NCBI GenBank assembly: GCA_019636235.1
Contig: JAHBXW010000002.1
Span: 310,001-374,000 of the forward strand
From: Planctomyces sp.
Lineage (GTDB): Bacteria > Planctomycetota > Planctomycetia > Planctomycetales > Planctomycetaceae
DNA length: 64,000 bases
Direction: 5' to 3'
Both the position numbers and the translations under genes were made by a program. The number at the start of each line of letters is the position of its first letter. Positions within the stretch are counted from its first letter, which is position 1. Positions 1 through 64,000 of the stretch are shown here, one piece after another. Below the pieces are notes generated by a model, which had not been told where the DNA came from, searched no databases, and was given only the letters and a program-made list of their open reading frames with translations.

Positions 1-459
1 CAGGCCGCGCTCGGCGAGGATGTCCAAGGCCCACAGCGACTCTTCCGTGATCGAGAAGTCCGGCGCCCGGTAGCCGCGAACCGCCTGTCCGGCAATGTCT
101 TCGAGCAGCCCCACCGACCGGTCGAGCTCGTCGCGAAACGCATCCGGACCGATGTGGAACACCGCCTTGTGCGATTGGCCGTGACTGCCGATTTCATGGC
201 CTGCGCCGGCGATCTCCCGAACGACTTCCGGGAACCGTTCGGCCAACCGGCCCAGGATGAAGAACGTGCCCCGCACCTGATGTTCGGCGAACAGCTCGAG
301 CAGCCGGCGCGTGTTCACGACCGACCGCTCGGTGATGGGCAGATCGTGGTCGAGCGTGGACTGCGGCCAGTCCTCGACGTCGACGGAAATCGCGTGGCGG
401 ATCAATTCAGTGCGGATGAGAGGACAGGACGGAAGCTCGCGGCGACGGAGCGAGGTCAA
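1..459 (-). CDS. Polysaccharide deacetylase (NodB domain), C-terminus cut by window edge
   Basis: Probably a metal-dependent deacetylase acting on N-acetylated sugars of the exported polysaccharide. Reading leftwards, the NodB motifs are visible: VDVEDW at residues 26-31 (catalytic Asp), SHGQSH with the metal-binding H-x3-H, and RGYRAPDF. Deacetylases of this type (with a DUF3473 tail in the family) are regular members of exosortase loci. The TTG start at 459 overlaps the stop of the upstream EpsI-like gene (TTGA); a second TTG at 405 would start the protein just ahead of VDVED and cannot be excluded. The C-terminal half lies outside the window. Confidence 0.85.
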   Translation of the reverse strand, partial: MTSLRRRELPSCPLIRTELIRHAISVDVEDWPQSTLDHDLPITERSVVNTRRLLELFAEHQVRGTFFILGRLAERFPEVVREIAGAGHEIGSHGQSHKAVFHIGPDAFRDELDRSVGLLEDIAGQAVRGYRAPDFSITEESLWALDILAERGL

Positions 460-1121
460 TTCGCGGACGTGTCGCGGAGGGCGTCCGGGATTCGCGCCAG
501 GAAATCCTCGACGAACTGCTCGACTTCCGGAAGAATCGTCGGCGGCGCTGCTCCCTCCTTCGCATGTTCCGTGGCAGTCAGAATGTACATCTTGTAGAGA
601 AACGGATAACCCGAGAACTCCATCCGCGGCTGCTTCGGGTTCGTCCACTGCTTGCCGTCCGGACTCCAGGCCCAGAACGTCCGAATCGGCGCCGAGAACT
701 CCGCCGGCGGCAGGAAATCCACCGTCGTGAACTTCGACGTCACTCCGGCGTGCTCGAACTTCGTCGTCTCTTCCTTGGTCAGCATCTTCATGCCGCTGTT
801 CGTAAAGCAGACCGTCGGCGGGTGCAGCGAAATCGGGCCGTGCCGCCCGCACAAGATCGAGATCTGAACCGAATTCCCCGCGGAGTCCCGGTAGTTCCGG
901 GCGAAGTAGCCGGCCGCTCCAGCGCCGTGCAACTGCCCCGGAGAGATCGTCTCCGGCGTGCTGGTCCAGCCCTCGACGACCGTCGGAATCCGGCTCAGCC
1001 GATCGGCCGCTTCGAGGACGACGATCGACGGACCCCAGCGGTCGGCGGAACGGCCATAGACGATCCCGAAGGCGGCGACCGCGACAACGGCGACGACGAC
1101 GGCTGCGATGCGATTGGTCAT
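456..1121 (-). CDS. EpsI-like exosortase-associated protein (DUF3485)
   Basis: A 221-residue protein with one N-terminal membrane segment (about residues 4-22) and a periplasmic domain containing the pattern ILCGRHGP...HPPTVCF (HPPTVC at 100-105), which fits the EpsI/DUF3485 family. EpsI proteins accompany exosortases in exopolysaccharide loci and are often fused to them; their exact biochemical role is not settled. Here the gene is separate and lies downstream of the Wzc-like kinase and exosortase on the same strand, 61 bases after the kinase stop. It overlaps the deacetylase by 4 bases, so the four genes probably form one leftward operon. Confidence 0.8.
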   Translation of the reverse strand: MTNRIAAVVVAVVAVAAFGIVYGRSADRWGPSIVVLEAADRLSRIPTVVEGWTSTPETISPGQLHGAGAAGYFARNYRDSAGNSVQISILCGRHGPISLHPPTVCFTNSGMKMLTKEETTKFEHAGVTSKFTTVDFLPPAEFSAPIRTFWAWSPDGKQWTNPKQPRMEFSGYPFLYKMYILTATEHAKEGAAPPTILPEVEQFVEDFLARIPDALRDTSAN

Positions 1122-1182
1122 GGAACTGCCCGATGAAATGCGAGGGAAATGTCACGCGGCGGCGGCGTCCCGCCCCCGGCCG

Positions 1183-3492
1183 TCAGGACGCCGATGTGGT
1201 GGTCGTCTGGTCCGGCGCCGGCAGCGTCCGCGACCGGTAGCCGTAGGTCGCGTAGTAGTGCGAGTAGCGGTACGACTGCGCCTGCGAGTCCAGGCCGATC
1301 GTCACGACGCCGATGATCGGCGCCCCGACCAGCGACAGCCGCTGGACCGCGGCCGACACCTTCGTCACCCGGCTGACGTCCCGGCGGACGGAGAACATCA
1401 CGCCGTCCACGTGCTGGGCGAGCATCAGCGAGTCCGTCACCGGCAGGATGGGCGCGGAGTCGACGACGATGAAGTCGTAGTCGGCGCGGACCTCGCGGAT
1501 CAGCGACTCGAACTGGTCCAGCGCCAGCCGCTGCAGCGTCTCGTGGTCCATGTGTCCGGCCCGCAACAGGAACAGCCCCGCCTGCGGCGACGCGATGATG
1601 CAGTCCTCCAGCGTGGCGCGTTCGCACAGGACTTCGCAGACGCCCGCCGTGTTCGGCACGTCGAACACCTCGTGGACCGACGGGCGGCGGATGTCGCAGT
1701 CCATCAGCAGCACGCGGCGGCCGCCGCGGGCCAGACTGGACGCCAGGTGGCAGGCCAGCGTCGTCTTGCCCTCGCCCCCCGTGGCGCTGGCGATCATCAC
1801 CGTCTTCAGGCCATCGGTCTTGGCCAGCCGCAGCAGCATCGTGCGGGCGGAATCGATCGACTCCGTCAACACGCTTTGCCAGTAGGCTGTTTTCGGGTTC
1901 CCGGGGGTCGCCCGGCCGGAGGTGATGAACCGCGGCATCAGCGGGATCGTGCCCACGACCCGCATCTTCAGGTTCTGCTCGACGTCCTCCGCCGAGTTGA
2001 TCCGCCGCGACATGACCTCCAGCCACGTGATCAGGGCGATCGCCAGTCCGAAGGCGCCGGCGCCGGACATGCCGGCCAGCTTCATCCGCTTTTCCTGGTC
2101 TGGCACGCGCGGGACTTCCGCCGTCATGTACTTCTCGATCGGCGGCTTGCCGTTTTCGAGCTCGTGTTCGCGGCGGAAGATGTCCTCGTCGAACATCCGC
2201 ACCCGCTCGTCCAGCGCCGAGACCCGCTGCTGCAGCTCGTACTGGTCGTGCATCAACTGGTTGTTGCTCTGGAACTCGATCTTGTTCCGCTCGACTTCGT
2301 CGATGTACCGCTTCTCGTGCATCCGCAGGATGGCCAGCTCGCTTTCCACCTTGGCTTTGGGAGACGTGCCGGGGACGTAGCCGGCGACAAGCTGCTGGCG
2401 GATGAGAGGAATCTGGCGTTCGCGGATTTCCTTCTGCTGTTCCAGCAGCGTCGCCAGCTTCTCGGCGGCGGCGATCCGCGCGGGATGCGTCTCCACCGTC
2501 CGCTGTTCGTACTGCCGCACGAGATGCTGCTGGTTCGCGATGGTCAGCGACAGAGTCCGGTACTCGGGGTCGGTGTTCAGTTGCGAATCGATGAGCGCCT
2601 CGGGGAGTTCGGCGTTGTCGACGGCTTCCTGCGGGGACGCGCCCCCCATCGCCGTCAGCTCGACTTCCTTCTGAATGATCTGCATCTGCAGCGATCCGAG
2701 CTGGTCGCGGAGCCGCGACAGAATTCCGTGTTGATTCTGAATGCGGAGTTCGTTCTGCGCCGTGTTGAACGATTCGATCCGGCGGCTGATCTGCGTGAGC
2801 TGGTTCTTGAGGTCCTCGCGCTCGCGGACGGCGGCGCTGTACACGTCCTTGGCCTTCTGAAGATTCGCGCGCCGGTCGTTCTGGAAGGCATCGATGACTT
2901 CGACCTCGAACGCTTCGATGACGGCGTTCACGATTCGCGACAGGTCGGCTGGATGTTCGCCCGACAGCGAAATGCGGATGTTCTCGGGGCCGGCCGTGCG
3001 GACCTCGAGCTTGTTCTGCAGCCACAGGTCCTTGAATTCCTTGTCCCGCAGCGTCGGGCAATCGGCGATGTTCGGCTCGCGGAGCGCCTTGGTTATCACG
3101 AACGGCTCGCGGACCCGCTGCATCATCACCTGCTTAAAGGTCCCCATGTCGACCGGAGCCCGCTTGGGGTCCCACAGGTTCTCGCCGCGAGACAACTGCA
3201 GTCGCAGGTCGCCATGCGCGGTGTACGGCGTGGGCACCAGGTACCAGGCCGCGGCGAACGCCGCCGCTCCCAGCAACAGGCCCACACTGAGCGCCAGCAT
3301 CCAGCACCGACGCAGCGCGGAAAACAGGATCCGCAACTGGTTCTGGTCCCCCTGGTCGTCGACGCGGGCCTGGACGGGGCCGGGCAGCGCCGGGGCGGCG
3401 GAGACATCGGATCGCAGTCCATCGGCGACTTTGAGTTCGCCGGGCTGCCATCCGTTCGGTTCGGAATGATCGCCGTTCGTATGCATTGTCAT
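1183..3492 (-). CDS. Polysaccharide co-polymerase / BY-kinase (Wzc-like), left copy
   Basis: Inner-membrane chain-length regulator with a cytoplasmic tyrosine autokinase, 769 residues. The order is a short cytoplasmic tail, a first membrane segment (about 64-86), a Wzz domain and long periplasmic coiled coil (about 90-460), a second membrane segment (about 470-490), then the kinase. Kinase motifs seen: Walker A ASATGGEGKTT (about 565-577), A' VLLMDCDIRRP and Walker B DFIVVDSAPILP. The C-terminus has the expected tyrosine cluster, YRYSHYYATYGYRSR. It lies between the exosortase and the EpsI-like gene and is a paralogue of the kinase at 49089-51302. It should drive export through the Wza-type protein at 6418-7530. 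Confidence 0.93.
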   Translation of the reverse strand: MTMHTNGDHSEPNGWQPGELKVADGLRSDVSAAPALPGPVQARVDDQGDQNQLRILFSALRRCWMLALSVGLLLGAAAFAAAWYLVPTPYTAHGDLRLQLSRGENLWDPKRAPVDMGTFKQVMMQRVREPFVITKALREPNIADCPTLRDKEFKDLWLQNKLEVRTAGPENIRISLSGEHPADLSRIVNAVIEAFEVEVIDAFQNDRRANLQKAKDVYSAAVREREDLKNQLTQISRRIESFNTAQNELRIQNQHGILSRLRDQLGSLQMQIIQKEVELTAMGGASPQEAVDNAELPEALIDSQLNTDPEYRTLSLTIANQQHLVRQYEQRTVETHPARIAAAEKLATLLEQQKEIRERQIPLIRQQLVAGYVPGTSPKAKVESELAILRMHEKRYIDEVERNKIEFQSNNQLMHDQYELQQRVSALDERVRMFDEDIFRREHELENGKPPIEKYMTAEVPRVPDQEKRMKLAGMSGAGAFGLAIALITWLEVMSRRINSAEDVEQNLKMRVVGTIPLMPRFITSGRATPGNPKTAYWQSVLTESIDSARTMLLRLAKTDGLKTVMIASATGGEGKTTLACHLASSLARGGRRVLLMDCDIRRPSVHEVFDVPNTAGVCEVLCERATLEDCIIASPQAGLFLLRAGHMDHETLQRLALDQFESLIREVRADYDFIVVDSAPILPVTDSLMLAQHVDGVMFSVRRDVSRVTKVSAAVQRLSLVGAPIIGVVTIGLDSQAQSYRYSHYYATYGYRSRTLPAPDQTTTTSAS

Positions 3493-3530
3493 CCGTTCAA
3501 GTCAGGACGCAGAGGCCCGCCAGTCGCTGA

Positions 3531-4607
3531 TCACTTCGCCGCAGGCGCCGCCTGAGCGGCTGCGGCCGCCGCCGGAGACAGGCCGGCAGCCATCGGCCGG
3601 TCTTCTTCGACGATGATCAACTGGTCCAGAAACCAAACTTCCAGCAGCAACAGCGCCAGGCCCAATGGCATCATCATCCAGCCGGCGAGGTCGTGAAACG
3701 CGAGGTCGGCCAGGTGATCCCAGCCGAAGGAATGCAGTGTGCCGGTCAGCGTGATCCGGAAGATGTTCGAAATCAGCGCCACCGGGATCGCGCCCAACAG
3801 GATCAGGCCCCGCTGCCACCACGGACGCTCCAGCAGGTAGGCAGTCGCCGTCGACAGGGCGAAGAACACCATCAGCATCCGCAGGCCGCTGCACGCCTCG
3901 ACGACGCCGATCCGTTTTTCATCGACGACGATCACATTGCCTTCCGCGTACGCGGGCAGCCCGAACGTCTGCATCAGGTAGGTGCTGACGTTCGTCCCGA
4001 ACTGCCGCAGAGGATCTCGCAACGCGGTCTCCAGCGTGTACGGCAGCGGAACCATGAACACCAGAAACGCGACCGCGGGAAGCGTCCACAGGAACAGCTT
4101 TCGGCCGCCCACCAGCAGCATGCAGCCGGCCAGCATCGGCAACAGCGCCAGCCGCTCGAACCATTCCATGTACCACTTCGTGGCGACCACCTGGAACACG
4201 CCTCCTGCCAGGATCAGCCCCAGCCCCAGCCAGGAAGGGGACAGCTCGCGGATGCCGCTCCAGTCCACGACCACCGCGGCCGCGCCGAACACGCCCACAA
4301 GCGCCGCCACGCCGCCCAGCCATTCGTGCTCAAGAGTCGGGCCGTACATCGCCACGCCCAGTCCGGCGACGATCATGCTTAGTCCGACTTTCGTCAGCGT
4401 CCCGCCCGATTCTGGAACCCGGCGAGACCACAACAGGGCCAGGGCCAGGAGCGGGACGATCCAGCCGTGGGAATAGTCCGGGCTGCGTTCCCACTGGTCG
4501 GCCATGCCCCTCAGGAGGGGCCAGAACGACCAGATGACGGCCAGTCCGACGAGGGCGAGCGCGGCCAACGGCGCACGCGGAAACGGTCGAGTCTGCTCAT
4601 CGCTCAT
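3531..4607 (-). CDS. Exosortase (left copy)
   Basis: Polytopic membrane transpeptidase-like enzyme thought to process PEP-CTERM proteins, 358 residues from ATG 4607. The three exosortase catalytic residues are in place: Cys239 in ACSGLRML, Arg284 in NIFRIT and His305 in FHDLAGW. Eight or more hydrophobic segments precede and surround them. The reading frame stays open to 5042, but the extension is unlike a membrane protein and overlaps a hairpin-rich leader, so ATG 4607 (MSDEQTRPF) is chosen. It heads the leftward operon with Wzc, EpsI and deacetylase. Unlike the right-hand exosortase it has no fused EpsI domain. Confidence 0.9.
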   Translation of the reverse strand: MSDEQTRPFPRAPLAALALVGLAVIWSFWPLLRGMADQWERSPDYSHGWIVPLLALALLWSRRVPESGGTLTKVGLSMIVAGLGVAMYGPTLEHEWLGGVAALVGVFGAAAVVVDWSGIRELSPSWLGLGLILAGGVFQVVATKWYMEWFERLALLPMLAGCMLLVGGRKLFLWTLPAVAFLVFMVPLPYTLETALRDPLRQFGTNVSTYLMQTFGLPAYAEGNVIVVDEKRIGVVEACSGLRMLMVFFALSTATAYLLERPWWQRGLILLGAIPVALISNIFRITLTGTLHSFGWDHLADLAFHDLAGWMMMPLGLALLLLEVWFLDQLIIVEEDRPMAAGLSPAAAAAAQAAPAAK

Positions 4608-5227
4608 GAGTGGCGATCCGAATGCGATCAAACGCAGCAGGCGATGATCGAAGCCCAGATTTTCCGTGCGTTTAAGACAACCGAGAGCCGCGGGGAAGAA
4701 CGTTCCGTCGGCGCAATGCTTCGCCCCGTCGGTTATGCAGACTGCAAAACCAACGTCCCCAATCCGACCCCAGGAAGCAGCCGCATGGCGAATCCTCAAG
4801 GGGAGTCGCTGCCGACTCCCGAACGGCTCTCGCCATGAGAGCCTCACTGCTTCGGGCGGACTCGCGGGATATCCCTCCCGCACATCGCTCCCTAGGGAAA
4901 ACCCCTCGGGGCGTGCCGCCGTGTGCTTACAGTTACGAATGCCTCCGAGCAAAGTCAATCGACCCGGTCGGAAATGGGCAACCGGGGAAGACTCCCCGGC
5001 CGAATCGTCCGAGAATTCCGAGCTGTCGACAATCAACGACACCCGCCAAACCTTATCGAGCAGGCCGCAGAGATCAGGCCAGCGCGGAGGTGATCGTCAG
5101 GTTTACCGGTGCGGGAGGCGGCGCAAGCCCGGGCAACTTTGCGGTGCGAGGGCGGGCGCGCCCAGCAGTCTCAGCGAGCCGAGGACATCGGAATCCGGCC
5201 CCGGCCGAGGTCAAACAGGGGGCGAGA
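4608..5227. other. Non-coding leader region with tandem hairpins
   Basis: 620 bases without a convincing gene. It holds a run of inverted repeats: GGGAGTCG/CGACTCCC at 4801-4820 (8 bp, 4-base loop), GGCTCTC/GAGAGCC at 4825-4843 (7 bp, 5-base loop), GCGGGA/TCCCGC at 4864-4881, and CCCC/GGGG near 4901-4912. They lie roughly 200-300 bases upstream of the exosortase ATG, so a transcript from here could carry a structured 5' leader. No family match was recognised. Confidence 0.4.
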
Positions 5228-5443
5228 TCAATACACCGCCGTGTCGTCGCAGGCCGTATTGCCGATCGTCGGATCCGCGTCGAGCAATGCGGTCAGCCGC
5301 CGCACCTCGCGCGCCAGCAGACGGCAGCGAGTCGCCCAGCGGCGCGTTTTGGCGTCCAGTTCGCCGGCGCGAAGCTTCTTCAGCGTCTCTTCGATCGCTG
5401 CGAGTTCGCGTTCCGAGATCATCAGCCCCTCGTTGGATTTCAT
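5228..5443 (-). CDS. Small charged hypothetical protein, related to the divergent 140-aa protein
   Basis: A 71-residue protein from ATG 5443 (MKSNEGLMISEREL), rich in Arg, Glu and Leu and predicted to be mostly helical. No family recognised. Its C-terminal part, with REVRRLTALLD and the ending CDDTAVY, resembles the end of the neighbouring divergent protein at 5760-6182 (SVRRLKALW and VDDTTIV). The pair probably arose by duplication. Upstream in-frame codons to 5701 are Arg-rich and look non-coding, so the internal ATG was preferred; a start at MISEREL is also possible. Confidence 0.55.
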   Translation of the reverse strand: MKSNEGLMISERELAAIEETLKKLRAGELDAKTRRWATRCRLLAREVRRLTALLDADPTIGNTACDDTAVY

Positions 5444-5687
5444 CGCGAGACGTCCACAGATTTGGCGGTTCAAAAGTGTGCATTCTCCGGAGACGACATG
5501 CAACCGCCGCCCGGAGGGAATTTCGCGGCGGGCCGGTCGCGAAGTGAGAGACGGACGTACAGCGATTGACTGGAACGGACGGCGGCAAGCGGACGGTCGC
5601 GGCGCCCTGCGGCGGCGAATGCGCGGCGGCAGCCGTGAATCGGAATCGAAAATGCGAAATGTTCCGCCGATTTCCGATTGAGAACGT

Positions 5688-5716
5688 TTGACGAATGTCA
5701 AGGAATGAACAAGAAT
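5688..5716 (+). promoter_or_regulatory. Candidate sigma-70-type promoter for the 140-aa zinc-ribbon-like gene
   Basis: TTGACG at 5688-5693 and AAGAAT at 5711-5716 are separated by 17 bases, in an AT-richer stretch of the divergent gap. This places a start near 5723, about 37 bases before the ATG at 5760. The rest of the gap (5444-5759) shows no gene. Confidence 0.4.
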
Positions 5717-5759
5717 TCATCAGATTGGGGGCCTTCAGAGCGGGGGACGGGAGAATCGG

Positions 5760-6182
5760 ATGCGATGTCCGCAATGCCACGGGCGCAATCTCCGAATCGG
5801 CGTCGTCCTGACGGGATCGATGACGTGTCGGTTCGGCGTTGACCACCCGGTCGAAGTTCTCGAAGCGACCGAGTTTGATTCTTTCTGGAATCCTGAGGGC
5901 GATTGCGAGTGCCTGTCCTGCTCCTGGACAGGAATCGTCGCCGATGCCGCGGAAACGGAAGCGGACCTCGAGCACATCGCGGCGTATGACCTGCAGGAAC
6001 TGCGGGCGCTGGAGAATGACGTCGCCTCCGGAGACTGCCCGGACGAGCTTGTCCAGCACGTGCGTCGGCTGATCGAATCCGTGCGCCGCCTGAAGGCGCT
6101 GTGGGAAGTCGCTCAGCGGGCCCGCCGCAAAGGTTCCGGCAGAAACGGCCGGATGAGCGTCGACGACACGACGATTGTCTGA
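5760..6182 (+). CDS. Hypothetical protein with N-terminal zinc-ribbon-like cysteines
   Basis: 140 residues. The N-terminus MRCPQCHGRNLRIG and the later CECLSC give two Cys pairs (about residues 3-6 and 46-51) that could bind zinc; FWNPEGDCECLSC resembles small Zn-ribbon proteins. The second half is helical and charged and ends VDDTTIV. That half resembles the small protein encoded divergently at 5228-5443. Function unknown. A GGGAG stretch lies a few bases ahead of the ATG, and a candidate promoter sits at 5688-5716. It is flanked by the two halves of the left export module, so a regulatory role is possible but unproven. Confidence 0.65.
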   Translation: MRCPQCHGRNLRIGVVLTGSMTCRFGVDHPVEVLEATEFDSFWNPEGDCECLSCSWTGIVADAAETEADLEHIAAYDLQELRALENDVASGDCPDELVQHVRRLIESVRRLKALWEVAQRARRKGSGRNGRMSVDDTTIV

Positions 6183-6417
6183 ATCGGCGTTGCCGATCCG
6201 CGAGGATGCCGATCCCAACGGCGGCCAGCGGTCTTGACGGCAGTCAGTTGCTTCGCAGTCGGTCACTTTGCACCCCGCGCCCGTCGTTCTGCGCCGCTTT
6301 GCCTGTCCCGTGCTGATTTCCCGTCGAGGCGGACCGCCTCCACATCCGATCCATAGGAAAGCGGAGGGTGTGGCCTGTTGACCGCTACCGATGGACGAGC
6401 ATGAGGCGGGTCCGGGT

Positions 6418-7530
6418 ATGCAAGTGACGCGGAACTTCCTGAAACGTCGCACGCGCGTTGGCGCGGCACGCCTCGGCGTGCTCGCCATGCTCGCCTGGTG
6501 CGGTTGCTCGCTGCACACTGCGGATGTGCAGATGGTCGACATCGGCCATGCCCCGGTCCCGCGCGAGCTGGACAAGATGACGCTCCCCGAATACCGGGTC
6601 GAGCCGCCGGACATCCTGCTGATCCAGGCCGTCCAGAACATTCGCCCCATCGAAAAACCGCTGCGCTCCGGCGACGAACTCCTGATCCGGCTCCAGAACG
6701 GACTGCCGCTGGAGGTCGACGCCGAGCCGAATTCGCTCGACTACCAGGCCCAGCTGCAGGCCGAAATGCAGTTCAAGTTCGTCAATGGCGCTTTCTACGT
6801 CGGCCCCGACGGCGCGATCGACCTCGGCCCGGCCTATGGCCGCGTCAGCGTCGCCGGCAGAACGCTCGACGAAGCCCGCACTGTGATTGAGGACTACCTC
6901 AAGGATCAGATCGGACTGCTCAACCCGGTCATCTCGGTGCAGTTCGCGTCGCTCGCAGGACGCCAGCCGATCGACGGCCAACACCTCGTCCGGCCGGACG
7001 GCACGCTCGGCCTGGGCATCTACGGCAACGTCTTCGTCGCCGGTTTGACGCTCGACGAAGTCCAGCAGGCCATCGAAATCCACCTTGCCCAGTACATGGA
7101 TGAACCGGAGATCTCGGTCGACGTCCTCGCGTACAACAGCAAGGTGATCTATATTATCATGGACGGCGGCGGGTTCGGAGAGACGGTCGTCCGGGTGCCC
7201 TACACGGGGAATGAAACCGTGCTGGACGCCATGGCCCAGGTGAATGGACTCTCGCAGGTCTCTTCGAAGAAGGTGTGGATCGCCCGTCCCGCCCCCGCGA
7301 ACGTTCATCGCACGCAGATTCTCGACGTCCACTGGTCCGCCATCACCGCGGAAGGCATCACGACGACGAACTACCAGTTGATGCCGGGCGACCGGATCTA
7401 CGTGCAGGCCGACAAGCTGATCGCGACGGACAACTTCCTGTCGAAGGTCTTCGCGCCTGTGGAACGCGTCTTCGGGATCATCCTGCTCGGTCGCATCACG
7501 CAACGCGGCGGAACCAACAACAACAACTGA
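6418..7530 (+). CDS. Polysaccharide export outer-membrane lipoprotein (Wza/OPX family), left copy
   Basis: Outer-membrane pore component for exopolysaccharide. 370 residues from ATG 6418, with an Arg-rich signal peptide and a lipobox (LAWC, Cys28, or the next Cys30). Two Poly_export-type repeats follow: VGPDGAIDLGPAYG... with AGRTLDEA, and VRPDGTLGLGIYGN... with AGLTLDEV. An SLBB-like stretch comes next (IYIIMDGGGFGETVVRVP), and a Gly-Asp-rich C-terminus ends in GTNNNN. A start nine codons upstream at 6391 is possible but puts extra acidic residues before the signal peptide. Partner of the Wzc-like kinase at 1183-3492 and paralogue of the export protein at 52268-53638. Confidence 0.9.
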   Translation: MQVTRNFLKRRTRVGAARLGVLAMLAWCGCSLHTADVQMVDIGHAPVPRELDKMTLPEYRVEPPDILLIQAVQNIRPIEKPLRSGDELLIRLQNGLPLEVDAEPNSLDYQAQLQAEMQFKFVNGAFYVGPDGAIDLGPAYGRVSVAGRTLDEARTVIEDYLKDQIGLLNPVISVQFASLAGRQPIDGQHLVRPDGTLGLGIYGNVFVAGLTLDEVQQAIEIHLAQYMDEPEISVDVLAYNSKVIYIIMDGGGFGETVVRVPYTGNETVLDAMAQVNGLSQVSSKKVWIARPAPANVHRTQILDVHWSAITAEGITTTNYQLMPGDRIYVQADKLIATDNFLSKVFAPVERVFGIILLGRITQRGGTNNNN

Positions 7531-7564
7531 TGGCGACGCCCGCGTTTGACGGCGGAGGAGCAGC

Positions 7565-8140
7565 ATGAACAGGCAGTCACTCAGCAAACTCATGCCGGCG
7601 ATCCGGCGGACGGCCCTGTCCGCCGCGGGGTGGCTGGCCGTCGTTCAGGCGGGAACGGCGTTCGCGCAGGGGCCGATTCCCGCGCAGCGCGATATTTCCC
7701 GGCCCACGACCAGTCCGTACCTGAACCTCCTCAACCAGGGAAACAACTCCGGCCTGAACTACTTCACGCAGGTTCGGCCCCAGCAGCAGTTCCGGTCTTA
7801 TGGTCGGAACATGCAGCGGGAACTGGACAGCCTGAGAAGCCAGATGGGAGCCTCCACGATGATGGACCCCGGCGGCCAGCAGGCCCTGACCGCCACCGGC
7901 CATCCGACCATGTTTCTCAGCACCGGCGGCTATTTCGGCGGCGGCGGAGGCGGGTTCGGCGGGGGCGGCGGAATGGGAATGGGTACCGGCGGCGGACTCG
8001 GCGGCGGCATGCGAAACCGCAGCGGCATGGGCGGCGGCGGCAATAACACGCAGTTTGGCGGAGGAACCGGCAACGGCGGCGGACTCGGCGGCCCCGGCGT
8101 GGGCGGCACGAGCGTCGGCAGCGGCCTCGGCCGGTACTGA
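7565..8140 (+). CDS. Secreted Gly/Met-rich hypothetical protein
   Basis: 191 residues, with a GGAGGAG ribosome site just before the ATG. An N-terminal signal peptide ends near AGTAFAQ. The first mature part is polar (Gln/Asn-rich, LNLLNQGNNSGLNYF). From about residue 120 the protein is almost pure glycine with Met, Phe and Asn, in runs such as GGGGGGFGGGGGMGMG. No family recognised. It follows the export lipoprotein by 35 bases and is probably cotranscribed. The Gly/Met-rich segment is echoed inside the second export protein (52268-53638), which suggests a shared structural role at the envelope. Confidence 0.7.
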   Translation: MNRQSLSKLMPAIRRTALSAAGWLAVVQAGTAFAQGPIPAQRDISRPTTSPYLNLLNQGNNSGLNYFTQVRPQQQFRSYGRNMQRELDSLRSQMGASTMMDPGGQQALTATGHPTMFLSTGGYFGGGGGGFGGGGGMGMGTGGGLGGGMRNRSGMGGGGNNTQFGGGTGNGGGLGGPGVGGTSVGSGLGRY

Positions 8141-8287
8141 CGGCGGACTGGCCGGAGCGCGTCACCACGACGTGGCGGCGATGCGATCAGTGGTTGAAGG
8201 ATGCACACCGCACGGCGCGAGTGGGGACACAGTCGCCGCCGTGCGAGGCGGATAGCCAGGCGCAATGAGCGCTGCAGGGAGGCAGTC

Positions 8288-10189
8288 ATGCGGGGTCTTG
8301 CGAAAGGCTGGTCATTCCGGCGCCTGGCGCCGAGGTGCCTGGCTGCGCTGGCGCTCAGCACGTGCGTCGGAAAGATCGTCGTTTCGAACGACGTCATCTG
8401 CGAGACGCCCGGCGCGACCTGTCGGACGGGGCCGACGGTCGTGGGCGGCGCGCCGGGCACGGTCTACGTCGATCGCCATGAATCCTTCATGGAGCGCATG
8501 CGGTCGATGCATCGCCGGATGTCGTGGAAGCACAACACGAATCACCACGACAAGATGTACTGGGATCTGCCCCCGTACTGGCTCCCGAACCACGGCTATT
8601 ACCAGACGACCTGGCGGCAGGGCGCCTGCTCGTACCCGCAGGAACTCTGCCCGTCCCCTCCGTTTTCGGTGATGGAGGGCAAGCCGCGACCGGTCGACAG
8701 CCCGGACTCGTCGCTGCTGCCGCTGCCGGAACCGCATCCGGTCGATTCTGACTACTCGCCGCCGCTCGCGCCCGACGCGGTCCCGATGCCGCCGAATCGT
8801 TCGCTGCCGAACGAATTCCCGGTCCCCGCGCAACCGAACGGGCCGTCCGGAGAGAATCCGGGGCCCGGCGCCGCCCAGCCGAATCCGTTCCTTCCGCCGC
8901 GGTCGCTCTCGGGACTGCGGATCGGCCTGCGGTTCGAAGACGAGGAACTCGCCCCGGAAGCGCCCGACGCGCCGGAGACGCGCCCCGCCGCAACGCCTTC
9001 CGGCAGGCTGGTCGACGTTCGCCCCGCGGCGAAGACTCCCAGGCCCAAGGCGCCCGCGGCGCCGGAACCCGAAATCGCCGCCGGCGTGCGGAACATCGCG
9101 CCCCCTGCGCCCGATGAAGCGTTTGAAACGCCGCAGTCGTTGTGGAATCCGCGGACTCAGCAGGCGATGGCACCGGAGGATCCGGGCGCCCGTTTGAGCA
9201 TCGACGACGCCGACTGGCAGTTCCCCTCGGAGCGTGTCGTCACGCCGACGACCGGCGCGGCCGCCCGACGGATTGTGCCGCCCGTCATCGAAGAACTGCC
9301 GCCGCCTCCGGCGTCCCCCCGGTCGCTTCCCGCCGAACTGCCGGCGAAGAGCGCCCAGGAGTCGCCTCCCGCCAGAGCGACGACCTCCTCCGCGCTGGCG
9401 CCCATTGGCGACGCCGACCTCGCCGACCTGCCGAGCACGCTGCAGCTGACGCCCGAAACCATCGACGAACGCGGCACGCCGCACGTCGCGGCGCCGACAT
9501 CGATCGCGAAGTCAGCAGCCACGCCGCTGCCGGTCGAGCAGCCGCGCTCCGCCGAACCGCCGGCCGCCATCGCGGCTGCAGTGCCGACATACGCGGCGAC
9601 TCCGGCCTCGTTTCCCAGCGCGCCGAAACGCGTTTCAGGCGATGCGCCATCCCTGACGCCGATCATTGCCACGCGATTCGCAGCGAAACCTCGGCCGGAA
9701 ACGCTGCCCTGCCTGGGCAGCCGGATCATGCCCGAACCGGTCCTGGCGTCGCCGCTGCAGTCGCAGCTCGCAAGCGCCATTCCGACGACCTCCAGGCAGA
9801 CCGCTCAGTCGCCGCTGCGTCTGACTTCCAGCGAGCAGCCTGGCCGAGTGCGGTTCGACGACGACGAAGATGCGGCGGAGTCCGGGCCGACCAGTCCTGT
9901 TCGTCCGGCCGCACGCCGAGTTCCGGAAGCTCGGACCGCCGCCGAACAATTCGGCGTCGATCAGGCGAACTCAACGCGTCTGCCGCAGCGGGCCGCGTCG
10001 GCTCCGCCGATGGCGATTCCCCAGGACGAGCCTGCCGGGCTGATCGAACTCGATCTCGATGAGCCGGAGACGCCGAAGGAGTCCGAACCGCAGGCGCCGA
10101 ATCCGTTGCCGTTCCTGACGTCCGGCGATAAGGCTGCCGATTCTTCGGAACTCGGAGCGCTGCTGCACCTCGACGATTTCGAGGACTGA
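8288..10189 (+). CDS. Secreted Pro/Ala-rich hypothetical protein
   Basis: 633 residues from ATG 8288, preceded by AGGGAGG at good spacing. The N-terminus is a signal sequence (RRLAPRCLAALALSTCVG). A short folded-looking section with His, Trp and Tyr follows (about 60-130: NHHDKMYWDLPPYWLPNHGY). The remainder is a long Pro/Ala/Glu-rich, low-complexity region typical of extended envelope or wall-spanning proteins. The acidic tail ends LLHLDDFED. No enzymatic motif was seen. It is the third gene of the rightward group beginning with the export lipoprotein, so an envelope role in export is inferred. Confidence 0.7.
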   Translation: MRGLAKGWSFRRLAPRCLAALALSTCVGKIVVSNDVICETPGATCRTGPTVVGGAPGTVYVDRHESFMERMRSMHRRMSWKHNTNHHDKMYWDLPPYWLPNHGYYQTTWRQGACSYPQELCPSPPFSVMEGKPRPVDSPDSSLLPLPEPHPVDSDYSPPLAPDAVPMPPNRSLPNEFPVPAQPNGPSGENPGPGAAQPNPFLPPRSLSGLRIGLRFEDEELAPEAPDAPETRPAATPSGRLVDVRPAAKTPRPKAPAAPEPEIAAGVRNIAPPAPDEAFETPQSLWNPRTQQAMAPEDPGARLSIDDADWQFPSERVVTPTTGAAARRIVPPVIEELPPPPASPRSLPAELPAKSAQESPPARATTSSALAPIGDADLADLPSTLQLTPETIDERGTPHVAAPTSIAKSAATPLPVEQPRSAEPPAAIAAAVPTYAATPASFPSAPKRVSGDAPSLTPIIATRFAAKPRPETLPCLGSRIMPEPVLASPLQSQLASAIPTTSRQTAQSPLRLTSSEQPGRVRFDDDEDAAESGPTSPVRPAARRVPEARTAAEQFGVDQANSTRLPQRAASAPPMAIPQDEPAGLIELDLDEPETPKESEPQAPNPLPFLTSGDKAADSSELGALLHLDDFED

Positions 10190-10778
10190 CCGGGGGGGCC
10201 GACGGTCCTCCGGGCATTGATCGCTGTCGGCCGCCTCTCGCGGCTTCGCGGCTGGGTTCCCGCGCGTCCGAACGCATCGGCCGACGCCGATGGCCCATCG
10301 CGGCGTTTCGCGGCAACCCGCCTTCGAGTGTCTGAACTCGCGGCACGCGCTGTTCTGGAGCGCCGCGGGTGCGTGGCGACTTTCAGCGGCCGCTTCCGAC
10401 TGCTGGCGCCCGGGGCGCAGCACATCGCCGCACTGCGTCGAGCGATTCCGTGCGCGCTGATTTCCCACAACTTTTCATCAGGACTTCCGATTCGGGTGCT
10501 TCCCGAATTCGTTCTCAGGAATCATGATGCTTCTCATCTGCGGGTTGTTCCTTTTTTGCAACACGAGACATCCATCCGCCGCCGCCGCACTGATTGCGGG
10601 CTGCGGAACTGTGGGCTAGGTTCGAATGAGCCAGTTGACCGGGCCAAGACTCCGGGGTGGCGACCGTCATCCAGTGAGACGACTGCGCAACAACCTGCGA
10701 CCTGGGTGGCGTCACCCAGAAGAACGGAGTGCGCGCGGAGCGGGGCTCGGCAATTCTTTGCAACTGATTTGATGTCAA
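10190..10778. other. Gap upstream of fcl with two small hairpins
   Basis: 589 bases with no supported gene. ATTCGGG/CCCGAAT at 10490-10508 (5-base loop) could be a weak terminator-like hairpin, but no T tract follows. CTGGGTG/CACCCAG at 10702-10719 (4-base loop) lies 60 bases before the fcl start. An imperfect copy of that element, GGGTGGCG...GTCATCCAG, sits at 10655-10674. Confidence 0.35.
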
Positions 10779-11726
10779 GTGCTTACGTCTGATTCCAAGG
10801 TATTCGTCACCGGCCATCGCGGCCTCGTCGGCTCGGCTATCGTCCGCCGACTGACCGCCGCGGGGTGCGGCGCCGTCCTGACCGCCGGGCGGGACGCGCT
10901 GGATCTTCGCGATCAGCGGGCCGTCGATGACTGGTTCGACCGCGAACGCCCCGAGTTCGTGTTCCACGTCGCCGGCAAAGTCGGGGGCATCTGGGCCAAC
11001 TCCACGCAGCCGGCGGAGTTCCTGTACGACAACCTGATGATGCACGCCACCGTGCTCCGCGCGGCCTGGCGGACCGGCGTCCGCAAACTGCTGTACCTGG
11101 GCAGCTCCTGCATCTATCCCCGCGACTGTCCCCAGCCGATCCGCGAAGACGCCCTGCTGTCCGGGCCGCTGGAACGCACCAACGACGCCTACGCGATCGC
11201 CAAGATCGCCGGTCTGATGTCGTGCGACGCCTATCGCCGGCAGTACGGCTGCAACTTCATCTCGGCCATGCCGACCAACCTGTACGGGCCCAATGACAAC
11301 TTTCACCCGCAGCACGCCCATGTTCTGCCGGCTCTGATCCGCCGGTTTCACGAGGCCCGGCTGAGCGGCGTGCGGGACGTGACGATCTGGGGCACCGGCC
11401 GGCCGCGGCGCGAGTTCCTGCACGTGGACGACCTGGCCGACGCCTGCGTGTTCCTGATGCAGAACTACGATGACCCGGGGCCGATCAACGTCGGCTGCGG
11501 CGAGGACGTGACGATCCGCGAACTCGCGGAGACGATTCGCGACATCGTCCATCCGGACGCGTCGCTGACGTTCGACGCCTCAAAGCCGGACGGCACGCCT
11601 CGGAAACTGCTGGATGTGACCCGGCTGCACGCGCTCGGCTGGCGGCATCGGATGCCGTTGTCGGAGGGTCTGCAGTCGACCTATCGCTGGTTTCTGGAAC
11701 ACAGTGACCAACTTCGATCCCACTGA
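10779..11726 (+). CDS. fcl: GDP-L-fucose synthase
   Basis: Converts GDP-4-keto-6-deoxy-D-mannose to GDP-L-fucose by epimerisation and NADPH-dependent reduction in the cytoplasm. 315 residues from a GTG start. It is a short-chain dehydrogenase fold with nucleotide motif TGHRGLVG (11-18), a Ser in GSSCIYP, the YAIAK catalytic Tyr138/Lys142 pair, and the family stretch [19 protein letters not shown]. Length matches the family. The substrate would come from the gmd products at 16393 and 19309. The gene opens the rightward biosynthetic cluster, separated from gmd by four unrelated genes. Confidence 0.93.
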
Positions 11727-11746
11727 ACGCAGCCGGGGCCAGCGCG

Positions 11747-12727
11747 TTGCTCGAACGACACTTGACGCTGTGGCTGACGCTGTTGTCGGCGCTCGCGTTC
11801 TGGTGGCCGTGGGGGGCGCTGGACCCGTTTGTGGCCGCGCGTCCGGCGGTTCCGTGGATGATCGCCGTGACAATGTTCCTGGTCGGCTGCCTGATGCGGC
11901 CGCGCGAGGTGGACGACCTCGTCCGGCGCTGGCCGGTGGTGCTGTTCGGCACGGGCGTGCAGTACACGGCGATGCCGCTGCTGGGCTGGCTGTGCGCGAC
12001 GTCGCTGCCGCTCAGCCCGGAATTGCGGCTGGGCGTGATCGTGGCCGCCTGCGTGCCGGACGCGATGGCCTCCGGCGCGGTGACGGTCATCGCCCGGGGG
12101 AATGTGAGCTATTCGGTGAGCCTGACAATCGGCAGCACGCTGCTGTCGCCGATCGTGGCGCCGCTGGCGATGCGCTGGGCCGCGGGCACGACGTTTCCCG
12201 TCGACGCGGGGGAAGTCGGCATGACATTGATGCTGCAGGTGGTGGGTCCTGTGCTGGCCGGACACTTCATCTGCCGGCGGCTGGGGGAATCGAGCCGGCT
12301 GGCGCGCTGGAGTTCGACGTCCGCCAACCTTGCGATTCTGTGGATCATCGCGGTCGTGGTGGGATTGAACCGGGCGAGAATCGGCGAGTTGTTCGGCAGC
12401 GGCGTGCGGGGCGAAGCGGTTCCGCTGATCGCCGCGCTGCTGGGCCTGAATTTGCTGGGCTATGTGGCGGGCTACGCGGCCGGAGCGGCGGGACGTCTCG
12501 ACGAGCCGAAGCGCCGGGCGCTGAGCATTTCGGTCGGCCTGCAGAACGCCGGGCTGGGCACGGCCCTGATCCTGACGGTGTTTCCGGATCAGCCCGCGGC
12601 GGCGATACCCACAGCGTTGTACACCTTCGGATCGATGTGGACCGGGACGCTGCTGGCCCAATGGTGGTCGCGGAGGCCGGTAGTGGCGCCGGAGCCGGTC
12701 GCCCTCGAATCCGGGGCGGAGGGCTGA
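11747..12727 (+). CDS. Bile acid:sodium symporter (BASS) family transporter
   Basis: 326 residues from a TTG start, nearly all membrane: about nine or ten hydrophobic helices. Typical features of the SBF/BASS fold are present, such as CVPDAMASGAVTVIARGN and ISVGLQNAGLGTALIL, the conserved crossover-helix regions. Members import organic acids and related solutes with sodium. It begins 20 bases after fcl and is followed by a class II aldolase-family gene, so the imported substrate may be a sugar acid or aldehyde; this is inference. The substrate cannot be read from the sequence. Confidence 0.8.
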   Translation: MLERHLTLWLTLLSALAFWWPWGALDPFVAARPAVPWMIAVTMFLVGCLMRPREVDDLVRRWPVVLFGTGVQYTAMPLLGWLCATSLPLSPELRLGVIVAACVPDAMASGAVTVIARGNVSYSVSLTIGSTLLSPIVAPLAMRWAAGTTFPVDAGEVGMTLMLQVVGPVLAGHFICRRLGESSRLARWSSTSANLAILWIIAVVVGLNRARIGELFGSGVRGEAVPLIAALLGLNLLGYVAGYAAGAAGRLDEPKRRALSISVGLQNAGLGTALILTVFPDQPAAAIPTALYTFGSMWTGTLLAQWWSRRPVVAPEPVALESGAEG

Positions 12728-12733
12728 CCGCGC

Positions 12734-14017
12734 ATGACTGATCTCGCCCATCCGCGCGATGCGATCCTGGCGACGATGGACCGCATCTATCGATATCGAA
12801 TGACGACCACGTCCGGCGGCAACATCTCGCTGCGGGATGAGGCCGGGGATGTATGGATCACTCCGGCGCGGCTCGACAAGGGGGCGCTGCGGCGGACGGA
12901 TGTCGTCCGGGTCCGCGCCTCGGGCGACTTTGAGGGGGACATTCGGCCGTCGTCCGAGTTGCCGTTTCACCAGGCGATCTACGCGGCGCGGCCCGACATC
13001 CGCGCCATCGTCCACGCCCATCCGGCGGCGCTCGTGGCGTTCAGCATGGCCCGCATGACGCCCGAGACGCGGCTGTTTCCGCAGTCCTGGCACGTCTGCG
13101 GCGAACCGGGCTTCGCCCCCTATGCGTTGCCCGGCAGCGCGAAGCTGGGCGAGAACATCGCCGAGCAGTTTCGCCGGGGCTACAACGCCGTCGTGCTCGA
13201 GAACCATGGCGTCGTCGTCGGCGCGGGAACGCTGGCCGAGGCCTTTCAGCGGTTCGAAGCTCTGGAGTTCGTGGCGCAAACGGCCATCCGGGCGCGAACG
13301 CTGGGCGAGGCCCGGGCGCTGTCGCCCAAGGAGCTCGACCTGCCGCAGCAGCGGCGGCTCGACTTCCGCGGCGTCCCCCGCGCGGCCCCATCGAGCAATG
13401 AACGCGAACTCCGTCGACAGGTCAGCGAGTTCGTTCGTCGCGGTTGCCAGCAGCGGCTGCTGATCAGCACGGAAGGCAGCTTTTCCGCGAGTCTGTCGGC
13501 CGAAGAGTTTCTGATCACGCCGTCGCAGCAGGACCGGTTTCAGGTCGGGCCGCAGGATCTCGTGTGGGTTCGGGGGGATGACTGCGAACTCGGGCGGCAG
13601 CCGAGTCGGGCCAGCCGCTGCCACCAGGCGATCTACGCCAAGCACCCCGACGTGCAGGCGATCTGCTTCGCGCATCCGGTGCATGCGACGGCGTTCAGCG
13701 TCACCGGGACATCCCTCGACAGCCGGACGATCCCCGAGAGCTACATTGTCCTCCGCGACATTGCCAGAATCCCGTTCGGACTGCCGTACCAGAACGGCGC
13801 AGCGGTCGCCGACCTGGTGTCCGCCAGGCAGCCGGCGGCCCTCCTCGATCACGATGGCGTGCTGGTGCTCGGCGCCAGCGTGCTGGACGCGTTCGACCGG
13901 CTGGAAGTGATGGAAGCGACGGCCGAGGCGTTGATCTTCAGCCGCCGGATTGGCGAAGCGAGCCCGATGCCGGATCGGGTGATCGCCGAACTCCGGGACC
14001 ACTTTCTCAAGGACTGA
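12734..14017 (+). CDS. Duplicated class II aldolase/adducin-domain protein
   Basis: 427 residues containing two class II aldolase domains in tandem. Domain 1 (about 1-200) has the complete zinc/catalytic set: SGGNIS, SSELPFHQ (catalytic Glu), HAHP and ENHG. Domain 2 (about 220-425) keeps the fold (CHQAIYAKHP, FAHPVHA, DHDGVLV) but has GSFSAS for GNIS and SRASRCHQ where the Glu should be, so it is probably non-catalytic. Single-domain members cleave L-fuculose-1-phosphate or L-ribulose-5-phosphate-type substrates. It follows the BASS transporter by 6 bases. Substrate unknown; fuculose phosphate is plausible given the neighbours. Confidence 0.82.
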   Translation: MTDLAHPRDAILATMDRIYRYRMTTTSGGNISLRDEAGDVWITPARLDKGALRRTDVVRVRASGDFEGDIRPSSELPFHQAIYAARPDIRAIVHAHPAALVAFSMARMTPETRLFPQSWHVCGEPGFAPYALPGSAKLGENIAEQFRRGYNAVVLENHGVVVGAGTLAEAFQRFEALEFVAQTAIRARTLGEARALSPKELDLPQQRRLDFRGVPRAAPSSNERELRRQVSEFVRRGCQQRLLISTEGSFSASLSAEEFLITPSQQDRFQVGPQDLVWVRGDDCELGRQPSRASRCHQAIYAKHPDVQAICFAHPVHATAFSVTGTSLDSRTIPESYIVLRDIARIPFGLPYQNGAAVADLVSARQPAALLDHDGVLVLGASVLDAFDRLEVMEATAEALIFSRRIGEASPMPDRVIAELRDHFLKD

Positions 14018-14021
14018 CAGC

Positions 14022-15269
14022 ATGCGGCAAACATTCTGTCGGACTGCGATGGGCTTCGCCTGCGGGGCGTGGCTGGCGCTGGCGTCGGCCGCGGAGGCGC
14101 AGGTCGGCGAAGTCCCGGCGGCGCTGCGGGAACGTCTCCAGCTGTCGGAGTTTTACGGCAGGCATCTCGATGTGCTGGGCATTCCCATCATCGCCTCCGG
14201 GGACGTGTCGGACGTGGCGCTGCAGGAGGCCGGTCATCTGGTGATGAAGATGCTGGAGCACCGTCCGGATGTCGCGGCGGCGATCGCGGAATCCGGGGTG
14301 CGGATCGCCATCATGGCGCCGAATCAATTCACGACCGACATCCCCGAGCATTCGGATCTGACGCCGGCGGCCTACTGGAACCGCCGCGCCCGGGGCCTGG
14401 GGGCGACGCACGTCAGGCCGGCCGTCAGTTGCGGCGAGGAGAACCTGCTGTGCCTGCCGGGCGATCCCTATGCCGCGGAGAACATCCTGATTCACGAGTT
14501 TGGCCACGTGATCCATCAGATCGGGATGGGGGGCGTCGACCGGACGTGGGATCGACGGCTGCGGGAAACCTACGAGCAGGCCCTCGCCGAGGACCTGTGG
14601 AAGGGAACCTACGCGGCCAGCAATCATTCGGAATACTGGGCCGAGGCCGTGCAGTCGTGGTTCGACACGAATCGTGAGAATGACGCGCAGCACAACCATG
14701 TGAACACGCGGGACGAACTCCGCGAGTACGATCCGCGGCTGGCGGAGTTGTGCGCGGACGTGCTGGGCGATGGCGACTGGCGGTACGTGCGGCCGCGCGA
14801 CCGGACGCCGCCGTCGCCGCACTTCGAGGGTTTCGACGTGGCGTCGCGACCGGCCTTTGAATGGCCGGCGGAACTGCTGGCCGCCGCCGCGGAAGCTGGC
14901 GAACCGACGCGCACGCGGATTCCGGCCGGAGCCGCTCCGCTGGTCCCGAGGCCGCCGGACGCCAGCAATCCGCCGCGTTCTGTATCAGGCGGCGAGGCCG
15001 CCACGCTGTGGATCCGCAATCGGATGTCGACTCCCGCGCGACTGGACTGGATCGACTTCGACGGCCAGTCGCAGAGTTACGGCACAGTGCCGTCCGGCGG
15101 AGTGCATGAACAGTCGACGTTTACGAAACACGTCTGGCGGCTGACGGTCGCTGACGACGACGTGCGCGAGTACGTCGTCGATGGCGCCCGGAGTCGCATC
15201 GTGCTGGACGCCAGCGCCGGCGAAGCCGACGGCGACAAAGCGAATCAGGACGGAACCCAGGACCGCTGA
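14022..15269 (+). CDS. Secreted zincin metalloprotease-like protein with C-terminal VHL-beta-like domain
   Basis: 415 residues with a signal peptide (cleavage near ASAAEAQ). The HEFGH zinc motif at 158-162 is followed about 50 residues on by NHSEYWAEAVQSW, whose Glu could be the third ligand as in gluzincins. The C-terminal part (about 328-383) has IRNRMSTPARLDWIDFDG, a YGTVPSGG turn and TFTKHVWRLT. This closely follows the beta-domain pattern of the VHL tumour suppressor, which is known to occur in some bacterial proteins. It starts 4 bases after the aldolase stop, so it is cotranscribed. Substrate unknown. Confidence 0.72.
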   Translation: MRQTFCRTAMGFACGAWLALASAAEAQVGEVPAALRERLQLSEFYGRHLDVLGIPIIASGDVSDVALQEAGHLVMKMLEHRPDVAAAIAESGVRIAIMAPNQFTTDIPEHSDLTPAAYWNRRARGLGATHVRPAVSCGEENLLCLPGDPYAAENILIHEFGHVIHQIGMGGVDRTWDRRLRETYEQALAEDLWKGTYAASNHSEYWAEAVQSWFDTNRENDAQHNHVNTRDELREYDPRLAELCADVLGDGDWRYVRPRDRTPPSPHFEGFDVASRPAFEWPAELLAAAAEAGEPTRTRIPAGAAPLVPRPPDASNPPRSVSGGEAATLWIRNRMSTPARLDWIDFDGQSQSYGTVPSGGVHEQSTFTKHVWRLTVADDDVREYVVDGARSRIVLDASAGEADGDKANQDGTQDR

Positions 15270-15270
15270 C

Positions 15271-16311
15271 ATGCTGCCACAGGTCAAACTCGGACGGACG
15301 AACCTGCCGGTGAGCGCCATCGGTCTGGGGGGACTGTTCACGTCGTCCCTCGGACCGGGCTTCGAGGAAAGCCGCGCCGCCGTGCGGACTGCGGTCGAAC
15401 TGGGCATCACCTACATCGACACCGCCCCGGCATACGCGAACAGCGAAGAGGTCCTGGGACGCATCCTCCGCGACATCCACGCGCCCCTGGTGATCTCGAC
15501 GAAGCTCGGCGGCCGCCCGCAGCCGTTCCAGCCGCAGGACGCCCGTCAGCTCCGCGCCTCGGCGGAGGAGTCGTTGCGGCTTCTGGGCCGGGAGGTCATC
15601 GACGTCCTGTTCGTCCACGAGCCGGACCGACCGTTGCAGTACAACTGGTGGAGCGATCCGAAATCGGTCGATGGACCGGTCGTCGAAGTGCTGGAAGACC
15701 TCCAGCGGCGGGGCGTCGTCCGCCACACGGGTCTGGGCGGCACGACCTCGACCGAAATGGCGCACCTAATGCGAAGCGGCCGGTTCGACGTCGTCCTGAC
15801 GGCGTTCAACTATTCCGCGCTGTTCCGCGAGGCGGAGCGCGAAGTCCTCCCGGAGGCCCGGCGATCGAATCTGGGCGTCGTACTGGGCTCGGTCCTGCAG
15901 CAGGGCGCCCTGGGGCGCCGGTACGACGACGTCCTGCAGGCGACGCCCCGGCCGGCCTGGCTGTCCGAGGATCGGCGGCGGCAGCTCAAGGCCTTCTATG
16001 CGTTGCTGGACGAGGCGGGCATGCCGATCGCCGAGTTCTGCCTGCGGTTCGCGCTGTCGCGGCCGGACGTCACCGGCTCGGCGTGCGTGCTGATCGGGGC
16101 GAAGACGCCCTCACAGGTGGAAGAATCGGTCCGATCCGCGGCGAAAGGACCGCTGCCGGACGACTTGCTGCTGCGGGCGGACGAGATCGCCGCGATGGTG
16201 GTCAACCGCCCGTTCGAAGAGCCGATGATCCTGCCCTTGAACCGCCCCTGGGACTACTGGGGGCCGGGGCCGGCGAACATCGGCGCGGGCGCGCCGGTTG
16301 GCCGCCTGTGA
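15271..16311 (+). CDS. Aldo/keto reductase
   Basis: NAD(P)-dependent oxidoreductase, 346 residues, starting 1 base after the preceding stop. The catalytic tetrad is visible: Asp and Tyr in YIDTAPAYANSE, Lys in VISTKLGG and His in LFVHEPD. The C-terminal cofactor region with VLIGAKTPSQVEES is also clear. The pattern TAFNYSALFREAEREVLPEA resembles the D-threo-aldose 1-dehydrogenase/L-fucose dehydrogenase branch, but assignment at that level is uncertain. With the BASS transporter, aldolase and zincin genes it forms a compact insert between fcl and gmd. Confidence 0.82.
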   Translation: MLPQVKLGRTNLPVSAIGLGGLFTSSLGPGFEESRAAVRTAVELGITYIDTAPAYANSEEVLGRILRDIHAPLVISTKLGGRPQPFQPQDARQLRASAEESLRLLGREVIDVLFVHEPDRPLQYNWWSDPKSVDGPVVEVLEDLQRRGVVRHTGLGGTTSTEMAHLMRSGRFDVVLTAFNYSALFREAEREVLPEARRSNLGVVLGSVLQQGALGRRYDDVLQATPRPAWLSEDRRRQLKAFYALLDEAGMPIAEFCLRFALSRPDVTGSACVLIGAKTPSQVEESVRSAAKGPLPDDLLLRADEIAAMVVNRPFEEPMILPLNRPWDYWGPGPANIGAGAPVGRL

Positions 16312-16392
16312 GGTCCCGCTGACTGACATGGATGCGTCGCCGCGCCCCCCGGGGTTGGCGGCAGAATCAACCTGAAGGCCAAGTTTCCACGC

Positions 16393-17460
16393 ATGAATCG
16401 CTCTCGTCCTCCGAAGAACGGCAAGAAGGCACTGATCACCGGCATCACCGGGCAGGACGGCTCGTACCTGGCCGAGCTGCTGCTGGACAAAGGCTATGAG
16501 GTCTGGGGCGTGATCCGGCGGTCCAGCTCCTTTAATACCGGCCGCATCGACCACATCTACCAGGACCCGCACGAAGCGGACGTGCGGCTGCGGCTGGAAT
16601 ACGGCGACCTCAATGACTCCTCGTCGATCAACCGTCTGCTGAAGATCGTGCGGCCGGACGAGATCTACAACCTCGGCGCGCAGTCGCACGTGAAGGTGTC
16701 GTTCGAGATCCCCGAGTACTCGGGGGAGGTGACCGGCCTGGGGGCGGTGCGAATCCTCGAGGCGATGCGGGAACTTGATCTCGACGCCCGGTTCTACCAG
16801 GCCTCGTCCTCGGAACTGTACGGCAAGGTGCTCGAGACGCCGCAGACGGAGGACACGCCGTTCTACCCGCGCAGCCCGTACGCCTGCGCGAAGGCCTACG
16901 CGTTCCACATCACTCGAAACTACCGAGAGTCGTACGGGATGTTCGCCGTCAACGGCATCCTGTTCAACCACGAGTCTCCCCGCCGCGGCGCGACGTTTGT
17001 GACCCGCAAGATCACCCGCGCGATCGCCGCCATCAAACACGGCCGGCAGGACTGCCTGTACCTGGGCAACCTGGACGCCAAGCGCGACTGGGGCTTTGCC
17101 GGCGACTACGTCGAGGCCATGTGGCTGATGCTGCAGGTCGATGAGCCGGACGACTTCGTCATCGCGACGAACGAAACGCACACGGTCCGCGAGTTCTGCG
17201 ATCTCGCCTTCGCGCACGCGGGGATGCCCATCCGCTGGCAGGGGGACGGGGAAGCCGAGCACGCGATCGGACCGGACGGCAAACCGCTGATCCGCATCGA
17301 TCCCCGCTACTTCCGCCCGGCGGAGGTCGACCTGCTGCTGGGCGATCCGGCGAAAGCCCGCCGCAAGCTGGGCTGGGAGCCGAAAGTCCGGTTCGAGGGG
17401 CTGGTGAAGATGATGGTCGACGCCGATCTGGAACTGGCCCGCGCGGGCCGCGTCGAGTGA
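16393..17460 (+). CDS. gmd: GDP-mannose 4,6-dehydratase (copy 1)
   Basis: Makes GDP-4-keto-6-deoxy-D-mannose, the precursor of GDP-fucose, from GDP-mannose. 355 residues. NADP-binding [12 protein letters not shown], the [15 protein letters not shown] family signature, [20 protein letters not shown] and the YACAK catalytic motif are all present, as are NHESPRRG and [12 protein letters not shown]. This is the more canonical of two gmd-like genes in the window; the other is at 19309-20340. It supplies fcl at 10779. Confidence 0.95.
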
Positions 17461-17560
17461 TGCTGACTGGAATGCAATCGCTTCAACGCGCCTGGGTCGC
17501 CGCTCGCCGCGTCCCGGCCCCGAAACCAAGAGTCCGATTGTCCGCGAAGGAGTGACCGCC

Positions 17561-17986
17561 ATGCTGAAGACCGCTGCATCGATGCTCGTCCTGGGGGCGA
17601 TTTTGGGATTGTCGGTCGTGGGAGCGCAGGACGACGCCGCGCCCGACGCTCCGGAGGGAGCCTCGCGGCTGCCGTTTCAGTCGAAGATCGTCGCCGTGAC
17701 GCTGCTCAGCGACGTCAAGGACCTGCTGCTGATGACCGACCTGACGGAGCAGGCCCTGGGAGACCGGCTGTACCTCGTCGGCCAGGGCGTCGACGACGGC
17801 GAGACCTCCGACTGGCGGAACGGCAAGCGCATCTGGATTCCGATGGACGACATCCAGCAGATCATCGAATTCGAGTCGGTCGAAGCCTTCCGCGAATCGC
17901 TCGAGTCCCGAAAAGCGGACGACCATGCGACCGCCTCATCGGCCGCGCGGACTCCGGTCGACCCCGCGACCGCGCGGCTCCGCTGA
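17561..17986 (+). CDS. Small secreted hypothetical protein
   Basis: 141 residues from ATG 17561, with AAGGAG at 17546-17551 as ribosome site. A signal peptide (MLKTAASMLVLGAILGLSVVGAQ) is followed by an acidic, soluble domain of about 110 residues ending in an Ala/Arg-rich tail. No family recognised. It lies between gmd and a WcaI-like glycosyltransferase on the same strand. Confidence 0.65.
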   Translation: MLKTAASMLVLGAILGLSVVGAQDDAAPDAPEGASRLPFQSKIVAVTLLSDVKDLLLMTDLTEQALGDRLYLVGQGVDDGETSDWRNGKRIWIPMDDIQQIIEFESVEAFRESLESRKADDHATASSAARTPVDPATARLR

Positions 17987-18034
17987 TCCGTTTCCCGCGA
18001 CCCCGCGTTGACCGGCCCCGCACGCCTGACGCAC

Positions 18035-19312
18035 ATGCCGACCCGGATCCTGTTCATCAACCGTTCGTACTGGCCCGACACCGAGGCCACGGGGCAGTTG
18101 TTGACCGAGTTGTGCGAGGACCTCGCCGCCGACGGCGAGTTCGACGTGCACGTGCTTTGCGGACGACCGAACCATGTGTCGGGCGCGCCTCCCGCGGGGG
18201 GCGACGCGGACGTGCACAACGGCGTGACGATTCACCGCATCCCCCACACGGCGTTCTCCAAACGCTCCACGCTGGGGAAGCTGACGAATCTCGTGTCGTT
18301 CACGCTGTCGGCCTGGTGGAACTCCTCGCGGGCGCCGAAGCCGGACATCGTGATCACCGAAACAGATCCGTTCTTCCTGGGGCTGCTGGGCAAGCGGCTG
18401 AAGCGGAAATTCGGGTGCCGGTTCGTGGCCTACCTGCAGGACCTGTATCCGGACGTGGCGGTGGCGGTGGGGAAGGCGCGGGAGACGCTGTCCATTCGCC
18501 GGCTGCGGCGGGCGCTGTTCGGGGCGTACGCCGCCGCGGACCGCGTCGTGGTGCTCAGCCGCGACATGCGCGAACGCTGCGCCGAACACGGCGTGGACGA
18601 ACGTCGGATCGACATCATTCCCAACTGGGCGGATGTCGAGTCGCTGCGGCCTCTCAAAGAGAACAACGAGTTCCGCCGTCAGCAGGGGCTGAGCGATGAG
18701 TTCGTCGTCATGTACTCCGGCAACATGGGGCTGCCGCACCTGCTGACGCCGATCCTCGACGCGGCCGAGCAGCTCAACGGCCGCCCGGACATCCGGTTCC
18801 TGTTCGTCGGCGAAGGCGTGCAGAAGGCGGACCTGGACCGCGAGGCGCGGCAGCGCGGCCTGGAGAACGTCCGGTTCCTGTCGTACCAGCCCAAGGAATT
18901 CCTGTCGCACAGCCTCAGTGCGGCCGACGTGCAGATCGTCTCGGTCAAGCCGGGCGTCATCGCCTGCCTGATGCCCAGCAAGCTGTACGGCATCCTCGCC
19001 GCCGGCTGCAGCGTGCTGGCGATCGCGCCGCGGAATTGCGAGATGTCGGAACTCATCGCCGCGCAGGGCCTGGGCGAAGTCTGCGACTTCGACGATCCCG
19101 CGCCGCTGGGCGGACAGATCGCTGACGCCATTCAAAAACTTTGCGACCGCGGCCGGCTGGCGGACATCGTCCCCCGTGCGCGGAAACTGGCCGTGGACGA
19201 CTACTCCCGGGCGCTGCAGGTGCGGCGGTTCCGGGAGCTGTTCCGGTCGCTGATCGCCGAGCCGGCCAGCGAACCCTCCCGCAGCGCGCCGGCGGCCGCC
19301 GCCCATTCGTGA
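18035..19312 (+). CDS. Glycosyltransferase family 4, WcaI-like
   Basis: Cytoplasmic GT-B glycosyltransferase of about 425 residues, with N-terminal LFINRSYWPDTEATGQLL and C-terminal YSGNMGLPHLL, FVGEG and SVKPGVIACLMPSKLYGILA, the pattern of colanic-acid WcaI-type (fucosyl)transferases. In E. coli WcaI acts in a gmd/fcl locus, so fucosyl transfer is plausible here. The ATG at 18035 is preferred to the TTG at 18008. Its TGA overlaps the GTG start of the next gmd-like gene, implying translational coupling. Confidence 0.85.
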   Translation: MPTRILFINRSYWPDTEATGQLLTELCEDLAADGEFDVHVLCGRPNHVSGAPPAGGDADVHNGVTIHRIPHTAFSKRSTLGKLTNLVSFTLSAWWNSSRAPKPDIVITETDPFFLGLLGKRLKRKFGCRFVAYLQDLYPDVAVAVGKARETLSIRRLRRALFGAYAAADRVVVLSRDMRERCAEHGVDERRIDIIPNWADVESLRPLKENNEFRRQQGLSDEFVVMYSGNMGLPHLLTPILDAAEQLNGRPDIRFLFVGEGVQKADLDREARQRGLENVRFLSYQPKEFLSHSLSAADVQIVSVKPGVIACLMPSKLYGILAAGCSVLAIAPRNCEMSELIAAQGLGEVCDFDDPAPLGGQIADAIQKLCDRGRLADIVPRARKLAVDDYSRALQVRRFRELFRSLIAEPASEPSRSAPAAAAHS

Positions 19313-20340
19313 ACCTGTCCGTGTCGACCCCGCATTCCAGCGACGCTCCGCGAGCGCTCATCACCGGCATCACCGGTCAGGACGGCACGTACCTGACCGA
19401 GCTGCTGCTGGAGAAGGGGTACGCGGTGTACGGCACATCGCGGCGCGAGCCGCACGCGGCCGAACGGGCGCTCCGCCGGCAGATCGGCGACGCCTGGGAC
19501 GCCGGCCGGATTCAACTGTTCCAGGCGGAACTCGCCGACGCCGAGCGAATCTTCGACATCGTCCAGGCCGTCCTGCCGCACGAGACGTATCACCTCGGCG
19601 CCCAAAGCCATGTCGGGCTGTCGTTCGAGTCCCCGTTCGAAACGGTCGATGCGAACGCCCGCGGCACGCTGGCCATGATCGACGCGGTCCGCCGCATCGC
19701 CGAGATCCAGCCCGTGCGGATGTACCAGGCCTCCACCAGCGAACTGTTCGGCAAGCCGGACGTCTGGCCGCAAACCGAAAAAACGCCCTTCCACCCCCGG
19801 AACCCCTACGCCTGTTCGAAGGCTTATGCCTTCGATGTGTCGGTGTGCTACCGCGAGGCCTACGGCGTCTACGTCTGCAACGGCATCCAGTACAATCATG
19901 AGTCCCCCCGGCGGGACCCGCGGTATGTGACCCGCAAGATCACGCAGGCGGCGGCCCGGATCGCCGCGGGCCGGCAGGAAAGGCTCGAACTCGGACGGAT
20001 CGACGTCGGCCGCGACTGGGGCTACGCGCCAGAATACGTCGACGCCATGTGGCGGATGCTGCAGCAGCCCGAGCCGGACGACTACATCGTGGCGACCAAC
20101 GAGTGGCATCCGCTGACGGAGTTTCTGGACATCGCCTTCGCCCGCGTGGGGCGGAACTGGCGGGATTGCGTGGACAGCGATCCGCGGCTGATGCGGCCCT
20201 CGGAAACGGGTCGCCTGCAGGGGGATTACAGCAAGGCCCGCGACCGGCTGGGCTGGTCGCCGCGAACGACGTTCACGGAACTCGTCGAGCAGATGGTCGA
20301 CGCGGACGTGGAACGGCTGCGGCGGGGCGAGGACGACTGA
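19309..20340 (+). CDS. GDP-mannose 4,6-dehydratase (copy 2, divergent)
   Basis: 343 residues from GTG 19309, which overlaps the preceding stop (GTGA). It carries [32 protein letters not shown], the YACSK catalytic motif and DWGYAPEYVDAM, so it is a Gmd paralogue. It lacks the RRSSSFNT stretch of copy 1 (it has SRREPHAAERA instead). It could be a second dehydratase or a GDP-6-deoxy-4-keto-hexose enzyme such as a GDP-rhamnose (RMD) reductase. An in-frame extension upstream lies inside the previous gene and is rejected. Confidence 0.85.
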   Translation: MNLSVSTPHSSDAPRALITGITGQDGTYLTELLLEKGYAVYGTSRREPHAAERALRRQIGDAWDAGRIQLFQAELADAERIFDIVQAVLPHETYHLGAQSHVGLSFESPFETVDANARGTLAMIDAVRRIAEIQPVRMYQASTSELFGKPDVWPQTEKTPFHPRNPYACSKAYAFDVSVCYREAYGVYVCNGIQYNHESPRRDPRYVTRKITQAAARIAAGRQERLELGRIDVGRDWGYAPEYVDAMWRMLQQPEPDDYIVATNEWHPLTEFLDIAFARVGRNWRDCVDSDPRLMRPSETGRLQGDYSKARDRLGWSPRTTFTELVEQMVDADVERLRRGEDD

Positions 20341-20371
20341 CGGCGGAGCCGCCGAGTCCGGCGGACCGGGA

Positions 20372-21283
20372 ATGACTGGCATGACGAGCGGAACTGCATC
20401 ACCGGCCGAAGACGCGCTTCACGTTTCGGCGGAGCCGCGCGCCGAGCCGTCCGGCGCGCCGGCCTTCGCGCCGATCATCATCGAACCCCGCCCGGGCTGG
20501 CGGGCCGTTGATTTCGGCGAACTCTGGCGCAGCCGCGAACTGCTGCTGTTCCTGGTGTGGCGGGACATCATGGTCCGCTACAAGCAGACGGTGCTGGGCG
20601 CGGGCTGGGCCATCGCGCAGCCGCTGATGACGATGCTGGTGTTCACGCTGTTTTTCGGGCGGTTCGGCGGAATGTCGCGGTTCTTCGAGGGGCCGTATCC
20701 GCTGGCCGTGTTCGCGGGGTTGTTGCCGTGGCAGTTCGTGTCGACGTCGATCACGTCGTCGGGGCTCAGCCTGGTGACCAGCGCGAACCTGCTGAAGAAG
20801 GTGTATTTCCCGCGGCTGATCATTCCGTTCGCCGCGGTGGGCGTGCATGTCGTGGACATGGCGTTCGCGTTCCTGACGATGGCGGGGCTGATGCTGTGGT
20901 ACGGCGTCGCGCCGGGGGCGGGGGTGCTGGCGCTGGCGTTGCTCGTGCCGTGGACGATCCTGACGGCGCTGGGCGCGGGGACGCTGCTGTCGGCGCTGAC
21001 GGTGGCCTACCGGGACTTCCGGCACATGATTCCGTTCCTGGTGCAGATCTGGATGTTCACCAGCCCGATCGCGTATCCGCTGGAACGGATTCCCGAACAG
21101 TACCGGCTGGCCTACGCGATCAATCCGATGGTGGGACTGGTCAGCGGGTTCCGCGCGGCCTTGTTGAACTACGACTGGCATTGGGGCTGCATGGCGGTGT
21201 CGGCCTGTTCGTCGGCGGCCATGCTGGCGCTGGGTCTGACGTACTTCCGTCGGACGGAGCGTCGCTTCGCGGACATTGTCTGA
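20372..21283 (+). CDS. Polysaccharide ABC transporter permease (Wzm/TagG family)
   Basis: Inner-membrane half of an ABC exporter for lipid-linked polysaccharide, 303 residues. A cytoplasmic N-terminus (about 45 residues) leads into ELWRSRELLLFLVWRDIMVRYKQTVLG, the ABC-2 family signature, then about six membrane helices. The ATP-binding partner is the next gene, 38 bases downstream. Starts at ATG 20372. Confidence 0.92.
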   Translation: MTGMTSGTASPAEDALHVSAEPRAEPSGAPAFAPIIIEPRPGWRAVDFGELWRSRELLLFLVWRDIMVRYKQTVLGAGWAIAQPLMTMLVFTLFFGRFGGMSRFFEGPYPLAVFAGLLPWQFVSTSITSSGLSLVTSANLLKKVYFPRLIIPFAAVGVHVVDMAFAFLTMAGLMLWYGVAPGAGVLALALLVPWTILTALGAGTLLSALTVAYRDFRHMIPFLVQIWMFTSPIAYPLERIPEQYRLAYAINPMVGLVSGFRAALLNYDWHWGCMAVSACSSAAMLALGLTYFRRTERRFADIV

Positions 21284-21321
21284 TCGCGCGGTCGGGCCGC
21301 GCGCATCGCAGCGCAGGGTGA

Positions 21322-22626
21322 ATGGGAATGACGGATTCGGTGATCCGCGTCGAGGGGTTGAGCAAGGACTACCATCGGGCCGGTCCGGGGGCGGCGTACG
21401 CGACGCTCCGGGATGCGGTGCTGGACGTCGCGCGCTCGCCGCTGAAGCAGTTCCGGAAGCTGTCGGGGAGGATCTCCGAAGCGGAGCGGTTCTGGGCGCT
21501 CAGGGACGTGTCGTTCGACATCCGGCGGGGGGACGTGGTGGGCGTCATCGGCCGCAACGGGGCGGGGAAAAGCACGCTGCTGAAAGTGCTGTCGCGCATC
21601 GTCGAGCCGACGTCCGGGCGGGTGACGTTGAACGGCCGCGTGGCCAGCCTGCTGGAAGTCGGGACGGGGTTCCATCACGAGCTGACGGGCCGCGAGAACA
21701 TCTACCTGAACGGCGCGATACTGGGGATGACGCGTCAGGAGATCCGGCGGAAGTTCGATGAGATCGTGGCCTTTTCAGAGGTCGAGGCGTTTCTGGACAC
21801 GCCGGTGAAGAAATATTCGTCGGGGATGACGGTGCGGCTGGCGTTCAGCGTGGCGGCCCATCTGGAGCCGGAGATTCTGATCGTCGACGAGGTGCTGGCG
21901 GTCGGCGACCAGGCGTTCCAGCGAAAGTGCATCGGGAAGATGAGCGGCGTGGCGAAGTCGGGTCGGACGGTGCTGTTTGTGAGCCACAACATGGCGGCGA
22001 TCGAGAACCTGTGCACGCGGGGAATCGTGCTGCACCATGGCCGGGTGGTGGAGGATTCGACGGCGAAGTCGGCTATCGCGAAGTACTGCGAGCTGGCATC
22101 GCACGAACAGCACCTGCCGCTGGCGGAGCGGACGGATCGGCAGGGCTCGGGGCAGTACCGGCTGGTGGACGTGGCGCTGGTGAATTCGCAGTCGCCGAGC
22201 GCGGCGGTCGTGGAGATGGGAGGCGACTGGGTGCTGAATCTGGAGTTTGCGGGACAGGGGCGCATCAGCCAGCCGCATGTCGGCGTGGTGATCACGACGA
22301 TGACGGGGGAGCGGATCGCGCGCGTCATGAGCGGTGAAACGCATGGCGACCTGCCGCCGATCGATGGCAACGCCTCCTTCCAGTTACGGATTCGGGACGT
22401 GAATCTTGTGCCGGGCCTGTATCAACTCGTTGTGGGGTTTCGGGACCAGGCAACGGAACAATTGGACTACATCGAGCGGGCGGCGACGATTGAAGTGTCG
22501 GCCCGGGACGCGTTCGGGCAAGGGCGCGTCAGCGATGGCGTCCAGTCGAAGACGGTCTGCTTTTTTGATTGCGAGTGGAGCGTTGAGGGCCTGCTGCAAT
22601 CGGCCGGCCCGGTATCAGTCGGTTGA
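21322..22626 (+). CDS. Polysaccharide ABC transporter ATP-binding protein (Wzt-like, with C-terminal sugar-recognition domain)
   Basis: 434 residues. The ATPase half (about 1-245) has Walker A GRNGAGKST (about 78-86), the signature YSSGM (about 166) and Walker B ILIVDEVLAVGD (about 185). The extra C-terminal domain of about 170 residues resembles the Wzt carbohydrate-binding domain that selects finished polymer in O9a-type export. With the permease at 20372 it makes a complete exporter. Its stop overlaps the TTG start of the methyltransferase (TTGA). Confidence 0.92.
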   Translation: MGMTDSVIRVEGLSKDYHRAGPGAAYATLRDAVLDVARSPLKQFRKLSGRISEAERFWALRDVSFDIRRGDVVGVIGRNGAGKSTLLKVLSRIVEPTSGRVTLNGRVASLLEVGTGFHHELTGRENIYLNGAILGMTRQEIRRKFDEIVAFSEVEAFLDTPVKKYSSGMTVRLAFSVAAHLEPEILIVDEVLAVGDQAFQRKCIGKMSGVAKSGRTVLFVSHNMAAIENLCTRGIVLHHGRVVEDSTAKSAIAKYCELASHEQHLPLAERTDRQGSGQYRLVDVALVNSQSPSAAVVEMGGDWVLNLEFAGQGRISQPHVGVVITTMTGERIARVMSGETHGDLPPIDGNASFQLRIRDVNLVPGLYQLVVGFRDQATEQLDYIERAATIEVSARDAFGQGRVSDGVQSKTVCFFDCEWSVEGLLQSAGPVSVG

Positions 22627-23366
22627 TTCTCCAGGAATTGACGGTGAGGGAAACAGGGGTGAAATCCATCTTGCGGGAACTGGTTCCCCCAGTGCTCTGG
22701 CGGTGCGCGTCGCGCGTCCGGAATCGGAAGCCGAGATCCGCTCCCTCCGCAGCTCAGAATGGCAAGTTTGAATACGGGGTCGAGCAGCCTCCCGAGTTCT
22801 ACGACGAAACATTCGCCAGCGCGGAGCACTGGAAGCTGCACTACACGGAGTCCCACTACTACCCCTTGTGGGCGGTCGTCGTCGACCGGCTGCGGAAGGC
22901 GGGCGTGACTCGATTGATTGATATCGGTTGCGGTCCGGGCCAGGTGGCGTCGCTGCTGCGGGACGCCGGCTTCGCGAATTACCTGGGGATCGATTTCAGC
23001 GAACTGCGGATCGGGCAGGCGCGCAAGGTCTGCCCCGAGTTGCGTTTCGAAGTCGCAGACGTCTTTCGGGACCGGCGCCTGGAGGACGAGCCCTATGACT
23101 GTGCGATTGTGATGGAATTCCTGGAGCACGTGGACCGGGATCTGGATGTGTTGGACCGGATCCGACCCGGGTCGATGGTGCTGGCGACAGTGCCGAATTT
23201 CCCGTCCGCGGGCCATGTCCGGCATTTCGCGGATTGCGAGGAAGTGCGTCGCCGTTACGAGTCGCATTTCAGCGACCTGGACGTGTCGCAGATTCTCGCC
23301 AATCGCAGAGGCGTGACGTATTTCATCCTTCAGGGAACTCGCAAGTCCGCTGAATCGGCGGCCTGA
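22623..23366 (+). CDS. Class I SAM-dependent methyltransferase
   Basis: 247 residues starting at TTG 22623, overlapping the Wzt stop. SAM motif I LIDIGCGPGQ (about 99-108), LGIDFSE and EFLEHVDRDLDVLDRI identify a Rossmann-fold methyltransferase of the type found in surface-polysaccharide loci. Coupling to wzt suggests it may methylate a chain end or sugar recognised by the exporter, as in O9a chain termination, but this is inference. Confidence 0.82.
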   Translation: MILQELTVRETGVKSILRELVPPVLWRCASRVRNRKPRSAPSAAQNGKFEYGVEQPPEFYDETFASAEHWKLHYTESHYYPLWAVVVDRLRKAGVTRLIDIGCGPGQVASLLRDAGFANYLGIDFSELRIGQARKVCPELRFEVADVFRDRRLEDEPYDCAIVMEFLEHVDRDLDVLDRIRPGSMVLATVPNFPSAGHVRHFADCEEVRRRYESHFSDLDVSQILANRRGVTYFILQGTRKSAESAA

Positions 23367-23386
23367 ATGATCTTGGAGATTTGACG

Positions 23387-24244
23387 ATGTTTTCATTTCC
23401 CGGCAAGCAACCGTTGCGGCAGTGGCTGGCGGATCGGATCGCTCCGAATGCGTCGGTGCTGTTTGTGCTGTCGACGGGTCGCTGCGGCACGACGAGTCTG
23501 GCGTCGGTGCTCGAGCTGTCCGACCGCATTCATGCCACGCACGAGCCCAAGCCCTGGTATCTCGAGGAGACGCGGAACGCGTACCTCCAGTCGCCGGTCC
23601 CGCCCGAAACGGCTCGCGCCAACATGGAGGCGTTCACTTCGACGCGCCTCAAGCCGCTGCTGCGCGCCGCGACGATCGGGCCGATTTATGCCGAGTGCTC
23701 CAACCGGCTGACCTACTACGCGCCGGAACTCCTGAACTGGTTTCCGAATTCGAAGTACGTGCACCTGTACCGTCACCCGGGGGATGTCGTCCGGTCCGGG
23801 ATCCGGCGGGGGTATTACACGGGGAATTCCAACTGGGACCTGGCGCGGATCACGCCTCGCGAGGATGACCCCGCGTTCGAGATGTGGGAGAACTGGCCGC
23901 AGTTCGAACGCTGCTGCTGGTACTGGCATGCGGTGAATGCCTACTGCGCGGACTTCATGCGGACGCTGCCCGAAGGACGCGGGCTGTCGATCGCCGCGGA
24001 GGACCTGTTCGTCAACCGGGACGACATCGGCACGCGGGTCTTTGAATGGCTGGGCGCGCCGCCGCCGCCGCGGGGCCGCATCGAATCCGTGTTGTCGACT
24101 CCGGAGAACGTCCAGCAGTCGGGCGACTTTCCGAAGTACCGGGACTGGACGCCCGCGCAGCGTGCGACGCTGAACGAGATCGCCGGCGCGACGGCGGCCC
24201 GACTGGGCTACGAGATTCGCGCGGACGAGCCCTCAATTGCGTGA
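23387..24244 (+). CDS. Sulfotransferase family protein (1 of 3)
   Basis: 285 residues from ATG 23387, preceded by TTGGAG. The PAPS-binding P-loop STGRCGTTSLASVL (about 21-34) and the second motif VHLYRHPGDVVRSG (3'-phosphate binding) mark a sulfotransferase. Members of this group in polysaccharide loci transfer sulfate from PAPS to sugar hydroxyls. The other two copies are at 35902 and 36881. Confidence 0.82.
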   Translation: MFSFPGKQPLRQWLADRIAPNASVLFVLSTGRCGTTSLASVLELSDRIHATHEPKPWYLEETRNAYLQSPVPPETARANMEAFTSTRLKPLLRAATIGPIYAECSNRLTYYAPELLNWFPNSKYVHLYRHPGDVVRSGIRRGYYTGNSNWDLARITPREDDPAFEMWENWPQFERCCWYWHAVNAYCADFMRTLPEGRGLSIAAEDLFVNRDDIGTRVFEWLGAPPPPRGRIESVLSTPENVQQSGDFPKYRDWTPAQRATLNEIAGATAARLGYEIRADEPSIA

Positions 24245-24289
24245 TTTCCCAAGCCACGTACGGCGATATGGACGCGAACGAAGTCTGAC

Positions 24290-25297
24290 TTGTCTGTGAA
24301 CGCCCACCCGATTTCGACTGACTGCGTGGCGATTGTCATCCCCTGTTTCAATCAGGGACACTTCGCCGCCGAGGCCGTCGACAGCGCGCTGGCCCAGACC
24401 TGGCCCGAAACGCGGATCATCCTGATCGACGACGCCTCCACCGACGGCGTCAGCCCGGGATTGTGCCGCGAACTGGCCAGCGACCAGGTGCGGGTCGTCT
24501 GCCTGGAGGAGAATCAGGGGCGGGCCTCGATTCGCAACCGTTGCCTCGAACAGGCGGGGGACGCCGAGTTCCTGCTGATGCTGGATTGCGACGACGCCCT
24601 CACGCCGGACTATGTGACGCAGCTTGTGACGGCTTTGCAGGCCCAGCCCCGCGCGGGGTTCGCCTACGGCACCTGGCATTACTTCGGAACCCGCAACGGA
24701 CAACCGGCGGCGGGGACCTGGCCCCGCGAGGAGTGGTCGCGAGATCGGATGTATCTCGAAGAGTTCGTTTCCGGCAGCGGCATGCTGTTCCGCACGCAGG
24801 CGCTGCGCGACGTCGGCGGCTGGAAGCCGGAGCACAACCCCTGCGGCGCCGAGGACCGGGACATCGCTCTGACGATCCTCGAAGCCGGCTGGGACCTGGT
24901 CCGCGTGCATGACGCGGCGATGCGCTACCGCCAGCACGACAGCAGCTCTCTGGCCGTGAAGACGCGGTCCAAGCGGCGGATGGTGGAATGTCTGATTCTG
25001 AAGAATCACCGGGCCGGCATCCGCGGAAACTGCGGCGTGCGGGCGTTTGTGAAGCGGCGGCTGTTCACCGGTTTGATCGAGGCGCTGCATCATCGCCGGC
25101 GCGATGACCTGCGGGACTTCGCCCCGCTGCTGCGGCTGTGTCCGATCACGACGGCGTCGCTGGTGTTGGAATATTATGCGTCGGCCGTCCTGCGCCGTTT
25201 CAGGCGGCCTTCGTCGACGAGACGTGAACAGCATTCCGGGCCCGCGGCGGAGCGATCGCCCGCTTCCCAGGAAACGGCCGGATCAGCATCTCATTGA
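24290..25297 (+). CDS. Glycosyltransferase family 2
   Basis: 335 residues from a TTG start. GT-A fold with IVIPCFNQGHFAAEAVDSAL, DDASTDG and the metal-binding DCDDALTP, plus a GAEDRDIALTI acceptor-side motif. A basic C-terminal region (KRRLFTGLIEALHHRRR) may associate with the membrane. Donor and acceptor unknown. It lies 4 bases before the next glycosyltransferase. Confidence 0.88.
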   Translation: MSVNAHPISTDCVAIVIPCFNQGHFAAEAVDSALAQTWPETRIILIDDASTDGVSPGLCRELASDQVRVVCLEENQGRASIRNRCLEQAGDAEFLLMLDCDDALTPDYVTQLVTALQAQPRAGFAYGTWHYFGTRNGQPAAGTWPREEWSRDRMYLEEFVSGSGMLFRTQALRDVGGWKPEHNPCGAEDRDIALTILEAGWDLVRVHDAAMRYRQHDSSSLAVKTRSKRRMVECLILKNHRAGIRGNCGVRAFVKRRLFTGLIEALHHRRRDDLRDFAPLLRLCPITTASLVLEYYASAVLRRFRRPSSTRREQHSGPAAERSPASQETAGSASH

Positions 25298-25301
25298 ACT
25301 G

Positions 25302-26669
25302 ATGACTTCGTCTCCGAAAGCACTGTTCGTCGCCCCCTCCGGTTACCCGTTGGGGGGCGTCGCGACCTGGCTGGATTACCTGATCCCCGGACTCCGCCGG
25401 CATGGCTGGGACGCGACCCTGGGGCTGGTGTCCGGCCCGCGACATCACGATGCGCGAACGTACCTGGATCAGCATCCCTGCGAAACGGCGGTGGTGATCG
25501 GTTGCGAGACCGGGACGCGGCGGGGGCGGATTGCGGCGGTGTCGGCGACGCTGCAGCGATTGAGGCCGGACGTCGTCGTGTCGGCGAACATTCCCGACGC
25601 GCTGCTGGCGGTGGAATCGGTTCGTCGCCGCGGCGGGCCGGCGGCACGGGGCGTGATGTCCTGCCACGGAATCGAGCCGGATCTGTACGACGACATGGCC
25701 CTGATGCGGGACGCCCTCGACGCCGTGATCTGCACGAACCGTCTGGCATCGGAGCTGGCCGTGCGACTGGGCGGCCTGGATCCCGAGCGGTCCTTGTATG
25801 CCTGTTATGGGACCGACCTTCCGGCCGACGTGCCGATCCGCGCCGCGGGGACGCCGCTGACGCTGGCGTTCGTCGGCCGCATCGAACAGCCGCAGAAGCG
25901 CGTGCTGGACCTGACGCCGCTGGCGGCGGCGCTGCGGTCGCAGGCTGTGTCGTTTCGAATCCAGGTGGCCGGGGCGGGACCGCTGGCGGGGGAATTGAAG
26001 AGGGAAGCCCAGGCGGCGGACGTGCTGGGGACGATCGACTTTCTGGGCCGGCTGGGGCCGGGAGAGCTGGTGGATCGCGTGTACCGGCGGGCGGACGCGC
26101 TGTTGCTGACGTCGAGCTGGGAGACGGGGCCGATCGTGATCTGGGAGGCGATGGCGCACGGCTGCGCGGTCATCACATCGGACTATGTGGGCAACCGCCG
26201 GGAGGGGGCGCTGCGGCACGAGGAAAACTGCCTGATGTTCCCGGTGGGCGATATGAAAGCGGCTGCGGAACAGGCGCGGCGTCTGGCGACCGAACCGGGC
26301 CTGCGCGAGCGGCTGGTCCGGGCGGGGCGCGAGCTGGTTGAAGAGCGGTATTCCGTCGAGGCCTCCATCGAGCAATGGAGCCGCGTGTTGACGTCCATTG
26401 TGGATCGGCCGGCTCGACGCTGCGGGACGCTGCCGCTGGACGACGGGCCCCGGGGGCGGCTGGACCGCTGGCTGGGGCCGGGCGCGGCGGGTCGGGTGCG
26501 GCGGTTGATGGGACGGCGTCCGCCCGATGCCGGTCCGGGGGGGGAATGGCCGCATTCGCTGTCGAAACCGGCCGTTTCGAAGGATGACTTTCTGGCGATG
26601 GCGGCTGAGGCGGATCGCGCCGAGGACGGGGCGGCCGTCTGCCGGCAACAGCAATCGATCTCGTGCTGA
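25302..26669 (+). CDS. Glycosyltransferase family 4
   Basis: 455 residues from ATG 25302 (MTSSPKALFVAPSGYPLGGV). GT-B fold with the retaining EX7E motif in SSWETGPIVIWEAMAHG and the nucleotide-sugar site TLAFVGRIEQPQKR. The last 70 residues are a Pro/Arg-rich extension. An open extension upstream of 25302 overlaps the preceding GT2 and is rejected. Donor unknown. Confidence 0.88.
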   Translation: MTSSPKALFVAPSGYPLGGVATWLDYLIPGLRRHGWDATLGLVSGPRHHDARTYLDQHPCETAVVIGCETGTRRGRIAAVSATLQRLRPDVVVSANIPDALLAVESVRRRGGPAARGVMSCHGIEPDLYDDMALMRDALDAVICTNRLASELAVRLGGLDPERSLYACYGTDLPADVPIRAAGTPLTLAFVGRIEQPQKRVLDLTPLAAALRSQAVSFRIQVAGAGPLAGELKREAQAADVLGTIDFLGRLGPGELVDRVYRRADALLLTSSWETGPIVIWEAMAHGCAVITSDYVGNRREGALRHEENCLMFPVGDMKAAAEQARRLATEPGLRERLVRAGRELVEERYSVEASIEQWSRVLTSIVDRPARRCGTLPLDDGPRGRLDRWLGPGAAGRVRRLMGRRPPDAGPGGEWPHSLSKPAVSKDDFLAMAAEADRAEDGAAVCRQQQSISC

Positions 26670-26848
26670 GAACACAATCTGCTATCGTTCCCGCAGCTCG
26701 CGGCGCCCGGTTTGGCGTCTCGGGCGGACGATGCGTCAGCGTGCGGCGACGATGTCGCGCGGCGGGATCGCGGACGGCTCCGCGACCGGTCGCGGGATGG
26801 CCGGCGCGGGGATCGCATCGTCGTCCGCCGTCATCGGATGACCTTCGC

Positions 26849-28162
26849 ATGCGGTCCGCAACAGCGCTGTTTCCGTTGGATTGCGACGTCGAGACGTCGC
26901 CGTACCGGCTCGTTCCGGAGGGGCCTCCCCGGGGCGAACTGCGAATCGGCGGAGCGAAGAATGCCGCCCTGCCGCTGATCGCCGCGGCGCTATTGGCCGA
27001 CGAGGGCACGACCGTTCTGCATGATGTCCCGCCGGTCCGCGATGTCCAGTTGCTGCTGGCGATCATTGAACGCCTGGGGGCGACGGTCGAGGCGGACTGG
27101 GAGACGCGGCGGGTTGAGATCGACGCCTCGACGCTGACCAGCCAGGCGCCGGATCCGGACCTGTGCGGGCAACTGCGCGGGTCGCTGATGCTGATGGGGC
27201 CGCTTTTGGCGCGGTTCGGAGCGACCAGCATGGGGCGGCCCGGCGGCTGCTCGATCGGCGCGCGGCAGTTCGACATTCACCTGTCGGGGCTGCAGCGTCT
27301 GGGAGCGAACATCCAGCAGGACGGACCGATGCTGCGGGCGGCGGCGTCGCGGCTGCGAGGCGCGTCGATTCTGCTCGACCTGCCGACACATACGGGGACG
27401 CAGCAGTTGGTGATGGCGGCGGTGAAAGCCGAGGGGACGACGCGGATCTGCAATGCGGCCCGCGAGCCCGAAGTGGCTGAGTTGTGCCGGGCTTTGGTGG
27501 AGATGGGCGCCGTCATCGAGGGGATCGGCGGCGCGGAACTCGTCATTCACGGCCGGCCGCGGCTGCGGGGCACGGAGACGACCGTCGGCCCGTCGCGGAT
27601 CGAGACGGCGCTGTTCGCCATGATCGCCTGCCTGCCCGGGGGGCATCTGACGATTCGGAACCCCGGCGCCGGCGCGCAGCCCGTATTGATCAAGATTCAG
27701 GAGATGGGCGCGAAAGTGTGGCAGCGCGGCGCGGATGTGCTGGAGGTCAAGGCGCCGCCGTCGCTGTCGCCCTGCAACATGGTCACCTGGCCCTATCCGG
27801 GCTTTCCGACGGACTCGCAGGCGCCGCTGATGGCGCTGTGCTGCTTCGCCAGCGGGCGGTCGATCATCCGCGAGCGGATGTATGAGAACCGGTTCCAGCA
27901 GGCGCCGGAGCTGGCCCGGATGGGCGCGGACATACTGGTGCACAACGACCTGGCGGTGGTGACGGGACCGGCGCGGCTGCGGGGCGCGGACGTGCAGGCG
28001 ACGGACTTGCAGGCCGGGGCGGCGCTGCTGCTGGCCGCGATGGGGGCCGAAGGGTCGACGACGATTCACAACTTTGGAGAGGTTCTGCGCGGATACGCCG
28101 ATCTGGATCAATCGCTGGGCGAGATCGGCGCCCGGCTGGAGCCAGCCGCCCGTACGCAGTGA
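26849..28162 (+). CDS. murA: UDP-N-acetylglucosamine 1-carboxyvinyltransferase
   Basis: First committed step of peptidoglycan synthesis: transfers enolpyruvate from PEP to UDP-GlcNAc. 437 residues from ATG 26849, with GGAKNAALPL near the N-terminus, GGCSIGARQFDIHLSGL carrying catalytic Cys134 (E. coli Cys115), and YPGFPTDSQAPL near the C-terminus. The Cys is the fosfomycin-sensitive form. The N-terminus is about 20 residues longer than usual. The gene is followed by murB after 7 bases and is flanked by glycosyltransferases, an unusual setting. The 180-base gap upstream shows no gene. Confidence 0.95.
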   Translation: MRSATALFPLDCDVETSPYRLVPEGPPRGELRIGGAKNAALPLIAAALLADEGTTVLHDVPPVRDVQLLLAIIERLGATVEADWETRRVEIDASTLTSQAPDPDLCGQLRGSLMLMGPLLARFGATSMGRPGGCSIGARQFDIHLSGLQRLGANIQQDGPMLRAAASRLRGASILLDLPTHTGTQQLVMAAVKAEGTTRICNAAREPEVAELCRALVEMGAVIEGIGGAELVIHGRPRLRGTETTVGPSRIETALFAMIACLPGGHLTIRNPGAGAQPVLIKIQEMGAKVWQRGADVLEVKAPPSLSPCNMVTWPYPGFPTDSQAPLMALCCFASGRSIIRERMYENRFQQAPELARMGADILVHNDLAVVTGPARLRGADVQATDLQAGAALLLAAMGAEGSTTIHNFGEVLRGYADLDQSLGEIGARLEPAARTQ

Positions 28163-28169
28163 TCGCCGC

Positions 28170-29174
28170 GTGACGGAATCGATGATCGCCAAGAGTCTCG
28201 CACACGCCCTCGCTTCGAGTTGCGACGGCCCGGTGGAATGGGACGCTCCTTCGAGCCGCTGGACGACGCTGCGCGCGGGGGGTGCGACAGCGGCGCTCGT
28301 CGAGCCGCGGACGGTTGACTCGCTGCGGAGGTTGTGGCGGCTGTGCGCGACGGAAGGCGTGCCGCGGCTGGTCGTCGGCAAAGGCTCGAACCTGCTAATC
28401 AGCGACGAGGGGTTTCCCGGAGTCGCGTTTCGGTTGGGGCAGTGCTTGAACGGACTGGAAGTGCAGGGACAGGAGATTGTCGCCGGGGCCGGCGCGCCGC
28501 TGCCGGCGATCGGGCAGACGGCCCTGAAGGCGGAGTTGAGCGGATCGGAATGGTGCGTGGGCATTCCGGGGACGCTGGGGGGCGCGGTGTTCATGAACGC
28601 CGGCTGCCATGGCTGGGAGCTGGCGGACATCGCAGTGGAGATCGAGTCTCTGACAGCTGAGGGCGAGGTGGTTCGCCGGCGGGCTGCGGACGCGGAGTTC
28701 GCGGTCCGGACGTCGTGCTTTCAGTCGAACGAAGAACTGATCCTGGGCGCGCGGCTGAAACTGACGCCGTCATCGGCCGACCGCATCCGCCAGCAGACGG
28801 AAGAACTCCTGGCCTATCGCAAACGCACGCAGCCGCTGAGTCAGCCGAACTGCGGCAGCGTGTTCACAAATCCGCCCGGGCATTCGGCCTGGAAGCTGAT
28901 TGACGATTGCGGTCTCCGCGGCCTGCGGTGCGGCGGCTGCGCGGTGTCGGTGAAGCACAGCAATTTTATCGTCAACCTGGGGGACGCGACGGCCCGGGAC
29001 ATTGTGACGCTGATCGGCATGATCCAGGAGCGCGTGTTGGAATCGAGCGGCGTCCGGTTGGCGCCGGAGCTGAGAATCGTGGGTCAGCCGTCATCGCCCA
29101 GGAATTCCCCCGCGGCCGCGGAAGCCGCTGTCGTCGCCGCGCCGATGGAAGCCGCGCGTGCTCATCAGCCCTGA
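28170..29174 (+). CDS. murB: UDP-N-acetylenolpyruvoylglucosamine reductase
   Basis: Reduces the MurA product to UDP-N-acetylmuramic acid using NADPH and FAD. 334 residues from GTG 28170 (ATG 28182 is the alternative). FAD motifs VVGKGSNLLISD and GIPGTLGGAVFMNAG and the catalytic region QPNCGSVFTNPPGH are present. The PPGHSAWKLID pattern with the short domain 3 is the type II (Bacillus/Staphylococcus-like) form. The C-terminus adds an Ala-rich tail of about 25 residues. Coupled to murA. Confidence 0.95.
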   Translation: MTESMIAKSLAHALASSCDGPVEWDAPSSRWTTLRAGGATAALVEPRTVDSLRRLWRLCATEGVPRLVVGKGSNLLISDEGFPGVAFRLGQCLNGLEVQGQEIVAGAGAPLPAIGQTALKAELSGSEWCVGIPGTLGGAVFMNAGCHGWELADIAVEIESLTAEGEVVRRRAADAEFAVRTSCFQSNEELILGARLKLTPSSADRIRQQTEELLAYRKRTQPLSQPNCGSVFTNPPGHSAWKLIDDCGLRGLRCGGCAVSVKHSNFIVNLGDATARDIVTLIGMIQERVLESSGVRLAPELRIVGQPSSPRNSPAAAEAAVVAAPMEAARAHQP

Positions 29175-29235
29175 CCCTGCCGGCGTCGCGAACCGTCCGT
29201 CGGGCGATCGAGGCGACGTCCCATTGAAGCCTGCC

Positions 29236-30207
29236 ATGAATCCCACTGTTTCCGTCCTGCTGCCCGCTTACAACGCGGCGCGGTTCATCGATCAGACGAT
29301 TGAAAGCGTCGTGGGGCAGACGTTCAGCGACTGGGAGCTTGTCGCGGTCGATGACGTCAGCAGCGACGCGACGTTCGAACGGCTGCAGGATTGGACGCTG
29401 CGCGAACCGCGGCTGCGCCTGTTCCGCAACGAGACAAATCGCGGGATGACGGCGAACTGGAACCGCTGCCTGGAGGAGGCGCGAGGGACGTACATTGTGA
29501 AGCTCGACGCGGACGACGCCTTCCGGCCGAAGACGCTGGAAGTCCTCGTGAACGCGATGTCGGCGGACGACATTGTCGGCGCGGGGGTGCGGACGCTGCG
29601 CTGCACCGAGGCGGACCTGGAGCCGTTCGACGGGCAGCCCGCGGATGACGCGATGATCAACGCGGGATTCAACCCGTATGAGGATCAGACCCGCGGCTGC
29701 GACCGCTGGTACAACCTCGCGGCGCTGGGGAACCAGTTGTGGCACAGTTGCGGGTACATCGTCCGCCGCGAGTTCCTGCAGCGGCGGGCCTTCGACGAGC
29801 GCTTCGGTTGCTGCTCCGACACGGAGATGATCCTGCGGATGCTGGAATGCGAAGGGCGGTTCGTGCACAACGCGTACGTGGGAGTGCTGTACCGGCAGGT
29901 GCAGGGTTCGATCAGCCATCAGTTCCAGGCGAACAACTGGCGGACGTGGGAGGGATGCGTGGTGCTGCTGCTGAGCATTTCGCGGGCGCACCGGGCGCGA
30001 CTGCTGCCGAGGTCGGTGATGACCCGCTATGCGCAGTTGTGGAACCGCTGGCGACACTTTCGCGGGTCTGCGGAATTCGAAAAGGTGATTCCTCCGGCGA
30101 TCAGGGAGCGACTGGACAGCGCGATGTCCGAGGTTCCGCCGCCCCCCTGGACGGATCGGGCGATCTGCCGGGCCAGGCAGACGGCGTCGCGGCTGCTGCG
30201 GGGCTGA
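29236..30207 (+). CDS. Glycosyltransferase family 2
   Basis: 323 residues from ATG 29236 (MNPTVSVLLPAYNAARF). The inverting GT-A fold is shown by FIDQTIESVVGQTFSDWELVAVDD and the DxD motif LDADDAF. The C-terminus is basic. First of three consecutive GT2 genes. Confidence 0.88.
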   Translation: MNPTVSVLLPAYNAARFIDQTIESVVGQTFSDWELVAVDDVSSDATFERLQDWTLREPRLRLFRNETNRGMTANWNRCLEEARGTYIVKLDADDAFRPKTLEVLVNAMSADDIVGAGVRTLRCTEADLEPFDGQPADDAMINAGFNPYEDQTRGCDRWYNLAALGNQLWHSCGYIVRREFLQRRAFDERFGCCSDTEMILRMLECEGRFVHNAYVGVLYRQVQGSISHQFQANNWRTWEGCVVLLLSISRAHRARLLPRSVMTRYAQLWNRWRHFRGSAEFEKVIPPAIRERLDSAMSEVPPPPWTDRAICRARQTASRLLRG

Positions 30208-30214
30208 ACGGATC

Positions 30215-31234
30215 ATGAGCGAACCGACGTCCAATTCGAACGGCGACGCGGCGGCGACCGTGAGTTGCATCATTCCGCTGTACAACCGCGCGCACATGCT
30301 CGAGGCATGCGTGGACAGCGTGTTGCGGCAGACGCATCGTCCGCTGGAGATCGTGCTGGTCGACGATGGTTCGCAGGACGAGACGCCGGCGGCGGCGCAG
30401 CGTCTGGCGGATCTGCATCCCGGCGTGGTGAAATTCATTCGTCAGGAGAACGGCGGACCGGGCGCCGCGCGGCAGACGGGACTGCGACACGCGACGGGCG
30501 AGTTCATTCAGTACCTGGATTCGGACGATCTCCTGGAGCCCCGGAAATTCGAATTGCAGGTGCGGCGATTCCGCGAATGTCCGGACGCCGACGTGTGCTA
30601 CTGCATCACGTTGCGGCAGCATGCGGCCTCCGGCAGCGAGCGGCCCTGGGCGCGGACGGCGGAGGTCATCGAGCGGATCTTCCCGGATTTCCTGATTCAG
30701 CGCGGCTGGCACACGATTACGCCGTTGTGGCGGAAGCGGATTTATGACCGCTTCCCCGGCTGGTCGAATCTGCGGGCGATGGAAGACTGGGAACACGACC
30801 TGAAGGCCGGGATGGCCGGAGCCGCGGTCTGTCAGGCGGCCGAGCCGCTGGCGCGGGTGATCGATCATTCCGGCGAACGAGCCAGCGGGATGGGAACGGG
30901 GTTTACCCCGCAGTTGACGCGCAACTATTTTCTGGCCCATGAGTCGATCTGGCTGGAGATGCGGGACCGCGGACTGGTCGATCGGGAGTACACGGAAATG
31001 TTCTCGCGCAAGCTGTTCTGGCTGGCGCGACTGTGCGGCGAGCGCGGGCTGCGGGACGAAGCGGACCGCGCGTTGTCGTACGCACGGGAAATGATCACCC
31101 CTTACAGGAGTTCCGTCGGTCTGAGGGCGTTTCAAACGGCGACGCGGTGTTTCGGCTGGCCGATGACGGTCCGGGCCGCGGAAGCCGTGCGTCGCCTCCT
31201 CAAGACGCCGGCCGGCGCCGCCGAGAAGCCATGA
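30215..31234 (+). CDS. Glycosyltransferase family 2
   Basis: 339 residues. SCIIPLYNRAHMLEACVDSV, LVDDGSQDET and LDSDDLLEP define a GT2 catalytic domain; AMEDWEHDLKAG is the ED-type motif of the acceptor side. The stop overlaps the ATG of the next GT2 (ATGA), so the two are translationally coupled. Confidence 0.88.
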   Translation: MSEPTSNSNGDAAATVSCIIPLYNRAHMLEACVDSVLRQTHRPLEIVLVDDGSQDETPAAAQRLADLHPGVVKFIRQENGGPGAARQTGLRHATGEFIQYLDSDDLLEPRKFELQVRRFRECPDADVCYCITLRQHAASGSERPWARTAEVIERIFPDFLIQRGWHTITPLWRKRIYDRFPGWSNLRAMEDWEHDLKAGMAGAAVCQAAEPLARVIDHSGERASGMGTGFTPQLTRNYFLAHESIWLEMRDRGLVDREYTEMFSRKLFWLARLCGERGLRDEADRALSYAREMITPYRSSVGLRAFQTATRCFGWPMTVRAAEAVRRLLKTPAGAAEKP

Positions 31235-32259
31235 CCCAGGATGCAGCCAGAGATTCCGCGAGTTCCCCGAAGGTGTCGGTCGTGCTGTGCGCGTACAACG
31301 CGTTCGACCGGATCGCGGTGGCCGTCGAGAGCATCCGCACGCAGACCTTCCGGGACTGGGAGCTGATCGTCGTCGACGACGGATCGACCGATCGCACGGG
31401 GGACGTGCTGGACGCGCTGGCGCGCGAGGACAGTCGGATGCGGGTCATCCATCAGCCGAACACCGGGCTGACGCGGGCGCTGATCCGCGGGTGTGCCGAA
31501 GCGCGCGGGGAATACATCGCCCGGCAGGACGCGGACGACTGGTCGCATCCGGAACGGCTGGCCGAGCAGGTCGCGTATCTCGACGGCGCTCCCGACGTGG
31601 GGTTCGCGTCGAGCTGGATTCAGTACGTCGGGCCGGCGAACGAGCCGCTGGATGTCCGTGAGTCGCCGGTCGATCCAGGAGAAGCGACGCGGCGCCTGGT
31701 TCAGTCGGCGGCAGGCCCGCCGCATGGCTCGGTGATGATGCGCCGCGAACTGTACGAAGCGGCGGGAGGCTATCGGGCGCCGTTCTATTTCGCGCAGGAT
31801 CACGACTTGTGGCTGCGGTTCGCGGAGCGGTCCCGGCTGGGCTACGTGCAAAAGCCGCTGTATCACTTCCGGATCAGCCTGGCGGCGATTTCCAGCGAGC
31901 ACCGCCCGACGCAGCAGCGCTTCGGCGACCTGGGGCGGCTGTGCCACTCGGCCCGACAGCGGCAGCAGTCGGAGGAGCCGTATCTCCAGGAAGCGCTGGA
32001 GCTGACGGAGCGGGTCCGGGGCAACCGGATTTCAGAGTCGGCCCGGCGGAACGCCGTCATCGACACAGCGTACCTCGTCGGGAGCTGGCTGGCCCGGAAG
32101 CGGGATCGCCGGGCGTCGAATTACCTGTGGAAGGTGATTCGGCACCGTCCCTGGGACGTGAAGGCCTGGGCGCGGCTGGCCCAGTGCTACGCGACATCTT
32201 CAAACGCGCCGGTCGGCGCGACGACGTTTGAGGTCACGGAAACCGGATCCCGGGCCTGA
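31231..32259 (+). CDS. Glycosyltransferase family 2
   Basis: 342 residues from ATG 31231, overlapping the previous stop. Motifs: VSVVLCAYNAFDRI, VVDDGSTDRTG, RQDADDWSHPERL and AQDHDLWLRFAE. A C-terminal helical extension of about 90 residues follows the catalytic domain (WLARKRDRRASNYLWK). Donor unknown. Confidence 0.88.
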   Translation: MTQDAARDSASSPKVSVVLCAYNAFDRIAVAVESIRTQTFRDWELIVVDDGSTDRTGDVLDALAREDSRMRVIHQPNTGLTRALIRGCAEARGEYIARQDADDWSHPERLAEQVAYLDGAPDVGFASSWIQYVGPANEPLDVRESPVDPGEATRRLVQSAAGPPHGSVMMRRELYEAAGGYRAPFYFAQDHDLWLRFAERSRLGYVQKPLYHFRISLAAISSEHRPTQQRFGDLGRLCHSARQRQQSEEPYLQEALELTERVRGNRISESARRNAVIDTAYLVGSWLARKRDRRASNYLWKVIRHRPWDVKAWARLAQCYATSSNAPVGATTFEVTETGSRA

Positions 32260-32319
32260 GTCCAACGCCGTCCCAGCGGAACGATTCCGCGGCGGACCGG
32301 CGGCTTGAAAACCCTACGC

Positions 32320-33498
32320 ATGGCCGTTCAGGTCGCGTTCGTCACAACGCATCCGATTCAATACCAGGCGCCGCTGTTCCGGCTGCTGGCGGCGCGGTCC
32401 GACATCGACCTGACCGTTCTGTTCTGCCACATGCCCGGCAAGGATCAGCAGGGCGTGGGTTTCGGCGTGCAGTTCGAATGGGACATCCCGCTGCTCGACG
32501 GCTACCGCTGGCAGTTGCTGGAGAACGTTTCGAACGATCCCGGATCGTCCCATTTCAGGGGGTGCGACACTCCGGGCATCGGGCGGAAGCTGCAGGAGCT
32601 GCAGGTCGACGCGGTGATCGTCAACGGCTGGGGCGTCAAATCGACGGTCCAGACGCTTCGCGCCTGCCGCCGGCTGGGCCTTCCGTGCATTGTCCGGGGC
32701 GAATCAAACCTGCTGCCGCGGCGGCCCCGCTGGAAACAGTGGTTGCAGCGGGCGCTGGTCCGCCGCTACTCGGCGCAGTTGTGCATCGGGCAGCGAAACC
32801 GGGAGTTCTACCGGCACTACGGGATTCCCGACCGGCAGATGTTCTTCTGTCCGTACTGCGTGGAGAACCGGCGGTTTCAGGTTCCCGGCCGCGACGAGCG
32901 GGGCGCCGCGTTCCGCGAGCGGATGGGCATCCCCGGGGACGTCGTGTGTTACCTGTTCAGCGGCAAACTGATTCCCAAGAAGCATCCGGTCGACCTCCTG
33001 GACGCGTTTCGCATGTCGGTCGAAGCGGGGAGTCCGGCCCATCTGATGATCGTCGGCGATGGTCCGCTGCGGCCGGAGTGCGAGGCGATCGCCGCCCGGA
33101 TTCCCGGACGCGTGCACTTCACGGGATTCGTGAATCAGGGGGAGATCGCGGACGCCTACGCGGCGGCCGACTGTCTGGTTCTGCCCTCCGACTGCTGGGA
33201 GACGTGGGGGCTGGTCGTGAACGAAGCCATGGCGTCGGGCCGGCCGGCGATCGTCAGCGACCAAGTGGGCTGCGTCCCCGACCTGATTCGGGACGGCGAA
33301 ACGGGTTGGAAGTTTTCGCATCGGGATTGGGGAGCGCTGGCGAACGTGCTGCGGGAACAGGCCAGCGACCGCGACCGTCTGCACGCGATGGGTCGCCGGG
33401 CGGAGGCGCACGTCGCGGGCTACTCCCCCGAGCAGGCCGTGGAAGGCATGGTTGAGGCGGTCCGATTCGTGACGTCCGCCCGCGTCGCGGCCTGTTGA
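32320..33498 (+). CDS. Glycosyltransferase family 4
   Basis: 392 residues from ATG 32320 (a TTG at 32305 would add 5 residues). N-terminus VAFVTTHPIQYQAPLFRLL; EX7E motif in DCWETWGLVVNEAMASG; CYLFSGKLIPKKHP at the donor domain. The HPIQYQ start is common in planctomycete and proteobacterial polysaccharide GT4 enzymes. Confidence 0.88.
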   Translation: MAVQVAFVTTHPIQYQAPLFRLLAARSDIDLTVLFCHMPGKDQQGVGFGVQFEWDIPLLDGYRWQLLENVSNDPGSSHFRGCDTPGIGRKLQELQVDAVIVNGWGVKSTVQTLRACRRLGLPCIVRGESNLLPRRPRWKQWLQRALVRRYSAQLCIGQRNREFYRHYGIPDRQMFFCPYCVENRRFQVPGRDERGAAFRERMGIPGDVVCYLFSGKLIPKKHPVDLLDAFRMSVEAGSPAHLMIVGDGPLRPECEAIAARIPGRVHFTGFVNQGEIADAYAAADCLVLPSDCWETWGLVVNEAMASGRPAIVSDQVGCVPDLIRDGETGWKFSHRDWGALANVLREQASDRDRLHAMGRRAEAHVAGYSPEQAVEGMVEAVRFVTSARVAAC

Positions 33499-33503
33499 AC
33501 AGC

Positions 33504-34673
33504 ATGGCGTCCACACCCTCGCTTCTGATCATCGTTCCGGAAGTCTGCCGCACCGGCGGCGTGCAGACGTATTCGGCCGACGTCGTGCTGGCTGCCCGCG
33601 GGATCGTCGGCGCGGATCGGCTGGCGGTCGTCAGCCGCAATGATGAGCCGACCGAGTTGCGGGACAGGTTTCCGTGGCTGAGCGCGCAGCGGGGATTGTC
33701 CTGCCGAACAAGCCGATTGCGGAAGCTGCTGGCGCCGGCGGCGATCCGACGGACGATCGCGCGGCTGCGTCCCGATGCGGTGGTGTGCACGCATCCGCAC
33801 CTGGCGCGGGCGGTCGCCGGTCAGGGGGTTCCGTTTCTGACGGTCTGCCACGGCGTGGACGTGTGGAGCATTGCTCCGCGGCTGGCCCGGTCGCTGGTGA
33901 AATCCGATCTCGTGGCGGCTGTGAGCGGATTCACGCGCGGACGGGTGCTCGAGCAGATTCCGTCGCTCGCTGGCCGAATGCCGCTGTTGCCGCCGACATT
34001 CGATGCGGCGCGGTTTCACGGACGTCCGCGCAACCCGGCGACGCGCGAGCGGCTGGGCGTCCCCGCGGATGCGAAGCTGCTGGTCGCCATTGCGCGGCTG
34101 GCGCACACCGAAGGGCCAAAAGGGTACGACGACGTCGTGCGGTGTCTGCCGGGGGTCCTCCAGACTCATCCCCGGACGTGGTTCGTCCTGGGCGGCTCGG
34201 GGCCGGATCGCGACCGGATTCGCGCCCTGGCGATGGAGTTAGGCGTCGGAGAGCGGGTTCTGCTGCCGGGATTCGTCGCGGCGGATGAGTTGCCCGACCT
34301 GTATCGGGCGGCCGATGTGTTCGTAATGCCCAGCCGCAAAGAGGGTTTCGGAATCGTGTTCGTCGAGGCGACGGCCTGCGGGACCCCGGTGATCGCCGGC
34401 AACGCGGATGGCTCGGTCGATGCGCTGCTCGGCGGCGAAGCGGGACGCCTGGTGACGCCCGGCGATCCTGCCGCGCTGGCGCAGGCGATCCGGGACGAAC
34501 TCGACCTGCCGGCGGAGCAGCGGACGCCGCGTTCCGAGTCTCGCGCGCAGCAGGTGTTGTCCGCGTTCGGACCCGAGCCGTTTCGAATGCGACTGCAGGA
34601 ACAGATTCAACGGCTCCTGTCGGGGAATGCCCGCCGCGGATCGGAGTCGGCGTTGAGCGGCACGGCGTCATGA
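33504..34673 (+). CDS. Glycosyltransferase family 4
   Basis: 389 residues from ATG 33504. LLIIVPEVCRTGGVQTYSAD at the N-terminus, VCHGVDVWS, and the EX7E motif in SRKEGFGIVFVEATACG. It begins 5 bases after the previous stop and its own stop overlaps the next ATG. Confidence 0.88.
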   Translation: MASTPSLLIIVPEVCRTGGVQTYSADVVLAARGIVGADRLAVVSRNDEPTELRDRFPWLSAQRGLSCRTSRLRKLLAPAAIRRTIARLRPDAVVCTHPHLARAVAGQGVPFLTVCHGVDVWSIAPRLARSLVKSDLVAAVSGFTRGRVLEQIPSLAGRMPLLPPTFDAARFHGRPRNPATRERLGVPADAKLLVAIARLAHTEGPKGYDDVVRCLPGVLQTHPRTWFVLGGSGPDRDRIRALAMELGVGERVLLPGFVAADELPDLYRAADVFVMPSRKEGFGIVFVEATACGTPVIAGNADGSVDALLGGEAGRLVTPGDPAALAQAIRDELDLPAEQRTPRSESRAQQVLSAFGPEPFRMRLQEQIQRLLSGNARRGSESALSGTAS

Positions 34674-35857
34674 GCACAGTTCCCGCGATCCTGCACACGA
34701 TTCACACGCTGCATCCCGATGCCGGGGGCCCCAGCCGATCCGTGCCGAATCTCTGCGAGGCGCTGGCTCGCACGGGACGGGTCCGCGTGTTGCTGATGTG
34801 CACGCGGCGTCCTGGGGCGCCGCTGCTGCGGCCGTCCGCGGAACTGGTCTCGACGATCGAAATCGAAACGACGGACCGGGCGGTGGGCTGGGCGCTGGAA
34901 CGGACATTCCGGGAGGCGGTGCGGCGGGTCATGCGCGAACAGGATGTGCGGCTGATTCACGATCATGGCCAATGGCTGGCGACGAACCGGGGGACGGCGG
35001 GGGCCAGTCGTGCGCTGCATGTGCCGCGAATTGTCTCGCCGCGGGGGATGCTGGCCCCGTGGTCCCTGACGCGGCGGAAATGGATTAAGAAAGCGCTATG
35101 GGTGCTGCACGCCCGGCGGGACCTCGACACGGCGGCGGCGCTGCATGCGACGTCGGACCTGGAACAGGGCGAGTTGGAGGCCCTGCGGCTGAAGACGCCC
35201 GCGTTCGTGGTCCCGAACGGCATCGAGTTCCCAACGGCGACCGCCGCCAAAGCGACGAATCCGCGGGAGGCGCTCTTCCTGTCGCGGATTCATCCGAAGA
35301 AGGGGCTGCTGGACCTGATCGAAGCCTGGCGGCGGATTCGTCCGGAAGGCTGGCGACTGGTCATCGCGGGGCCGGATGAAGTGGGGCATCGCGCGGAACT
35401 GGAGGCGCGGATTCGGGAGGCCGGACTCGTCGGCGACGTGGAGTTCACCGGTCCGCTGGAAGGGGATGAGAAATGGTCGCGTTACGCGCGGGCCAGCCTC
35501 TTCGTACTGCCGAGTTACAGCGAGAATTTCGGGCTGGTGATTGCGGAGGCGCTGGCATCGGGCGTGCCGGTGATTACGACGCGGGTGACGCCCTGGGGGC
35601 TGCTCGAAGACGAACGGTGCGGATGGTGGATTCAGCCGGGGGCCGCGGCGCTGGAGCCGGCGCTGCGCGCGGCGCTGGCTTGCCGCGAGCTGGACGAGAT
35701 GGGCGCGCGGGGCCGTGAGGCGGTTCGCGCCCGCTTTGAATGGGGGCCGATCGGCGAGGCGATGGCCGACGAGTACGAGCGGTTACTCTCAGGCGCCGGC
35801 GGACAAACCTGGCCCGACTCTGGGAGCGGAGCGATCCGGGCCGTCGCCAAGTCCTGA
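34670..35857 (+). CDS. Glycosyltransferase family 4
   Basis: 395 residues, ATG overlapping the previous stop (ATGA). HTLHPDAGGPSRSVPNLC near the N-terminus, SPRGMLAPWSLTRRKWIKK and the EX7E motif in SYSENFGLVIAEALASG. This N-terminal pattern (GGPSRSV, SPRGMLxPW) recurs in GT4 enzymes of cyanobacterial and planctomycete capsule loci. Last of three linked GT4 genes. Confidence 0.88.
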   Translation: MSTVPAILHTIHTLHPDAGGPSRSVPNLCEALARTGRVRVLLMCTRRPGAPLLRPSAELVSTIEIETTDRAVGWALERTFREAVRRVMREQDVRLIHDHGQWLATNRGTAGASRALHVPRIVSPRGMLAPWSLTRRKWIKKALWVLHARRDLDTAAALHATSDLEQGELEALRLKTPAFVVPNGIEFPTATAAKATNPREALFLSRIHPKKGLLDLIEAWRRIRPEGWRLVIAGPDEVGHRAELEARIREAGLVGDVEFTGPLEGDEKWSRYARASLFVLPSYSENFGLVIAEALASGVPVITTRVTPWGLLEDERCGWWIQPGAAALEPALRAALACRELDEMGARGREAVRARFEWGPIGEAMADEYERLLSGAGGQTWPDSGSGAIRAVAKS

Positions 35858-35901
35858 ACGTGAACCCGCCGGCGACGCTTCCGCGAACTCGCACGAACGA
35901 C

Positions 35902-36807
35902 ATGACATCCCACACCAGCTTCCCCTCCGCCGCGACGCCGACCGACGGCCGCCAGCGTCGGATGATCATCGTCCGCGGCATCATGCCGCGCTCGGGGACG
36001 AACTACGTGGGGGATGTGCTGCAGCATCACGCGCACATTTCCCTGTGGCCGCGGCGGTTCTGGGAGTTCACTCCGGTTCGTTTCGCTCCGCTGGCGGAGG
36101 CGTATCTCCAGGCGATCGCCCGCTCGTCGCACTCGTCGGACTTCGATCCGCGCGAGTTTCATCCGCACCTGGGCGGCGCCTGGCTGGACTATCTCGGAAA
36201 AGAGCTGCCGCCCTCGTCCTGGATCCTCGTCAAGGAGCCGTCGGTCGACCATCTTGACTTCCAGCTGGAGACATTTCCGGACGCGCGGACGATCGTCGTC
36301 GTGCGGGATGGCCGCGACCTGGTGGCGAGCGCGCTCAAGGCCGGGTTTGTGCTCGGCGCGCGTCGGATCTGGAACCCGCATCACTGGCGCCGGTTCGCGC
36401 CGGGCGCGGACTTTCGGATTCTGTGCGAGCGGTATCAGGCGGCTGTCGCGAAGCTGCAGTCCTTCCTGGAGCGGCATGACGATCTTGTGGCGCAGGGACG
36501 GTTGCTGGTCGTCAAGTACGAGGACCTGGTGCAGCATCAGGAGCAGAAGGCGCGCGAACTGCTCGAGCGGTTGGAGCTGACAGCAGCGGATTTCGACTGG
36601 GAGGCGCTGCGGGGGATGACGGTTCGCGGGTCGTCGTTCTTGCGGGATGCGAGCGGCGACATGGATTTCGGGAAGGGGGTCGAACGGTCGGCCGCCTTTC
36701 AGCCGATCGGGCGCTGGTCGGCCTGGACGGCCCGGCAGCGGCAGGTGTTCGAGCGGATCGCGGGAGACGCCATCCGGCGCCTGGGCTATCGGGCGGAATG
36801 GAACTGA
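35902..36807 (+). CDS. Sulfotransferase family protein (2 of 3)
   Basis: 301 residues from ATG 35902; a GTG at 35860, right after the preceding stop, would add 14. P-loop motif GIMPRSGTNYVGDVLQ (about 27-42) and IVVVRDGRDLVASAL identify PAPS-dependent sulfate transfer. LVVKYEDLV matches the conserved region that follows in the family. Likely sulfates the polysaccharide built by the adjacent transferases. Confidence 0.85.
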   Translation: MTSHTSFPSAATPTDGRQRRMIIVRGIMPRSGTNYVGDVLQHHAHISLWPRRFWEFTPVRFAPLAEAYLQAIARSSHSSDFDPREFHPHLGGAWLDYLGKELPPSSWILVKEPSVDHLDFQLETFPDARTIVVVRDGRDLVASALKAGFVLGARRIWNPHHWRRFAPGADFRILCERYQAAVAKLQSFLERHDDLVAQGRLLVVKYEDLVQHQEQKARELLERLELTAADFDWEALRGMTVRGSSFLRDASGDMDFGKGVERSAAFQPIGRWSAWTARQRQVFERIAGDAIRRLGYRAEWN

Positions 36808-36880
36808 AGCGCGGGATGGGGCCGGGTTTTGAGGGAGACATCGTGGGCTCAACCGACTCTCGTCGACTGGAGGAGGGCTG

Positions 36881-37798
36881 ATGCATCCGATCACGCTGGC
36901 GGCGACGACGGGACGATGCGGGACGACGTTCCTCGAGCGTTCGCTGCAACTGTCCTACGGCGAAGGTCCGCAGTGGATTTCGCACGAGCATCTGCGGCAG
37001 AACGTGACGCAGGTCGCGCCGTTTCATCGCAGTTTCGAGCCGGCGGACCGCGAGGGGATGCTGTCGCCGGAGGTGACCGGCTTGCTGGCTGACTGGCGGC
37101 GGATTTCCGAGACGGCGCCGGTCGTCGATTTCGGCTGGACGATGCGGTCACTGATCCCCTGGATGCACTCGGAGATCGGCGATCAGTTGCGGGTGATCCA
37201 TCTGCATCGGCACCCCGTGGCGGTGGCGGCGTCATTCAAATTGATCGGCAGTTACAGCGATTATCAGGCGCCCAACTGGGCATTGACGCCCTCGCATCCC
37301 AGGGCGCTGTTTCCCCAGTTCCAGTCGCGGTGGGGGAACATGGGGCCGTTTGAAAAATGCTTGTACTTGTGGCTGGAGGCGAACGCCTTCGCCCGGGAGC
37401 TGCCGGACCGGATTCCAGGTCTGCAGATGCTGGACGTGCGCAGCGAATCGCTGTTCAAATCGCCGGAGGTGCTGCGTCGGGTGGCGCAGTTCACCGGATT
37501 TGCGGACTGGCGGCCGGACTGTCCGCTGGTTCCGAGCGAGGAGAAGAATGAACGGGCCGTGTTCTGCCTGGAGCGGCGTCCGCTGGGCGAGGAATGGAAG
37601 ACGTACCAGCGGCATCCGGAGGTGATCGAACTGGCGGAGGCGATGGGCTATGACATGAGCCCGGAGTTCGTGGGCGCCAGCATCCACAAGTACCAGTTGC
37701 CGGACGGGTGGCTGCCGTTGTTGCGGAACCGCTCGGGATACTGGGTCGTCAAGGAGCGGGTCGGCAAGCTGTTGCGGCAGGCGGGGCTGCGGAAGTGA
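36881..37798 (+). CDS. Sulfotransferase family protein (3 of 3)
   Basis: 305 residues, with GGAGGAGG just upstream of the ATG. The P-loop AATTGRCGTTFLERSLQL lies at the very N-terminus and VIHLHRHPVAVAASF is the second PAPS motif. More like copy 1 (TGRCGTT) than copy 2. The C-terminal part is basic and probably membrane-proximal. Confidence 0.8.
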   Translation: MHPITLAATTGRCGTTFLERSLQLSYGEGPQWISHEHLRQNVTQVAPFHRSFEPADREGMLSPEVTGLLADWRRISETAPVVDFGWTMRSLIPWMHSEIGDQLRVIHLHRHPVAVAASFKLIGSYSDYQAPNWALTPSHPRALFPQFQSRWGNMGPFEKCLYLWLEANAFARELPDRIPGLQMLDVRSESLFKSPEVLRRVAQFTGFADWRPDCPLVPSEEKNERAVFCLERRPLGEEWKTYQRHPEVIELAEAMGYDMSPEFVGASIHKYQLPDGWLPLLRNRSGYWVVKERVGKLLRQAGLRK

Positions 37799-37820
37799 GG
37801 TTCCGATTACTGAGCGTGCA

Positions 37821-38798
37821 TTGAAGATTTCTCTGGTCATCCCGACGTACGGGCGCGAGGAGGTCCTCGTGGACTCGATCCGCGCGCTGTTGCCGCAGCT
37901 CGAATCGGACGAGCTGATCGTCGTGGACCAGACTCCGCGGCACGAACCGGCGACGGAGCAGGCGCTCTCGGCCTGGCAGTCGTCATCGGCGATCCGCTGG
38001 ATTCGCCGGGACCAGCCATCCATTGCGCAGGCGATGAACGCGGGGCTGCTGGCGTCGGAGGGGGAGGTGGTGCTGTTTCTGGACGACGACATTCGCCCGG
38101 GATCGGGGCTGGTGTCGGCGCACCGGGAGGCGCATCGGGAGTTTCCGGAGGCGTGGGGCGTCGTGGGGCAGGTGCTCCAGCCGGGGGAGCATCCCGGGCG
38201 GCGGGCGGCCTGGACGAGCGACGAAACGCTGCGAGGGGACCTTGGGTTTCCGTTCTGGTCCGACGAGCGGGCGTGGATTTCGAACGTGATGGCGGGGAAT
38301 CTGTCGGTCAAGCGGAAGCGGGCGCTGGAGATCGGCGGTTTCGACGAGAATTTTTCAGGGTCGGCGTACCGGTTTGAGACGGAATTCGCCCGGCGGATCG
38401 TGCGGGCCGGAGGGCGAATCCTGTTCGAGCCGGCGGCCCGGATCGATCATTTGCGGGCGGAACGCGGCGGGACAAGAGCCAAAGGCAGCCATTTGACCAG
38501 CGCATCCGGCCGACACGGCATGGGCGATTATTATTTCGCGCTGCGCCACGGGCGGCCGCTGGAGGCGGCGCGGTACATTTTGAAGCGGCCGTTTCGGGAG
38601 GTCGCGACGCGATTTCACCTGCGGCATCCGTGGTACATTCCCGTCAAACTGGTCGGCGAGCTGCGCGCGCTGCTGTCCGCGTGCGTTGCGGCGAGCCGGC
38701 CCCCCCGGCTGATTCCGAGCAATTCGGAGGGCGGGACCCGGGGCATCGAACGTTCCGCTGACCGCGAGGACGCATCCGTCACAGCGGCGGGCCACTGA
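37821..38798 (+). CDS. Glycosyltransferase family 2
   Basis: 325 residues from TTG 37821. SLVIPTYGREEVLVDSIRAL, VVDQTPRH and LFLDDDIRPG define the GT2 core, and SGSAYRFETEFARRI is the acceptor-side motif. The family to which it belongs includes rhamnosyl- and galactosyltransferases, but the donor is not clear. Confidence 0.87.
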   Translation: MKISLVIPTYGREEVLVDSIRALLPQLESDELIVVDQTPRHEPATEQALSAWQSSSAIRWIRRDQPSIAQAMNAGLLASEGEVVLFLDDDIRPGSGLVSAHREAHREFPEAWGVVGQVLQPGEHPGRRAAWTSDETLRGDLGFPFWSDERAWISNVMAGNLSVKRKRALEIGGFDENFSGSAYRFETEFARRIVRAGGRILFEPAARIDHLRAERGGTRAKGSHLTSASGRHGMGDYYFALRHGRPLEAARYILKRPFREVATRFHLRHPWYIPVKLVGELRALLSACVAASRPPRLIPSNSEGGTRGIERSADREDASVTAAGH

Positions 38799-38801
38799 AT
38801 C

Positions 38802-40262
38802 ATGGCAACGATCTACTACGGCGCGGTCCTCCTGGTTTCGATGTATTGCCTGGCCGACTGGCGGCGGGGGCTGTACCTGTGCCTGATCATCGACGCGATC
38901 CGGGACCCGCTGCGGAAGATGACGGAAGGGCATCCCGTCGCGATGACGGTGATCGGTGTGGCGCCCTGGGGGGCGATTTTCCTGGGCGCGCTGATCAAGG
39001 AACGGGCCGCGGCGGCGGGGCTGTGGCGCCGCTACCCGATGGTCCGCAACATGGTGTACTGCCTGCTGTGCGCGCTGGTGCCGGCGGGCGTGCTGGCGTC
39101 GATCCTGTACCGCTCGGGTTATCTGCTGGCCGCGGTCGGCTCGGCGTCCTACCTCGTGCCGCTGTTGGGCATGACGGTCGGGTATCTGTTGGCGCGCAGC
39201 GAGAAGGACGTCCTGTCGCTGCTGCGGTTCTACGTGCTGGTCAACGCGATCATGCTGATCAGCGTGCCGCTGGAATACCTGAAGTTCGATGTTCCCGCGC
39301 TGGGGGGCATCGACGTGGTGTGGGTCCGTTATCACGGCAACTCGGTCGTGGCGCTGATGTGCGGGTGGTACCGCAGCCCGGACGTGATGGGCATGCACGC
39401 CGCGCACGTGCTGCTGTTCAGCGGGATTCTGCTGCTGCGTTCCGCGACGCCGACGACGCGAACGGCGTATGGCCTGATCGGCCTGTGGTCGACGGTGGGA
39501 CTGTTGTTGTGCGGACGCCGGAAGATGATCGGCATGCCGATCATCTTCGTGGTGACCTACGTGCTGTTGTGCCAGTGGCGGGGCATCTCGAAGGCGAGCG
39601 GCAAGCTGGTCGGCCTGGTGTGCGTCTGCCTGATCCTGGCGACCGGCCTGCTGATGACGCAGGAAGAAGCCGAGCAAGGCAACGAATACACCGACTACGC
39701 GATGACGCTGGTCACCGAGTCCAGCGAACGGGCGAACAAGACGTTCATCGGCCATACGGCGACGACGCTGCGGCAGGCGGGCATCCTGGGCAACGGGCTG
39801 GGCAGCGCGACACAGGGTCGGCATTACCTGGGCATCAAGACGACGGCTGACGCCCGCGGCTGGCAGGAGGATGGACTCAGTCGCCTGTTCGCGGAGCTGG
39901 GGATTCCGGGCGTGATTTTCGTGGTCGTCGCGGGCGTGCAGGCGCTGCTGTCGCTGGTTTACGCGTTGAAGCTCATTCCCCCGCATCATCCGGCACAGAC
40001 CTTGCAGATCGGCCTGCTGGGCACAATCGCCGCTGACCTGGTCTCGTACATGTTCTCGCATCAGTTGTTCAGCGGCGATCCGGCGAGCGCGATTCTCGTG
40101 ACTGTGATGTTCGGCGCCGTTCTAGGCGCTCCGCGCATTTACGCGCAATCGATGCAGCAGGCCGCCGCCGCCCGGAACGTCCGGCCGCGTTCCAGGTTCC
40201 CGTCCGCAGCGAGCCGCGGACTGGGCCAGCGCCCCCCCCTGCCCGAAGGGCGCCGGGGGTGA
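38802..40262 (+). CDS. O-antigen polymerase/ligase-like membrane protein (Wzy type)
   Basis: 486 residues and about eleven or twelve membrane segments, with a large external loop near residues 290-345 (EEAEQGNEYTDYAMTL to DGLSRLFAELG) that holds the conserved Arg/Gly-rich stretch LGNGLGSATQG. This layout is that of Wzy/WaaL proteins that polymerise or ligate repeat units at the periplasmic face. The C-terminal 50 residues are Arg/Pro-rich. Starts 3 bases after the preceding GT2. Confidence 0.8.
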   Translation: MATIYYGAVLLVSMYCLADWRRGLYLCLIIDAIRDPLRKMTEGHPVAMTVIGVAPWGAIFLGALIKERAAAAGLWRRYPMVRNMVYCLLCALVPAGVLASILYRSGYLLAAVGSASYLVPLLGMTVGYLLARSEKDVLSLLRFYVLVNAIMLISVPLEYLKFDVPALGGIDVVWVRYHGNSVVALMCGWYRSPDVMGMHAAHVLLFSGILLLRSATPTTRTAYGLIGLWSTVGLLLCGRRKMIGMPIIFVVTYVLLCQWRGISKASGKLVGLVCVCLILATGLLMTQEEAEQGNEYTDYAMTLVTESSERANKTFIGHTATTLRQAGILGNGLGSATQGRHYLGIKTTADARGWQEDGLSRLFAELGIPGVIFVVVAGVQALLSLVYALKLIPPHHPAQTLQIGLLGTIAADLVSYMFSHQLFSGDPASAILVTVMFGAVLGAPRIYAQSMQQAAAARNVRPRSRFPSAASRGLGQRPPLPEGRRG

Positions 40263-40310
40263 CTTCACTTCAGCCGGGCCTGTCCTTTCATCCCCTGATC
40301 CGGACACGCC

Positions 40311-40928
40311 GTGACACGTTCAACTCTCGAAACCCGTCAATCCCGCTCCAGCGGCGAAGCCGCGCCGACCATCCACGTGCGTGTGGGCAAATCCGACTGT
40401 CCCAGTCCGCATTCGCTGGCGAACAAAGTGGCTCGCGTCGCCTGGGCGACGACCTGGCTGCTGTTGTTCCGACCGACGCCCCGGCTGATGTATGGCTGGC
40501 GGCGACTGTTGCTGCGGCTGTTCGGAGCGCGGATTGGTCGAAACGCGCGCATCGCGGCGAGCGTGCACGTCTGGGCGCCGTGGAACCTCGAGGTGGGAGA
40601 CGAATCGGCCATCAGCCACAACGTCGACCTGTACAGCATCGACCGGATCCGGATCGGCGACCATGCGACGGTGTCGCAGTACGCGTTCCTGTGCACGGGC
40701 AGCCACGACATCACCGACCCGCGGATGGGACTGACGCATGCGCCGATTGAGGTCGGCGACCAGGCGTGGGTGTGCGCGCGGGCGTTCATTGGTCCGGGCG
40801 TGACGGTCGGGGAGGGAGGCGTCGCCGCGGCGGCGGCCGTCGTGACGAAGGACATCGCCCTGTGGACGGTCGTCGCCGGCAACCCCGCGCGGCTGCTGAA
40901 AGAGCGGATCCTGCGGACGGGGGACTGA
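40311..40928 (+). CDS. Hexapeptide-repeat acyltransferase (WcaF-like)
   Basis: 205 residues. A left-handed beta-helix is indicated by imperfect hexapeptide repeats (IGRNARIAASVHVW, VGDESAISHNVDL, IGDHATVSQYAFL, VGEGGVAAAAAVV) and the GSHDITDP loop with catalytic His typical of colanic-acid WcaF/VatD-type O-acetyltransferases. Probably O-acetylates the polymer using acetyl-CoA. Last rightward gene before the antisense GT2. Confidence 0.87.
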   Translation: MTRSTLETRQSRSSGEAAPTIHVRVGKSDCPSPHSLANKVARVAWATTWLLLFRPTPRLMYGWRRLLLRLFGARIGRNARIAASVHVWAPWNLEVGDESAISHNVDLYSIDRIRIGDHATVSQYAFLCTGSHDITDPRMGLTHAPIEVGDQAWVCARAFIGPGVTVGEGGVAAAAAVVTKDIALWTVVAGNPARLLKERILRTGD

Positions 40929-40964
40929 ACTTCCCTGGGGCGAACGTCGATGTCGCGCGGATGC

Positions 40965-41798
40965 TCAGACGTCGCCCGATTCCAGCTCGCGGATCTTCAG
41001 GCGAATGTCCTGGAAGTAGCGGAGCTTGAACTGGTTGAAAACCCAGCCGGTCCAACCGTCCAGAAAACCCAGCTTGGCGAAGTACGTCGTCGCGAAATAG
41101 AACCTTGCAAACCACCAGCGGTTCAGATTGCGGTACTTAAAGCGCTGACGCTTGTTCAGGCTGTTCCAGTATTCAGCGCCGGCCGTTTTCAACCACACAA
41201 AGCGATGGGCCTCCCAGCTTGAGTACTCATTGTGCTTGGCGATGTAGTGCTTCAGGCCGCGGTAGTCGTGATGGTCCAACCTGGCCGCGAGAGCGCCGAC
41301 ACTGCCCTGGAGCACGGGATGCTCGTGGACTTCCATGTCGAGGTGGCTCCAGCGGTCCTCGGGAAACCGCTCGTACTCGCCGGCTCCGACGCGAAACAGG
41401 GCCAGTTTCCGGAAGACGTCTCCATGCCGCAGCGGGCGGCCCATGAACCAGTTGTTGAACGAGATCCAGAAGCCAACATGCGGCGTGCCGCCCAGCGTCG
41501 CCCGGAGTTCGTCCAGGAACGGCTCGGTGACCTGCTCGTCGGCGTCGAGGAACAGCACCCAGGGGGTCTCGAAGGCATGGTTGCGAAGCACCCAGTTGCG
41601 CTTCTTGGGAAATTTGCCGTCCCAGGCGAATTCGAGGACTTTCGCCCCGCGGGCCTCGGCGACTTCGCGGGTCGCGTCCGTGCTGGCTGAATCGATGACG
41701 ACGACGTCCGCGAACGCTCCCCGGAGCGCATCGAGGCACCCGGGGAGGTTCTGTTCCTCGTTCCTGGCAGGGATGCAGACGGTGACGGGGAGGGGCAT
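40965..41798 (-). CDS. Glycosyltransferase family 2 (WaaE/KdtX-like), antisense to its neighbours
   Basis: 277 residues from ATG 41798. VTVCIPARNEEQNLPGCLDAL, VVIDSASTDATRE and LFLDADEQVTEPF are the GT2 motifs. FPKKRNWVL and EDRWSHLDMEVHEHPVLQG are typical of the WaaE/LpsA-like lipopolysaccharide-core branch. It is the only leftward gene in the biosynthetic core, facing the beta-helix gene across a 168-base gap and the acyltransferase tail to tail. It is probably transcribed separately. Confidence 0.87.
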   Translation of the reverse strand: MPLPVTVCIPARNEEQNLPGCLDALRGAFADVVVIDSASTDATREVAEARGAKVLEFAWDGKFPKKRNWVLRNHAFETPWVLFLDADEQVTEPFLDELRATLGGTPHVGFWISFNNWFMGRPLRHGDVFRKLALFRVGAGEYERFPEDRWSHLDMEVHEHPVLQGSVGALAARLDHHDYRGLKHYIAKHNEYSSWEAHRFVWLKTAGAEYWNSLNKRQRFKYRNLNRWWFARFYFATTYFAKLGFLDGWTGWVFNQFKLRYFQDIRLKIRELESGDV

Positions 41799-41966
41799 CG
41801 GAGTGGACTTGCTGACCGACTGGTCGTCGAGGGGCCGGAATTCGTATCTCGGGCGGAGTTGGCCGGCAATCCCGGGTCGTCGGGGCCGGCGGTTCCGGCG
41901 TTCCGAAGCGGCAGAGATTGGGCCTGAACTGTGCTCCGCGCGCCGGTTACCGGCAATTGCCGCCTG

Positions 41967-43655
41967 ATGCAGCCGCTTCCGAACACGGAGTCCGCGGCGG
42001 AACCGACGGCGCCGCGACGTCCCCTGCAACGGGCGTTTGACGCGTTGGCGCTGCTGGCGATCGGTCTGGCCGTCTGGTTCTGGCAGGGGCCGGGGCTGTT
42101 CGCCATGGGCCGACCGGCGGAGGTCTTTGTCTCACCGACCGGCAGCGACTGGGGCCGCGGCGACCGGGAGGACGCTCCGCTCGGGACGATCACGGAGGCG
42201 CTGCGCCGCGTGGCGCAGGACGGGACCGTGTGGCTTCTGAATGGCGAGTATGCGGAGCGGGTGCACGTCCGTCGAGGGGGAATTGAGGGCCGGCCGCTGA
42301 CGATTCGGGCCCTGACTCCGGGCGGGGCGGTGATCAGTTGGCGGCATCCGGAAGGCCTGCCGCTCGCGACGGAGTGGCGCGACGAGGGGGACGGCATCCA
42401 CTCCGCGCGGGTCCGCTGGCCGTTGTACTGGGTCCGCGACGGCGATCTGTCGCTGTTGCGCTTCCCGTGGATCGACCTCGACCGCTTTCGGGACTTCGTA
42501 CGCCGCCCGGGCAGTCGCGGTTGCTTCATCTGCCGGGACAACGTGCTGTACGTGCATCTGGACGGCGGGGGTCCGCCGGAAGGCCGCGGGCTGGCGACGC
42601 ATCGGGAGGTCCCTGCGCCGATGGACTGGGGCGTGTTTCGATCGGCGAATCTGTGGCTGGAAGCGGACCACATCCGGCTGCAGAACCTGCGGTTCGATTT
42701 CGGGATCGGCAGCAACGTACGGGTCTGGGACGCGGACGGCGTGTCCATCCAGGACTGCGTTTTCACCGGGGCCGTGCACGGGATCCGGGCGGGACTGGGC
42801 GCCCGCGCGCCGGCGCGGATCGAAGTCGACCGCTGCCTGTATCACAACCATCCCCAGCAGGAGTGGCGGCAGGGATGGCTGTCATGGCAGGAGCTGTACT
42901 CCCAGATCTCCAGCAATGGCCTGCTGTCGGCCTGGGGCCTGCCGGTGCGGGTGACGAACAGCGTCGCCGCGCACTGCGCCGATGGCCTGCAAGTCTCGCC
43001 GCAGTCTGGCTTCGATCAGACCAGCCTGCTTCGCGGAAACTGGCTGGGCTGCGTGACGGACGACGCGCTGGAGTTCGATGGGGACGCGTCGCGTGTGGAG
43101 CTGGAAGGCAACCTGCTGTTCAATTGTTTCGTGAGTTACGGCTGCAGTCCGGTGCTGGAAGGTCCGTTGCGGGCACGGGGCAACATCGCCTGGCAGTCGC
43201 CGCGACAGGCGTCGTACCACATCAAGTTTCTGGCGCCGCATCGCGGGCGGTGGCGGAACTCGGTCGTCCACGATGTCGTCTTCGAAGAGAACCTGTTCGT
43301 CGGGGGCGCGACGACGATGTGGAGTCCGGACGTGCCGGTTCGGAACAGCACGTTTCGGGAGAACTCCGTGGTCCGGATCGAGCCGCGATCCGTCGAGTTT
43401 CCCCCGGGGCTGACGATGACGGGGAATGACGTCCAGCTTCTCGAAGTCGGGGATTCGACTTCGGACGGGGAGGACGCCGACGGCGTGACCCGGGTGGCGG
43501 AGCAGCTGCGGGGCATGGGAGAGGGCCGGGCCTGGCGGCGGACGATCCAGTCGCTCGATCAGCGACCGGGGCCGGAGTGGCTGGACCTGGATGAGGAGCC
43601 GTCGACAAAGGAGGTTGCACGATTTGCCCGACGGCTGAGGAAGGCCTTGCCATGA
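41967..43655 (+). CDS. Right-handed parallel beta-helix protein (pectin-lyase fold)
   Basis: 562 residues from ATG 41967. A membrane segment near residues 23-42 is followed by VFVSPTGSD, the opening of DUF1565/beta-helix domains. Repeated coil patterns follow (IRLQNLRFDFGIGSNVRVWDA, VSIQDCVFTGAVHGIRAG, ARIEVDRCLYHNH, RVELEGNLLFNCF). Folds of this kind include polysaccharide lyases, epimerases and hydrolases; no catalytic set was identified here. Location next to wzy suggests it acts on, or binds, the exported polymer. Confidence 0.72.
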   Translation: MQPLPNTESAAEPTAPRRPLQRAFDALALLAIGLAVWFWQGPGLFAMGRPAEVFVSPTGSDWGRGDREDAPLGTITEALRRVAQDGTVWLLNGEYAERVHVRRGGIEGRPLTIRALTPGGAVISWRHPEGLPLATEWRDEGDGIHSARVRWPLYWVRDGDLSLLRFPWIDLDRFRDFVRRPGSRGCFICRDNVLYVHLDGGGPPEGRGLATHREVPAPMDWGVFRSANLWLEADHIRLQNLRFDFGIGSNVRVWDADGVSIQDCVFTGAVHGIRAGLGARAPARIEVDRCLYHNHPQQEWRQGWLSWQELYSQISSNGLLSAWGLPVRVTNSVAAHCADGLQVSPQSGFDQTSLLRGNWLGCVTDDALEFDGDASRVELEGNLLFNCFVSYGCSPVLEGPLRARGNIAWQSPRQASYHIKFLAPHRGRWRNSVVHDVVFEENLFVGGATTMWSPDVPVRNSTFRENSVVRIEPRSVEFPPGLTMTGNDVQLLEVGDSTSDGEDADGVTRVAEQLRGMGEGRAWRRTIQSLDQRPGPEWLDLDEEPSTKEVARFARRLRKALP

Positions 43656-44110
43656 GCCGGATCGCCTGGTGGGTGCTGCTGACGGGCGGGGGCTGGCTTC
43701 TGGCCGCGGGTGCCGGAGCATTGCTGGACGGGATTTTCTGGAGTTTGAGCCGGGATTACGTGTACGGGCCGAGGGAGTTTCTGCGCGAGGGCGTGCGCCT
43801 GGGGCCGCTCGTCGGCACGATGGTTGCTGCGGCTGCGACGGTCGGCGACGGCGCGGTTCCGAGCTGGCGATCGCTGCGGGGATCGCTGGCAACGCTGGTC
43901 GCCTGGGTGGCGGGATGCGCCGTCGCGTGCGCGTTGATTGGAGCGGTGGCGGCGTGGTGGTCGGCCGATTCGAACTTCAGCCGATTGCTGGCGCCGCCGC
44001 GGCGCGTGGGATTCTGCCGGGGACTGGCCGCCGGGACGGCGATCGGCACGGCGATTGGCGTGTGGTGGACGACGGTGCGGATCGTGCAGTCGCGTCGCCG
44101 GGGTGGATGA
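43652..44110 (+). CDS. Small membrane protein, unknown function
   Basis: 152 residues with about four hydrophobic segments (LLTGGGWLLAAGAGALL, LVGTMVAAAATV, WVAGCAVACALIGAVAA, GLAAGTAIGTAIGVWW) and short basic loops. No family recognised. Its ATG overlaps the stop of the beta-helix gene, so the two are coupled. Confidence 0.6.
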   Translation: MSRIAWWVLLTGGGWLLAAGAGALLDGIFWSLSRDYVYGPREFLREGVRLGPLVGTMVAAAATVGDGAVPSWRSLRGSLATLVAWVAGCAVACALIGAVAAWWSADSNFSRLLAPPRRVGFCRGLAAGTAIGTAIGVWWTTVRIVQSRRRGG

Positions 44111-44324
44111 CGGCGGCGTCGGGTGCGGAATGGACGTCGGCGACGAGGGTCGTCCGGAGGGCGGCGTGGCCGCGTTGCGGCCGGCCGATGATTGCACGAC
44201 GTCCGCGGGCCGGTTACGGTCTGACAGGCTGCTTTCACGTGCTCGGGGCCGCGAAGCGCGCTGACGGATCGTGCTCATGGGCGGGGCTTGGCCCGCCGGA
44301 CATCAGGAAAGTCGAATCTGGACT

Positions 44325-46022
44325 ATGGCGAGTCTGGCTGAAACCCGGGAACGGCTGATTGAGCCTGCCCCAACATCTCCGGTCGTGCCGTTCGCGGATC
44401 GCCTGCGCGGGAACCGCTGGGTCCCAGCCGTGGTGATGGCGGCGTTTCTGCCGCTGGTGTTCTGGCATCTCGCGGCGGTGCTGCAGAAGCCGCACTACCA
44501 GTTTCTGCTGGTGCTGCCGATCGCCGGCTGGGTGCTGGCCCGGGAACGGGACCTCGCGCCGGTGGCGCCGCGTCAGCGAATCTGGCTGGCCAGTCTGCTG
44601 GCTCTGATCAGCACGGCCGGTGCTCTGGAGGCTGCCTGGCGGTGGTCGCCGTGGCTGGGCGCGGTTTCGGCGCTGGTGGCCGCGATCCCCGCGCTGTGGT
44701 GGATCGGCGGCTGGCTGAAGGTCCGCGAATGGGGACCGACCTGGGTATTGTGCTGGCTGGCGATTCCGCTGCCGTTCGGGATGGACGAGCGGCTGATCCT
44801 GCGTCTGCGGGGCGTGAGCACGACGATGGCCAGCCACGTGCTGGACCGGCTGGGCGTGCTGCATCTGTCCTACTCCAACGTCATTGAACTGCCGGGGAAG
44901 AAGCTGTTTGTCGCGGATGCGTGCAGCGGCATTCATTCGCTGTTCGTGCTGATGGGGGCGAGCCTGTTCCTGGGGTTGTGGTTGCGCCGCCGGGCGCTGC
45001 ACATCGCGTTGTTGCTGGTCGCGACGTTCGGGATCGTGTTGATTGAAAACGTGTCGCGGCTGGTGGCGATCGCGGTGGGGGTCCGGGCCGGCGTGGACCT
45101 GACGGGCGGGGCGGCGCACGAGACGCTGGGTTTCGCGCTGTTCGGCGTGTCACTGCTGCTGGTGGCGACGACCGACCAGTTGCTGAAGTTTCTGCTGCCA
45201 ATCGGGGATGTGGCGCCGATCGACGCGCCGCCGGACGGATTCGCAATGCGCGAGGCGATTCTGCGGACGTCGACGTGGCTGCCGAAGGCGGGTGTGGCAT
45301 GGGCGTCCGTGGTGGGGCTGGCGGGGTTCATCGCCCTGGTGCAGATGCCGAAGAGCCTCCCGGCGATGAGTCAGTACGTCCCCCGGGACGTGAAGATTCC
45401 CGCGATGGCCGAGGACGACCTGCCGGAGCGGTTTGAAGGCTTCCGCCGTCAGCGGTTCGACGTCATCGACCGCGTGAAGGAGGACCCGTTCGGGGCGCAC
45501 AGTCAGCAGTGGACGTACGAAAGCGAGGACATGGCGGTCGTGGTGTCGGTCGACTACCCCTACGACGCGCTGCATGACTTGTCTCTGTGTTACGCCGCGG
45601 TGGGCTGGCGGATCCCCGAATCCGGAAAGTCGCTGCGTCCGGCGCCGGAGACTGTCGGCGCGACGGAAGGCGGCGCCGGCCAACTGGCGCAGGTGAACAT
45701 GACGCGGCCGCTGTTCGGCAGCGGCCTGGTGATTTACAGCGGCGTGGACGCGAGCGGCCGGACGGGCGCCATGATCAAGTCCGTCGTCGAAGGGGACGCT
45801 GGCGACCAGATGGCCCGCCGGCTGGAATCGCTGAAACGCGGGCGGGCGCCGCGAGCGGCCGCGCGGAGCGAAGGCCGGTCCGGAGGCCCCGTCGTGCAGA
45901 TTCAGTTGTTCGCCCAGTGCCCCGGGGACATCGACGACTTCCGCGAGGAACGCCTGAACCGCCTGTACCTGCACGCGCGCGAGCTGCTGCAGCCGAAGAT
46001 AGTCGAAGCGCTCCGTCAATAA
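44325..46022 (+). CDS. Exosortase fused to EpsI-like domain (XrtU-like), right copy
   Basis: 565 residues from ATG 44325; the open frame upstream to 44271 looks non-coding. The N-terminal two thirds are an eight-or-more-helix exosortase with Cys200 in DACSGIHSL, Arg245 in ENVSRLVAI and His265 in HETLGFALFG. After another membrane segment (about 325-343) an EpsI-like periplasmic domain follows (about 350-565, with PERFEGFRRQRFD and GWRIPESGKSL). The planctomycete exosortase U group has this build. The adjacent gene encodes a membrane TPR protein, and the PEP-CTERM substrate lies 1.9 kb downstream. Confidence 0.88.
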   Translation: MASLAETRERLIEPAPTSPVVPFADRLRGNRWVPAVVMAAFLPLVFWHLAAVLQKPHYQFLLVLPIAGWVLARERDLAPVAPRQRIWLASLLALISTAGALEAAWRWSPWLGAVSALVAAIPALWWIGGWLKVREWGPTWVLCWLAIPLPFGMDERLILRLRGVSTTMASHVLDRLGVLHLSYSNVIELPGKKLFVADACSGIHSLFVLMGASLFLGLWLRRRALHIALLLVATFGIVLIENVSRLVAIAVGVRAGVDLTGGAAHETLGFALFGVSLLLVATTDQLLKFLLPIGDVAPIDAPPDGFAMREAILRTSTWLPKAGVAWASVVGLAGFIALVQMPKSLPAMSQYVPRDVKIPAMAEDDLPERFEGFRRQRFDVIDRVKEDPFGAHSQQWTYESEDMAVVVSVDYPYDALHDLSLCYAAVGWRIPESGKSLRPAPETVGATEGGAGQLAQVNMTRPLFGSGLVIYSGVDASGRTGAMIKSVVEGDAGDQMARRLESLKRGRAPRAAARSEGRSGGPVVQIQLFAQCPGDIDDFREERLNRLYLHARELLQPKIVEALRQ

Positions 46023-46049
46023 TTCCGGCCGCCGGCCGTCCTCATCGCC

Positions 46050-47630
46050 ATGCGATTGCTTCATCGATTCTGGTATTTCCTGCTGTACTTGCGGTACGAG
46101 GGCTTTCCGGGCCTGTTCCGGCTGCTCGCGGCGCCGATCGCGTTCGTGCGCTGGCTGGGACACAGCCTGTGGGGGCTGTTCCTGTGGTGGTGGGAGACGC
46201 GGAAGTTCCGGTACCTGCTGTTCGGGCTGCCGGCGCTCCTGGTGTTCAGTCTGGCCGGGTACTTCGCTGCGGCCTCGGTGTTTGAGCAGCAAAGCGTGCT
46301 GGCGGGACGCTACCTGGCGGCCGGAGAACGAGCGCTGGAGAACGGGAATTACGAGGCGGCGCGGCTGTACCTCGAGCGCGCGGTCGACATCGAGCCCGGC
46401 AATCAGGACGCGATGTGGAAGCTGGCGATGACCTGCCAGAAGACCGAGGACGCTGCGCGGCTGCTGGCGATTCTGAAGGTGCTGGCTCCGGACCATCAGC
46501 CCGTGCATGCGCCGGCCCACGCGCTGCGGGCCGTGTATTTCCTGAACCTGCCGGAGACCGAGGAGACGCTGTCCGCGGCACGGCAGCAGCTGAACTATGC
46601 GCTGCGGCTGGTGGCGGACGATCCCACCGCGTTGTGGCTGCTGGGACAGCTCGACCTGAACACGGGCAACTACGCGGCCGCGGTGCAGCACCTGTCGAAG
46701 ATCGCCGCGGGGAATCCGGCGGCGCGGCTGCCGCTGGCCAAGTCCATGGCGATGTCGCAGGACATGGCCGGCGCGCGGCGCTGGGCCGAGGATGCGGCCG
46801 GTTACTGGTCGACGCGTCTGCAGCAGAATCCAGGGGACGTCGCGGCGCTGCTGGGCGCCAGCGAAACGCTGATGTTCCTGGAACGTTACCAGGAGGCGGC
46901 GGAAATCCTTCGCAAGGGGCTTCAGGAACAGACGGATGACCGCCTCAAGAAGGCGCTGAGCCGCACTCTGGTGATGTGGGCGGATTCGCTGTCCAGCGGC
47001 GAGGGGCCGGAGAACCTTCGGCTGCGATACGATCTGCTGTCGTCGGCGCTGCTGGTCTATCCCAACGATCTGCTGACGTTCGACCGGATGATGGCGCTGT
47101 TGAAGTCGGGCGGGGACGTCGCTGCTCAGGCGCGCGAGTTCCTGCTGGACAACATCGCGCAGGGCCGTGCGGTGGGAATCAGCCACCTGATCCTGGGGTC
47201 GCAGGCGTTCTTTACGGTCAATCCGAAAGAGGCGGAGCTGCATCTGGAGCGGGCGCTGGAATCGGCGCCGCAGGCGCCGATTGTCGCCAACAACCTGGCC
47301 TGGTTCCTGGCGCACCGCGATCCTCCGGACCTCGAACGGGCGCTGGCGCTGATCGAGCCCGTCGTCGCGAAATTCCCCGAGGACGTGCGGTTTCTGGACA
47401 CGCGAGGGCACGTCCTGGCGAAGATGGGACAGCATCGCGAGGCGATCCAGGATCTGGAGAAGGCCCTCAAGGTGTACTCGGGCGTGTCGGAATCTCATGC
47501 GGCCCTGGCCGAGTGCTATGCGGCGCTGGGACACGCGGAACTCGCGGCCCGACACGAGCAGATCGCCCGCCGCCTCCGCGATGAAATGCAGCGCGAGGCG
47601 CAGCGGTCCAGCGGGCGCTTCAAGCAATAG
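46050..47630 (+). CDS. Membrane-anchored TPR protein
   Basis: 526 residues. The N-terminus has hydrophobic/amphipathic stretches and one clear membrane segment near 53-73 (YLLFGLPALLVFSLAGYFA). Repeated TPR helices follow: AGERALENGNYEAARLYLERAVDIEPG, LLGQLDLNTGNYAAAVQHL, ESAPQAPIVANNLAWFL and GHVLAKMGQHREAIQDLEKAL. TPR proteins of this type accompany exosortase/exopolysaccharide systems (PEP-CTERM-associated TPR) and probably scaffold the assembly complex at the inner membrane. Spaced 27 bases from the exosortase. Confidence 0.82.
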   Translation: MRLLHRFWYFLLYLRYEGFPGLFRLLAAPIAFVRWLGHSLWGLFLWWWETRKFRYLLFGLPALLVFSLAGYFAAASVFEQQSVLAGRYLAAGERALENGNYEAARLYLERAVDIEPGNQDAMWKLAMTCQKTEDAARLLAILKVLAPDHQPVHAPAHALRAVYFLNLPETEETLSAARQQLNYALRLVADDPTALWLLGQLDLNTGNYAAAVQHLSKIAAGNPAARLPLAKSMAMSQDMAGARRWAEDAAGYWSTRLQQNPGDVAALLGASETLMFLERYQEAAEILRKGLQEQTDDRLKKALSRTLVMWADSLSSGEGPENLRLRYDLLSSALLVYPNDLLTFDRMMALLKSGGDVAAQAREFLLDNIAQGRAVGISHLILGSQAFFTVNPKEAELHLERALESAPQAPIVANNLAWFLAHRDPPDLERALALIEPVVAKFPEDVRFLDTRGHVLAKMGQHREAIQDLEKALKVYSGVSESHAALAECYAALGHAELAARHEQIARRLRDEMQREAQRSSGRFKQ

Positions 47631-47903
47631 CAAATCGTCGCTGAGGTCGGAGAGCGGACATTGGGCCTGTCCGCGCCGGGTCCGTCGACGCCGCTGGCGT
47701 TTGGTCGCTTCAACGACGGGTTCGCACTGGCGTTCTTATGCGTTCCAATAGAGCCGGTGGGCCGCGCTGGCCCGCCTCTGAAAAATCCGGGGCGATTCTT
47801 GTGGCCAGCGGTCCGGCGACCGCCGTAATTTGAGGCGTTAGTGCGTTCCTGAGCGGGCTGTTCCGCTTCGGAGTCGCAATTTGCACTGGTCGAGGCGAAG
47901 GTT
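47631..47903. other. Intergenic region upstream of the PEP-CTERM gene
   Basis: 273 bases without a gene. A hairpin GCGGACA/TGTCCGC (47654-47674, 7-base loop) lies just past the TPR stop without a T tract. The promoter of the PEP-CTERM gene is expected here; no clear match was found. Confidence 0.35.
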
Positions 47904-48608
47904 ATGGCGGGTTTGAAATTGTGGCGCATCGCGGCCGTGGCCGCGGTCATGGCGGCCTGCGGAGCCGGTTCCGCGAATGCGGCGTTCATTTCCGTGGTTC
48001 AGCCGAACGATCCCGAGCTGACCGCGACGAGCGTTTCGACATCGGGTCTGGCGAACGACAACTACACCGGCCCCGGAGCGAACAATCCGAACAAGGTCGT
48101 GCTTGGCCTGGCGGTCTCGAACGCCACCGGCAGCTACTCGGCGGATTTCAGCATTGTCCGCAGCTTTCCCGGCGTGAACGGCGGGACGGTGAACGGCGCC
48201 GCTGAGTACTTCTTCACGGTGAACCTGAACAATGCGTCTCCGGACGCGATCGGCACATTCCTGGTGTCGCTGGTCCCGCTGGCGAATCCCGCGCCGCAGT
48301 TCGACCTGGATGCGCCGGACTTCGATCCGGCGCCGACGCCGACCGGGAATGTCACGACTTCGGCGAACCTGATCGGTTGGTCAGACCTGAACGTCAACGG
48401 GGCGCAGGCGTTCACGTTTTCGGTGGACATCCCGCAGATCGGGGCTGCCAATGGGGGCGTGATTTCGAACGCGTTCCGGCTGGTGTTTTCGACAGTGGCC
48501 GTGCCGCCGGTCGTGCCGGAGCCGGCCAGCCTGGCGCTGGCGGGTCTGGCGACCTGCGGACTGGGCGGACTCGTCCGCAACCGTCGGCGGAAGCAGGCCA
48601 AGGCCTGA
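47904..48608 (+). CDS. PEP-CTERM sorting-domain protein
   Basis: Predicted exosortase substrate, 234 residues. A signal peptide (cleavage near ANAAFIS) and a beta-rich secreted domain are followed by a C-terminal sorting tail: VPEPASLALAGLATCGLGGL then RNRRRK. This has the PEP motif, a hydrophobic helix and a basic end. It is the only such protein in the window and stands between the right-hand exosortase/TPR genes and the second Wzc. A strong terminator follows, so it may be expressed on its own. Confidence 0.9.
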   Translation: MAGLKLWRIAAVAAVMAACGAGSANAAFISVVQPNDPELTATSVSTSGLANDNYTGPGANNPNKVVLGLAVSNATGSYSADFSIVRSFPGVNGGTVNGAAEYFFTVNLNNASPDAIGTFLVSLVPLANPAPQFDLDAPDFDPAPTPTGNVTTSANLIGWSDLNVNGAQAFTFSVDIPQIGAANGGVISNAFRLVFSTVAVPPVVPEPASLALAGLATCGLGGLVRNRRRKQAKA

Positions 48609-48629
48609 GCCGCTCCCGGAAACGATGCA

Positions 48630-48662
48630 GCCTGTCGGGCCAACCCGGCGGGCTTTTTTTTT
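48630..48662 (+). terminator. Rho-independent terminator after the PEP-CTERM gene
   Basis: GCCTGTCGGG (48630-48639) pairs with CCCGGCGGGC (48644-48653) across a CCAA loop to give a 10-bp stem with two G-U pairs, followed at once by nine T (48654-48662). It lies 22 bases past the PEP-CTERM stop. Confidence 0.9.
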
Positions 48663-48924
48663 CTGCGCGCCCCGGGACGATCGCAGCCTGCCGGCGTGGG
48701 CGCTCCCGGGCATGGCGAGCATGGTCGGAGCGTTGCAGAAAATCGACGCGGAGGTGCCAAAAGACAGCACTTTACGGCCTGCCACAAGAGCCGCGGAGCT
48801 GCCGTCAATCGCTTCGGACGAGTGCGCCGATGTGTCGTTCAGCAGACGACTTAGCAGCGGGAGGCGGACTCATGTCGGGACGTGGGAGGGGCCGAATTGC
48901 GGGTCTGGTTCGGCATTTGCTGAT

Positions 48925-48953
48925 TTGCTCCTGTCCGGGGGGCGTGGTACGAT
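48925..48953 (+). promoter_or_regulatory. Candidate promoter of the second Wzc-like kinase gene
   Basis: TTGCTC (48925-48930), 17-base spacer and TACGAT (48948-48953) with TG one base upstream of the -10 (extended -10, TGGTACGAT). A start near 48960 would give a leader of about 63 bases to GTG 49023 or 129 bases to GTG 49089. Confidence 0.45.
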
Positions 48954-49088
48954 CAGCGGCTCTGGCGGGCCCTGCAATCGCGACGCGGTTCACCTCCGCG
49001 GTAGGAACAGAACACAAAGACTGTGTTCGAAAAGACGCGCTCGTTGCCGACACGAGGGTCGGCGCGATTGCAACACGTGGAGAGCGAT

Positions 49089-51302
49089 GTGAGCACGTCC
49101 GCCGACTGGCCGAGCGAGCTGCCTGCTGACAAGCCGACGGAACCGGGCCTGGACATCACCCGGGCGTTGTTCGGCCGCAAATGGCTGATCATTCTGTTCA
49201 CGGGCGTGGGGCTCGGACTGGGGCATCTGCATTTTTCGAAGCAGCCTCCGACGTTCGCTTCGTATTCGAAGATCATGGTGCAGAAGTCGATGGCGCACCT
49301 GCCTGTCGACTATGTCGACGCGGCCCGGAAAGACGACCCGATCGACAATCACATTTATCTGATGACTCAGCCGGCGATTCTGGAATCGGCGATTGAGCGA
49401 GGCGGGCTGAAGGAACTGCGGTCGTTGTCGCACGTCACCAATCCGGCGGGCGTCATCGCCAAGGGGTTGCGGGCGAACCGAAGCGTGATGACGAAAGACG
49501 TCATCGAACTGTCGTACTTCGGCGGGGACCGTCACGACTGCCGCAAGATTCTGGAAGCGGTCGTCGACGCCTACAAGCTGTGGCTGTCCGACACGCAGCG
49601 GAACAACGCGACGGACGCCCTGCGTCTGATCAGCGAGGCCCGCGACAAGCTCGACCGCGACTTGAAGGAGTACCAGACGAAGCTGCTGGACTTCCAGGAA
49701 CGGTCATCGCTGTTGTTCGTGGACGGCCGGGGAATCAACACGTTCGACCGGACGCTGGAGGATATTGAGTCGCGGCGTCGGACGGCGTCGTTCGAGCGTC
49801 AGCAATTGCAGACGCATTTGGAGACGATTCAATCCGGTCTGGAGCGGGGGACGAGCCGGGAGGCGCTGCTGCTGGTCGCCAACACCAGCGACAAGACGGA
49901 GAAGTCGGAAGTCAACCCGTACATGAACAAGATCACCGAGCTGGTGATCGAGAAGGAGCGGATGTCGAAGCAGGTGGGCGCTTCGCACCCGTCGGTGAAG
50001 AACATTGAGGCGGCCATCGATTCGCTGCGAAGGAATTTCTTCCAGGAGAACGCGACGACGGGCGTGGCCCGGCGGGACCTGCTGGACGTGTACATCGAGT
50101 CGCTGCGCGAGCGGATCCGGGCCTTCGACCGCGAATTGCAGAAACTGGATGAGCAGTTCAAGGCGACCCAGGTGGACGCCAAGCGGATTGCGTCCGAGCA
50201 ACTGGAGCAGACGCACTTGCTGAGCGAAGGGGAGCAGCGGAAGAAGCTGTTTGACCTGGTCGTGGAAAAGCTGCAGGCGGTGGACCTGGCAAAGAACCAG
50301 GGGGTCTTGAACGCGAACGTGACTCAGCAGCCGACGCCCGGCGTGCAGGTGGGGCCGGACTTCGCCAAGTACCTGGGCCTGGGGGGCGCCGCCGGCTTCC
50401 TGGTGGCGATCTCGCTGTCGTTCCTGCTGGAAGTGGCCGACAAGAGCTTCCGGAATCCGGACGAAATCACGAAGCAACTGGGCCTGCCGGTCATCGGCCA
50501 CATTCCCGAGCTGGAGGTTGGCCGGGACGCGCGGATCGTTCGGGACGGCGTGGTGGACCGCAGCCTGTCGACGCATCACCGGCCGCGATCGCGGATGGCG
50601 GAGGCGTACCGGGCGGTGCGGGCGGCGCTGTTCTTTGGAACACGGGGGCAGGGGAACCGCGTCATTCAGATCACCAGCGCCGACCCCGGCGACGGCAAGT
50701 CGACGCTGGCGGCCAACCTGGCCGTGGCGATCGCCACTTCGGGCAAGAAGTGCCTGCTGGTGGACGCCGACTTGCGGCGGCCCCGGGTGCATGCCCTGTT
50801 CGGTCTGGAGAACACGGTCGGCGTGTCGTCGGTCGTCAACGACGGCCTCGACGTGCCGGACGCGGTTCAACAGTCCTCGATCGCGAACCTCGACATCATG
50901 ACGGTCGGCCCGCGGGTGGAAAACCCGGCCGAACTGCTGCTGTCTCCGCGATTCACGGAACTGGTGGCCGTGCTGCGGGAGCGGTACGACTTTGTGCTGT
51001 TCGATACGCCCCCGGTGCTGGCCGTCACCGATCCGGCGGCAGTCGCGGCGCATGTCGACGGCGTGGTGCTGGTCGTGCGGATCACAAAGCGTTCGCGTCC
51101 GCACGGCAAGCGGGCCTGCGAGACGCTGGACCTGATCGGCGCCCGGGTGCTGGGCGTGGTGGTCAACGGCGTGGACGGCCGGACGCCGGACTACGCGGGC
51201 GGCTACGGTTCGAGCTACGGAGCGAACCCGTACCGCTACGGCGGTTCGCGCGACGGCGGTTACTCGGACGCCTACTTCACGGAATCCGGATCGACGCGCT
51301 GA
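49089..51302 (+). CDS. Polysaccharide co-polymerase / BY-kinase (Wzc-like), right copy
   Basis: 737 residues from GTG 49089, or 759 from GTG 49023. The extra 22 codons are Arg-rich with less G/C at third positions, and GGAGAG lies 4 bases before 49089, so the shorter form is preferred. Layout: membrane segment (about residue 30), Wzz domain and long coiled coil, second membrane segment (about 430), then kinase with Walker A DPGDGKSTLAAN, A' CLLVDADLRRP and Walker B DFVLFDTPPVLAVTD. The C-terminus is Tyr/Gly-rich (YGSSYGANPYRYGGSRDGG). It shares length and order with the kinase at 1183-3492. Confidence 0.92.
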   Translation: MSTSADWPSELPADKPTEPGLDITRALFGRKWLIILFTGVGLGLGHLHFSKQPPTFASYSKIMVQKSMAHLPVDYVDAARKDDPIDNHIYLMTQPAILESAIERGGLKELRSLSHVTNPAGVIAKGLRANRSVMTKDVIELSYFGGDRHDCRKILEAVVDAYKLWLSDTQRNNATDALRLISEARDKLDRDLKEYQTKLLDFQERSSLLFVDGRGINTFDRTLEDIESRRRTASFERQQLQTHLETIQSGLERGTSREALLLVANTSDKTEKSEVNPYMNKITELVIEKERMSKQVGASHPSVKNIEAAIDSLRRNFFQENATTGVARRDLLDVYIESLRERIRAFDRELQKLDEQFKATQVDAKRIASEQLEQTHLLSEGEQRKKLFDLVVEKLQAVDLAKNQGVLNANVTQQPTPGVQVGPDFAKYLGLGGAAGFLVAISLSFLLEVADKSFRNPDEITKQLGLPVIGHIPELEVGRDARIVRDGVVDRSLSTHHRPRSRMAEAYRAVRAALFFGTRGQGNRVIQITSADPGDGKSTLAANLAVAIATSGKKCLLVDADLRRPRVHALFGLENTVGVSSVVNDGLDVPDAVQQSSIANLDIMTVGPRVENPAELLLSPRFTELVAVLRERYDFVLFDTPPVLAVTDPAAVAAHVDGVVLVVRITKRSRPHGKRACETLDLIGARVLGVVVNGVDGRTPDYAGGYGSSYGANPYRYGGSRDGGYSDAYFTESGSTR

Positions 51303-51337
51303 TCGATCCGGCGACCCACTCACTCCGAACCCGCATC

Positions 51338-52186
51338 GTGACACCGATCGTCGCTCGGATTCTGCGTTCCGCGATCAGCCTGCTGCCGGCGGCGCTGGCG
51401 GCCGGCTGTTCGCTTCCGGATCCGGACACGCTGCCCGATGTGGCGCAGGACGTCGCAGTCACGCGCGAGGTTCGCCCATCGACGGTCGAGAGGGGGCCGC
51501 TGCCGCAGCTGCCGGCGACGTCAGCATCCTCGACTCCCACGGCGTTTCGAGATCGCGGCGACCGGGGCACGCGGATCGAACTTCCAAACTTCACTGCCGA
51601 TCCCAAGTCGACTTTGGCTCAACAGGCGGACCGAGCCCTGCGGGAAGGGAGGCGGGCCGAGGCGATCCGACTGCTCGAGCAGTTGCTGCGATCGAATCCC
51701 GGCGATCGCGTGGTGCAACTGGCTCTGGCAAATCAACTGGCTCTGGAGGGTCGGCGCCTGGAGGCCATGTCTCGGCTGGATCGGCTGATCGACGCGGACC
51801 CGGGACATCTGGACGCGCGGGCGTTGCGGGGTTCGTTGAGGCTGCAGAGCCATCAGTACGAGGGCGCCGCATCGGACCTGGCGATGGCGGCGACAATGGA
51901 GTCTCCGCCGCCGTTGACGCTGGGTCTGCATGCCTGGGCGCAGTTGCAGATCGGCCGCTTTGCGGAAGCCGAGGAGGCGGCGAGCCGCGCGCTGGACCAA
52001 TCGGGTGAAGATGCGCTGCAGGCGCTGCAGACTCGTGCGCAGGCGCGGGTCAGGCTGGGGCGGCTGGACCTCGCGGAGCAGGACGTGGCCGAGCTGGAGT
52101 CGCGGGCGTCGACCGATCCAACGACGCGTGCGCTGCGTCAGTTGCTGGACCGGGCCTCTCGGGGGGCAGGCTCACCCGGGCGCTGA
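51338..52186 (+). CDS. TPR-containing lipoprotein
   Basis: 282 residues from GTG 51338. A signal peptide with lipobox LAAGC is followed by a Pro/Thr-rich stretch and TPR-like helices (DRALREGRRAEAIRLLEQLLRSNPGD, LEAMSRLDRLIDADPGHLDARAL, AEEAASRALDQSGEDALQAL). Probably an outer-membrane-anchored scaffold. It begins 36 bases after the kinase stop. An open frame extending into the kinase gene is rejected. Confidence 0.75.
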   Translation: MTPIVARILRSAISLLPAALAAGCSLPDPDTLPDVAQDVAVTREVRPSTVERGPLPQLPATSASSTPTAFRDRGDRGTRIELPNFTADPKSTLAQQADRALREGRRAEAIRLLEQLLRSNPGDRVVQLALANQLALEGRRLEAMSRLDRLIDADPGHLDARALRGSLRLQSHQYEGAASDLAMAATMESPPPLTLGLHAWAQLQIGRFAEAEEAASRALDQSGEDALQALQTRAQARVRLGRLDLAEQDVAELESRASTDPTTRALRQLLDRASRGAGSPGR

Positions 52187-52214
52187 TCGACCCGGTTCAA
52201 CGCAAAAAACGCAA

Positions 52215-52242
52215 ACGACCCGGCTTTCAAGGGCCGGGTCGT
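52215..52242 (-). terminator. Hairpin terminator for the second export gene
   Basis: ACGACCCGGC (52215-52224) pairs with GCCGGGTCGT (52233-52242) around an 8-base loop. On the minus strand it is followed by TTTGCGTTTTTTG, so it reads as a terminator of the leftward export gene. It may also stop rightward transcripts, though no T tract follows on that side. Confidence 0.7.
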
Positions 52243-52267
52243 CGCGGTTCAGGTTGTCAGTCCGGAC

Positions 52268-53638
52268 TCAGCGGAGGGCCGGGCCGATCAGGTAATTGAT
52301 GGAGAACAATCCGATCGCGGTGTTGTAGATTTCTTCGCAGAGCGTGTAGCGGAGGATCAGGGTGTCTCCTGGCTGGACGAGGATTCGCTCGTTCTGATCC
52401 AGGAGGGCTCGTTTGAGGTCGACCCGGATCGGGATCTGGCCGCCGCAGGGGAGCTTGCGGAGGACGATCAGGTTGGTTGGAGGCAGTCCGCCGCCCATGC
52501 CGCCGCGGTTGCCGCCGCCCATGCCCATGCCCATTCCGCCGCGTCCGCCGATGGCTGAGAGTCCGCTGCCGCCGCCGCCCAGAGGACCGTGGGCCATCGC
52601 GATGGCGCCCATCACGTCCAGGTCGTAGTCGCGGGGCAGGAGGAACTCGCCGCCCGGCAGGACTCCGCCGGTGTAGAACTTGTCGGTCTGCCGCGACGGG
52701 ACATACACGACGTCGCCCTCTTCCAGAATGATGTCTTCTTCGGTGAACTGCGGGCTCATTTCCGGATAGAACCGGAGGGGAATCCGCATGACGTTCGGCG
52801 GGTCGGGAATTGAGGGCGGGCACTCGCAGGGCTGACGGGACATCATGATCTGCGAGACGAGCTGATCGTACGCGGCTCCGTCGTCAAATCCGCCGCGGAT
52901 GACGACCACTTCGTTTTCGGCGTCCAGGCCCGGGAGTCCGCCGGTGGCGGTGAGGGCGTGCAGGACGTCGTTTTCGTAGGCCGGCAGTTCGACCGTGGTG
53001 CCGCTGCCCCGCTGCATGGCGCCGGAGTTGACCACGATGCCGTTGCGGCCCTGCTGGTTGCCGCCGCTGCCGACGTCCTCGCGGATGACCATGATGCGGT
53101 GCTTCCGCCGCGAGTAGATGTTCACAATGACCCGGTCATTGCCGGGCAGCAGGATGTCCGCATCGAGGTAGGCGCGGCGGATGACCTCGGCCAGTTGTTC
53201 CAGCGTCAGGCCGGTGGACTGGATGGGGTCGATGGATCGCAGGGCGATCGAGCCGTCCTCGCGGACGATGACGGGCACGCCCTCCGCGGGGGGCACGTTG
53301 GCGTCGATCTGGAACACGACCCGTTCCTCGTTGCGGACCTGTTGCTGGTCCGCAGAGGAGACGATCTGCGGGTAGACGCCGGGCACGTGCAGCAGCAGCA
53401 CGTCTCCGGGGCCGACCTGGTAGACGTCGGTCGGATTCTGTCGAAGCCGGGTGAAGGAGAGCTGTTGCATCTCCGACCGGGCTCGGCCGAGGTAGGCGTG
53501 CGGGACCATCCGGGCGGGCACTGCCGGGATGTCGCAGTGCGTGGCCTGAGTGCTGATCGACGTGCAGCCCGACGAGGCCAGGGCGCCTGCGAAGGCGGCC
53601 GAGCAGAGGATCGCCGGTAGCAGTGTGCGGCGGGACAT
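52268..53638 (-). CDS. Polysaccharide export outer-membrane lipoprotein (Wza/OPX family), right copy
   Basis: 456 residues with a signal peptide and lipobox (LASSGC). A Poly_export domain follows (about 70-160: YQVGPGDVLLLHVPGVYP, VIVREDGSIALRSIDPIQSTG), and SLBB-type domains follow that: RIMVIREDVGS... and a second near EDIILEEGDVVYVPS. The C-terminal half contains a Gly/Met-rich insert (GRGGMGMGMGGGNRGGMGGG) not normal for the family but like the protein at 7565-8140. The end IRVDLKRALLDQNERILVQ is family-typical. It partners the kinase at 49089, from which it is separated by one gene and a change of strand. Confidence 0.9.
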   Translation of the reverse strand: MSRRTLLPAILCSAAFAGALASSGCTSISTQATHCDIPAVPARMVPHAYLGRARSEMQQLSFTRLRQNPTDVYQVGPGDVLLLHVPGVYPQIVSSADQQQVRNEERVVFQIDANVPPAEGVPVIVREDGSIALRSIDPIQSTGLTLEQLAEVIRRAYLDADILLPGNDRVIVNIYSRRKHRIMVIREDVGSGGNQQGRNGIVVNSGAMQRGSGTTVELPAYENDVLHALTATGGLPGLDAENEVVVIRGGFDDGAAYDQLVSQIMMSRQPCECPPSIPDPPNVMRIPLRFYPEMSPQFTEEDIILEEGDVVYVPSRQTDKFYTGGVLPGGEFLLPRDYDLDVMGAIAMAHGPLGGGGSGLSAIGGRGGMGMGMGGGNRGGMGGGLPPTNLIVLRKLPCGGQIPIRVDLKRALLDQNERILVQPGDTLILRYTLCEEIYNTAIGLFSINYLIGPALR

Positions 53639-53699
53639 GGACTACGACTCCTCAAACATTCCGAGCGAACGCGGAACAGGGGCTGGACGGAGAGATCGA

Positions 53700-54365
53700 T
53701 CAACGAGACGGAGCGAACAGGCCTTCGTAGCGGGCGGAGGGCCCGAAGTCTTCCGGCAGTTCGTTCGGGATGGCGTCGTCCGGAACGGGCGCCACCTGAG
53801 GCGAATAGGGCGGTTCGATCGGCGGCACGGGAGCGCCGTAGACCGGTTCGGGGTACGGCGGCAGGTGGCCGTCCATCGGGACTGTCGGGACGGCCGGCGA
53901 CGGGGTCCGGCTGGCCTTGTATTGATCCAGGTCGATCGAGATCGGGGCCTGGCCGCACTTCTGGTAGATGTCGTCGGAAGTGACGATGCGGCTGTAGCCG
54001 CCGGCGCCGTCTGCCAGGGCGACCGCCGCTCCGTGCTGATAGCCGTCGAACCAGGCGGCGACGGCGCAGCGGCCGTCGTCATTCTGGTAGCAGGCGCCCC
54101 AGTACTTGCGGGGCGGGAGCGTCGGGACGCAGCCGTCCGCGCCTCCGGCGACGTCGGCGTAACCCTGGCGGAAGCCAGCGCCGAAGTCCCAGAGATAGTC
54201 CTGGCAGTCAACGTAGTTGCCGCGGCAGGCGCACCATGCTTTCATCGCATAGTGCCGGTTGCAGCAGGACGACACGTGTTGGTTCACGCAGTCGTTCAGC
54301 TGATAGCAGCCGGACATCGACGCGATGCCGATGAGCCACGTGCTGAGTTTGCGAAAGAGAGGCAT
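53700..54365 (-). CDS. Cys-rich hypothetical lipoprotein
   Basis: 221 residues from ATG 54365. The signal peptide ends in a lipobox-like ASMSGC. The mature part has many cysteines (NQHVSSCCNRHYAMKAWCACRG) and the stretch WDFGAGFRQGYADVAGG...LPPRKYWG...WFDGYQHGAAVA, a pattern I associate with planctomycete envelope proteins of unknown function. The tail (from about 150) is Pro-rich. A GGCGACC/GGTCGCC hairpin (54399-54419) lies in its leader. The open frame continues upstream into the FTHFS gene and is rejected. Followed 61 bases later by the export lipoprotein. Confidence 0.65.
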   Translation of the reverse strand: MPLFRKLSTWLIGIASMSGCYQLNDCVNQHVSSCCNRHYAMKAWCACRGNYVDCQDYLWDFGAGFRQGYADVAGGADGCVPTLPPRKYWGACYQNDDGRCAVAAWFDGYQHGAAVALADGAGGYSRIVTSDDIYQKCGQAPISIDLDQYKASRTPSPAVPTVPMDGHLPPYPEPVYGAPVPPIEPPYSPQVAPVPDDAIPNELPEDFGPSARYEGLFAPSR

Positions 54366-54576
54366 GGCGCTCCACCACGATCCGGGCCGCGCCGGTCGGG
54401 CGACCTTTCCGCGGTCGCCGTCTGGCGCGTGCATTCCGTTGCTGCCTCTCGTATCGGATGGTCCGGATGGGGGGGTGCATCCGTTCGAATCGGTGAGCGT
54501 GGTCCTCCGGAAGGAAGCGCGTTTGCGGTGCCGGTCAGTCAAGCTGGGGGGAGTTTGACGGCGCTGCGGGCGGAGT

Positions 54577-56244
54577 TCAGGCCAGATTCTGGATCCGTCC
54601 GTCGCCGTCGACGTCAATCCGCAGCGCCAGCGGCTCGGACGGAAGTCCCGGCATCGTGCGGATTTGCCCCGCCAGCACGTAGACATATCCGGCGCCTGCG
54701 GCGAGTCGCACCGAATCGACGGGCAGGCGAAATCCCCGAGGGCGGCCGAGCAACTCGGGATCGTGCGACAACGAGTACTGCGTCTTGGCCACGCACACGG
54801 GCAAGCGGCCAAATCCGCTGCCCTGCAGATCGTCAAGTTCCCGTTGGGCGTTGGGGCTGAGATCGACGCCATCGCCCCCGTAGACCTGCCGGACGATCGC
54901 TTCGAGCTTGCCGACGAGGGGCAGATCATCGGAGTACAGCGGCTCGAAGCGGACGGGCAGACTGGCGGCGCGGACGACGGCTTCGGCCAGAATCTCGGAA
55001 CCGGCCGCCCCTTCGAGGAACGCCGTGGTGACGGCGACGTCGTCAGCGCCCGCGCTCCGCGCGATGGCGGAGATCGCGTCAATTTCCGCCTGTGGGTCGT
55101 CAGGAAACCGGTTCACGGCGACGACCGTCGGCACGCCGAAACGCCGCAGGATCTCCAGGTGCGCTTCCAGATTCGCCGCGCCCGCATGCAGGGCGTCCAG
55201 GTCCTCCTGCAACAGCTCGCGCGGCAACGGACGACCGGGCCGGACCGTGAACTTCCCGCTATGCAGCTTGAGCGCCCGCGCGGTGCAGACGAGCACTTCG
55301 AGATCCGGGGCAAGGCCGCTGGCTCGGCACTTCAAATGAAAGAATTTCTCCGCGCCGCAGTCCGCGCCAAAGCCGCTCTCAGTGACGACGAACTCAGCGA
55401 GCCGCAGCGCGGCCAGATCGGCGACGACTGAGCTGTTGCCGTGCGCGATGTTGGCGAATGGTCCGGTATGGACGAGCGCGGGCGTGCCGTCGGACGTCTG
55501 GACCAGATTGGGGCGCAGCGCGTCCCTGAGAATCGCGGTCAGTGCGCCGGCGGCCCTCAGACCGGCTGCCGTGACGCGCGTTCCATCCGTAGTGCGGCCC
55601 ACGACGATCCGCCCCAGTCGGTCCTTGAGATCAGTCAGGTCGACGGCGAGTCCGAGTATGGCCATGATTTCCGAGGCCGCAGTCAAATCGAAGCCGGATT
55701 GCCGTTCGATCCATGCGTCATCTCCGACGCCGGTGCGGATGCCGCGGAGACTGCGGTCGCAGACGTCGACGCAGCGTTTCCAGTCGATGCGATCGGGATC
55801 GATTGCCGGCGACATGCCCCGTGCCGCGTGATTATCGACGAGCGCCGCGAGCAGATTGTTCGCCGCGGCCACGGCATGCAGATCGCCCGTGAGGTGCAGG
55901 TTGACGTCGTCGAACGGCTCCAGACGCGCCTGCCCGCCGCCGGCGCCGCCGCCTTTGACGCCGAACAGCGGCCCCATCGACGGCTGTCGGAGGGTGACGA
56001 TCGCCCGCCGGCCGATGCGTTCGAGGCCCATCGCCAGGCCAATGGCTGTGACCGTTTTGCCTTCGCCGAGGGGCGTGGGATTGATGGCGGCGACGTTCAC
56101 ATATTTGCCGCGCGGCCGATGGCCGAGTCGCTGGTGCAACCCCTGCGAGAACTTTCCGACATGCCATCCGCGTGGTTCAACATCGTCGGGACTGAGTCCG
56201 AGGCGGGATGTCAACTCGTCGATGCGGCGCAGGCGCGGGTGCAT
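54577..56244 (-). CDS. fhs: Formate-tetrahydrofolate ligase
   Basis: Makes 10-formyl-THF from formate, ATP and THF. 555 residues, normal length for the family. TPLGEGKTVTAIGLAMGL (phosphate-binding loop, about 57-74), RQPSMGPLFGVKGGGAGGG, FDLTAASEIMAILGLA, HTGPFANIAHGNSS and AVNRFPDDPQAEI are all characteristic. The downstream end abuts the lipoprotein gene; upstream is the divergent M50 protease. Not obviously connected to the polysaccharide locus. Confidence 0.96.
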   Translation of the reverse strand: MHPRLRRIDELTSRLGLSPDDVEPRGWHVGKFSQGLHQRLGHRPRGKYVNVAAINPTPLGEGKTVTAIGLAMGLERIGRRAIVTLRQPSMGPLFGVKGGGAGGGQARLEPFDDVNLHLTGDLHAVAAANNLLAALVDNHAARGMSPAIDPDRIDWKRCVDVCDRSLRGIRTGVGDDAWIERQSGFDLTAASEIMAILGLAVDLTDLKDRLGRIVVGRTTDGTRVTAAGLRAAGALTAILRDALRPNLVQTSDGTPALVHTGPFANIAHGNSSVVADLAALRLAEFVVTESGFGADCGAEKFFHLKCRASGLAPDLEVLVCTARALKLHSGKFTVRPGRPLPRELLQEDLDALHAGAANLEAHLEILRRFGVPTVVAVNRFPDDPQAEIDAISAIARSAGADDVAVTTAFLEGAAGSEILAEAVVRAASLPVRFEPLYSDDLPLVGKLEAIVRQVYGGDGVDLSPNAQRELDDLQGSGFGRLPVCVAKTQYSLSHDPELLGRPRGFRLPVDSVRLAAGAGYVYVLAGQIRTMPGLPSEPLALRIDVDGDGRIQNLA

Positions 56245-56545
56245 GTCGTGGCGGAGATCGCATCTGGCGGGCGGAGCGGTCGCTGTCGTCCAGCGTCTGA
56301 GGCGCTGGGGGCAGAATAGGCCTACGGACGATGACTGTCAGCCGGTTTGACGGCGCAAACGCGACGCGGCCAGAGCGAATCGCGGCGCCAGCACATCACT
56401 CCAGAACGTCCGTTTGGGCCGGACTTGGGATCCGGCACTGGTCGGACCCGCGGCAGTGTGCACAATACAGCGGGTTTCGAGTCGTCGGCGCGGCGGGCGC
56501 AATGCTCGCTGCCGGGAGCCGTGACGGACCACTTCGGGAGCAGTG
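56245..56545. other. Divergent gap between fhs and the M50 protease gene
   Basis: 301 bases with no gene. A CACAAT at 56461-56466 with an imperfect CTGGTC 17 bases upstream is only a weak promoter candidate for the protease gene; nothing firm was found for fhs. Confidence 0.3.
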
Positions 56546-57700
56546 ATGCGCTGGGCGTTCAAACTGGGAACAATCGCCGGGATTCAGGTCTTCGTCCACT
56601 GGACGTTTCTGATCGTGCCGGCATGGATCCTGTTGAGTCAGTTGAATCAGGGGGCGGGGGCCGCGGCGTCGATCCGGGCCGTCGTGTTCATTCTGTCGAT
56701 CTTTGGCTGCGTGCTGCTGCATGAACTGGGTCATGCGCTGACGGCGCGGCGGTACGGGGTGAAGACGCGCGACATCACGATGCTGCCGATCGGCGGCGTG
56801 GCGCGGCTGGAGCGGATTCCCGAGCAGCCGTCGCAGGAGTTCTGGATCGCGGTGGCGGGGCCGGCGGTGAACGTGGCCATCGCCGCCGTGCTGTTCGTGG
56901 TGCTGCAGATCGTGCCGACGAATCCGGCGCCGATCACCGAACGGCGGATCGGGGATGCGTTTCTGTACGACCTGATGACGGTCAATGTGGCGCTGGCGGT
57001 GTTCAACATGCTGCCGGCGTTTCCGATGGACGGCGGGCGGGTGCTGCGGGCGTTGTTGGCGCACCGCATGCCGTATGCGCGGGCGACGCAGGTGGCGGCG
57101 ACGGTGGGCCAGATGATGGCGATTCTGTTCGGCGTGCTGGGGTTCGCGGTGGGGCACTGGATGCTGATGTTCATCGCGCTGTTCGTGTACATCGGGGCCC
57201 AGGAGGAGGCCTACATGGTGCAGATGCGGTCGATCATCAAGGGCGTGCCGGCGCGGGACGCGATGATCACCCGGTTCGTGACGCTGAACCCGGACGACAC
57301 GCTGCAGACCGCCGTGGACGAGCTGCTGCGCGGGGAACAGCATGACTTTCCGGTCGTGGAGAATGACCGCGTGCTGGGCATCCTGACGCGAAATGATCTG
57401 CTGAAGGGGATTTCGGAGAAGGGGTTCGAAGACCACGTCTCGGCGCACATGCGTCAGAACTGCCCGGTCGTGCAGGAGAACGACATGCTGGAGAAGATCA
57501 CGGCGCCGCTGCAGGAGTCGGGCTGTTCGACCGTGGCGGTGGTGCGGAACGGATATCTCGTGGGGGTGCTGACGCGCGAGAACATCAGCGAGTGGATGAT
57601 GATCGAGAACGCGCGGCGGACAGCCACCGACGGGGATGTCCCGCCGCAGCGGACGCTGACATGGGGGACGACTCAGACGGACGCGCCGCGGGACGTGTGA
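56546..57700 (+). CDS. Site-2 protease (M50) with C-terminal CBS pair
   Basis: Intramembrane zinc protease, 384 residues. HELGH at 59-63 and the second metal motif NMLPAFPMDGG (about 153-163) lie in membrane helices. QPSQEFWIAVAGPAVNVAIAA is family-typical. A CBS-domain pair (about 240-365; ARDAMITRFVTLNPDDTLQTAVDEL and ITAPLQESGCSTVAVV) may sense adenosine nucleotides. Members cleave membrane-bound anti-sigma factors or signal peptides. The start is ATG 56546; a GTG just upstream is an alternative. Confidence 0.92.
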   Translation: MRWAFKLGTIAGIQVFVHWTFLIVPAWILLSQLNQGAGAAASIRAVVFILSIFGCVLLHELGHALTARRYGVKTRDITMLPIGGVARLERIPEQPSQEFWIAVAGPAVNVAIAAVLFVVLQIVPTNPAPITERRIGDAFLYDLMTVNVALAVFNMLPAFPMDGGRVLRALLAHRMPYARATQVAATVGQMMAILFGVLGFAVGHWMLMFIALFVYIGAQEEAYMVQMRSIIKGVPARDAMITRFVTLNPDDTLQTAVDELLRGEQHDFPVVENDRVLGILTRNDLLKGISEKGFEDHVSAHMRQNCPVVQENDMLEKITAPLQESGCSTVAVVRNGYLVGVLTRENISEWMMIENARRTATDGDVPPQRTLTWGTTQTDAPRDV

Positions 57701-57721
57701 GCGGCCGGTGCGTCGTTGGGA

Positions 57722-58675
57722 TCAGACTGGTTCGACGACGACCTGCGCAGCAAGTTCGCGAACGCGCAGGGCGTCGAACCGGGCGGACGACATCTGTTCG
57801 AGATTGGCCGCAGCGGCCGCCATGCCCAGGCGGACGCATTCCACGGGATCCAGATTCCGGGACAGGCCGCAGGCGACGCCGGCTGCAACGCAGTCGCCGC
57901 AGCCGATCGGGTTGACGACCCGCAGACCGCGCGGCGGACGGATGCGATGCAGGTCCCGTTCGCTGGCCAGCCACGCGGGTTCGCCCCCCTGCGTCACCAA
58001 GACCCACTCGGCGCCCGCGCGGTTCAACTCGCGCATGCCGTCCAGCAGCGAGCGGTCGTCATCCAGCGGCCGTTGCAGCGTGGCGGCCAGTTCCTCGCGG
58101 TTCGGTTTGACGAGAAACGGCCGATTTGGGAGGCAGGCGAGAAGTTCGGGGCCGCGGATGTCGAGGACGACGCGGGCGGGGGAGGAACTGAGGGCCGGAC
58201 AGTCGGACGCCGCGGCTTCAAAAAGCTGCGCGTAGTAGTTCCGGGGCGCTCCCTCGGGAAGCGATCCGCTGCAGACGATGACATCGGCCGTGCGGGCTTC
58301 CTCGGCGAAGGCCGCGCGGAAGTCGTCGAGTTCTCCCGGACGAATCGCCGGCGAGTTTTCGACGAGTTCTGTCGTTTCGCCCGACGCCTGGTTGATGAGC
58401 GTGGTGCAGATGCGGGTTCCCGCCTCGGTGCGGATCCAGCGGGCCGCGGCGCCGCTGCTTGTGAAGTCCCGCCGAAGCTGATCGCCCGTCGCGCCCCCCG
58501 CGATGGACAGCGTCCGCGAGGGAGCGTCCAGCGAATTCAAGGCCAGTCCGACATTCAGCGCCTTGCCGGACGCGAACCACTCGGAGCCTCGCGCGCGGTT
58601 CACGTGTCCGACCTCAAGGCGGTCGAAGACCAGCACGTATTGCCAGGCCGGAGACAGGCCAGCCGCAAGGATCAC
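57722..58675 (-). CDS. PfkB-family sugar kinase (1-phosphofructokinase/tagatose-6-P kinase type)
   Basis: ATP-dependent carbohydrate kinase, 317 residues from a GTG start. The N-terminal ILAAGLSPAWQYVLVFDRL and GKALNVGLALNSL match the hexose-phosphate (FruK/LacC) branch, where GKG is usual in place of GKA. The C-terminal signature NPIGCGDC holds the catalytic Asp261 and anion hole. The GKA variation could alter substrate. Its stop lies 22 bases from the convergent protease stop. Downstream of the CE15 esterase gene by 39 bases. Confidence 0.85.
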   Translation of the reverse strand: MILAAGLSPAWQYVLVFDRLEVGHVNRARGSEWFASGKALNVGLALNSLDAPSRTLSIAGGATGDQLRRDFTSSGAAARWIRTEAGTRICTTLINQASGETTELVENSPAIRPGELDDFRAAFAEEARTADVIVCSGSLPEGAPRNYYAQLFEAAASDCPALSSSPARVVLDIRGPELLACLPNRPFLVKPNREELAATLQRPLDDDRSLLDGMRELNRAGAEWVLVTQGGEPAWLASERDLHRIRPPRGLRVVNPIGCGDCVAAGVACGLSRNLDPVECVRLGMAAAAANLEQMSSARFDALRVRELAAQVVVEPV

Positions 58676-58714
58676 TGTGCAACTCCCATTGCAGTCAGAA
58701 ACGGTCGGGCGGAG

Positions 58715-60052
58715 TCAGGGCCGATCCCCTCCCGCGCGCAGCCAACGATCAGCGAAGTCGAGGTAGTGGTCCCAGTCCCAGGCGGTGACGTCGTGTTCGC
58801 CGGTGCGCAGGTGATAGCCGACCGTGCCGGAATTCGCGGGCTGGTCCGCTGCGGGCTGGTCGTCCGTCGCGGCGCCGAGTCCGGACGTTCCGAGCAGCCG
58901 ATAAACAGGATCGGCATGCCAGCAGGCGAGGAACTCGCCGCGCGGGTCAGCCCATTGATCCTGGGTGGCGCTGGCGACGTACACGGGCCGCGGCGCGATG
59001 AGCGCGATGAGCTGATGCTGATCGACCGGGCAGGCGGCTTCGTTGTCGTTGTAGCGCGTAAAGTTGTCGCAGAACCAGTGGGGAAAGACTTCGTTGATGC
59101 GCTTGAGGGTTTCGCCGAAGGCGCGGCGGCTGAGGGCCGCGCCGCCGCAGCCGGAGTTGTTTGAGATCACGAGGGCGAAGCGTTCGTCCTGGGCGCCGGC
59201 CCACAATGCCGTCTTGCCGAGGCGGGAGTGGCCGATGACGGCGACGCGCTCGCCGTCGATCGCGGGGTCAGACTGGAGATAATCGAGGGCCCGGCTGAGT
59301 CCCCAGGCCCACGCGCCGATGGAGCCCCACTCGTCCGCGCGGGGCAGGGTCTGCCCGTTCCGGTAAAACAGTGGATGCACGCCGTTCTGGAAGCCGTCGT
59401 CGAAATCGGGGTCGATGTCCCCATAGTAGATCGTCGCCAGCGCGTATCCCCGGCCGACGACTTTCTCGACCTGCCAGCGGCTGGCCTCGCGCCCGCGGGA
59501 GGCCTCAGTGGCTCGGTTGTCGACGACCCCCTGTTCGCGATTGTCCCGCATCCAGTTGGGATTCAGCGTGATGCCGGGATCGGCATGGACGGCGTGATTG
59601 CCCTGGAAGTTCAATCCCAGGAAGCAGGGGACGGGGCCGTCCGACTTCGGCGTATGAATGAGGATGGTCATCGAGGGGCCATCCGGCTGGCCTGTGAAGC
59701 GCACGATGACTTCCTTGCGACGGGCCAGCCCGCCGAGAGCCTGCTCCTCGACAGGCCCGACCTCAAACGACAAGTCCGGCAGCGCCTGATCCGGGGTGCG
59801 GCCGTAGACGTGCTCTGCGAACAGTTTCAGCAACTCGGGCCGTCGGGTTTCGCGCCACTGGTCCGCGTTCTCAACCGGCGAGCCGTCCTCGCGGACCAGC
59901 GGATCGGGCAGTCGGTACTCCGGGACCCTGGTTTCGTCGTAATTGAAGCCCGCGGGCTGTGCGTTCGTCATGGACGTCCAGCCTCCGCAACAGGCCAGCG
60001 ACAGGAACCAGCAGAACGACGCCAGCCGGTGAATGCGAGGAGCGCGGCACAT
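58715..60052 (-). CDS. CE15-like glucuronoyl methylesterase
   Basis: Secreted alpha/beta-hydrolase that would split ester bonds of 4-O-methyl-glucuronic acid or related uronic acids. 445 residues, signal peptide at the N-terminus, then a catalytic domain with the nucleophile Ser276 in [11 protein letters not shown], the bacterial CE15 signature. A His is available near residue 420 ([13 protein letters not shown]). [13 protein letters not shown] and [14 protein letters not shown] also match the family. This is typically a plant- or algal-polymer degradation enzyme. Cotranscribed with the PfkB kinase downstream. Confidence 0.87.
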
Positions 60053-60085
60053 GGGGAAGTCCCTTGGATGTGGTGAACGGGGCGG

Positions 60086-61018
60086 TCAGCGGGCCCGCCA
60101 GAAGGCGTCATCGGCGATTCCCAGAGCTGTTCGGGCTGAGGCGACTTCATCCGCAAAGCGCCGGGCGTCGCCAGGGTAGCCCTGCGTGGGGCGCACGTCC
60201 GGCACGTGGGAGCGCCAGAAGGCGTTGAACATCCGCATCGAAAGTTCGCGGACGTATTTGGCGATGATCGAGGCGCAGGCCACGGGCAGTTGTCGCTCGG
60301 CCCGGCACTCGAACCGGATTTCCGAACTGCCGAGGCGATAGCGGCTGAGCTCGGGCGTCTCGGAGATGCGAAACACGAAGTGGTCGTCGAACGTCGTCGA
60401 CAGGAGCTGGTCGTAACGGGCGCGGCCGCCGTGTCGATCGCAGATGACAAACGCATCGCCGTCGCCGGGATTCCACGCGGACTTCAGCAGGTTCAGGCTG
60501 ATTCGCGAACAGACCTCGGCCTTGTTGTCGGTGCGCGCGATGCCGTAGTTGAACAGGCGGGGGAAGACGGCGTCCGCGCAGAGATGACGGAGGCGGATGC
60601 CGGCTTGGCCGAGCGAATGGCGAAGGCGGTCCGAGGCCTTGTCGACAGCGTCCGACGCGCATTCCAGCGGGAGGGACAGCGGCGGGGCCGCGGACATCCA
60701 GTCGTCCACTTCGGACCCGCAGGCGATGCGGGACAGTAAGTCGGGAAACTCCCGGGGTTCGGCTCCGGCGACATGCAGGAGCGTCAACGCGGCGCGTTCC
60801 AATGCGGCCAGTCCCCGGGCGGGCGAGAAGATCTGTTTGGAATCGGCGATGTGCAGTCGGCCGTCGTCCACGGGTTCGGGCGAGACGGCGTCGGACAGGG
60901 CCTTGTAGAGGTCGCAGGCGGTCGACTGGCCGGGAAACTCCCAGACGGTGAGCGCGACGACGAACGGGCCGAGGTTCGGCCCCAGTCCGGCCTCATCCAT
61001 GCCGATCAGGACGCCCAT
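60086..61018 (-). CDS. Divergent RNase HII-like protein
   Basis: 310 residues from ATG 61018. The N-terminus IGMDEAGLGPNLGPFVVAL is an RNase HII/HIII active-site motif (Asp8, Glu9). ADSKQI, CDRHGGRARY (in the place of the third acid) and VACASIIAKYVREL (in place of AASIxAKvxRD) follow in order, ending near PTQGYPGDARRF. A segment of about 100 residues between the second and third motifs is longer than in standard RNase HII. The enzyme class would cut RNA in RNA:DNA hybrids; activity is uncertain. Not close enough to call rnhB. Confidence 0.6.
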   Translation of the reverse strand: MGVLIGMDEAGLGPNLGPFVVALTVWEFPGQSTACDLYKALSDAVSPEPVDDGRLHIADSKQIFSPARGLAALERAALTLLHVAGAEPREFPDLLSRIACGSEVDDWMSAAPPLSLPLECASDAVDKASDRLRHSLGQAGIRLRHLCADAVFPRLFNYGIARTDNKAEVCSRISLNLLKSAWNPGDGDAFVICDRHGGRARYDQLLSTTFDDHFVFRISETPELSRYRLGSSEIRFECRAERQLPVACASIIAKYVRELSMRMFNAFWRSHVPDVRPTQGYPGDARRFADEVASARTALGIADDAFWRAR

Positions 61019-61216
61019 GTCGCCGGCGATGCTCCGTAGCGCGGGGAATGCGGAAAAGCGAGCCGCATTCTGATGCGCGGGGCGGCGGAGTTCCATCGAG
61101 CGGACGATGGGAGCGGCGTGGCCGGCCGGAGAGAGCTGGGCGGCGCGCGCGAAAGCCCGGCGACGCTCACCGATGTCGATGAACGCCGCCGGGAACGCGT
61201 AGGATCGACCTGTCTC

Positions 61217-61579
61217 TCAGAAGCCGATCCCTCCGCAGTTCCAGCCAGCTCCGCCCCAGCCCTTGGGGCCTTCGGGGATCGGCAGATCGCAGGCGAGGTC
61301 GCACTGATTGTTGTCGCAGTCGTCGAAGGCGTCGTAGAACGCCGATCCGTAGCTCACGGCGTGGACGCGCCAGAAGTCGCGTTTCGAAAAGCCCGAGTAG
61401 AAGAAGGACTGGTTGACCGAGCCGATCGCATCCCCGACGTCGTTCAGTTCCGAGACCACCGCATGCTGGATTTCACTCAATCCAACGATGAGTCCGATGA
61501 CCAGAATCGTCGCGACGAGGACCAGTTCCGCGGAGACGATGAAGCCCTGCTCGTCGTGGAGCAGCCGAGAGACAACCAT
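61217..61579 (-). CDS. Pilin-like small secreted/membrane protein (copy A)
   Basis: 120 residues. A basic/acidic N-terminus with DEQGFIVSAELVLVATILVIGLIVGL resembles the class III signal region and hydrophobic helix of type IV pilin-like (Flp/Tad) proteins, with E in the pilin position. The globular part contains four or five Cys (DCDNNQCDLACDL) and a Gly/Trp-rich end. It is paralogous to the protein at 62153-62812 over the first 60 residues. AGGTG upstream of the ATG is a weak ribosome site. Function unknown. Confidence 0.6.
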   Translation of the reverse strand: MVVSRLLHDEQGFIVSAELVLVATILVIGLIVGLSEIQHAVVSELNDVGDAIGSVNQSFFYSGFSKRDFWRVHAVSYGSAFYDAFDDCDNNQCDLACDLPIPEGPKGWGGAGWNCGGIGF

Positions 61580-61710
61580 GGCAAATCACACCTGTTGAGA
61601 GACATTGGCCGCCTGAATCTGGAACTGCGGAGTCCGGGCAGCCGGGGACGCCGAGCCATGCAGCGGGCCTGCGCCGGCGGCAACCGGCGCGTGACCGAAC
61701 GTTGTTGGGA

Positions 61711-61738
61711 AAAGGACCGCCGGCCGAAGCCGGCGGCC
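61711..61738 (-). terminator. UUCG-loop hairpin, terminator-like
   Basis: CCGCCGGC (61717-61724) pairs with GCCGGCGG (61729-61736). Read on the minus strand the loop is C(UUCG)G and the stem is followed by TCCTTTTCC, as in an intrinsic terminator for leftward transcripts from the pilin-like gene at 62153. Confidence 0.55.
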
Positions 61739-61984
61739 TCACTCAGGGATGCCCGATTGCCGGGTGCGTCCGTGGTCATCCTGCGGGGGCCCGGCCGTCG
61801 CCAGGCGCGCAAGCGGACGCGGACGGGTCTCACGCCGTCGAATCGGCCTCCGGGCCGCCGTCCGACGTCGCACGCTGCAGGGCCGATGTCCTTGAGCATC
61901 ACGATGTTGCCGGACGGCATCATTTCGGGGCATGGCAGGCGGCGTGCCGCCGCGCGGGCCCTGGACGGACCTGGAATGCAGAAA

Positions 61985-62023
61985 CGCGTCATAACCTGCC
62001 CCGAAGGAGAAGGTTATGACGCG
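61985..62023 (-). repeat. Perfect 13-bp inverted repeat (possible terminator or RNA hairpin)
   Basis: CGCGTCATAACCT (61985-61997) and AGGTTATGACGCG (62011-62023) are exact reverse complements around a 13-base spacer. On the minus strand the spacer folds further (UCC/GGG) around UUCG, giving a C(UUCG)G loop. It lies 130 bases beyond the stop of the gene at 62153; only TTTC follows, so termination is weak at best. Confidence 0.55.
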
Positions 62024-62152
62024 CGAGAGATCGGCGGTCCGGACGCAGGCGGGCTGTCAGGAGGACAAGGGTCTGTTTCCGCCTTGAAACAGGGTGAGCA
62101 AACCCGCGCCAACGGACGCGAACACGCCGATGTGCGAAAGCGGCCCGTTGAT

Positions 62153-62812
62153 TCACCAGACAGGACCGCGGGGGTAGGGATCGCAGGGCGTGCCCAGCGT
62201 CGGGCAGGCAACCGCATCGGCCGGCGGGCAGAGGACGCCGTGCGCGGGGACGTCGGTCGGGCAGCCAGCCGCAGGGCCGTTGGCCGCGGAGCCCTCGCCT
62301 GGCAGACGCGGTCCATTCAGGATCGCTCCGGGGCTGGGGACGCCGGGCGTCCAGGGATCGACGGGGCAGCCGAAAGCCGGGGCGGCGCCGCCGCCATCCA
62401 TCAGCAGACCCTGCTCGATGACCGCGCCCGGCGCACAGGGAGATTCGATGATGACTCCCGGACCGGGTCCGGGAACGACGACCGCCCCGCCGCGGAGGTA
62501 TTCGTACCCGTAGGCGCCAAAGTCAGCCTGCAGTTCCTGCGGGCTGTCCGCCCGGTCCAGGAAGGCCGAGCCGTAGGTTCGCGAGCGGAGGCCGCACCAG
62601 CTTCGGCAGCCGTGCATGCCGCCATAGGAATAGGACTGGTTGAGCGAGCCGATGGCGCTGGCGACGTCCGTCATTTCGTCGCTGAGCGCGGTGCGGATGC
62701 ACACGAGGCCGCTGACCAGTCCGATCACGAGGACGGTCGAGATGATGACAAGCTCGGCGGAGAGAATGAATCCCCGCTCATCGTTCCACAAGGATCGCAA
62801 CATGCCGGACAT
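62153..62812 (-). CDS. Pilin-like small secreted/membrane protein (copy B) with Pro/Gly-rich tail
   Basis: 219 residues. The N-terminus LRSLWNDERGFILSAELVII and the hydrophobic helix that follows match copy A at 61217 (DExGFIxSAELV), including a later IGSLNQSYSY region. The remainder is Cys- and Pro/Gly-rich, with repeats such as GPGPG. The N-terminal pattern suggests processing like a Flp/TadE-type pilin. It lies 173 bases downstream, in transcription direction, of the structured element at 62989-63076. Confidence 0.6.
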   Translation of the reverse strand: MSGMLRSLWNDERGFILSAELVIISTVLVIGLVSGLVCIRTALSDEMTDVASAIGSLNQSYSYGGMHGCRSWCGLRSRTYGSAFLDRADSPQELQADFGAYGYEYLRGGAVVVPGPGPGVIIESPCAPGAVIEQGLLMDGGGAAPAFGCPVDPWTPGVPSPGAILNGPRLPGEGSAANGPAAGCPTDVPAHGVLCPPADAVACPTLGTPCDPYPRGPVW

Positions 62813-63373
62813 GAGACGCCGCTCCTGAACGGGACGAGCCGGGCGCGCAGACGTTCGGCGACGTCACCGCGAACCCGAGAGCGGAGCCTTGCAGCAGGCT
62901 CGTGCGGACATCCCGGGGGATTGCCGTCCCCCTGTCAGCAGCGCTTCCACGGGAAGCGTCGCCGGATGGCCGCCAGCTCTCGGCTTCGCAGCGAACCGAA
63001 AGTCCCGAAGGACCTCGGAGGTGGCGGTCTCTCAGGTCGCCACGCACGGTTTCGCTGTCCGCCGCAAAGCGGCGGAGGTCTGCTCGATCGGTTCCCCCCT
63101 CACCCTTGAACTCATTGGAAACGTCCCTGTGACCGGAATCCTCCTGAGATCCGGAGCAGGTGGCACAATCCGTACCGCTGTTGTCATCGCGCCAACGGGC
63201 AACCGGGAGACGCTCAACGGAAGCGATGAATGCCGCAGGAGTTGGGTGAGAAGTCGGCCAGCCGGCGCGGGGGGGCGACGTCCGAAGAGTCCGGCTCGCC
63301 TGTTCAAACCGCTTTGCGCGGTCGTAACGATTGCGCATAGAACGCGGATCATCCGGCCGGACGCGGACGCTGG
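62813..63373. other. Gap upstream of the pilin-like gene
   Basis: 561 bases with no supported gene. A multi-helix element at 62989-63076 is listed separately. A further 6-bp hairpin GGGGGA/TCCCCC occurs near 62915-62932. The promoter of the pilin-like gene presumably lies here, but no clear -35/-10 was seen. Confidence 0.4.
62989..63076 (-). ncRNA. Candidate structured RNA element (possible 5' leader)
   Basis: Four helices can be drawn. P1: CAGCGAACCG (62989-62998) with CGGTTTCGCTG (63047-63057), 10 bp with one bulge. It encloses P2, GTCC/GGAC at 63002-63013, closed by C(UUCG)G on the minus strand, and P3, GTGGCG/CGCCAC at 63021-63043. P4, TCCGCCGC/GCGGCGGA at 63058-63076, abuts P1 and could stack on it. 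The UUCG loop favours the minus strand, which would place it in the leader of the gene at 62812. No known family matched. Confidence 0.3.
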
Positions 63374-64000
63374 TCAGTCGTGCGGCACGACGTGCACCGC
63401 GGGCGTCTTGATCAGCGCCGTCACGTTCGATCCGGGGGCGAGGTCGAGCTCGTCGCGGGATCGGCGGGTGACGAGCGCCGTGAGCTCGAAGCCGCAGTTC
63501 AGGCCGACTCGGACGAGCGGGCCTTCGGGCACGAGCCACAGCACGCTCGCCGGCAGCTGGTTGCGAATGCTGAGTCCCGGTTGCGGTTCGCGTTCAAGGG
63601 CGACATCCTCGCCGCGGATGCAGACGAGGACCCGCCGGGAAGGAGCAGCGGGGGCGACGCCGGTCAATCGCGTGCCGGACACGTCGAGCGATGCGAGGCC
63701 GTCGGCCGTTTCGACAATCGTTGCCGGGACGACCGTCTCCATGCCGACGATCCGAGCGATTCGCGCGTCAGCGGGACGGGAGAAGACGTCCTGAACGGGG
63801 CCCTGCTGGATGATCTCCCCGTCGCGCATGACGGCGATGTCGTCCCCCAGCGCGATGGCCTCGGTGGGATCGTGGGTGACGACAATCGCGGGAATGCCGA
63901 ACTCGCGAAGCTGGCTGCGCAACTGGAGGCGCAGTTCGTCGCGGAGCACGGCGTCGAGTGCTGAGAGGGGCTCGTCGAGCAGCAGCAGCCGCGGCCTGCG
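63374..64000 (-). CDS. ABC transporter ATP-binding protein (ModC-like), N-terminus cut by window edge
   Basis: ATPase subunit of an importer. The visible part begins at Walker B, LLLLDEPLSALD, followed by the D-loop and the switch His in VVTHDPTEAIALGDDIAVM. A C-terminal regulatory (TOBE/MOP-type) domain follows to the stop. The layout resembles ModC/CysA-type proteins, and the C-terminal SALDAVLRDELRLQLRSQL order fits the molybdate branch. The nucleotide-binding P-loop lies beyond 64000. Confidence 0.82.
   Translation of the reverse strand, partial: RRPRLLLLDEPLSALDAVLRDELRLQLRSQLREFGIPAIVVTHDPTEAIALGDDIAVMRDGEIIQQGPVQDVFSRPADARIARIVGMETVVPATIVETADGLASLDVSGTRLTGVAPAAPSRRVLVCIRGEDVALEREPQPGLSIRNQLPASVLWLVPEGPLVRVGLNCGFELTALVTRRSRDELDLAPGSNVTALIKTPAVHVVPHD

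Follow-up and report, generated by a model that had tools for sequence, protein, structure and literature searches.

A putative secreted zincin of Planctomycetota with a predicted von Hippel–Lindau beta-domain and a possible role in the capture of hydroxyproline

Animals sense oxygen with the help of VHL, the textbook reader of hydroxyproline. Why, then, does a bacterial gene for a zinc-peptidase-like protein end in a segment that resembles the VHL beta-domain, and what might this segment contribute to the enzyme? We addressed these questions for a gene in a stretch of 64,000 nucleotides from Planctomyces sp. (assembly GCA_019636235.1, contig JAHBXW010000002.1, positions 310,001 to 374,000), hereafter the window (Table 1). 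The open reading frame starts with ATG, with AAGGA located 8 nt upstream, and the N-terminus of the product, as judged by eye, combines a basic start, a hydrophobic stretch and an AxA motif, suggestive of export. A search of NCBIfam with the window protein returned no family, and its relatives in 19 loci from a pattern scan of public genomes share 45–60% identity with it.

Table 1. Features of the zincin-VHL gene, its neighbourhood and the related loci discussed in the text (locus names precede coordinates outside the window)
Feature	Coordinates	Strand	Basis
662-aa protein ending 3.8 kb upstream; 16% proline, 12 non-overlapping PP pairs	8201-10189	+	sequence
Epimerase-family gene	10779-11726		
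Sodium/bile-acid-symporter-family transporter, 6 nt upstream of aldolase gene	11747..12727	+	PF01758, 91.9 bits
Tandem class II aldolase/adducin, ends 4 nt before zincin start	12734..14017	+	PF00596, two stretches
Zincin with C-terminal VHL beta-domain, whole gene, 415 aa	14022..15269	+	ORF and sequence
Putative Sec-type signal peptide, ~residues 1-26, cleavage near AEA/QV	14022..14099	+	judged by eye
Predicted catalytic domain, M34-like/Pro-Pro endopeptidase fold, ~residues 29-255	14106..14786	+	model; Foldseek, VIA
HEFGH zinc-binding motif, residues 158-162 (H158, E159, H162)	14493..14507	+	kept in family alignment
Y197, candidate oxyanion-hole tyrosine (PPEP-3 Tyr190)	14610..14612	+	conservation, spacing
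E204, candidate third zinc ligand (PPEP-3 Glu197)	14631..14633	+	conservation, spacing
Predicted VHL beta-domain, residues 316-401; pocket W343, Y353, T366, H370, W372	14967..15224	+	PF01847; Foldseek, VIA; pocket alignment
Aldo/keto reductase, 1 nt after zincin stop	15271..16311	+	PF00248, 155 bits
GDP-mannose 4,6-dehydratase gene	16393-17460	+	PF16363
Second GDP-mannose 4,6-dehydratase gene	19141-20340	+	similarity only
S9B/DPP4-like peptidase with VHL, the other VHL protein in the genome of the window (contig 23)	L150:1662-4475	-	Pfam
Zincins with N-terminal VHL-like domain	L186:763-1869, L187:1291-2523, L189:1078-2235, L190:1059-2306		custom profile
Zincin with C-terminal cyclophilin prolyl isomerase	L074:1378-2712, L077:3-1268	+	PF00160, 98.9 and 37.2 bits

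A VHL beta-domain at the C-terminus

The preliminary description had read the C-terminal part of this HEFGH zincin as a VHL beta-domain, and the Pfam profile bears this out: PF01847, whose curated cut-off is 21 bits, matched residues 320–378 (23.8 bits, E 4.7e-5) and scored the same protein at 27.1 bits in a whole-genome scan, with no match in any of 14 control genomes. In a phmmer comparison of the window protein with PDB sequences, human VHL was the leading, albeit weak, match (best E 0.014). Conversely, phmmer with 57 human VHL residues alone matched a frame in 32/32 loci recruited by PF01847, with E ≤ 1 referring to this small set (L020–L051).

The AF2 model of the window protein (20 sequences, mean pLDDT 66, ten-residue means of 58–80 over residues 321–400) places seven strands at positions 326–395. 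Human pVHL was the first PDB match of this region in Foldseek (E 4.0e-6, probability 1.00), which reported 75 chains at E ≤ 0.001, the best 50 of these 75 all being pVHL. In VIA, residues 316–401 of the predicted model aligned with human pVHL at up to Z 9.7, so that the fold predicted for this region is similar to that of the human beta-domain (PF01847; PDB 1lm8, 1lqb, 4awj), the sandwich-type match that the preliminary description had anticipated. Because the profile, the search with human residues and the predicted fold agree, the resemblance is more than chance; a chance motif match is ruled out by the profile, the predicted fold and the recurrence described below. We thus consider it confirmed, at the level of the profile and the predicted structure, that the window protein bears a VHL beta-domain. 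Human pVHL additionally has an alpha domain for elongin C, whereas the window protein is a bacterial enzyme without it: no elongin BC box or helical alpha domain was found after the beta-domain, the protein ends 14 residues beyond residue 401, and past the final strand the AF2 model has a single helix, at residues 397–400.

Bacterial VHL domains as such are already known from Pfam and from one paper (PMC9002001). The protein described there, EMK97_00595 of Litorilituus sediminis, is a hypothetical VHL protein that the authors discuss with regard to tumour suppression; like the window protein, it is bacterial and has a signal peptide and a VHL beta-domain, but the passages of that paper concerned with it mention no enzyme domain and do not discuss hydroxyproline targeting of enzymes (PMC9002001). 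In Planctomycetota, VHL domains are not rare, with PF01847 matches in 56 of 392 genomes and in 38 of the 217 high-quality ones. Two lie in the window's genome (5.6 Mb in 45 contigs): that of the window and another on contig 23, within a frame of 938 aa. The assignment of this genome to Planctomycetota fits its 59 matches to PF07596, a family expanded in planctomycetes that has no match in any of the 14 controls. Among 12 genomes reached through relatives, 6 had no PF01847 match.

A catalytic domain resembling Pro-Pro endopeptidases

Folded alone (262 residues, pLDDT 75; model mab0f97cd744a), the catalytic domain retrieved PPEP-3 as the first PDB match in Foldseek (E 3.9e-4), and the first 11 rows were all PPEPs. 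In VIA, PPEP-3 was aligned over 187 residues with Z 12.8, rmsd 3.7 and 16% identity, PPEP-2 and PPEP-1 reached Z 12.5 and 12.3, and the first 23 rows were PPEP-1/2/3, followed by anthrax lethal factor domains from Z 11.1. We lean towards a PPEP fold rather than one of the lethal-factor type for the predicted structure, a lean and not proof because the gap is below 2 Z. The Pro-Pro endopeptidases PPEP-1, PPEP-2 and PPEP-3 (PDB 6r5c, 6fpc, 9g5j), which belong to peptidase family M34, match the window protein in the order of HExxH, Tyr and Glu, with similar spacing, and in a signal-peptide-like start, at 12–19% identity over the aligned parts.

In an alignment of 99 members of the zincin family, H158, E159, H162 and E204 are conserved in 97 sequences each and Y197 in 96; three of the 102 zincin frames were dropped from these counts, their best match covering only part of the domain. 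The catalytic residues of PPEP-3 are given as His153, Glu154, His157, Tyr190 and Glu197 (PMC12828418), and we equated them with those of the window protein by order and spacing: the distance from Tyr to Glu is 7 in both (Y197/E204 and Tyr190/Glu197), and that from His to Tyr is 39 in the window protein versus 37 in PPEP-3. The window protein thus combines a predicted PPEP fold with HExxH, a candidate oxyanion Tyr and a candidate third-ligand Glu. It differs from PPEP-1 and PPEP-3 in having the extra VHL domain and S203-E204 instead of a tandem Glu (Glu184/185 in PPEP-1, Glu196/197 in PPEP-3).

It is the predicted fold and the spacing of the zinc-site residues that support the PPEP likeness; a sequence-profile search of the PDB with the zincin gave no significant match (lethal factor best E 0.02, PPEP-1 0.45–0.67, PPEP-3 1.2). 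The window protein scored 13.7 bits against Pfam ATLF (PF07737), below the cut-off of 27.4, which its relative L184 clearly passes (34.4 bits), and 24 of 32 scanned relatives match ATLF at E ≤ 0.1 (best E 1.5e-8); nothing we saw suggests a toxin role. Membership in Peptidase M90 (PF06167) was rejected for the window protein (14.3 bits, cut-off 26.2), and L184 reaches that cut-off as well (26.8 bits).

The fusion of this zincin with VHL recurs in Planctomycetota and in Poribacteria. We detected the zincin at E ≤ 1e-10 in 77 of 392 Planctomycetota genomes, with VHL on it in 11, and the 19 zincin loci from the pattern scan comprise 16 from Poribacteria, the remainder coming from Akkermansiaceae, Phycisphaerales and Prosthecobacter, the Poribacteria loci being the yield of a pattern scan and not of a census. 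The tails of the Poribacteria zincins score 12.8–16.9 bits with PF01847 in 8 of 10 scanned, below the cut-off, and do not match in the other 2, whereas a custom VHL profile finds them at 1e-11 to 1e-14 (E in a small set); their assignment rests on the custom profile since PF01847 is sub-threshold there. Second copies in Poribacteria pass the PF01847 cut-off (L151–L153, L155, L157).

Among 102 distinct zincin frames, 36 carry a VHL or VHL-like domain, which is C-terminal in 31, located between two zincin domains in one (L100) and N-terminal in 4; the other 66, in a catalogue partly gathered by VHL, have none, and many of these are the bare enzyme of ~300 aa. The N-terminal domains are found by the custom profile at E 1e-6 to 1e-8 (small set) and do not match Pfam VHL; they are of a ‘GHRF/GHEF’ type with Tyr98 and Trp117 replaced, so that the pocket is partly changed, and one of these zincins (L189) comes from the window's genus. 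In two genomes of one genus, the zincin is fused to a cyclophilin (L074, L077). Other partners among the scanned frames are Sel1 repeats, duplications, phytase-like, marginally pectate-lyase-like and glycosidase domains; the Pfam survey of partners covered 55 of the 102 frames, and further fusions may be missed. On a tree of 62 catalytic domains, in which L100 and L111 form long branches, the VHL label has to change 6 times, and well-supported branches force at least 3 of these changes.

The hydroxyproline pocket and the partners of bacterial VHL domains

The hydroxyproline site of human VHL, as characterized in the relevant part of PMC9528729, consists of W88, Y98, H110, S111, H115 and W117; the hydroxyl of hydroxyproline is bonded to S111 and H115 and its carbonyl to Y98, and W88, Y98 and W117 are described as buried aromatics. 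By sequence alignment, N333, W343, Y353, T366, H370 and W372 of the window protein correspond to human N78, W88, Y98, S111, H115 and W117. The five side chains that we define as the full pocket (W88, Y98, S/T111, H115 and W117, either Ser or Thr being allowed at 111) are therefore all present in the window protein, T366 being a conservative change. The neighbouring positions differ, with S365 in place of H110, a backbone contributor in human VHL, and F367 in place of Y112.

For a wider comparison, we collected 78 VHL domains, namely 76 PF01847 places and two second sulfatases (L146, L147) found by the custom profile; the 75 places outside the window correspond to 69 loci, in which the custom profile found 77 VHL frames. 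The partners were clustered with VHL masked and identified by Pfam. The largest group consists of 41 S9B/DPP4-like peptidases, with PF00930 in 41/41 and PF00326 in 40/41, followed by 11 zincins (window included), 10 sulfatases, 4 LRR proteins, 4 SASA esterases and 4 NPCBM/F5-8 proteins, and by single cases of GH127, a protein kinase with MORN repeats, PPC (sub-threshold) and a short TM-like protein (by eye). L150, which bears the other VHL domain of the window's genome, has the commonest VHL architecture (41/78), with VHL inserted so that most of the DPPIV_N region follows it. These S9B peptidases, a family known for cutting after proline, share VHL and its pocket with the window protein, but they are serine peptidases with an inserted VHL, whereas the window protein is a zincin with a C-terminal one. 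Two Verrucomicrobiota genomes found by way of relatives (L018, L015) also encode VHL-S9B proteins (L202, L203).

In addition, VHL-S9B proteins and the zincin tend to occur in the same genomes: with the 11 fusion genomes excluded, the zincin was found in 15 of 38 genomes with VHL-S9B versus 51 of 343 others and, outside the window's class, in 9 of 25 versus 38 of 318 (p 0.003), counts that ignore genome size and relatedness and do not treat the four genomes with N-terminal VHL-like zincins as fusions.

The full pocket is present in 39 of 41 S9B peptidases and 9 of 11 zincins, that is, in 48 of 52 peptidase-linked VHL domains, compared with 6 of 26 VHL domains on other partners. When 77 positions of the 52 peptidase-linked domains are ranked by conservation, the top 8 include five of the six pocket residues (hypergeometric 1.6e-5, relatedness ignored); T/S111 is kept in 52/52, as Thr and not Ser in 50, H115 is kept in 51/52, and Tyr98 is absent from 2 of the 11 zincin domains (L114, L121). 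The Poribacteria copies from the pattern scan keep W88, T/S111, H115 and W117 in 16/16, and their Tyr98 is one residue out of register, requiring a one-residue shift to align.

Outside the peptidases, H115 is kept in 10 and absent in 16 of 26 domains. All 17 VHL domains that lack it, including the sole S9B exception (L127), belong to one clade (support 99/92), in a tree of 91 columns in which 34 of 79 inner branches are open and human VHL is not placeable. Because this is a single clade split, Fisher tests on the H115 contrast (p 4e-9) are not independent evidence, and we discarded them. The domain is otherwise retained in the clade without H115, which is therefore likely not needed for the fold; where it is kept, its role is probably functional rather than structural.

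These data bear on the possibility that VHL is a structural or inhibitory appendage, with the pocket residues merely stabilizing the sandwich. Such a role would fit the 66 of 102 zincin frames that do without VHL and the description of W88, Y98 and W117 as buried aromatics in human VHL (PMC9528729), but the apparent dispensability of H115 for the fold argues against it, as do the at least 3 well-supported changes of the VHL label in the zincin tree and the presence of VHL or VHL-like domains at either end of the enzyme, and we regard it as very improbable.

Several further VHL proteins were observed in the course of the survey. In L113, L122 and L130, VHL proteins without His115 are encoded next to each other (LRR and SASA esterase, in L113 also GH127). 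The kinase (L140:1933-3654, minus strand) is a Ser/Thr kinase that has MORN repeats and, at its C-terminus, a VHL with all five pocket residues. The NPCBM/F5-8 proteins L144 (2127-5561, plus strand), L148 and L149, of up to 1,145 aa, combine NPCBM and F5/8 with a terminal VHL that keeps His115; the Pfam-based identification recognized no catalytic family in the NPCBM/F5-8 group. On a verrucomicrobial contig (L202:692-7471), two sulfatases and an S9B peptidase, all with VHL, are encoded in a row, which suggests a joint attack on a sulfated glycoprotein.

Possible functions of the zincin-VHL protein

The computed features from which a function can be proposed are the VHL fold and pocket, the PPEP-like fold, the zinc-site residues and the repeated pairing of VHL with proline-specific kinds of peptidase. 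Our leading reading, which we put forward tentatively, is that the window protein is a secreted, proline-directed metallopeptidase of the M34-like/PPEP fold in which VHL serves as a module for the capture of (hydroxy)prolyl substrates. The zinc metallopeptidase would be exported from the cell, and its catalytic domain would act on proline-rich, possibly hydroxylated, polypeptides. Through the pocket with which human VHL binds hydroxylated HIF, the VHL domain would hold on to prolyl or 4-hydroxyprolyl residues, and it might thereby keep the enzyme on hydroxyproline-rich matter, such as animal or sponge collagen, gelatin, or glycoproteins of plant or algal cell walls, in the way that a carbohydrate-binding module retains a glycosidase; collagen is one substrate that we infer. 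We prefer this reading because the PPEP fold, the hydroxyproline-reading human relative, the DPP4-like commonest partner and the prolyl isomerase as an alternative partner agree. The preliminary description had likewise proposed a secreted binding or targeting module by analogy with the eukaryotic substrate receptor. The binding or targeting part stands as the most economical reading, given that the human hydroxyproline pocket is kept, whereas the receptor analogy is limited because no elongin-binding alpha domain follows the beta-domain.

The sulfatase, esterase, LRR, NPCBM/F5-8, GH127, kinase, PPC and TM partners are not proline enzymes, and VHL may therefore be a general extracellular attachment module, for glycan, matrix or envelope, that has no special link to hydroxyproline and that peptidases carry because they are common secreted enzymes. 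The occurrence of VHL on sulfatases, esterases, LRR, NPCBM/F5-8 and GH127 proteins and the row of VHL proteins at L202 (two sulfatases, one S9B) are in line with such a role. However, 52 of 78 partners fall in two peptidase families, both with proline-specific enzymes as their nearest known relatives, and H115, which binds the hydroxyl of hydroxyproline in human VHL, is absent from 16 of 26 non-peptidase but 1 of 52 peptidase domains, albeit in one clade. On balance, we consider general attachment rather unlikely.

Another alternative is that the enzyme acts on a proline-rich protein at the bacterium's own surface, with VHL docking on unmodified polyproline and hydroxyproline uninvolved. There is a precedent in Clostridioides difficile, where PPEP-1, according to the relevant section of PMC11460543, cleaves the organism's own CD2831 and CD3246. 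The window's genome has no match to PF13640 (2OG-FeII_Oxy_3), the 2OG-oxygenase family searched, and thus, as far as this family goes, no sign of home-made hydroxyproline; we set hydroxylation by the bacterium itself aside for this reason. Furthermore, a 662-aa protein rich in PP pairs and without a Pfam match at E ≤ 0.001 is encoded upstream and is a possible peptidase substrate; it is, however, only a candidate for both surface exposure and the substrate role. Moreover, plain proline would offer T366 and H370 no obvious partner, although T/S111 is conserved in 52/52 peptidase-linked domains and H115 in 51/52. An own-protein substrate thus appears distinctly unlikely to us.

Turning back to capture of hydroxyproline, the window's genome has one match (318 bits) to PF05544, the proline-racemase family, and the presence of this enzyme, together with the lack of a PF13640 match, suggests an extracellular source of hydroxyproline. 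Across genomes, PF05544 (77 carriers with E ≤ 1e-50, 36 of 113 being dropped as weaker or partial matches) occurs in 23 of 56 genomes with VHL versus 54 of 336 others, and the link is weak outside the window's class (9/41 versus 36/311, p 0.08). A link to hydroxyproline catabolism through PF05544 was set aside on account of this weakness and of the plain proline racemases that the family also includes.

Poribacteria, the other phylum in which the fusion recurs, are sponge-associated and, in the part of PMC7042410 relevant here, appear adapted to degrade mesohyl-derived carbohydrates; the same source reports no colonies on two types of collagen-coated plates, which is neutral with regard to the zincin-VHL enzyme. 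For other sponge symbionts, the pertinent passage of PMC8546597 connects hydroxyproline transport with collagen degradation as a role that it might serve. The text of a Poribacteria paper (PMC3909097) contains neither VHL nor von Hippel, and PMC6235002, where it touches on the subject, speaks of bacterial prolyl hydroxylases and not of bacterial VHL. In the open-licence literature, we found no report pairing bacterial VHL with proline-specific peptidases; zincin-VHL is a recurrent pairing of known domains for which we found no earlier report.

More speculatively, and as a reading that we consider rather unlikely, VHL with a full pocket might be a general bacterial hydroxyproline-binding module on secreted PPEP-like and DPP4-like peptidases of Planctomycetota, Verrucomicrobiota and Poribacteria that digest collagen or hydroxyproline-rich glycoproteins, the same reader having been recruited later by HIF oxygen sensing in animals. 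If true, this would provide a function for a bacterial VHL family left unexplained in the literature searched, a candidate pre-HIF history of the VHL fold, and a testable explanation of how bacteria recognize collagen and hydroxyproline-rich cell-wall proteins, with relevance to sponge symbiosis and organic-matter turnover, and would offer compact hydroxyproline-binding reagents.

As for the genomic context, we compared the window's neighbours with frames of ≥ 150 aa in L001–L199, many of which have short flanks, and, apart from the copies belonging to the window itself, the only match was a GDP-mannose-dehydratase piece in L178; a conserved operon was therefore rejected. Within the window, the spacing of the genes indicates that the aldolase, zincin-VHL and aldo/keto reductase genes are likely co-transcribed, and GDP-mannose dehydratase and glycosyltransferase genes lie downstream of the aldo/keto reductase.
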